A DNA stretch of 24,991 nt from an uncultured Mucilaginibacter sp. (GTDB lineage: Bacteria > Bacteroidota > Bacteroidia > Sphingobacteriales > Sphingobacteriaceae), in NCBI RefSeq assembly GCF_946481715.1, contig NZ_CAMLOV010000073.1, positions 1 through 24,991 on the forward strand. The letters run 5' to 3'. Shown in pieces: positions 1-24,991 of this stretch. Both the position numbers and the translations under genes were made by a program. The notes beneath the pieces are model-generated. The model was not told the origin of the DNA and did not search any database. It saw only the letters and a list, made by a program, of their open reading frames with translations. Every line of letters begins with the position of its first letter. The stretch's first letter is position 1.

Positions 1-57
1 ATGGGAAACCCGAAGCGGGCTAACCACTCTGTGAAGGTTCGAACCCTTCCCCAACAG
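1..57 (+). tRNA. Class II tRNA-like RNA, copy 1 (3' part only)
   Basis: Only the 3' half is in the window. A T-arm is clear: stem GAAGG (33-37), loop TTCGAAC (38-44), stem CCTTC (45-49). It is followed by a 7-nt acceptor strand CCCAACA (50-56) and a G (57) at the discriminator position. Before the T-arm there is a small hairpin, CCCG-AAG-CGGG (9-19), then TAACCACTCTG. The same order and largely the same bases recur 146 nt downstream in copy 2, so this is a tandem duplicate. The anticodon is outside the window. It could be a functional tRNA, a decayed one, or a tRNA-like RNA with another role. Confidence 0.6.
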
Positions 58-61
58 CAAG

Positions 62-78
62 CTAAACGCAAGGTTTAG
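62..78 (+). other. Short hairpin linking the two tRNA-like RNAs
   Basis: Perfect 6-bp inverted repeat CTAAAC (62-67) / GTTTAG (73-78) around a GCAAG loop, with no T-run directly after it. It sits in the 30-nt linker between the two tRNA-like units, so a role in processing a joint transcript is possible but only inferred. Confidence 0.4.
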
Positions 79-87
79 TTTATATCC

Positions 88-203
88 TGTAGGATGGTGA
101 AATTTTTGGCAGACACACCTCCTTGTCGCGGTGGCGGAGAATATGGGAAACTCTTAGCAATAAGAATAACCACTCTGTGAAGGTTCGACCCCTTCTCCTA
201 CAG
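88..203 (+). tRNA. Class II tRNA-like RNA, copy 2 (Leu-like body, apparent GTC anticodon)
   Basis: A full cloverleaf can be drawn. The acceptor is TGTAGGA (88-94) / TCCTACA (196-202), 7 of 7 paired, with discriminator G203. The D-stem is GTG (97-99) / CAC (114-116), with a Leu-type D-loop ending GGCAGA. The anticodon stem is CCTCC (118-122) / GGTGG (130-134) with one T-T mismatch, and the loop TTGTCGC puts GTC at 125-127. The T-arm is GAAGG-TTCGACC-CCTTC (179-195). The variable region of about 44 nt has a basal stem CGGAG/CTCTG (135-139/173-177) and an inner hairpin TCTTA-GCAA-TAAGA (152-165). The D-arm and the CTTG.../GGTGG anticodon arm resemble bacterial tRNA-Leu(GAG), but the anticodon, the U1-A72 pair and G73 do not fit Leu. 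No 3' CCA is encoded. It could be a divergent tRNA or a pseudo-tRNA. Confidence 0.6.
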
Positions 204-235
204 CTCTTCTCATAATTTAGGTTTATAATTGGTTA

Positions 236-271
236 GTAAAAGCCCCTGCCCATCAGGGGCTTTACTTTTTT
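236..271 (+). terminator. Rho-independent terminator of the tRNA-like unit
   Basis: The stem GCCCCTG (242-248) / CAGGGGC (254-260) with loop CCCAT is extended by flanking GTAAA/TTTAC pairing and followed by a T-run from 266. It closes the tRNA-like transcription unit. Confidence 0.85.
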
Positions 272-365
272 AAAAGATTTTTTATCCTCAGCCTAATTTA
301 AAGCATTAAAACACTAATAATCAAACACTTGCGGAGACACTGCTGGATTTTCGCCAATCTAAAAT

Positions 366-394
366 AAAAAAATCCCGGCTGCTCACCGGGATCT
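366..394 (-). terminator. Terminator of the outer-membrane protein gene
   Basis: On the minus strand the stem ATCCCGG / CCGGGAT (plus-strand 386-392 and 372-378) is followed by an uninterrupted run of T. It lies about 30 nt past the stop codon of the gene ending at 421. Confidence 0.85.
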
Positions 395-420
395 GTGTAA
401 AGAAATAACTGCTGGTTCAT

Positions 421-1008
421 TTAAAACAACTTAAAACCGACGCTTAAAGCCCACAAATTTTGGCGCTGGCCAAAGTTGTCGTTTATTTTGGTGAGCCCGC
501 CTTCGTAACGCAAATCGGCTGTAATATGCCCGATATCAATCCCTGCACCAGCCTGAAAGCCTAACGTGCTTTTTTTGTAATCGCCAAAATCGTTATAGGC
601 ACCGTTTACCGCGCTGGAGAAACTGTCGTTCTGATCCAGCACGTAACTGTAAACCGGGCCGGCCATAATACGGAAGTTTAAATTATCCCCGCCAAATCCT
701 TTACCTATCAACAATGGCACATTTAAGGTGGTGAATTTTACTTTACCCTCGGTAGTTGTGTTGTTATTACTGGTTGGGAAGGTAAACTTACCACCGCTAC
801 TCCCCAGGTAAAGCTCGGGTTGCAGGTAAAGGTTAGAGCCAAAACGGGCGAACAATCCTGCCTGGTAGCCGGTTTTTGTAGATTCGCTTACGTTATCGGT
901 GTTAATTTTAGAGAAGTTAACGCCGCCTTTTATACCCAGCGAAACCTGCGCCTTTGCGCCTATTGCCGCCGCCGCGATAATTGCAATACTTAAAAATAAC
1001 TTTTTCAT
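421..1008 (-). CDS. Outer-membrane beta-barrel protein (PorT/OMP_b-brl family)
   Basis: A 195-residue secreted protein. The start chosen is the Met at 1006-1008, because it begins a classic signal peptide (MKKLFLSIAI, a run of Ala, cleavage after AKA near residue 20); a longer reading from 1065 would place 19 unrelated residues in front. The mature part consists of alternating beta strands rich in Gly and aromatics (VSLGIKGGVNF, LYLQPELYL, LGFQAGAGIDI) and ends in ...GFKLF, with the terminal Phe typical of outer-membrane barrels. These features match the small outer-membrane beta-barrel proteins common in Bacteroidota. The substrate or role is unknown. The gene stands alone, with its own terminator downstream and a divergent small gene upstream. 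Confidence 0.8.
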   Translation of the reverse strand: MKKLFLSIAIIAAAAIGAKAQVSLGIKGGVNFSKINTDNVSESTKTGYQAGLFARFGSNLYLQPELYLGSSGGKFTFPTSNNNTTTEGKVKFTTLNVPLLIGKGFGGDNLNFRIMAGPVYSYVLDQNDSFSSAVNGAYNDFGDYKKSTLGFQAGAGIDIGHITADLRYEGGLTKINDNFGQRQNLWALSVGFKLF

Positions 1009-1197
1009 GGTGTTTGATTTGTTTAATTCGATATAACAGCTTGCTTTTTTATTGGTTTTTGGCAAGCCCCGCTATACCATTATTGTGGTTAATAAATCGG
1101 TTAGATGTTGGCTACAGGTAAAAGTTTAGCTTGAAGCCGAATATTAAACGCATGCTACTCTGTATTTTTTATATTTTTGTTGAAATAATTTTGTTTT

Positions 1198-1413
1198 ATG
1201 GCAGAGATTACCATCAGTAATAAAGATTGGCAGCGTATAAAAATAAAAGTTCAGCGCAAGTATAACCACCTTACCGACGAGCAATTACAGTACACCGAGG
1301 GTCAGGAAGATGCCCTCATTGCCCGCATTATGCAGCTGGTAAACCGCGACCGTGCCTACGTGGTATTCACCCTGAAAAAAGCATTGGTGAACATTGATAA
1401 TAACCGCCTTTAA
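1198..1413 (+). CDS. Small CsbD-like protein of unknown function
   Basis: A 71-residue hydrophilic protein without signal peptide or membrane segment. The pattern W..IK.KVQRKYNHLTDEQLQYTEGQEDALIARI resembles the CsbD-like stress protein fold (W..LKGK..E.WG.LTDDDL....G..D.L.G.I), but the C-terminal third differs. The assignment is therefore by pattern only. It lies upstream of the S41 peptidase gene in the same direction with a 65-nt gap, and may be co-transcribed with it. An AT-rich stretch with a TATTTTTG element (1172-1179) precedes the start, but no -33 TTG is at the right distance. Confidence 0.6.
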   Translation: MAEITISNKDWQRIKIKVQRKYNHLTDEQLQYTEGQEDALIARIMQLVNRDRAYVVFTLKKALVNIDNNRL

Positions 1414-1478
1414 AATCAGTTAATTACATAAAAGCTATTCGATTTTTGTAGCTTTATATTTAATGAGGGGCTTTTAAA

Positions 1479-3221
1479 ATGAGTACGGAGAAAAGGACGA
1501 GGAGAATTTACAAAAGGCCGGTTATTATTGCCGGCGCATTGGCTGTAGTTTTTACGGCTTGGGGCTTTAGCGACGACCTTTTCCAGATATCAAAAAACCT
1601 GGATGTTTTTGCATCTGTTTACAAAGAGGTAAACATCAATTATGTAGACGAGATCAACTCTGCCAAATTGGTAAAAACAGGGGTAGATGCCATGCTTGAT
1701 GGGTTGGACCCTTATACCGAATTTGTACCCGAATCTGAAATTGAAGATTACAAACTACACTATGTAAGCACGCAATATGGCGGCATTGGCGCAAGCATTT
1801 TTTTGCGCGATGGCAAAGTTTACATTGCCGATGTATTCACCGGCTTCCCCGCGCAAAAGGCCGACCTGCGTCAGGGCGACCAAATGGTTAAAATAAACGG
1901 TATAGACCTAACCGGGAAAACTAACGACCAGGTAAGCCTGTTGCTAAAGGGCGCCAAAGGAGCATCCATAAAATTACTAATGAAGCGCGATGGCGAAAAT
2001 GCCGTTGAGAAAAGCCTGGTGCGCGATGAGATTAAACAACCCAACGTTGTTTATTCGGGCATGGTAGGCAGCAATATGGGCTACATTAAACTAAATAAAT
2101 TTTTAGAAAATTCGGCAGATGAGGTAACCAGCGCGCTTACTGCCATAAAAAAGAATAACCCCAGCGGCATTATATTAGACCTGCGCTCTAACGGCGGAGG
2201 TATTTTACAGGAGGCAGTGAAAATTGTAAACCTGTTTGTACCCAAGGATGTAATTGTAGTATCGCAAAAAGGAAAAGTAAAAGAAAAAAACTTCACTTAC
2301 AGTACCGTGGTCACCCCCATGGAGCCAAACCTCCCGCTGGTGGTGCTGGTGAACAGCCACTCGGCTTCGGCATCAGAAATTGTAGCGGGTGCTTTACAAG
2401 ACCTGGATAGAGCCATTATAATAGGGCAGCGCAGTTACGGTAAGGGTTTGGTACAACAAACATTCAGCCTGCCTTACAATAGCCTTGTTAAAATTACAAT
2501 AGCTAAATACTTTGTACCATCGGGCCGCTGCGTGCAGGCCCTGGATTATGCTCACCGCAAGGATGATGGAAGCGTACTAAAGTTTGCCGACTCGTTGATG
2601 CATGAGTTTAAAACAAAAAATGGCCGCTCGGTATACGATGGCAGCGGCGTTTACCCGGATATTTTTGTAAAACAGGATAGGTTTGCCAATATTACCCAAA
2701 CCCTGGTGAGCAAATTGTTGATATTTGATTACGCTACCCAATACCGCAATACACACCCACAAATAGGCGACCCGCGTGCATTTGCACTGAAAGACGCAGA
2801 GTACCTGGATTTCACTAAATTCCTTACTGGCAAAAACTATTCGTATAGCACCGTTTCCGAAAAAATGCTGGATCAACTGAAGACCGAAGCCACCCGCGAA
2901 AAACAACTGCCGGAGATTCAGATGGAATATGATGCACTGAAAGCAAAAATGGCAGCCAGCAAAAAGAATGATTTGCAGCTACATAAAGACGAGATAAAAC
3001 AAGTGCTGGAAAACGAGATAGCATCCCGCTATTTTTATGAAAAAGGACGTTACGAAGCCAACTTTAAATACGATAAAGAATTGGCACAAGCTGTAAAAAC
3101 CATGCAGGATAAAGTGCAACTGGCCTCTATCTTAAAGGGCGAGGGGGCATTTAAGGTGATAGGTAAACCTGTGCTGGCTATGGCAGCAAAGCAAGAAGAT
3201 AAAGACGATAACGACGATTAG
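1479..3221 (+). CDS. S41 family C-terminal processing peptidase
   Basis: A 580-residue carboxyl-terminal processing protease of the CtpA/Prc type, probably membrane-anchored and acting in the periplasm on protein C-termini. A single N-terminal hydrophobic segment lies at residues 14-29. A PDZ domain spans about 95-170, with the carboxylate-binding region near YGGIGASI. The S41 catalytic core spans about 195-350. The Ser-Lys dyad is visible as Ser297 in SASASEI and Lys322 in SYGKG, 25 residues apart as in E. coli Prc. The region LRSNGGG (236-241) is the conserved strand-turn before the active site. The tail from about 430 to 560 is charged and helical, and the C-terminus is acidic. A terminator follows at 3255. 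Its target substrates cannot be read from the sequence. Confidence 0.92.
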   Translation: MSTEKRTRRIYKRPVIIAGALAVVFTAWGFSDDLFQISKNLDVFASVYKEVNINYVDEINSAKLVKTGVDAMLDGLDPYTEFVPESEIEDYKLHYVSTQYGGIGASIFLRDGKVYIADVFTGFPAQKADLRQGDQMVKINGIDLTGKTNDQVSLLLKGAKGASIKLLMKRDGENAVEKSLVRDEIKQPNVVYSGMVGSNMGYIKLNKFLENSADEVTSALTAIKKNNPSGIILDLRSNGGGILQEAVKIVNLFVPKDVIVVSQKGKVKEKNFTYSTVVTPMEPNLPLVVLVNSHSASASEIVAGALQDLDRAIIIGQRSYGKGLVQQTFSLPYNSLVKITIAKYFVPSGRCVQALDYAHRKDDGSVLKFADSLMHEFKTKNGRSVYDGSGVYPDIFVKQDRFANITQTLVSKLLIFDYATQYRNTHPQIGDPRAFALKDAEYLDFTKFLTGKNYSYSTVSEKMLDQLKTEATREKQLPEIQMEYDALKAKMAASKKNDLQLHKDEIKQVLENEIASRYFYEKGRYEANFKYDKELAQAVKTMQDKVQLASILKGEGAFKVIGKPVLAMAAKQEDKDDNDD

Positions 3222-3254
3222 AATAAGGAATCAATAAGAAGTTACACAAATATT

Positions 3255-3283
3255 GCCCGCCTTTTTTGAGGTGGGCTTTTTTG
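3255..3283 (+). terminator. Terminator after the S41 peptidase gene
   Basis: Stem GCCCGCC (3255-3261) / GGTGGGC (3270-3276) with one G-T pair, followed by six T. Outer ACACAAA/TTGTGT bases could extend the stem. Confidence 0.8.
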
Positions 3284-3346
3284 TGTATTATTTTTTCGAG
3301 TGGTTATGGAAAGTTACTCAGCGTTACATCATTATAATAAACAACC

Positions 3347-4225
3347 ATGAAAAGCAAATACATAACCTTATCATTGATCCTGGCCTTATTACTTTCTGGA
3401 TATCGGGCATTGGCCAGCCCCCAAATGCCTGATTATATTATTTATAAGTCGGATACTGTCAGTACATATAACCTCATTGTAGAAAGATACTTGCAAAACC
3501 AGTTAAAGGCAGATTCCGGCAAGCTGTTTGGCCTCAGTTTCCGAAGCGGGGCATCATCTAACTGTTGGAGAGGTTACCAGGCTATTTACAAAATAGAAAG
3601 CGATAGCCTTTTTGTTGTAGACATGATACGATGCGGTACGCTTCGCGCCGGGAAAAGGGATAGTATTTGGTCAAAGGGAATGCTAAAGAGCATCTTCGCT
3701 GATAAATTGATAAATGGGCGGGTCTTCATCGATTGGTTTTCGGGCGCTATTAACTTCCCCTTGAACCGCAATCTTTTAAGGTGGGATGGTGTGTTCTATA
3801 AAATATATGAGAAAGAACGGGTGTTGACCATTTTTGATGGAACGGTCTTAAAAACAGAAGACGTAACAAATTATGTCAATACCCGTAACGGTATCGACAG
3901 GAGGTATGGGACGAAACTTTCGGATATCCTTTTTAAAAAAATAAAGAAGATAAAATGGAAAATAGCTCCGGACTGTGACTGTTCCGACAAATATATAATC
4001 ACTATTGGCCCTGTAGGAACGATTACACAAGTTAAATTACCCGGCGAGGACGAACGCGATGCCGACGAAATAAAAGAAACCGAGGCATGCAGGGACATGA
4101 TTTTTGATGCATTAAGAAAATTGCAGTTTGATATCATTAAAGATAAAGGCAAGCCAATAGCAGAAGATGTTTATTTGGAGATATGGATTGAGACTAATGG
4201 GAAAACGGCGAACTGGACAAACTAA
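3347..4225 (+). CDS. Secreted protein of unknown function with a TonB-C-like tail
   Basis: 292 residues. The N-terminus has a signal peptide (MKSKYITLSLILALLLSGYRALAS, cleavage around residue 23), so the protein is exported. I do not recognise the main body (about 25-200), which is mixed alpha/beta with the motif RWDGVFYKIYEKE. The last 75 residues (YIITIGPVGTITQVKL ... ALRKLQFDIIKDKGKPIAEDVYLEIWIE) have the shape of the TonB C-terminal domain found in many Bacteroidota envelope proteins. That similarity is by pattern only. There is no cell-anchoring lipobox. It is followed by a 125-nt gap before the next gene in the same direction. A periplasmic role is inferred. Confidence 0.6.
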   Translation: MKSKYITLSLILALLLSGYRALASPQMPDYIIYKSDTVSTYNLIVERYLQNQLKADSGKLFGLSFRSGASSNCWRGYQAIYKIESDSLFVVDMIRCGTLRAGKRDSIWSKGMLKSIFADKLINGRVFIDWFSGAINFPLNRNLLRWDGVFYKIYEKERVLTIFDGTVLKTEDVTNYVNTRNGIDRRYGTKLSDILFKKIKKIKWKIAPDCDCSDKYIITIGPVGTITQVKLPGEDERDADEIKETEACRDMIFDALRKLQFDIIKDKGKPIAEDVYLEIWIETNGKTANWTN

Positions 4226-4350
4226 ATAACGATAAGCGGTATGCCTCGAGCCGAATCTCTTCCCAGCCCATTGTAACATCCGCGTTATACCTCACATTTG
4301 CATTAAACTCCCGCACTCGTTTGTATGTCATACCTACAAAACATACGAAA

Positions 4351-4884
4351 ATGAAAAAGATAGTTTTAACAACCGCAATATTCTTTAGCGCCCTGTCATT
4401 CCAGGCCGCTAAGGCACAAATAAGTTTTAGTATAAACATTGGCAGCCAGCCCGAGTGGGGGCCTGTAGGTTACGACCATGCAGATTATTATTATATGCCT
4501 GATATAGATGCATACTATGATGTGCCCGCTCATCAGTACGTGTATTTAGAAAATAACTCATGGGTGCGCAGGGCATCGCTGCCTGCCCGATACAGCAACT
4601 ATAATGTCTACAACGGATATAAAGTGGTTGTAAACGACCGTACACCGTGGATGCGTAACAGTATATACCGCGCCAAATATGCAAACTACCGGGGCCGTAC
4701 CAGCCAGGCAATTATCCGCGATAGCCGCGAAGCAAAATACCGCAACCATTGGATAGCCGACCGCCGCGAAGTGCGTAATGACCGCCAGGAATTGCGTTAC
4801 GACCGTAAGGAGATACGTAACGATAGAAAAGAGATAAAACACGACCGCAAGGAGATGAAACACGATAATAGACGCAGGAATTAA
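4351..4884 (+). CDS. Secreted basic protein with a charged heptad-repeat tail
   Basis: 177 residues. The start at 4351 is chosen because it opens a signal peptide (MKKIVLTTAIFFSALSFQAAKAQ). A TTG 30 nt upstream would add ten hydrophilic residues in front of it. The mature N-terminal half is Tyr-rich (YDHADYYYMPDIDAYYDVPAHQYVYL). The C-terminal 41 residues hold five near-identical 7-residue units of the form D-R-x-E-hydrophobic-(R/K)-x at 137-171, ending in RRRN. This produces a strongly charged helix or coil. Similar Tyr-rich secreted proteins with DRKE-type tails are common in Bacteroidota and have no assigned function. It shares a bidirectional terminator with the convergent gene downstream. 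Confidence 0.7.
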   Translation: MKKIVLTTAIFFSALSFQAAKAQISFSINIGSQPEWGPVGYDHADYYYMPDIDAYYDVPAHQYVYLENNSWVRRASLPARYSNYNVYNGYKVVVNDRTPWMRNSIYRAKYANYRGRTSQAIIRDSREAKYRNHWIADRREVRNDRQELRYDRKEIRNDRKEIKHDRKEMKHDNRRRN

Positions 4885-4902
4885 GTATAGCGGCTTCCAT
4901 AT

Positions 4903-4936
4903 AAATAAAAAGCTCCCAATGGGAGCTTTTTATTTA
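4903..4936. terminator. Bidirectional terminator between convergent genes
   Basis: A near-perfect palindrome, AGCTCCC (4911-4917) / GGGAGCT (4921-4927), flanked by AAATAAAA and TTTTATTT, so both strands end in a T-rich run. It lies between the plus-strand gene ending at 4884 and the minus-strand gene ending at 4947. Confidence 0.85.
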
Positions 4937-4946
4937 TGCTATTTTG

Positions 4947-5561
4947 CTACTTGTACTCTAATATGCCTTTGGTCAAAGATTTCCATTGCGGAAAGGACAT
5001 CCCTTCACGTGCGGCAAGTGCTATAATAGTATTACGCACGGTATCGTAAATATTTGTATCGGTATTGGGTGTTTCGTTGCGGCCATGAACGGCAACGCTT
5101 ACATGGTTGTTATACCGCTCTACTATGAACGTGCTTGTAGATGCATGGCTATAAAAATGGGCGATAGAGGCACCATTCTTATGTTTCGGGTTCGCTATAG
5201 GCCTTACCGTTATGGTGAGGTACTCGCTTTCGGCCCCGGCATCTTCTACCAGTTCCATCGATTCGATGCGTACCCACTCTTTGCCATCGCCTGCCAAAGG
5301 GCCCGGTGCAGGCAGGTTGATGTAGAATATATCGCCCTTCTCCGCCATTTTATAAAGCTCTTTTCCCTGTGCATCGGTAATGGCAAACCTGGCAGAGCCA
5401 AAACCGCTAAACTGATGCCACATGTTTATATCCTTCAGCCGGTCCTTGGCCAGCAAAAACAACTGGTGCGCTTCCTGCCGTGTGGCGCAATCTGCAATAT
5501 GTATGGTATCGGCTTTTTCGCCCTCTACCTGCTGCGGGATGTTTTCATAAGCGTTTGGCAT
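4947..5561 (-). CDS. Conserved cytoplasmic protein of unknown function
   Basis: 204 residues, with no signal peptide and no membrane segment. I do not recognise the family. Visible features are an acidic N-terminal third, a central segment GDIFYINLPAPGPLAGDGKEWVRIESMELVED that looks like a beta-sheet core, and a C-terminal helix with AREGMSFPQWKSLTKGILEYK. The plus strand also carries a 199-codon open frame across this interval, but its translation has many unsupported Cys, Arg and Tyr runs and is treated as a shadow. The gene lies downstream of the symporter gene in the same direction, separated from it by a terminator, so it probably has its own promoter. Confidence 0.7.
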   Translation of the reverse strand: MPNAYENIPQQVEGEKADTIHIADCATRQEAHQLFLLAKDRLKDINMWHQFSGFGSARFAITDAQGKELYKMAEKGDIFYINLPAPGPLAGDGKEWVRIESMELVEDAGAESEYLTITVRPIANPKHKNGASIAHFYSHASTSTFIVERYNNHVSVAVHGRNETPNTDTNIYDTVRNTIIALAAREGMSFPQWKSLTKGILEYK

Positions 5562-5632
5562 ATCACAATCGGTTGTAATGGCTAAACATCATCGGTATCA
5601 ATTGTGTTTTAATCACTCTAAATTATCCGGCA

Positions 5633-5663
5633 CAAAAAAAGCGGCCTGTAAACAAGCCGCTTA
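5633..5663 (-). terminator. Terminator of the sodium/solute symporter gene
   Basis: On the minus strand AAGCGGC ... GCCGCTT (plus-strand 5656-5662 and 5639-5645) is followed by a run of seven or more T. It lies 24 nt past the stop codon of the symporter gene. Confidence 0.85.
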
Positions 5664-5686
5664 AAAATATAAAGGTTAAACCGTTC

Positions 5687-7360
5687 TTACCAGAAAATAG
5701 TATACAACGCTACCAATATGCCTGCAATGATCATGGCGCCGACAGCAAAAGCATTTGATGTTTTAAACATTTTAGCATCAATCTCCAAGCCGTTTGTTTC
5801 CTTGCCTTTAGCAGCATCAATTAAGCTGATAATGATCATGCCAACCACGCAAATGATAAACACGAAGCCCATCCTATCCAGGAACGGGATTTCGTATAGC
5901 CCGCTTTCGGCATTTTTGGTTGAAAAACCGCTGGCTGCCAAGGAGCTAAGGTCGACCAATTTCGGCAAGAATTTAAAGAATACCGAGAACGCAAATCCGC
6001 CGATGGTCGCAAATAACGCGGCATTAGACGAGGCCTTTTTCCAGAAAAAACCAAGTATAAACATGGCGAATATGCCCGGCGAAACGAAGCCTGTATACTC
6101 TTGTATAAACTGGAAACCGCCTTTTTTATCGATGCCTAAAAACGGCGAAATAGCGACACCCAATATCATGGCTACTACTACAGTTATCTTGCCTACAACA
6201 ACCAGTTGGTGGTCGGTTGCGTTGGTGCGGATCTTCTTTTTGTAGATATCAAGGGTGAAGATGGTAGCAATACTATTGGCCTTACCTGCAAGCGATGCTA
6301 CTACGGCTGCGGTTAATGCAGCAAAAGCCAGACCCTTAACACCAGTAGGCAGCAAATTCAGTAATACAGGGTAGGCATTATCATGGTTTTCTGTTATACT
6401 ACCCATCATGTCGGAGCTAAATACATTCTCTTTGTATAAAATGTAAGCAGCAATTCCTGGTAAAACAACTATAAGCGGCATTAACAATTTTAGGAAAGCC
6501 GCAAACAAAATACCGCTACGGGCGGTGTTTAGGTTTGCTCCTAAGGCCCTTTGCGTAATGTATTGGTTACAGCCCCAGTAGTTAAGGTTTACTATCCACA
6601 TACCACCTATTAAAACGGTTAAACCCGGCAGGTCACCATAGCTTTTGTTATCCTTTTTAAGGATCATGTCAAAGTGGTCGCTGGCGTGGGTGTACATGTC
6701 AGACATACCGTTGAGCAAGCCTGGATGCCCATAAAACTCGCCTACTTTAGTTACCGCGATATAAGTGGTTACTAAACCGCCCAGTATCAGGAAAAACACC
6801 TGGATAACGTCGGTATAGCCAATAACCTTCATGCCGCCCAGGGTGATGATAATGGCGAAGATGGCAAGCCCGGCAATACACAATTTGAAATCGATGCCGG
6901 ATATGCCGTTAATAGCAATTGCGCCCAGGTAAAGTATTGAAGTTAGGTTTACAATTACATATAAAAGCAACCAGAATACCGCCATAATCATGGCAACTGT
7001 ACTGTTGTACCGTTGGTGCAAAAACTGCGGCATAGTGAATATCTTGTTCTTAAGATATACCGGGATAAAGAAAATGGCGACGATAACCAGCGTGGCTGCT
7101 GCCATCCACTCGTAGGTAGATATCGCTAACCCCATGGTAAAACCGTTACCGCTCATGGCAACAAACTGTTCGGCAGAAATGTTGGAAGCGATCAAAGAAG
7201 CACCGATTGCCCACCAAGTAAGCGAGCCTTCGGCCAGAAAGTAGTCTTTAGATGTTGCATCGGCATTATGCTTGCGCCTGTATATCCAGTACCCGTAACA
7301 GGCCACTATCAAAAAGTAGATCAAAAATACGGCGTAGTCGCCATTCGAAAGAGATTTCAT
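5687..7360 (-). CDS. Sodium/solute symporter, SGLT-type (SSS family)
   Basis: A 557-residue inner-membrane carrier with about 14 hydrophobic helices, the usual number for SGLT-like members of the solute:sodium symporter family. The N-terminal region shows the family signature TWWAIGASLIASNISAEQFVAMSGNGF (residues about 48-74). Later come NLNYWGCNQYITQRALGA and the helix ALTAAVVASLAGKANSIATIFTLDIYKK, which are characteristic of the vSGLT-type sugar carriers. A sugar or related polar solute imported with Na+ is the most likely substrate; the exact one cannot be read. It is a single-gene unit with its own terminator, 8.5 kb away from the carbohydrate genes at the right of the window. A connection to them is possible but not shown. 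Confidence 0.9.
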   Translation of the reverse strand: MKSLSNGDYAVFLIYFLIVACYGYWIYRRKHNADATSKDYFLAEGSLTWWAIGASLIASNISAEQFVAMSGNGFTMGLAISTYEWMAAATLVIVAIFFIPVYLKNKIFTMPQFLHQRYNSTVAMIMAVFWLLLYVIVNLTSILYLGAIAINGISGIDFKLCIAGLAIFAIIITLGGMKVIGYTDVIQVFFLILGGLVTTYIAVTKVGEFYGHPGLLNGMSDMYTHASDHFDMILKKDNKSYGDLPGLTVLIGGMWIVNLNYWGCNQYITQRALGANLNTARSGILFAAFLKLLMPLIVVLPGIAAYILYKENVFSSDMMGSITENHDNAYPVLLNLLPTGVKGLAFAALTAAVVASLAGKANSIATIFTLDIYKKKIRTNATDHQLVVVGKITVVVAMILGVAISPFLGIDKKGGFQFIQEYTGFVSPGIFAMFILGFFWKKASSNAALFATIGGFAFSVFFKFLPKLVDLSSLAASGFSTKNAESGLYEIPFLDRMGFVFIICVVGMIIISLIDAAKGKETNGLEIDAKMFKTSNAFAVGAMIIAGILVALYTIFW

Positions 7361-7684
7361 TTATCTGCTTAGTTTAATTATTTAGTTTCAATAATTGGAA
7401 GGCTAATAATACACTATAAATGGCGTTTTATCAAATTTTAAATAATAAACGTCATTTCAACAGCTATTGATTTGTCAATTGCCTGTGGGTAGTCGCGTCG
7501 ATCACAGGTGTTTTTTACAGGCAAGGCACGCAATATCAAACCCGATGGGAGCGTGTTATTAATCTTATTATAATAGGCCTTTATTAATTGGGTAGCAACA
7601 ACCAAATTAACCAATTGAAATTAAAGGTGTTTTGCTGTGAATTAAGCCATAAAACAAATTATCTAATAAATTTTGAAAAACAAC
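7361..7684. other. Intergenic region upstream of the symporter and tRNA-Asp
   Basis: About 320 nt without a credible gene; it should hold the symporter promoter and leader on the minus strand. The only notable structure is a pair of competing hairpins. TTGCCTGT (7479-7486) pairs perfectly with ACAGGCAA (7517-7524), while the overlapping CCTGTG (7482-7487) can instead pair with CACAGG (7503-7508). No clear TAnnTTTG element for the symporter was found. Confidence 0.5.
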
Positions 7685-7714
7685 TTGTGTAAAACAAAAA
7701 GAGGCGTATATTTG
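7685..7714 (+). promoter_or_regulatory. Bacteroidota-type promoter of tRNA-Asp
   Basis: A TTG -33 core (7685-7687) is separated by exactly 19 nt from TATATTTG (7707-7714), a perfect TAnnTTTG -7 element for the Bacteroidota primary sigma factor. Transcription would start just before the tRNA at 7726. Confidence 0.85.
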
Positions 7715-7725
7715 CAGTCCCAAAC

Positions 7726-7799
7726 GGAGTGGTAGTTCAGCTGGTTAGAATGCCTGCCTGTCACGCAGGAGGTCGCGGGTTCGAGTCCCGTCCATTCCG
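7726..7799 (+). tRNA. tRNA-Asp (GTC)
   Basis: A 74-nt canonical tRNA. The acceptor is GGAGTGG / CCATTCC with one G-T pair, the D-arm is GTTC...GGTTAGAAT, and the anticodon loop CTGTCAC has GTC at 7760-7762. The T-arm is CGCGGGTTCGAGTCCCG, and the discriminator is G7799. The encoded 3' end continues CAGG, so CCA must be added by nucleotidyltransferase. Confidence 0.97.
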
Positions 7800-7810
7800 C
7801 AGGAAAATTA

Positions 7811-7842
7811 AAAGCGCTTAGAGAGATCTAAGCGCTTTTTTT
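7811..7842 (+). terminator. Terminator of tRNA-Asp
   Basis: A 12-bp perfect stem AAAGCGCTTAGA (7811-7822) / TCTAAGCGCTTT (7827-7838) with a GAGA loop, followed by a run of T. Confidence 0.9.
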
Positions 7843-8154
7843 GCTTAGAATGCCTATCGGTAAAGCAAAAAGCGGGCGAGATTATCACAAGGGACTGGAA
7901 TTTAGTAAAAAGGAGCACCAATGACAACGGAATTCGCACTTTTTATAAAGGCATATTTGGATAACAACTGCATTAGGTGCCACCTGTAAGGGGGCTTTAC
8001 ATCGTAAATGGCAAACAGTTGCTGCAACAATACAAAGGCTATCTGAGCAGCTTTCGTGGCTGGGATCAGAAAATCGCCGCCTTGTTATTTGTTTCTTTTC
8101 CATCTTATTCAATTCCATTTAAAATGGCATAAAAAAGCCGGATGTTTAGCGCCG
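7843..8154. other. Intergenic stretch with no confident gene
   Basis: About 310 nt. On the minus strand an ATG-started 77-codon frame (8118 to 7885) has eight Cys but no recognisable family and no clear ribosome-binding site. The neighbouring minus-strand frame is open from 8084 to 7902 without a start, and reads as a more protein-like helical segment (ATKAAQIAFVLLQQLFAIYD). Together these could be the remnant of a frameshifted small gene. The 11-mer TTAGAATGCCT of tRNA-Asp recurs at 7845-7855, which may be chance. Confidence 0.3.
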
Positions 8155-11100
8155 CTACTCGCTCCTTAAACTCTTCACCGGGTTTGCAGTGGCTGCCTTT
8201 ATTGCCTGGAAACTTATGGTTACCAATGCAATAATTATGGCTGCAAACCCGCCTGCAGCAAATAACCACCAGCTTATGCTAATGCGGAAAACATAATCCT
8301 GCAACCACTGGTGCATGTAATACCATGCAATTGGTGCAGCAATGGAAAAGGCAATTGTAATAAGTATGACAAACTCTTTCGAAAACAAGTAGACGATGTT
8401 GCCTGTACTAGCACCAAGTACTTTACGGATACCTACTTCTTTTATCCGCTGCACGGCCATGAATGAGGCTAGGCCGTATAACCCCAGACAGCTAAGGAAT
8501 ATGGCGATTGCGGCAAAAATTTTATACAACATGGCTAACTGGTTTTCCTGCTTGTAAAAGTTTTCAATTTTCTCATCAAGGAACTTGTATTCGTAAACGA
8601 AATCGGGGAAGTTTTGATCAAATATCTTTTTGATAGACTGCATGGTTGCAGGGATATTTGTGGTTGCCAGTTTTATCCCCGCCTGGTTGTACATAGTAAC
8701 GTTTGTGGTAATAAGCAGCGGTGCAAGGCCGTGGCGAAAAGACCTGTCATTAAAATCTTTAAGCACGCCAACAACAGGGCACTTTATCCTGTCGCCCCAC
8801 ATGCTTATTTCTTTGTTTAATATATCTTCCGGGTCTTTGATCCCCAAACTTTTCAAGAGTGATTCGTTCACCAAAAATTCTCTTGTCATGCCGGAGGGTT
8901 GCAAATTCCTTCCGGCTATCAGCTGTAATTTATAGGCCGGCACATAACCTTCGTCGGCAAATTTGGTAATAGCTTTAAAGTCTGTTTCCTTTATTGCATG
9001 GTTAAACCGAAAGGTGCTCCACAAATCAATTCCATCTTCAACCGGGGTGTTGGAACTGTAGCTAACAACTTTTACGCCGTTTACTGATAACAGTTGATTC
9101 TTTACAAAATCAAGCCTGCTGATGCGAACGCTATCTACACGAAAGGGGACGTTTACAATCGCATCCTTATCAAAGCCCAGTGGCTGATCCATAAAGAAAT
9201 TCATTTGTTTTACAATGATGAGCGTACCAATAATGAGCGCCTGGGCAATGACGAACTGAAACACCACCAGCCCCCTCCTTAACGACATTCCGTTTGCAGT
9301 ATTTGACGTGAGTTTATTCTTTAATGCATTAATAGGGTTAAACCGTGATAAAACAATTGCAGGGTAAAAACCGGCAAGCGCCGTTACTAAAACTGTAACG
9401 ATCAAAAGGAACAATATAAGTGTGGGATTGCCAAGTATGTTGAATGAAAGCGAAAGCTCTAATAGATCATTAACAGAAGGTAACGCAAAGATGGTAATAC
9501 ACCCAGCAAGGACTACAGCACTTAATACGATCAAAAATGTTTCCACGATGAATTGGATCTGCAATTGAGATTTACTGCTTCCCAAAACTTTACGTACGCC
9601 AACTTCCTTTGCACGGTTAACGGCTTGTGCTGTAGAGAGGTTGATAAAGTTTACGCAGGCAATTAATAGGATAAATGCAGCAACCAGCCACAATACATTG
9701 AGCAACTGGCGGCTGATTGTTTTGTTGCTATAATTGCCTGCCTCTGTATCATAATGCACCGCACTTAATGGCTGCACAATATGCGTATCCTTGTTGCCGG
9801 GAGATTGCACCTTTAGGGAGTACGCCCTTAATTGTTGATTTAAATTGTCCGCTGAAATATTCGGCGGGAGCAAAATGTAGCAACCAAAATCCGATCCCGT
9901 TCTGTCCTCCCAATCGGTTGATTTAACCATATCGGCTGTAGACGGCGTTCCGATAGATACAGCAAGTTTCAGTTGAAAGTCGGTGTTGGAAGGAATGGTT
10001 GCCAAAATGCCCGAAACCTTCAGTACATCAGTACCGTGGCTGAATATATTGCCGCCTGCCTGTAGCTTAATTGTTTTTCCTATCGCTGCTTTCCAGTCGC
10101 CAAAGTATTTTTCAGCAATTTCTTTTGTAAGCAATACATTATTGGGGGCTTTCAACGATGCATATGTTCCGGCAAGAAGGGGGAAATCAAACATTTTAAA
10201 AAATGAAGGTTCTGTAAAAAAAACACCCCGCTGCTCTTTAAATATCTTTTTTGATGTACCATTATTATCCGGTATCAGTACCTGGTCGTCTTTGCTCGCA
10301 TAAATCGGGGCTACCTGTTCTATTTGGGGGAAAGCCGCTTTCAACCCCTCCGGCATTGGCAGCGGGATATCTTTCCCGTAAGAAACCGTTCCCGATTCTG
10401 CATGATGATATTCGGTCAACACCCGATAGATACGGGCTTTTTTTGAGTGAAAACCATCGTAGCGGGTTTGATATTGTATAATTATAAAAATCGTCATACA
10501 AACGGCGACACCAACAGCCAGGCCAACAACATTAATAGCGGCATAGCTTTTATTGCGCGTTAGGTTGCGCCATGCTATTTTCAAATAATTTTTAAACATA
10601 AAATTGCGGGTTATTTTGTCGTAAGCCCACCTGGGGGTGGCTTCCTTAAACGAAATTACCCTTGCATATTGAAGATTGCTTCTCAAATTATAAGATGGGT
10701 ACTCTTTTTTTAAGCCGTTTTTATATTCCAGCGGGCTCTTCCCTGCCATTTGCTTAAAAATACGGTTAAAAGAGCTTTGAGAATTGAAGCCCGATTCGTA
10801 CGCTATACCCAATAGTGTGATATGATCATAACCATGATCCTGCATTTTGCGGGCAGCCGCCTTAACGCGGTACTCATTAATAAAATCATTAAAACTTTTT
10901 CTGAGTGCCGTATTAATTATCCGGGATAATTCATGGGGGTGCAAATCAAGCTTTTCAGCAAGTGCACTTAAGCTTAATTCCGGGTCCTGGTAGTAATGGT
11001 TTTCTTTCACCACGTTCTTTAACCATATACCTTTTTGCTTCAGTTCCTCGGGCAGCAATGGTTTCATTATAGGTAGGGCGTTAGATGGGGCGTCCATTTC

Positions 11101-11826
11101 AGCACGTAAAAAGGCCCTCGCCGCCATCCATATCAACGTTAACACCAAAAGAAGGTATAGCGGATGATACCCCCGTGCGTTTAATTGGTAATGATAATAA
11201 AAATGGTCGGTCGCAGTAAAGGGTATCACCAACAGCCATAGCAGGCCAAAAGCTAAAAGCAGGTTATGCAGCCACCGCAATTCGCGCCGGTACCGGTCGC
11301 CGCTGTTAAATTTAGCCCGTTGGTAAAAGCGTTCTATTAACCTGCAAGATGCGTACAGGTAAATACTTACCGAGACAGCTGCCAACCATTGTAATACCGG
11401 GTTCAGCAGTTGAAAGGCGGGTGTATCAAAAGTAGCCGCGCCGGTTTTTATGCTATAGCTAAATCTTAAGGCCCAGGCACCCAACTCCAGCAGCAAGGGG
11501 CTAAAATGCAACAGGTCCTTCCGCCGGAAACTATATCGTGGCGAAGTGACCTTAAGCACGTAAAAGAAAATGAAGGGGCCAAGGGCCAGTGAAAATTGCA
11601 GCGGCAGCCGGCCCCAAAAAGGGAAATAGGAAGTCAGCCCAACGTCAATCGCCAATGTCCGGGCTATCCACAAAATAGCTACAGCCAACGCTAAAGCTAA
11701 AAACCGATTTGCATGCCTGTTTGCCTTCCTGGTGAACCATAAAAGCAGGATAAAAGTGAGTCCGACGAAAATCGTTCCAAGGAACGCAACGTCATAAAGG
11801 GTTATATGGAATGTATATGGTTTCAA
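8155..11826 (-). CDS. Fusion of 7TM membrane domain, AraC DNA-binding domain and FtsX/MacB-type permease
   Basis: 1223 residues in one uninterrupted frame. Residues 10-240 hold seven hydrophobic segments (LGTIFVGLTFILLLWF, LALALAVAILWIA and so on), as in the membrane-bound AraC regulators of Bacteroidota. Residues about 280-370 are an AraC-type double helix-turn-helix (LSALAEKLDLHPHELSRIIN ... IAYESGFNSQSSFNRIFKQM, then SPLEYK). After a 40-residue linker, MFKNYLKIAWRNLTRNK at 410 begins what is normally the start of a free-standing ~800-residue permease. It has an N-terminal helix at about 428-450, a periplasmic MacB-like domain to about 690, FtsX helices with RAKEVGVRKVLGSS (738-751), then a second half ending in RIKEVGIRKVLGAS and the usual tail NPVKSLRSE. 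No ATPase gene is adjacent. An internal start at 10599 could yield the permease alone, but no good ribosome-binding site is seen. It could couple transport or membrane sensing to transcription. Confidence 0.88.
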   Translation of the reverse strand: MKPYTFHITLYDVAFLGTIFVGLTFILLLWFTRKANRHANRFLALALAVAILWIARTLAIDVGLTSYFPFWGRLPLQFSLALGPFIFFYVLKVTSPRYSFRRKDLLHFSPLLLELGAWALRFSYSIKTGAATFDTPAFQLLNPVLQWLAAVSVSIYLYASCRLIERFYQRAKFNSGDRYRRELRWLHNLLLAFGLLWLLVIPFTATDHFYYHYQLNARGYHPLYLLLVLTLIWMAARAFLRAEMDAPSNALPIMKPLLPEELKQKGIWLKNVVKENHYYQDPELSLSALAEKLDLHPHELSRIINTALRKSFNDFINEYRVKAAARKMQDHGYDHITLLGIAYESGFNSQSSFNRIFKQMAGKSPLEYKNGLKKEYPSYNLRSNLQYARVISFKEATPRWAYDKITRNFMFKNYLKIAWRNLTRNKSYAAINVVGLAVGVAVCMTIFIIIQYQTRYDGFHSKKARIYRVLTEYHHAESGTVSYGKDIPLPMPEGLKAAFPQIEQVAPIYASKDDQVLIPDNNGTSKKIFKEQRGVFFTEPSFFKMFDFPLLAGTYASLKAPNNVLLTKEIAEKYFGDWKAAIGKTIKLQAGGNIFSHGTDVLKVSGILATIPSNTDFQLKLAVSIGTPSTADMVKSTDWEDRTGSDFGCYILLPPNISADNLNQQLRAYSLKVQSPGNKDTHIVQPLSAVHYDTEAGNYSNKTISRQLLNVLWLVAAFILLIACVNFINLSTAQAVNRAKEVGVRKVLGSSKSQLQIQFIVETFLIVLSAVVLAGCITIFALPSVNDLLELSLSFNILGNPTLILFLLIVTVLVTALAGFYPAIVLSRFNPINALKNKLTSNTANGMSLRRGLVVFQFVIAQALIIGTLIIVKQMNFFMDQPLGFDKDAIVNVPFRVDSVRISRLDFVKNQLLSVNGVKVVSYSSNTPVEDGIDLWSTFRFNHAIKETDFKAITKFADEGYVPAYKLQLIAGRNLQPSGMTREFLVNESLLKSLGIKDPEDILNKEISMWGDRIKCPVVGVLKDFNDRSFRHGLAPLLITTNVTMYNQAGIKLATTNIPATMQSIKKIFDQNFPDFVYEYKFLDEKIENFYKQENQLAMLYKIFAAIAIFLSCLGLYGLASFMAVQRIKEVGIRKVLGASTGNIVYLFSKEFVILITIAFSIAAPIAWYYMHQWLQDYVFRISISWWLFAAGGFAAIIIALVTISFQAIKAATANPVKSLRSE

Positions 11827-11979
11827 GTAAATAAGCTAAGTTAATTACTATTCCTAACCTTTAAAATATTAAAGCTATACTTTAATGAGCGTTGAGGCGA
11901 AAGGACTTGCACATGTAAACCTTCCACACGGTATTCCCGGTCGCCATTATTGTGGTTAACATAAATGCAGGCAGCGTAA

Positions 11980-12405
11980 TCATTCTTTCTCAGCCGACCA
12001 TCTGCCCGGGTCTGCAACCGACCCATCGCTCGAGCCCGTCCAGATGCCGTTCATTATCCGGCCATTGGTTGATACATTTACGGTATAAACAACGGCTTCT
12101 ATATTGCCGCTTATCAATACCGATGTCATGGTAAGCACCCTTGTATTCGGATTATATTCCCCGATAATACTATCGGTGCCTGATTGCTGCCCGTCGGCTG
12201 CATCCCATAAAAACAAGCCGGTGTATTTATTTTCGCCCCCCTCCTGCTTCAGGGTAAACGAGCCTGTCCAATGCAAGTCGTTGTTGCCAACGGCGGCAGT
12301 TATCTTCCATTTACCAGCCAGTGAGGGTTCGGGCTGCGATTTGGACTGGCACGACACCATAAATGCCACTGCCAATACCGCGAAAAGGGTTTTTATAATA
12401 CGCAT
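11980..12405 (-). CDS. Small lipoprotein of unknown function
   Basis: 141 residues from the Met at 12405. This start is chosen over one 45 nt upstream because it opens a lipoprotein signal peptide, MRIIKTLFAVLAVAFMVSC, with Cys19 as the lipidated residue, followed by QSKS. The mature part (LAGKWKITAAVGNNDLHWTGSFTLKQEGG ... GRIMNGIWTGSSDGSVADPGRWSAEKE) has the short-strand pattern of a lipocalin-like beta-barrel, with the typical opening GKWK and closing G.W.G. The family is an inference from that pattern. It precedes the fusion regulator-permease gene on the same strand with a 153-nt gap, so co-transcription is possible but unproven. Confidence 0.75.
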   Translation of the reverse strand: MRIIKTLFAVLAVAFMVSCQSKSQPEPSLAGKWKITAAVGNNDLHWTGSFTLKQEGGENKYTGLFLWDAADGQQSGTDSIIGEYNPNTRVLTMTSVLISGNIEAVVYTVNVSTNGRIMNGIWTGSSDGSVADPGRWSAEKE

Positions 12406-12497
12406 AATGCTGAGATAAAATGGATTGGTTTGTACGTTAAAGATAATCAAACCACCATACCTTTTGCATTGGGAGGGAATATTTTACTAAAAAACTA

Positions 12498-12971
12498 TCA
12501 CAGAGCTTTTTTACTGCTATTAAATGAATCCCTGAATATTTTCCAGCCGCTCTTTGTAAACCTCCACAATTTCAAGTAATGGCCATTATCTAAAAGCTTA
12601 CCACCCGGTTCAAAAACCTGCCAGGTACCCTCCTCGGCTACATATTCCTTACCATCGCCGTAAATATTGCTGGTTTGGAATTTAACTCCTTTAACTTTCC
12701 CTGCTGCAAAGGTGTCTTCAAAGTCCTTCAGCAACGCTCTTCTGCCGGAAATAGGAAGCATGTTTGGTGCCAATAGGCGCGCATCGTCGGTATAGAGGTT
12801 TACAATAGATAGGTCGCTTTTGGCGAACAAGTTAAAATAAACCGCGTTGGTTTTACCAATCTCCTCTTTAATTGCAAGTAAGCGCGGCTTAGGGGTTTGA
12901 GCCAGGCTGCTGCCATACGTCAAAAAAAGGATGATGCACACGAGGGCGGTTATTAAATTGTTTTGTTTCAT
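12498..12971 (-). CDS. Secreted NTF2-like (DUF4440/SnoaL-type) protein
   Basis: 157 residues with a signal peptide (MKQNNLITALVCIILFLTYGSSLAQ, cleavage near 24). The mature domain follows the NTF2-like alpha+beta cone order. It has an N-terminal helix (LAIKEEIGKTNAVYFNLFAKSDLSIVNLYTDDARLLAPNMLPISGRRALLKDFEDTF), then strands ending in GHYLKLWRFTKSGWKIFRDSFNS. This matches the DUF4440/SnoaL group that is common in Bacteroidota, usually without a known substrate. The gene lies between the lipoprotein gene and the AraC regulator gene, all on the minus strand. Confidence 0.8.
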   Translation of the reverse strand: MKQNNLITALVCIILFLTYGSSLAQTPKPRLLAIKEEIGKTNAVYFNLFAKSDLSIVNLYTDDARLLAPNMLPISGRRALLKDFEDTFAAGKVKGVKFQTSNIYGDGKEYVAEEGTWQVFEPGGKLLDNGHYLKLWRFTKSGWKIFRDSFNSSKKAL

Positions 12972-13047
12972 GATGGTGTAATTGAATAAATAATTACAGC
13001 AAAGCTACCACCCGGCGAAGCGCGTAAATTGTAAAAACCGGAACCGA

Positions 13048-13863
13048 TTAATTTTTGAGGGCAGACAAAAGGTCCGTTGAACTTTCGGGAGAAAATCCGG
13101 AAGGGGTTGAGCCGGTAAAGAATTTAAAATCCTTAATAAAATGCGACTGGTCAAAATAGCCGCATTGATGTGCAATTGTAGTGAATGATGAATGGTTTGC
13201 CGAGACGAGGTGAAGGCTTTTTTGAAACCGGGCTATTTTACTAAACAGGTTTGGGCTAAGCCCGGAATAATTTAGGAATATTTTCTGCAGGTAACGGGAA
13301 GAAATGCCGTACCGTGACGCGACGGTATTAACGTTTTCGAAAAATCCGTCATGGCTTAAATCATGCATAATGCTGTTTACCAGCTTTACCTTGTTAAACT
13401 TATTAGCCAAACGGAAAAGCCGCTGCGTTAAAAATTCTTCTACCAGTTCAAGCCTCCTGTCCAACGATTTGGTTTCAGATAATTTTGAATGAAGCATGGT
13501 GATCTCGCCGCCGCCTATATCTTTAAAATCAATTACCTGCCCGTTGAACTCCTCAATTGGTTCCTTAAAAAAGCAAGCGGCTGTATGCGTAAAAAACCTT
13601 ATGCCTAACATAGCATGCCTGCCTACAGATTTAAACGTGAAGGGCTGGATGGTTTGTCCCCAAAGCTGCACATCGGGCTGTTTTACCAGGCCACCATTTA
13701 TAATTTGCTGCGGCCCATCCGCACCAAGGTTAAACATGATCTCTACTGCTCCCGTCGCGAAAACCTTATCCTCGGTAAATACGGCGGTATCCGTTTCGCA
13801 CACAAAATAACATTGTACGTAATTTTTTAAAAAGTTATTGGGGCGGAATTCCGTATAGCGCAT
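13048..13863 (-). CDS. AraC family transcriptional regulator
   Basis: 271 residues. The C-terminal ~100 residues (about 155-258) form the AraC double helix-turn-helix: VNTVASRYGISSRYLQKIFLNYSGLSPNLFSKIARF, then HSSFTTIAHQCGYFDQSHFIKDFKFFTGSTPSGF. The N-terminal sensory part (YTEFRPNNFLKNYVQCYFVCETDT ... KVFATGAVEIMFNLG) has the pattern of the cupin-like DUF6597 domain, often found with AraC regulators in Bacteroidota. There is no membrane segment, so it is a soluble one-component regulator. Its nearest downstream gene is the secreted NTF2-like protein 76 nt away, which may be a target. The ligand is unknown. Confidence 0.9.
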   Translation of the reverse strand: MRYTEFRPNNFLKNYVQCYFVCETDTAVFTEDKVFATGAVEIMFNLGADGPQQIINGGLVKQPDVQLWGQTIQPFTFKSVGRHAMLGIRFFTHTAACFFKEPIEEFNGQVIDFKDIGGGEITMLHSKLSETKSLDRRLELVEEFLTQRLFRLANKFNKVKLVNSIMHDLSHDGFFENVNTVASRYGISSRYLQKIFLNYSGLSPNLFSKIARFQKSLHLVSANHSSFTTIAHQCGYFDQSHFIKDFKFFTGSTPSGFSPESSTDLLSALKN

Positions 13864-14013
13864 GTATCAAAATAACGGCATCAATGAGTGTTTATTTTAT
13901 GATAATGGGCACCCATTACCCTTATTTTAAAAGCACGTAGAAACCCCTGATTTTAAAATAGTTGATACTATTAGTTAAAATGCTGTGTATGTTTACATCA
14001 CACACCTACTGAT

Positions 14014-14274
14014 ATGAACGCAAATTTATCACCATTAGAACTCCCTGTAACCGGCTGCACCGGCGATTATTTGGACAAGCTGCTACACGGCCCACATAAT
14101 TCATCAGCTATGGATACGGAGTTAAAGAAGATAAATGCGCATGTTGTACAGGAGGAAGCGTTGATGATGAGGCTGCTCACTTCAATCGGTATAATGCTTT
14201 TTGTGGTAATACTTGTTTGCCTGTTTTATTTACCCGGGATAGCATCAACGGGGATTGGTGCTTTCCAACGTTGA
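14014..14274 (+). CDS. Small single-pass membrane protein, hypothetical
   Basis: 86 residues, predicted from an ATG-started frame with a strong hydrophobic helix at about 55-76 (LTSIGIMLFVVILVCLFYLPGI) and a hydrophilic N-terminal half with a charged helix (ELKKINAHVVQEEALMMR). I do not recognise a family. Upstream there is a TTG (13962-13964) and a TATGTTTA (13988-13995) with 23-nt spacing, only a loose match to the promoter consensus. It is divergent from the AraC gene and has a strong hairpin 80 nt downstream, which supports it as a transcription unit. Confidence 0.5.
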   Translation: MNANLSPLELPVTGCTGDYLDKLLHGPHNSSAMDTELKKINAHVVQEEALMMRLLTSIGIMLFVVILVCLFYLPGIASTGIGAFQR

Positions 14275-14354
14275 TCGGAACGGACGCTTTTTCAATTTAT
14301 ATGTTGCGCCTTGGGGGCACATCAGCATATACTAAGTGCCGACTGAAAAATGAG

Positions 14355-14388
14355 AAAAGCCTTAAATCTCCTGGATTTAAGGCTTTTG
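14355..14388. terminator. Bidirectional terminator hairpin
   Basis: A 14-bp perfect stem AAAAGCCTTAAATC (14355-14368) / GATTTAAGGCTTTT (14374-14387) with a 5-nt loop. Both strands end in a short T-run. It separates the small membrane protein gene (plus) from the dienelactone hydrolase-family gene (minus). Confidence 0.8.
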
Positions 14389-14409
14389 TGTGTATAAGGG
14401 TGGCGGACC

Positions 14410-15297
14410 TTACTTCAAGTTCGCAGTAAAAAAATCAATGGTGCGTTTCCATGCCAGTTCGGCAGCGGCTTTGTCATACCGTGGTGTGGTATCGTTGTGG
14501 AAGCCATGGTTCACGTTTTCGTAAACAAAAGCCTGATATTTTTTACCGTTTTCTTTTAAAGCGGCCTCGTAGGGGGGTGCGCCCGCCATTATGCGGGTAT
14601 CTAATGATGCGTTGTGAATCATCAGCGGCGCATTAATTTTGGGCACATCGGCTACCGCAGGCTGCGAACCATAAAATGGCACGGCCGCTGCCAAATCCGG
14701 TACACGGACAGCCATCATATTAGCGATGCCGCCGCCATAACAAAAGCCCACCACGCCAACCTTACCGTTGCAATCTTTATGGTTTTTAAGGTATTGGTAC
14801 GCGGCAATAAAATCCTCCTCCATCTGGCCTTTATCGCGTTTGCTTTGCATCTCGCGCCCGGCATCGTCATTACCGGGATATCCGCCAAGCGGGCTAAGCG
14901 CATCGGGCGCAAGCGAGATAAAACCAGCGAGGGCCGCCCTTCTCCCTACGTCTTCAATATAGGGGTTTAGTCCGCGGTTTTCATGCACTACAATAATGCC
15001 GCCGAGTTTCTTTTTGGCATCTATGGGTTTTGATAGCAGTCCTTTTATAGTCCCGCCACCTTTTGGCGAAGGGTAGTTAATAAATTCTGATTTCAAGCGC
15101 GGGTCGTCTGCGGTTACCTGTATTTTTGTTTTGTAATCGGGCATCAGGAAACTCATTATGGCAGGCACAGTTAAACCGCCAACAGCATAAAGAGATAGTT
15201 TTTGTACAAAGCCGCGCCTGTCCAGCCGGTTGTGTGCGTAATCATCGTACAGGTCAAATACTTCCTGCTTTATGTCTTCTTTCTTTATCTCGTTCAT
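14410..15297 (-). CDS. Dienelactone hydrolase family protein, probably Tat-exported
   Basis: 295 residues of the alpha/beta-hydrolase fold. The dienelactone hydrolase triad is visible: Cys186 in GFCYGGG, Asp233 in SLDTRI and His264 in NHGFHND. Residues 23-45 (RLDRRGFVQKLSLYAVGGLTVPA) look like a twin-arginine signal (RRGF.. followed by a hydrophobic stretch), preceded by an unusually long 25-residue lead. Export and folding through the Tat system are therefore likely. The enzyme would hydrolyse a lactone or ester; the natural substrate is unknown and need not be dienelactone. It is a single-gene unit, with a TAnnTTTG promoter upstream and a shared hairpin terminator downstream. Confidence 0.9.
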   Translation of the reverse strand: MNEIKKEDIKQEVFDLYDDYAHNRLDRRGFVQKLSLYAVGGLTVPAIMSFLMPDYKTKIQVTADDPRLKSEFINYPSPKGGGTIKGLLSKPIDAKKKLGGIIVVHENRGLNPYIEDVGRRAALAGFISLAPDALSPLGGYPGNDDAGREMQSKRDKGQMEEDFIAAYQYLKNHKDCNGKVGVVGFCYGGGIANMMAVRVPDLAAAVPFYGSQPAVADVPKINAPLMIHNASLDTRIMAGAPPYEAALKENGKKYQAFVYENVNHGFHNDTTPRYDKAAAELAWKRTIDFFTANLK

Positions 15298-15314
15298 AAA
15301 AATATTGGTTTATT

Positions 15315-15346
15315 CAAATGTAACAATTCGGCGCAATGGCTTGCAA
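15315..15346 (-). promoter_or_regulatory. Probable promoter of the dienelactone hydrolase-family gene
   Basis: On the minus strand TACATTTG (plus-strand 15315-15322) matches TAnnTTTG, with a TTG (15344-15346) 21 nt upstream, slightly longer than the usual 19. It would start transcription about 10-15 nt before the ATG at 15297. Confidence 0.5.
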
Positions 15347-15477
15347 ACCAAATAGTAACAGTGTAGTTACGTAGAATGTCTTGAAGCCGGGCGCAAACCT
15401 TTAGTAGTGGCGATGCGCCACCGGGGAGGATACAGCCTGATTTAACCCAAAGCAGCCCTTTATTGGTAATAAAATGA

Positions 15478-15505
15478 TTGCGCAATACTTTTTTGCCGTA
15501 TATTC
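15478..15505 (+). promoter_or_regulatory. Possible promoter of the small two-helix membrane protein gene
   Basis: TTG (15478-15480), an 18-nt spacer, then TATATTC (15499-15505), a partial match to TAnnTTTG, 36 nt before the start codon. Confidence 0.35.
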
Positions 15506-15540
15506 AGGCTATTAAAGTAGCTCTTATAAAAACCTAAACA

Positions 15541-15876
15541 ATGGAAACTGAAAAAGGCGCCCCACAATTGTCTGCGGAAAAAATGTACTATTACGCTAAT
15601 GAAATGTTCGACAGCGGAAGCACAACCGAAGAAGTAAGATTATCGCTTATTGCCCGTGGTGCCGACGAACAGCAGGCTAACGAGCTTGCCGATTTGATGG
15701 GCCAGCAGGTAACCGATGCCCGCCGGGCAAAAGCAAAAAACGATATGATATATGGTGCCTTATGGTTTGCCGGCGGTTTAATACTAACGCTTGCCCATGT
15801 CGGCTTTATATTTTGGGGCGCAATGCTTTTTGGCGGTATCCAGTTTTTTAAAGGGGTTATCAACTGGAACGAATAG
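15541..15876 (+). CDS. Small two-helix membrane protein, hypothetical
   Basis: 111 residues. The N-terminal 65 residues are soluble and helical, and look like a short repeat-type regulator domain (YYYANEMFDSGSTTEEVRLSLIARGADEQQANELADLM). Two hydrophobic helices follow (about 70-86 and 88-104: YGALWFAGGLILTLAHVGFIFWGAMLFGGIQFF). I recognise it as a type common in Bacteroidota but know no function for it. Its stop lies 6 nt from the stop of the convergent kinase gene, with no hairpin between them, so the two transcripts may overlap. Confidence 0.7.
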   Translation: METEKGAPQLSAEKMYYYANEMFDSGSTTEEVRLSLIARGADEQQANELADLMGQQVTDARRAKAKNDMIYGALWFAGGLILTLAHVGFIFWGAMLFGGIQFFKGVINWNE

Positions 15877-15882
15877 AAGCGG

Positions 15883-17010
15883 TTACAACTCTTTCGAAGC
15901 CAGAAGGTTGTTATGCGCACAATGCCATTCCCGTTGGATTATGGAAGTTAACTTACCCTCATTCAATTCCAGCATTGTAAGCAATTGCATTTGGGCCAGC
16001 GTGCGCTGCAGGTTATGCCCTTCAAATTGCGTTTTGTAGTAGGTGTCGCCGTTAAGGTAATCGGTTACAAAGCGTACCGCCTGCATATAAGGCAGCAGGA
16101 GCACGCCCTTTATTAGCGACCGCAGTTCCTGCTCGCTTAAAAAGCAAATGGTTTGACTGAGGTACCCTTTGGTAAATTCTTCGAAGAAGGGGATGTTTAA
16201 TTGGATAGCGCCCAGATTTGCCTCGTCCTCTGCCGCTGTATTGATAATGCTTCGGATAGCATCGCCAAAATCATAAGCTACGTAGCCGGGCATTACGGTA
16301 TCCAGGTCTATCACGCACTGGATGTTAGCCTGTTCATCCAGCAATATATTATTGAATTTGGTGTCGTTATGGGTAATGCGTAGCGGCAAAATCCCTGCGC
16401 GTCCCCATTGCAGCAGGCCTTTCATGCTGTCGGCACGGCTCAACAAAAAATCAAGCTCCGCAGATAAAGTGTTCAATCTGCCCGCAGCATTATTTTGGAT
16501 AGCTTCGTTTAGTTCCTGCAAACGGAATTCGATATTCAAAAAGTTGGGAATGGTATCAACCAGCATATCGGCGCCCATATCGCAAAGCAAATACTGAAAG
16601 CGGCCAAATGCCATACCCCCCTGGTATGCCTGGTTGCTTGTGGTAACCGCGTCGTAGCTTTTGGTGTTGTGCAAAAAGGTGGTCATGCGCCAGTAGCTAC
16701 CGTTATTATCGCGGCAGTAATACAAGCCATTATTGGAGGGGATAAGCGTTAAAACCTCTTTATCTGGGTCGCCGCCGAATGCTGCTATCTTTTGTTTGAG
16801 GTGGTTGGTAACGCGTAGCATATTGTTCATCAGCCCGTCCACATCCTTAAATACATGGCCGTTTATCTTTTGCAGCAGGTAGTCACCACCGTTTGCCGGC
16901 GTCGAAACTCTGTAAGTATCGTTGATATGGCCTGAGCCAAAAGGTGTTATCCCGAAAGAATCCGCCTCGATACTGAACTGAGCAATGATATCCAAAAATT
17001 TATATTTCAT
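15883..17010 (-). CDS. NahK-like sugar kinase (aminoglycoside phosphotransferase fold)
   Basis: 375 residues from the Met at 17010; an in-frame start 15 nt upstream is less likely. The APH/choline-kinase core is clear. There is a nucleotide loop GSGHINDTYRV near 25-35, the catalytic loop THNDTKFNN with His214, Asp216 and Asn221, and the metal-binding VIDLDTVMPGY with Asp235/Asp237, then YDFGDAIR. Overall order and motifs match the N-acetylhexosamine 1-kinase (NahK) branch, to which several Bacteroidota proteins annotated as mucin-desulfating belong. Such enzymes phosphorylate GlcNAc/GalNAc at C1. The GH109-type enzyme and LacI gene nearby support GalNAc or a related sugar as substrate. An operator-like motif lies 214 nt upstream. 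Substrate preference is inferred. Confidence 0.8.
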   Translation of the reverse strand: MKYKFLDIIAQFSIEADSFGITPFGSGHINDTYRVSTPANGGDYLLQKINGHVFKDVDGLMNNMLRVTNHLKQKIAAFGGDPDKEVLTLIPSNNGLYYCRDNNGSYWRMTTFLHNTKSYDAVTTSNQAYQGGMAFGRFQYLLCDMGADMLVDTIPNFLNIEFRLQELNEAIQNNAAGRLNTLSAELDFLLSRADSMKGLLQWGRAGILPLRITHNDTKFNNILLDEQANIQCVIDLDTVMPGYVAYDFGDAIRSIINTAAEDEANLGAIQLNIPFFEEFTKGYLSQTICFLSEQELRSLIKGVLLLPYMQAVRFVTDYLNGDTYYKTQFEGHNLQRTLAQMQLLTMLELNEGKLTSIIQREWHCAHNNLLASKEL

Positions 17011-17323
17011 TCCCTTAGCCTGCAATTTATCTACCCCTGTGTTATATACTACTAATCACAATTATTTAAAACGGCCTGGCATCCATTACTTTCACCTCTT
17101 AGGGGCCCTGCGTACGCCTGTGCATGTGTAGCCCTTTTTGCACCGAAAACTGGAATTTACCCCTCTCAGCACAGGCAATTGCAGCCTATATATAGCCTAA
17201 ATACAAATATGCAGCTTATTTGCGTGTGCGCCCACATTTATCGAAATTATTTTTTCCGCCCGGGGATTTAAGCATTAGGCAGAGGCAATGTTACCGCAAC
17301 TGAAAAAAATGATGCCTTGTTGG
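17011..17323. other. Leader/promoter region of the kinase gene
   Basis: About 310 nt between the CBM9-like and kinase genes, with no coding potential. It contains the operator-like and -7-like elements annotated separately (17204-17235). The distance of about 190 nt from those elements to the kinase ATG implies a long leader. The remainder shows no recognised riboswitch. Confidence 0.5.
17204..17235 (-). promoter_or_regulatory. Promoter/operator-like site upstream of the kinase gene
   Basis: On the minus strand GTGGGCGCACAC (plus-strand GTGTGCGCCCAC, 17224-17235) is followed after 12 nt by CATATTTG (17204-17211), one base from the TAnnTTTG -7 element. The motif occupies the -33 position. It matches the site before the GH109-type gene at 10 of 12 positions, and the arrangement is the same there. 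Binding by the LacI-type regulator encoded at 18046-19140 is inferred. Confidence 0.5.
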
Positions 17324-17968
17324 CTAAACAAAAGCAACCGAGCCAAAAAACTCGGGCAGGTGAAATTCTGCGTAGGGGTGCTCAATCGGTGCCCAGCTTA
17401 GGAAGTGGGGCTCGGGCAATTCATCGCCGCATTTATAAAAATTTACGCGGCAGGTTTGCCCGGTCAGATCGTTTAGGTGATGATGAGCGAATATGAAGAA
17501 TGGCACAAACAAGGTTAACTCCCAGTGATACAAAGGCGCTTCGGCGGTTGGCTCCTGTATGATACTCCATACCTTTATTTCCTTTAATATATCATTTGGT
17601 ATCGCTACCCTGTCATTTTTTTCCTGCCCATAGCCAACAAGCGGTGTACCGATGCAGTTAAATTCGAGGTTGTAATAACTGTTGTCGCCGGCAAAGGCAA
17701 TAAAAAACTCTACACAGCTATCTTGATAAACCGGGTCGTTGATCTCTTTATAGCGGGCCAGGATGTGTTGCTCCCTTACCCGGTATTTTAAATATAAGCC
17801 CTGCCGGTTATGCGCTAAAGAAAATGAAGCTTCGGGTAAATGCCCGCCTGTATGCCACGGTGCCTCCCCGATCAACTGCCATGCCTGCCCATCCAGGAAT
17901 TCGGACACGGATTTCATACCGTTATTGGCAATATTAACGGGCAAAGTGTGGCTGATGAAATGTTTCAT
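17324..17968 (-). CDS. CBM9-like carbohydrate-binding protein
   Basis: 214 residues from the Met at 17968; an upstream start at 18001 would add 11 residues with no clear purpose. The body reads as the CBM9/DOMON-like beta-sandwich used as a stand-alone module in Bacteroidota: HLPEASFSLAHNRQGLYLKYRVREQHILARYKEINDPVYQDSCVEFFIAF, and later WELTLFVPFFIF ... CRVNFYKCGDELPEPHFLSWAPI ... FHLPEFFGSVAF. The motif VYQDSCVEFF and the terminal FHxPEFFG are typical of this group. No signal peptide is visible, so the protein may act in the cytoplasm or need another export route. It lies between the LacI-type regulator gene and the kinase gene on the same strand. The ligand is unknown. Confidence 0.75.
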   Translation of the reverse strand: MKHFISHTLPVNIANNGMKSVSEFLDGQAWQLIGEAPWHTGGHLPEASFSLAHNRQGLYLKYRVREQHILARYKEINDPVYQDSCVEFFIAFAGDNSYYNLEFNCIGTPLVGYGQEKNDRVAIPNDILKEIKVWSIIQEPTAEAPLYHWELTLFVPFFIFAHHHLNDLTGQTCRVNFYKCGDELPEPHFLSWAPIEHPYAEFHLPEFFGSVAFV

Positions 17969-18045
17969 ACCTGTTTCGGCGGCAATTGCGTATTCATACA
18001 CCTGTTTATAAATTCCTTAAAGGCGCAAATAGTGGCCCGTGGGGA

Positions 18046-19140
18046 TTAAATATTTACAAATGTATCGTCCTTTTCGTCGCGGAAATAGTTGAGGTTTTCG
18101 TTGGTAACAATATCCAGCGGAAGGTATTTTAGGATAGCGACTTCTTTTTTAAATACCAGGTGTTCGGCCAATTGGTAAATGCCCCAATAGCCCTGCCCTT
18201 TGGGGTTTTGGTTGATCAGGAAGCTGATATCGCCCCGTTCGAGGTAGTAAAGGTTTGGCGCCACAAGGTCGTAGCCAATTAGTTTGATGTTTTTTATGTG
18301 CCTTTGGTTAAGGTATTTGGCAACATCGTAAGCCTGGGAAGTGGTAACAAAGATCTGCTTCAGGTCTAAAGTGCTTTCAATAACCTCGTCCAGCTTCTTA
18401 ATAAAGCCCGATTGGCTCGCCCTGTTCAGCTCTATGCTGATAATGTTGTAATGATGGCTGAGGTTGTGTTGGATAAAATAGTTGCGGAAGCCCTGTTCTT
18501 TTTTAACCAAATGCTGGGCGTTGCTTATTTCTTCGTCTATATGTGCTATTAATATTGAGCAGGGGTTAGGTTGCCCGTAGTGCACCAGCTTGGCAGCTAC
18601 CAGCCCGCTTTGGTACGAATCCTGCCCGATGTAACTCAATGGGTCGTAATCGGCTATCTGCGTATTAAACAGCACAAAAGGGATCTTCTCCTCGTTCCAT
18701 TTCTCAAAAAAGGGCAGTGTTTCGTTATAATATATCGGCGATAGGAGTATGCCGTCGGGCTGCTGCTTGGTGAGCTTAGTGGCCATTTTTACATAGTCCT
18801 GCGGGTCGTGCGGGTTAAAAACATATTGCTCAACCCTTACCCCGTATTGTTTCAAATCCTGCTCCGCCTTTTCTATACCCAGTTTAGGCGCCATCCAAAA
18901 GGCATCGTAGGTATGGTCGGGCAGTAAAGCCGCAAAAACGAATTGCTTCTTCGAGCCCAGCATCCGTGCCATGATATTGGGCTCATAATTAAGCTCTTTC
19001 AGTATTTTTAATACCCGTTCTTTAACATCTTCGGCTACCCGGCCACGGTTGTGAATTACCCTGTCAACCGTACCGGTTGATACTTTTGCTTTTAAGGCTA
19101 TGTCTTTAATTCGTACAACAGTGTTTTTTCCGGATGGCAT
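18046..19140 (-). CDS. LacI family transcriptional regulator
   Basis: 364 residues. An N-terminal LacI helix-turn-helix spans about 10-56 (RIKDIALKAKVSTGTVDRVIHNRGRVAEDVKERVLKILKELNYEPN), including the hinge-helix region ARMLGSKK. It is followed by a periplasmic-binding-protein-type ligand domain (about 68-350) with strands FVFAALLPDHTYDAFW, GILLSPIY and KLIGYDL. It should sense a sugar or sugar phosphate and control nearby genes: CBM9-like and kinase on the same strand, and the divergent GH109-type gene. A TATATTTG -7 element for its own promoter lies at 19172-19179. Operator-like motifs are present before the GH109-type and kinase genes. The effector is unknown. Confidence 0.92.
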   Translation of the reverse strand: MPSGKNTVVRIKDIALKAKVSTGTVDRVIHNRGRVAEDVKERVLKILKELNYEPNIMARMLGSKKQFVFAALLPDHTYDAFWMAPKLGIEKAEQDLKQYGVRVEQYVFNPHDPQDYVKMATKLTKQQPDGILLSPIYYNETLPFFEKWNEEKIPFVLFNTQIADYDPLSYIGQDSYQSGLVAAKLVHYGQPNPCSILIAHIDEEISNAQHLVKKEQGFRNYFIQHNLSHHYNIISIELNRASQSGFIKKLDEVIESTLDLKQIFVTTSQAYDVAKYLNQRHIKNIKLIGYDLVAPNLYYLERGDISFLINQNPKGQGYWGIYQLAEHLVFKKEVAILKYLPLDIVTNENLNYFRDEKDDTFVNI

Positions 19141-19171
19141 TAGTAGAGCTATAATGTGTTAAAAAATCTTG

Positions 19172-19179
19172 CAAATATA
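19172..19179 (-). promoter_or_regulatory. -7 promoter element of the LacI-type regulator gene
   Basis: The minus strand reads TATATTTG, an exact TAnnTTTG, 31 nt before the start codon. No TTG sits 19-21 nt further upstream, so the -33 part is weak or absent. Confidence 0.45.
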
Positions 19180-19319
19180 TAGTTATTCGATATATAGGCG
19201 GGTAATTAAAGCGCATTTATAGGCCATTGGCGCCTCATGCTTTGGGGTTGTTTGCATTTCTTTGAATTATCTTAGGCCAGGTAAATCACGATTGAGAAAA
19301 TAAAATCAAATTTTTTAGG

Positions 19320-19353
19320 TGTGTGCGAACACACAAAAAAATTTATACATTTG
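19320..19353 (+). promoter_or_regulatory. Promoter and LacI-type operator of the GH109-type gene
   Basis: A perfect inverted repeat TGTGTG (19320-19325) / CACACA (19330-19335) around CGAA contains GTGTGCGAACAC, a pseudo-palindrome centred on CG as in many LacI-family operators. Thirteen nt later TACATTTG (19346-19353) is an exact -7 element. The inverted repeat covers the -33 position, where no TTG is present, so a bound repressor would block the promoter. Confidence 0.65.
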
Positions 19354-19382
19354 AAAATGCATGCAAAATGCCTCGAAAAACC

Positions 19383-19413
19383 TTTGAAAATCTTCAAAAA
19401 TCTTTGAAAAATC
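19383..19413 (+). repeat. A-rich repeats in the leader of the GH109-type gene
   Basis: Three consecutive near-copies of TTTGAAAATC/TTCAAAAATC/TTTGAAAAATC lie in the 5' leader, and TTTGAA/TTCAAA is also a 6-bp inverted repeat. The leader from the -7 element to the ATG is about 145 nt, longer than usual. Confidence 0.4.
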
Positions 19414-19500
19414 GGGGGAAATATTTAATAAAAAGAGCATAGCAAGCGTAAACATTAACGAAGCACAAAATCTCAAAATAACCTGCATATACCAATAATT

Positions 19501-20850
19501 ATGGAAAGAAGAGAGTTCATCAAAAACAGCGCAATGGCCGCCGCATCCTTCGCTATCTTACCATCGGGCAGCCTGTTTGCCTCGGCACCGGCAAAAGTAC
19601 GGCTGGGTTACATTGGCGTTGGCGCACGTGGCATGAGCCATATTGCAGAAGGTTTGCTGCGCGATGATATTGAAGTGGTTGCCATTTGCGATACCCAGGA
19701 AAGCTCCCTAAAGATCTGCCGGGAATTTATCGCCAAAAAAGGGCATGCGCCGGTAAAGGAATATACCGGCGGGCTGGATGCCTATAAACGTTTACTGGAC
19801 CATAAAGACATCGATGCCGTCATTATTGCCACCCCATGGGCATTCCACTACCAGCAATCCATAGATGCCATGAAAGCCGGCAAGTACGTGGGCTGCGAGG
19901 TTATTGCAGGCTTAACCGTTGATGAGCACTGGGATATCGTTCATACTTCCGAAAAAACAGGCATGCCTTACATGACGCTGGAAAACGTATGCTACCGGCG
20001 CGATGTAATGGCCGCTTTAAATATGGTGCGCCAAAACGTTTTTGGTGAGATCATCCACCTCGAAGGCGGTTACCAGCATAATTTAAGAGGCGTACTGTTC
20101 AACAACGGCAAGCAATATTACGGCGGCGGTGTTGAGTTTGGCCCTAATGCTTTGAGCGAAGCGCAATGGCGTACCCAATATAATATAGACCAGGATGGCG
20201 ATATTTACCCAACGCACGGTGCAGGCCCCTGCATGCACTATGCCAACATAAACGCCGGTAACCGTTTTACAAACCTGGTATCTTTCAGTTCCAAAGCGCG
20301 GGGTTTGGCGGCTTATGTAGAGGAGCAATCACCCGGCCATAAAAACGCCAAGATCAATTACAAAAATGGCGATGTCACCACCACTATGATCAATTGCGCC
20401 AATGGCGAAACCGTTTTGCTGAGCCACGATACGCATTTGCCGCGCCCCTACTCCTTAGGTTTTAGGGTGCAGGGCACCAAGGGCATTTGGATGGATGTAA
20501 ATAAAAGCGTTTACATCGACCATCAAGCCAAGCAGGATGATGTTTGGGACCCGGCCAAACTTTGGTTCGATAAATACGACCACCCGCTTTGGAAAAAATA
20601 CGAAAAAGAAGCCGAAGGCGCAGGCCACGGCGGTATGGATTGGTTTGTATTTAATGCGTTTGTCGAGGCCGTAAAACAGAAGAAGCAAACGCCGATAGAT
20701 GTTTACGATTCGGTTACCATGAGCGTGATAACACCCCTTTCAATAAAATCCTTAAAAGAAGGCAATGCCAGCGTTGAGTTCCCCGATTTTACAAAAGGCA
20801 AGTGGAAAGAGCGCAAAAGCACCTTTGCATTAGACGATAGCGGTTTTTAA
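19501..20850 (+). CDS. GH109-type enzyme (Gfo/Idh/MocA fold, alpha-N-acetylgalactosaminidase-like)
   Basis: 449 residues. The N-terminus MERREFIKNSAMAAASFAIL is a twin-arginine (Tat) signal with R3-R4, as expected for an enzyme exported with its cofactor bound. A Rossmann NAD(H) domain follows, with GYIGVGARG (Gly39, Gly41, Gly44), AICDT and ATPWAFHYQQ. At 132-137 the usual EKP motif of the superfamily is replaced by CEVIAG. The C-terminal domain carries blocks I recall from GH109 enzymes: EGGYQHNLR, WRTQYNIDQDGDIYPTHGAGP, NANGNRFT-type INAGNRFTNL, HDTHLPRPYSLGFRVQGTKG, KYDHPLWKKY, GAGHGGMD and the ending PDFTKGKWKER. GH109 enzymes use NAD+ to remove terminal alpha-GalNAc. It is divergent from the LacI-type gene, with an operator-like site in its promoter. 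Another glycoside substrate is possible. Confidence 0.85.
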   Translation: MERREFIKNSAMAAASFAILPSGSLFASAPAKVRLGYIGVGARGMSHIAEGLLRDDIEVVAICDTQESSLKICREFIAKKGHAPVKEYTGGLDAYKRLLDHKDIDAVIIATPWAFHYQQSIDAMKAGKYVGCEVIAGLTVDEHWDIVHTSEKTGMPYMTLENVCYRRDVMAALNMVRQNVFGEIIHLEGGYQHNLRGVLFNNGKQYYGGGVEFGPNALSEAQWRTQYNIDQDGDIYPTHGAGPCMHYANINAGNRFTNLVSFSSKARGLAAYVEEQSPGHKNAKINYKNGDVTTTMINCANGETVLLSHDTHLPRPYSLGFRVQGTKGIWMDVNKSVYIDHQAKQDDVWDPAKLWFDKYDHPLWKKYEKEAEGAGHGGMDWFVFNAFVEAVKQKKQTPIDVYDSVTMSVITPLSIKSLKEGNASVEFPDFTKGKWKERKSTFALDDSGF

Positions 20851-20880
20851 ACCACGGCGCAAAATATTGGCAAATACAAA

Positions 20881-21174
20881 GGGGCTGTGTCATACGTCTA
20901 TTTTGTAACATAAATTTACCACAAAGCGCACAAAGATTTGCAAGGTGTTGAGCGCAAAGGACGCAAAGACGGATTATTTCACGCAAAGGCGCGAAGAATT
21001 TGAAACCCTGCTTCCGATAAAAAACAACCATTTGCAAAGCTTTGCGCTTCTTTGCGTTTTTTCTTTGTGCACTTTGCGTTAAAATTCACTACAAAGTGCT
21101 ACGATTTACAAAGATGTATTCTGGCCAAGTTTTAATTTGTTGCTCAATTGGAATGTTATTTTTGATACAGCCTC
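20881..21174. mobile_element. MITE-like element with imperfect terminal inverted repeats
   Basis: GGGGCTGTGTCA (20881-20892) and TGATACAGCCTC (21163-21174) are inverted copies matching at 10 of 12 bases, 294 nt end to end. The sequence GGGGCTGT.TCA resembles the ends of IS1182-type elements. There is no transposase frame inside and no clear target duplication. The interior holds the CGCAAAG palindromic repeat. Confidence 0.45.
20917..21095. repeat. Palindromic CACAAAG/CGCAAAG repeat
   Basis: The left arm has CACAAAG, CACAAAG, CGCAAAG, CGCAAAG and CGCAAAG (20930-20990). The right arm has the complementary CTTTGCG, CTTTGCG, CTTTGTG and CTTTGCG (21038-21080). This is a dispersed repeat type seen across Bacteroidota genomes. 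Open frames through it (for instance the 63-codon plus frame from 21042) are translation artefacts. Confidence 0.7.
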
Positions 21175-21197
21175 TTTTTTTACGATGTCTCCTAAAT

Positions 21198-21300
21198 TGT
21201 CTGAACTCGAATTTTAGGGAATTAAAAAATTAACAGAATCTGGTGATACAGATTTAAAATTCAGCTAATTCAAAAAATTCGTTTAATTCGAGTTCAGATA
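21198..21300. repeat. Second palindromic repeat (about 100 nt)
   Basis: Perfect 14-bp terminal inverted repeat TCTGAACTCGAATT (21200-21213) / AATTCGAGTTCAGA (21285-21298), with further partial pairing inside. The type is common between Bacteroidota genes. It lies directly past the stop codon of the minus-strand phosphatase-like gene and could stabilise its mRNA 3' end. Confidence 0.7.
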
Positions 21301-21313
21301 AAATAGCCGCATA

Positions 21314-22399
21314 TTATTTCATTACCGTTTTAATCGCATCTCCAACCTCATGCCCCGCATTGGCTTTAAAATCTAAGCCAAGTAGCTGTGCCATGGTTTG
21401 TGCCAATTGTTTGTGGTAAGTGGTGCCGGTTTTTACTTCGCCCATGGGTGCCGTATCCGGCCCAATTACGGCAAACCAGGTTTGTTCTGAGCCAACCACT
21501 TCGGCGCCGTGGCCTTTCCAGGTATCCAAAGGTGTTTCGCCGCGGCCATGGTCGCAGGTGATCAGCAGCGTGGTGTTGTTTTTATAAAAAGGATCCGCCT
21601 CTATCATATCCCAAAGCTGTTTTATAAAGCCGTCTTCCTGATTTGCCCTATCCAGGTACAATTTATAATCCCCATCGTGCGCCATATCATCCGGTTCATC
21701 AAATGCCATATACAATACGCGCGGTTTGTATTGCTTCAGGTATTCTTTGCTGTACTCGAAAGTGATAAAATCCGACCGTGTGCTATCGCCCAGGAAACGG
21801 GGTACGCTGCGCTGTAAATCGTTCAGGTATTTAAGACGGGCATTGGCATCCGCATTCTTCACATCGGCATAACCCGAATAAACAGGCAAACCCGAGCGGT
21901 TTACGTTCAATATCTGCGGGAAGCGTTCCCACGACGAGAAGGCAACAACTTTTCCCTCGAAACCCTTTTGCTTGTTGATATACTCCAGCAGGTTCATGTT
22001 GGGGTTGGTGATAGGGTTGTTGGTGTTCATCCGCACGTCCGGGAACCCGGTGAAGATCTCGTTATAGCCCGGGTACGAAAAATGGTAGGGGTTGGCCAAT
22101 TCATCTTTACCACCGGCATCGCGGTTGCCATAAAGCTGGCCCTGTTTGGCTACTACGCCCCACAAAAAGGGGAATAGGGTTTCACGGCGCTCCTGCGGGG
22201 TTGCGGCCCAGTATTGCTTCTTAACCTGCTTTTTATCATTGGTGAATTCGGAATTGATCAGCGCCGAATCTGCACCGCGGTAAACCTCCTGCCAGCGCAG
22301 CCCATCAATGGTAACAACAATTACGTTTTTGGTTTTACGCTGGGCAATGGCCGGCGTAATAAAGCTGGCCGCCAGCAGGATAAAAAGTAATTTCTTCAT
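21314..22399 (-). CDS. Alkaline phosphatase-superfamily enzyme (phosphodiesterase/sulfatase-like)
   Basis: 361 residues with a signal peptide (MKKLLFILLAASFITPAIAQ), so it is secreted to the periplasm. The metal-binding layout of the superfamily is visible: Asp32 in VTIDGLRW, the FDEPDDMAHDGDY block (Asp234, Asp238, His241), Asp283-His284 in TCDHGRGE and His297 in KGHGAE. The probable nucleophile is Ser108 in FSYPGYNEIFTG, where nucleotide pyrophosphatases usually have Thr. It could remove phosphate, a phosphodiester or sulfate; the sequence does not settle which. It is the last gene of a minus-strand set after SusC and SusD, separated from SusD by a hairpin. That position suggests it acts on the substrate imported by the SusCD pair. 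Confidence 0.85.
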   Translation of the reverse strand: MKKLLFILLAASFITPAIAQRKTKNVIVVTIDGLRWQEVYRGADSALINSEFTNDKKQVKKQYWAATPQERRETLFPFLWGVVAKQGQLYGNRDAGGKDELANPYHFSYPGYNEIFTGFPDVRMNTNNPITNPNMNLLEYINKQKGFEGKVVAFSSWERFPQILNVNRSGLPVYSGYADVKNADANARLKYLNDLQRSVPRFLGDSTRSDFITFEYSKEYLKQYKPRVLYMAFDEPDDMAHDGDYKLYLDRANQEDGFIKQLWDMIEADPFYKNNTTLLITCDHGRGETPLDTWKGHGAEVVGSEQTWFAVIGPDTAPMGEVKTGTTYHKQLAQTMAQLLGLDFKANAGHEVGDAIKTVMK

Positions 22400-22419
22400 G
22401 GCGATTTTTTTTAAACAAG

Positions 22420-22445
22420 CAGGGCAGCTATCTCTAACTGCCCTG
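22420..22445 (-). promoter_or_regulatory. Intercistronic hairpin between the susD-like and phosphatase-like genes
   Basis: 8-bp perfect stem CAGGGCAG (22420-22427) / CTGCCCTG (22438-22445) in the 70-nt gap. On the minus strand it is followed by CTTGTTTAAAA, not a clean T-run. It is therefore more likely a partial terminator or mRNA-stability element than a full stop. Confidence 0.5.
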
Positions 22446-22469
22446 TTGTGGTTGTTTGGTTTAGTTTTG

Positions 22470-24050
22470 CTATTTAAGAATGTACATCAACCCGTTGATA
22501 TCATCGTTGCCGCCAAACTGGGCTTGCAAGGCTTTATTGTAGTTATCGGCATTAGAGGTGCGCTCTGATGCAGGGTATTGGAAACGGGTGGCAATACGGC
22601 CACCATTACCTGTACCGGGGCCTGTTGTAAAGGTTGGCACACCTGTTCTGCGGTAAGTGAAGTACGACTCCAAACCCGAGTGGCGGAACAGTGCCAGGTA
22701 TTTTTGCTGTAAAATTTTGGTTAACCCGGCAGCATCAGCGGTGTATTTAACACCCGCCTGTGCGTAATAGGCAGCCCAATCTACATTAACGGTGTAAGTA
22801 TCATAGTTGGCAATGTTGGCCGTACCTGTTGAACCCGGGCGGTAAAAGTAAGCCGTGAATGCACCGGTACCTGTTGGCACGCCGTATGATGCAAACGATG
22901 CCTGTATCCCTTTTATGTAATAAGCTTCGGCATCGCCGGTTGCCCAGCCGCGGTTTATGCCTTCGGCTATGTTAAACATCAGTTCGGCATAGCCAATCTG
23001 GATAGATGGCTCTCCGGTAAATGTTGAGTAGTACCGTTTACGGTTAATGAAAGAATACTTCTGTAAACCGGCGTTATTATACATCACACCAAGGTCCAAA
23101 CCAGGATCAGCACCTACAAAAGAGCTGAAGGCGGTTGGGCTTTGCTTGCCAACGTCAACCAGGTCGCGGGCAGGTTCGTTGGTAACAAATACACGCGGGT
23201 CTTTCAGCGTGGTTAATAAGCCAACGTAAGTAGACGACGAATTTTTACGCGACCCGTTCTGCCCAAAGTTATCGGGCGTCATAGGGTAATAATTGCTTGG
23301 CGCAACAAAGGTGTACTGCAGGTTATCATCTGCACTTTGCATTACCGGGTATTTTGTTGGGTTGCCAACAATAGCAGCAAACTGGCTTGGTACGCCAAGG
23401 TCGGCTTCTCCTGCTTTCTTGCTCAGTTCGGTTAATAACCTTATGTGGAAGGTATTGATAACTTTTTGCCATTTAACCAGGTCGCCGTTCAGGTAAATAT
23501 CGCCGGTTAAAGTGCTTCCGCCTTTGGCAATAACTGCTGCCATATCGGTATTCGCTTCTTCTAACCAGGTAAGCGATTGTTTCATCACATCTTTTTGCGA
23601 ATCGTAAGCCGGGGTTAAGCCATCCAGCCCTTTTAGCGCCTGGCTCATCGGGATATCCCCCATCTCCAGGCTCATTTTGCTGAAGAAGTAAGCACGGAAA
23701 AATTTACCGATCGCGCTATACTGGTTTACCGCCGGTAAACCGGCAAGTGTGGCCTGCTGCTCCATAGCAACAACGTTTTTAAGCGTGTTGTAATAGTTAT
23801 CGCCGCTGCCAAAATCGTAACGATTGTTCCCGTAATAATCATAGTTGTAAATGTAGTACTGGGAATGTATCTCGTTTTCGCCATCGGGCCCATCAACCAT
23901 GCTGTTTAACACACCGTTGAATAAAAGTGAAGCCGGAACCGCATTGGGAACGTTGTTGTTAATAGTAAGCTCGTCGAAGCTTTTTTTACAACCTGTTACC
24001 GACAGCATTAAACATACCGGCAGCACACAAAATTTAAATATCTTTTTCAT
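22470..24050 (-). CDS. SusD/RagB family outer-membrane lipoprotein (SusD-like_2 type)
   Basis: 526 residues. Lipoprotein signal MKKIFKFCVLPVCLMLSVTGC with Cys21 lipidated and exposed on the cell surface. The body has the SusD-like helical repeats: QYSAIGKFFRAYFFSKMSLEMGDIPMSQAL (first TPR region), QKVINTFHIRLLTEL, GYAELMFNIAEGINRGWATGDAEAYYIKGIQASFASYGV, and the closing FTYRRTGVPTF ... RFQYPASERTSN. This is the variant group known as SusD-like 2. It caps the SusC channel and binds the oligomer (glycan or peptide) to be imported. It starts 19 nt after the SusC stop, so the two are co-transcribed. The ligand is not evident. Confidence 0.92.
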   Translation of the reverse strand: MKKIFKFCVLPVCLMLSVTGCKKSFDELTINNNVPNAVPASLLFNGVLNSMVDGPDGENEIHSQYYIYNYDYYGNNRYDFGSGDNYYNTLKNVVAMEQQATLAGLPAVNQYSAIGKFFRAYFFSKMSLEMGDIPMSQALKGLDGLTPAYDSQKDVMKQSLTWLEEANTDMAAVIAKGGSTLTGDIYLNGDLVKWQKVINTFHIRLLTELSKKAGEADLGVPSQFAAIVGNPTKYPVMQSADDNLQYTFVAPSNYYPMTPDNFGQNGSRKNSSSTYVGLLTTLKDPRVFVTNEPARDLVDVGKQSPTAFSSFVGADPGLDLGVMYNNAGLQKYSFINRKRYYSTFTGEPSIQIGYAELMFNIAEGINRGWATGDAEAYYIKGIQASFASYGVPTGTGAFTAYFYRPGSTGTANIANYDTYTVNVDWAAYYAQAGVKYTADAAGLTKILQQKYLALFRHSGLESYFTYRRTGVPTFTTGPGTGNGGRIATRFQYPASERTSNADNYNKALQAQFGGNDDINGLMYILK

Positions 24051-24069
24051 AATTGTATTATCCTCGTAA

Positions 24070-24991
24070 TTAGAATGATAGGTTTAGGTTAAAGCCATAG
24101 CTGCGAACCGTTGGCGATTGCAATACCGTTTGCGATACCGCGCCGTTGTACTGGTCCAGATCCACATCTTTAAAGCGTTTATCTTTGTAGAAGTACAACA
24201 GGTTACGCCCGTACAGCGATGCCGATACCTTCTGGATAAAGGTTTTTTGCAGGAACGATTTTGGGAAATCGTAAGTAAAAGTTACCTCGCGCAGCTTAGA
24301 GAAGGTTTTGCTCATCAGGTTGCTTTCATCAACGTTGTAATACTTGCTCACATAATCCTGCACAAAAGCAGTTTGTTTGTTAGCACCATACTGTAATGCG
24401 CTGTAGTTAAGCACCGCACCTGTTTTCGAATCGTAGTTGATGGCGGTACCATTGGTGATAACAACACCCTCGCCTACGTAGCTGCCATTGTAGCCCGTTA
24501 CGCCAAAGTTTTGCCAGTCTTTATAACGGGCGTCGCCCAGGGCGCCGGTTGCCGTTTCGATGTTGGCACCGCCACGCATGGTTTTGTTATGCATGTAATC
24601 AATAATTACACCACCAACCGAACCATCAAACTGGAAGCCCATGCTCAGGTTTTTGTAACGGATCTTGTTGTAAACGCTCCAGCTGTATTTAGCATTCATG
24701 TTGCCCAGGTATTGTGCAACCGGCATTGCCAGTGGTTTACCTGCGGCGTCGTTTATGATCTGCCCATCCGGCGTGCGTACAAATTTGCTTCCGTATAATT
24801 TATCGGTGCGGTCGCCTGCTTTAAAAAAGGTGTTGTACGTGTCCTGACCCGGAGGCAGTTCTTTGTAAACTTCTTTATTGGTAGATACGTTCACCAAAAC
24901 ATTCCAGGTAAAGCCGCTTAAATTTTTGATCGGCGTGCCCTCTAACGAACCTTCGTAACCCGAACGTTTGGTTTTTAATGCATTCAGGAAT
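24070..24991 (-). CDS. SusC/RagA family TonB-dependent outer-membrane transporter (C-terminal part)
   Basis: The gene runs off the right edge; only about the last 306 residues are visible and the frame stays open to 24991. The edge segment (FLNALKTKRSGYEGSLEGTPIKNLSGFTWNVLVNVS) is a hallmark of SusC barrels, followed by TPDGQIINDAAGKPLA, YSWSVYNKIRYKNLSMGFQFDGSVGG, LREVTFTYDFPKSFLQK, VSASLYGRNLLYFYKD and the terminal strand VRSYGFNLNLSF ending in Phe. It forms the TonB-driven channel that partners the SusD lipoprotein encoded 19 nt downstream. The plug domain and start codon lie outside the window. Confidence 0.92.
   Translation of the reverse strand, partial: FLNALKTKRSGYEGSLEGTPIKNLSGFTWNVLVNVSTNKEVYKELPPGQDTYNTFFKAGDRTDKLYGSKFVRTPDGQIINDAAGKPLAMPVAQYLGNMNAKYSWSVYNKIRYKNLSMGFQFDGSVGGVIIDYMHNKTMRGGANIETATGALGDARYKDWQNFGVTGYNGSYVGEGVVITNGTAINYDSKTGAVLNYSALQYGANKQTAFVQDYVSKYYNVDESNLMSKTFSKLREVTFTYDFPKSFLQKTFIQKVSASLYGRNLLYFYKDKRFKDVDLDQYNGAVSQTVLQSPTVRSYGFNLNLSF

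Follow-up and report, generated by a model that had tools for sequence, protein, structure and literature searches.

A conserved class II tRNA-like RNA family of Bacteroidia, often adjacent to asnC and probably a non-decoding carrier for tRNA-dependent asparagine synthesis

The window, by which we mean the whole stretch of 24,991 nucleotides analysed here from an uncultured Mucilaginibacter sp., begins with two tRNA-like units on the forward strand. Of copy A (positions 1–57) only the 3' part is present, with the variable arm from ATGGGAAAC, the T-arm, the 3' acceptor strand CCCAACA and G73 at position 57; its 5' part lies beyond the window start. Copy B (88–203) is complete, with the loop TTGTCGC, a long variable arm, an acceptor stem in which 88–94 pair with 196–202, and G73 at position 203, and it scores 112.1 bits with covariance model R2. 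Direct reading confirmed what the initial annotation had described: tandem units with T-arms 146 nt apart, the variable-arm hairpins CCCG-AAG-CGGG and TCTTA-GCAA-TAAGA, and, in the second copy, the acceptor TGTAGGA/TCCTACA with U1-A72, G73 and GUC at positions 34–36. Downstream of the last unit there is a conserved tail, CTCTTCTCATAATTTAGGTTTATAATTGGTTAGTAAA (204–241, forward strand), shared with relatives, and a terminator-like hairpin, AAAGCCCCTG-CCCAT-CAGGGGCTTT with a T run (236–271, forward strand), which was read directly and resembles a hairpin in relatives. The normal tRNA-Asp(GTC) that had been noted at 7726 was identified by ARAGORN and Rfam at 7726–7800 on the forward strand, separate from the tRNA-like units, and shows that the tRNA-like unit is dispensable for reading Asp codons.

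Scanning the genome collection with a sequence pattern retrieved 21 loci, all from Mucilaginibacter, and complete A units are found in 20 of them. Fifteen loci carry both A and B units and five carry only A; at the remaining one (L020), the contig ends inside the A unit. The A units have the acceptor TGTTGGG/CCCAACA and the B units TGTAGG[A/G]/TCCTACA. In L001–L021, a stretch GTTCTTTAA, which we take to be boxA-like, and a presumably promoter-like box, TANNTTTG, are located 10–30 nt upstream of unit A; both elements also precede many Sphingobacteriaceae units, as they do in stable-RNA operons. The tail behind the last unit is conserved among the Mucilaginibacter loci and occurs in a varied form behind most of the Sphingobacteriaceae units listed, where both AGGTTTATAATTGGTTAG and the GCCCATC loop of the terminator are kept. 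A distinct terminator loop, GTTTGTGATGGTTC or a near variant, is conserved downstream of the unit in a further group of genomes (L119, L122, L124, L142, L145 and L148). In L249 and L250 the tail and the GCCCATC loop persist without the RNA, so that the tail might function independently; a similar piece is found in L230.

The RNA belongs to a widespread family that ARAGORN and Rfam missed here. In the window, ARAGORN called the tRNA-Asp at 7726 and neither tRNA-like unit, and Rfam at its gathering score likewise reported only the tRNA-Asp, the tRNA-like units falling below the RF00005 threshold; relaxing the search of positions 1–420 to E-values up to 10 gave no tRNA match. An RF00005 search of genome G374 listed 41 tRNAs without its tRNA-like unit, and ARAGORN called no unit in the 21 Mucilaginibacter loci or in L108–L155. 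With a covariance model built from 36 units, we found full-length members in 58 of the 61 sampled genomes of the genus and matches (E up to 1e-12) in 160 of the 251 sampled genomes of the family. A second model identified members in no fewer than 66 of the 395 genomes of a class sample, counting matches of at least 105 nt and 58 bits, and a third in at least 38 of 395 genomes of a phylum sample, counting matches of at least 105 nt where the best of the genome reached at least 88 bits, by which G562 (63.5 bits) was left out. Both counts are minimum values, since the filters were stringent and only a few candidates in each genome were scored. Shorter matches, near 83 nt and 55 bits, were set aside as ordinary tRNA-Leu on the basis of ARAGORN calls for four of them, and one ordinary tRNA row was removed from alignment A3. 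An order-level search gave 179 of 250 genomes, which largely overlap the family sample and provide no separate evidence. The units range from 107 to 195 nt in total length, most of the spread being due to the variable arm, and some genomes have several copies, with seven matches in G067 and tandem triples in G540, G944 and G952. A mobile element was also considered and rejected: there was no match among plasmids or phages, nor among viral contigs when searched with one exact pattern fitting mainly the Sphingobacteriaceae form. No description of this tRNA-like RNA was found in the open-access literature searched, a scope outside which most subscription papers lie.

A cloverleaf with a giant variable arm is supported by covariation. 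When 39 units were aligned by MAFFT and a hand-drawn structure was applied, 94.5% of the cells were paired, both sides changed in 13 of the 31 pairs, and the covariation score of 0.180, compared with 0.099 in shuffled alignments, was reached by none of 500 shuffles. For 82 units aligned to the covariance model, and hence biased towards it, 97.3% were paired and 20 of the 31 pairs had changes on both sides; the score in this model-leaning alignment was 0.371 against 0.168 in shuffles and at most 0.126 in slid versions. The four anticodon-stem pairs are invariant in the 39 units, and one of the four varies in the 82. The compensatory changes in both alignments uphold the suggestion of the initial annotation that selection acts on structure, in place of decay. 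The support is comparative and not energetic, because the single-sequence folds of five units are of ordinary stability (z from -1.32 to +0.20); one of these (L004) gave no cloverleaf. The variable arm consists of a base stem, a second stem of 3 bp, a conserved internal loop in which CTAA faces GGGAAA or GGATAAA, and an end that varies, with an inner conserved stretch, GGGTTGACCAC, in many units outside Sphingobacteriaceae. Two second units within Sphingobacteriaceae (L086, 5376–5516; L088, 5180–5321) have a long arm with GGGTTGACCAC beside a short-arm unit, and one unit (L133, 3025–3156) has an enlarged D loop instead of only a large variable arm. G18 and G19 are present in 82 of 82 units and the T-loop sequence UUCGA in 81 of 82. 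The base directly 3' of the unit is C in all 82 (alignment A4), as it is in the ordinary tRNAs listed for G374, which suggests a tRNA-like 3' maturation.

Twelve bases, U1, G2, A14, A15, G18, G19, U35, C36, U48, C71, A72 and G73, are invariant in the 82 units; C38 is found in 81 and G34 in 79. A decoding anticodon loop has U33 and a purine at position 37. The tRNA-like units depart from this rule, with U in 66, G in 11 and C in 5 at position 33, so that 16 of the 82 have a base other than U, and with U in 68, G in 8 and C in 6 at position 37, where A never occurs. According to the available parts of PMC9976931, AspRS recognises G73, G34, U35, C36 and C38, bacterial AspRS also uses G1-C72, and G1-C72 together with U20a prevents amidation of Asp-tRNA-Asp; the same parts, and those of PMC4206432, attribute amidation by GatCAB to U1-A72. 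All five AspRS determinants occur together in 78 of the 82 units, always with U1-A72, which is present in all 82, whereas G1-C72 is found in none; the four columns after G19 contain no U, so there is no U20a. Fifteen further units, found by model R3 and not included in its building set, all have GUC and C38, and seven of them have A at position 33; the determinant counts carry a bias, as a model trained on units of this kind preferentially recovers units of this kind and would overlook members whose loops differ. Two diverged units in which the GUC loop is gone keep acceptor and T-arm features (L256 of G465, 1770–1882, 31.5 bits; L280 of G495, 2437–2543, 74 bits). Among the 41 ordinary tRNAs of G374, U1-A72 with G73 is found only in tRNA-Asn and GUC with C38 only in tRNA-Asp. 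Because these determinants are conserved and positions 33 and 37 are not, the RNA appears to retain the bases read by AspRS and GatCAB, and not those needed for decoding.

The RNA combines features of several known tRNAs. It shares G34, U35, C36, C38, G73 and G2-C71 with bacterial tRNA-Asp, but it has U1-A72 in place of G1-C72, a class II arm, a base other than A at position 37 and a tRNA-Leu-like body. The likeness to tRNA-Leu(GAG) proposed in the initial annotation held when the units were compared with tRNA-Leu(GAG) of relatives: the D arm, A15-U48 and the outer anticodon-stem pairs are shared with the tRNA-Leu(GAG) of the same bacteria, whereas G73 (82 of 82) instead of A73, U1-A72, GUC and a variable region of roughly 35–97 nt are not. 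Its hint at a Ser-type discriminator was not sustained, as A15-U48 (82 of 82) matches the group's tRNA-Leu and differs from the tRNA-Ser used for comparison; the conserved bases taken together indicate aspartate/asparagine, and we rejected Ser identity. Mimicry of an anti-Shine-Dalgarno sequence by CACCUCCUU, which we likened to the 16S 3' end, was also rejected; much of this stretch derives from tRNA-Leu(GAG), and other families do not conserve it. The available parts of PMC7609411 describe allo-tRNAs, reported from Clostridia, Proteobacteria and Acidobacteria, as having Ser identity and 8/4 or 9/3 stems. Like the RNA described here, allo-tRNAs in that account are non-canonical and tRNA-like, have a long variable arm and GUC as one of their more common anticodons, and can be polycistronic; the present RNA differs by 7/5 acceptor/T stems in its covariation-supported structure and by its occurrence in Bacteroidia.

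A divergently oriented ORF of AsnC type is located upstream of the unit in 61 of 88 loci, including 20 of 20 complete Mucilaginibacter loci, 13 of the 19 in L081–L100 and 28 of the 48 in L108–L155. Four of the 27 loci lacking it (the window, L084, L108 and L109) have less than 250 nt of upstream sequence, and several of the 27 are additional copies elsewhere in the genome; by analogy, the asnC gene of the window would lie beyond its left end. Five neighbour proteins examined all exceed the PF01037 cut-off, and the NCBIfam AsnC equivalog is their best NCBIfam model with 160–178 bits, under its cut-off of 227, the other models reaching at most 83 bits. In the class sample, an AsnC orthologue (E up to 1e-60) is present in 64 of the 66 RNA-positive genomes compared with 25 of the 329 others. 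Within the 66, it lies at most 600 nt from the unit in 44, elsewhere in 20 and is absent in 2, one of which is G495, the genome with the diverged unit L280. Of the 25 other genomes with AsnC, two (G562 and G678) proved to carry the RNA. In one genome of the genus sample (G013), asnS, asnC and two units are found within 2.7 kb.

Where the RNA is not nearby, asnC has another partner in some genomes. Among 21 such loci, from 21 of the 25 genomes, asparagine synthase B faces asnC in four and an archaeal-type asparagine synthetase in two, the nearest solved structures of the latter including archaeal asparagine synthetase A; among the other four of the 25, AsnB is matched at 157 nt from asnC in G689, and an archaeal-type match adjoins asnC in G553. 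The rest of the asnC loci without the RNA have different partners or none evident. Upstream of asnC in L258 (G501), another tRNA-like stretch, GGTTCGAGTCC, with TTTGA/TCAAA flanks, lies where the RNA would be expected; this genome has AsnB and lacks GatB. In E. coli K-12, asnC faces asnA at a distance of about 150 nt. The arrangement here is similar in that asnC is divergent from a gene presumed to serve asparagine supply, with gaps of 78–269 nt, and differs in that the partner is an RNA.

We surveyed asparagine enzymes in 61 chosen genomes, comprising 41 RNA-positive genomes (40 of the 66 in the class sample and G562) and 20 of 23 asnC-positive RNA-negative genomes (G084, G553 and G568 omitted), with G465, which has AsnB and the diverged unit L256, counted as RNA-negative. 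TIGR01536 (asparagine synthase, glutamine-hydrolysing) proved too broad as a marker of asparagine synthetase, being above its cut-off in 57 of the 61 genomes, 38 of the 41 RNA-positive ones among them, and below it only in G340, G659 and G630 (RNA-positive) and G591 (RNA-negative). For this reason the narrower types, AsnA and E. coli-type AsnB and archaeal-type AsnA, were also searched, the queries for the latter two being taken from RNA-negative genomes (E up to 1e-50). E. coli-type AsnB or archaeal-type AsnA occurs in none of the 41 RNA-positive genomes compared with 11 of the 20 RNA-negative ones (Fisher p 4e-7, ignoring kinship), and AsnA in 2 (G670 and G522) compared with 3. Any of the three synthetases is found in 2 of 41 against 12 of 20 (Fisher p 5e-6, ignoring kinship); thus 39 of the 41 lack all three, including G340, G659 and G630, as do 8 of the 20. 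GatB is present in 41 of 41 RNA-positive compared with 14 of 20 RNA-negative genomes (Fisher p 7e-4, ignoring kinship). A bacterial-type AspRS was found in G374 and an AsnRS in G013, one genome having been examined for each.

From the family, its structure and determinants, the link with asnC and the enzyme distribution, we consider it probable that this new class II tRNA-like RNA family of Bacteroidia is a dedicated non-decoding carrier of tRNA-dependent asparagine synthesis. We are evenly divided on the fuller proposal that the RNA is a reusable cofactor for the conversion of aspartate into free asparagine by AspRS and GatCAB, under the control of AsnC, replacing synthetase genes in much of Bacteroidia. 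In such a cycle, AsnC, the divergent neighbour in many genomes, would set transcription according to the asparagine level, and the RNA would be matured like a tRNA and gain CCA. AspRS would load aspartate through G73, G34, U35, C36 and C38, and GatCAB would accept the Asp-RNA, which has U1-A72 and lacks G1-C72 and U20a, and convert aspartate into asparagine. The size of the variable arm, together with unsuitable bases at positions 33 and 37, would bar the RNA from the ribosome, keeping asparagine out of Asp codons, and the asparagine would be released from the RNA and then used by AsnRS. A GUC-bearing RNA loaded with asparagine would otherwise place it at Asp codons, which would explain the drift at positions 33 and 37 as well as the large arm. 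Several points count against such a carrier: the TIGR01536 proteins in 38 of the 41 RNA-positive genomes could make asparagine, two of the 41 have AsnA, 8 of the 20 RNA-negative genomes likewise lack all three synthetases, the ordinary tRNA-Asn of G374 also has U1-A72, and the G1-C72 pair used by bacterial AspRS, as given in the available text of PMC9976931, is absent. Two proteins of the TIGR01536 type in G374 lie among genes that, judged by eye, resemble those for glycosyltransferases and polysaccharide export.

The chief alternative is that the RNA regulates the same enzymes, serving asparagine and aspartate metabolism by binding and tuning AspRS or GatCAB as a decoy or sensor. AsnC would set the amount of the RNA, and asparagine itself would be formed on ordinary tRNA-Asn through GatCAB and a non-discriminating AspRS. 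We regard this as unlikely, though it draws on the same determinants and the same asnC neighbour, and both the U1-A72 of tRNA-Asn in G374 and the conserved tail and terminator, which hint at roles beyond a carrier, speak for it; regulation alone leaves unexplained the mutual exclusion of the RNA and synthetase genes and their shared place beside asnC. Transfer RNAs have non-ribosomal uses in other bacteria. That the RNA might carry aspartate or asparagine for another such use, in the cell wall, lipids or peptide modification, would fit a non-decoding loop combined with aminoacylation determinants, but seems distinctly improbable to us, as it does not predict the exclusion of synthetases and, besides asnC, no shared biosynthetic gene was noticed beside the RNA in the loci read. 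Still more doubtful is a tRNA that decodes Asp codons, either ordinary or mis-sense (inserting Asp, Ser or Leu): the GUC in at least 78 of the 82 units and the intact elbow bases would suit it, whereas the absence of A37, which the group's tRNA-Asp has, the bases at position 33, including the A of the seven further units, and the ordinary tRNA-Asp in both the window and G374 argue against it. A recent tRNA-Leu pseudogene pair, suggested by the tRNA-Leu(GAG)-like body and by the failure of tRNA finders, is rejected with hardly any doubt because the units, which show compensatory changes, are conserved across much of the class, and they usually have a promoter-like box and a terminator. Of the three options given in the initial annotation, the non-decoding RNA therefore stands, the mis-sense tRNA is disfavoured by bases 33 and 37, and the pseudogene is abandoned.

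Asparagine synthesis on tRNA-Asn has already been predicted for bacteria of this kind; the accessible parts of PMC4206432 name 18 genera, Bacteroidetes included, with AsnRS, GlnRS and GatCAB and without a synthetase. The RNA described here resembles that tRNA-dependent route of AspRS and GatCAB, as presented in those parts, in U1-A72, G73 and the Asp determinants, as well as in the presence of GatB in all 41 RNA-positive genomes and the scarcity of classical synthetases. It differs in that the putative carrier is a separate RNA with an Asp anticodon, a huge variable arm, a non-decoding loop and a link to asnC. A non-discriminating AspRS would also permit the published route on tRNA-Asn, the tRNA-Asn of G374 likewise having U1-A72. 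If the RNA is indeed the carrier, it would be a conserved tRNA with the task of making an amino acid instead of reading codons, and the carrier would differ from the tRNA-Asn predicted for such genomes in the accessible parts of PMC4206432. It would also answer where asparagine comes from in bacteria that have AsnRS and GatCAB and lack a classical asparagine synthetase.
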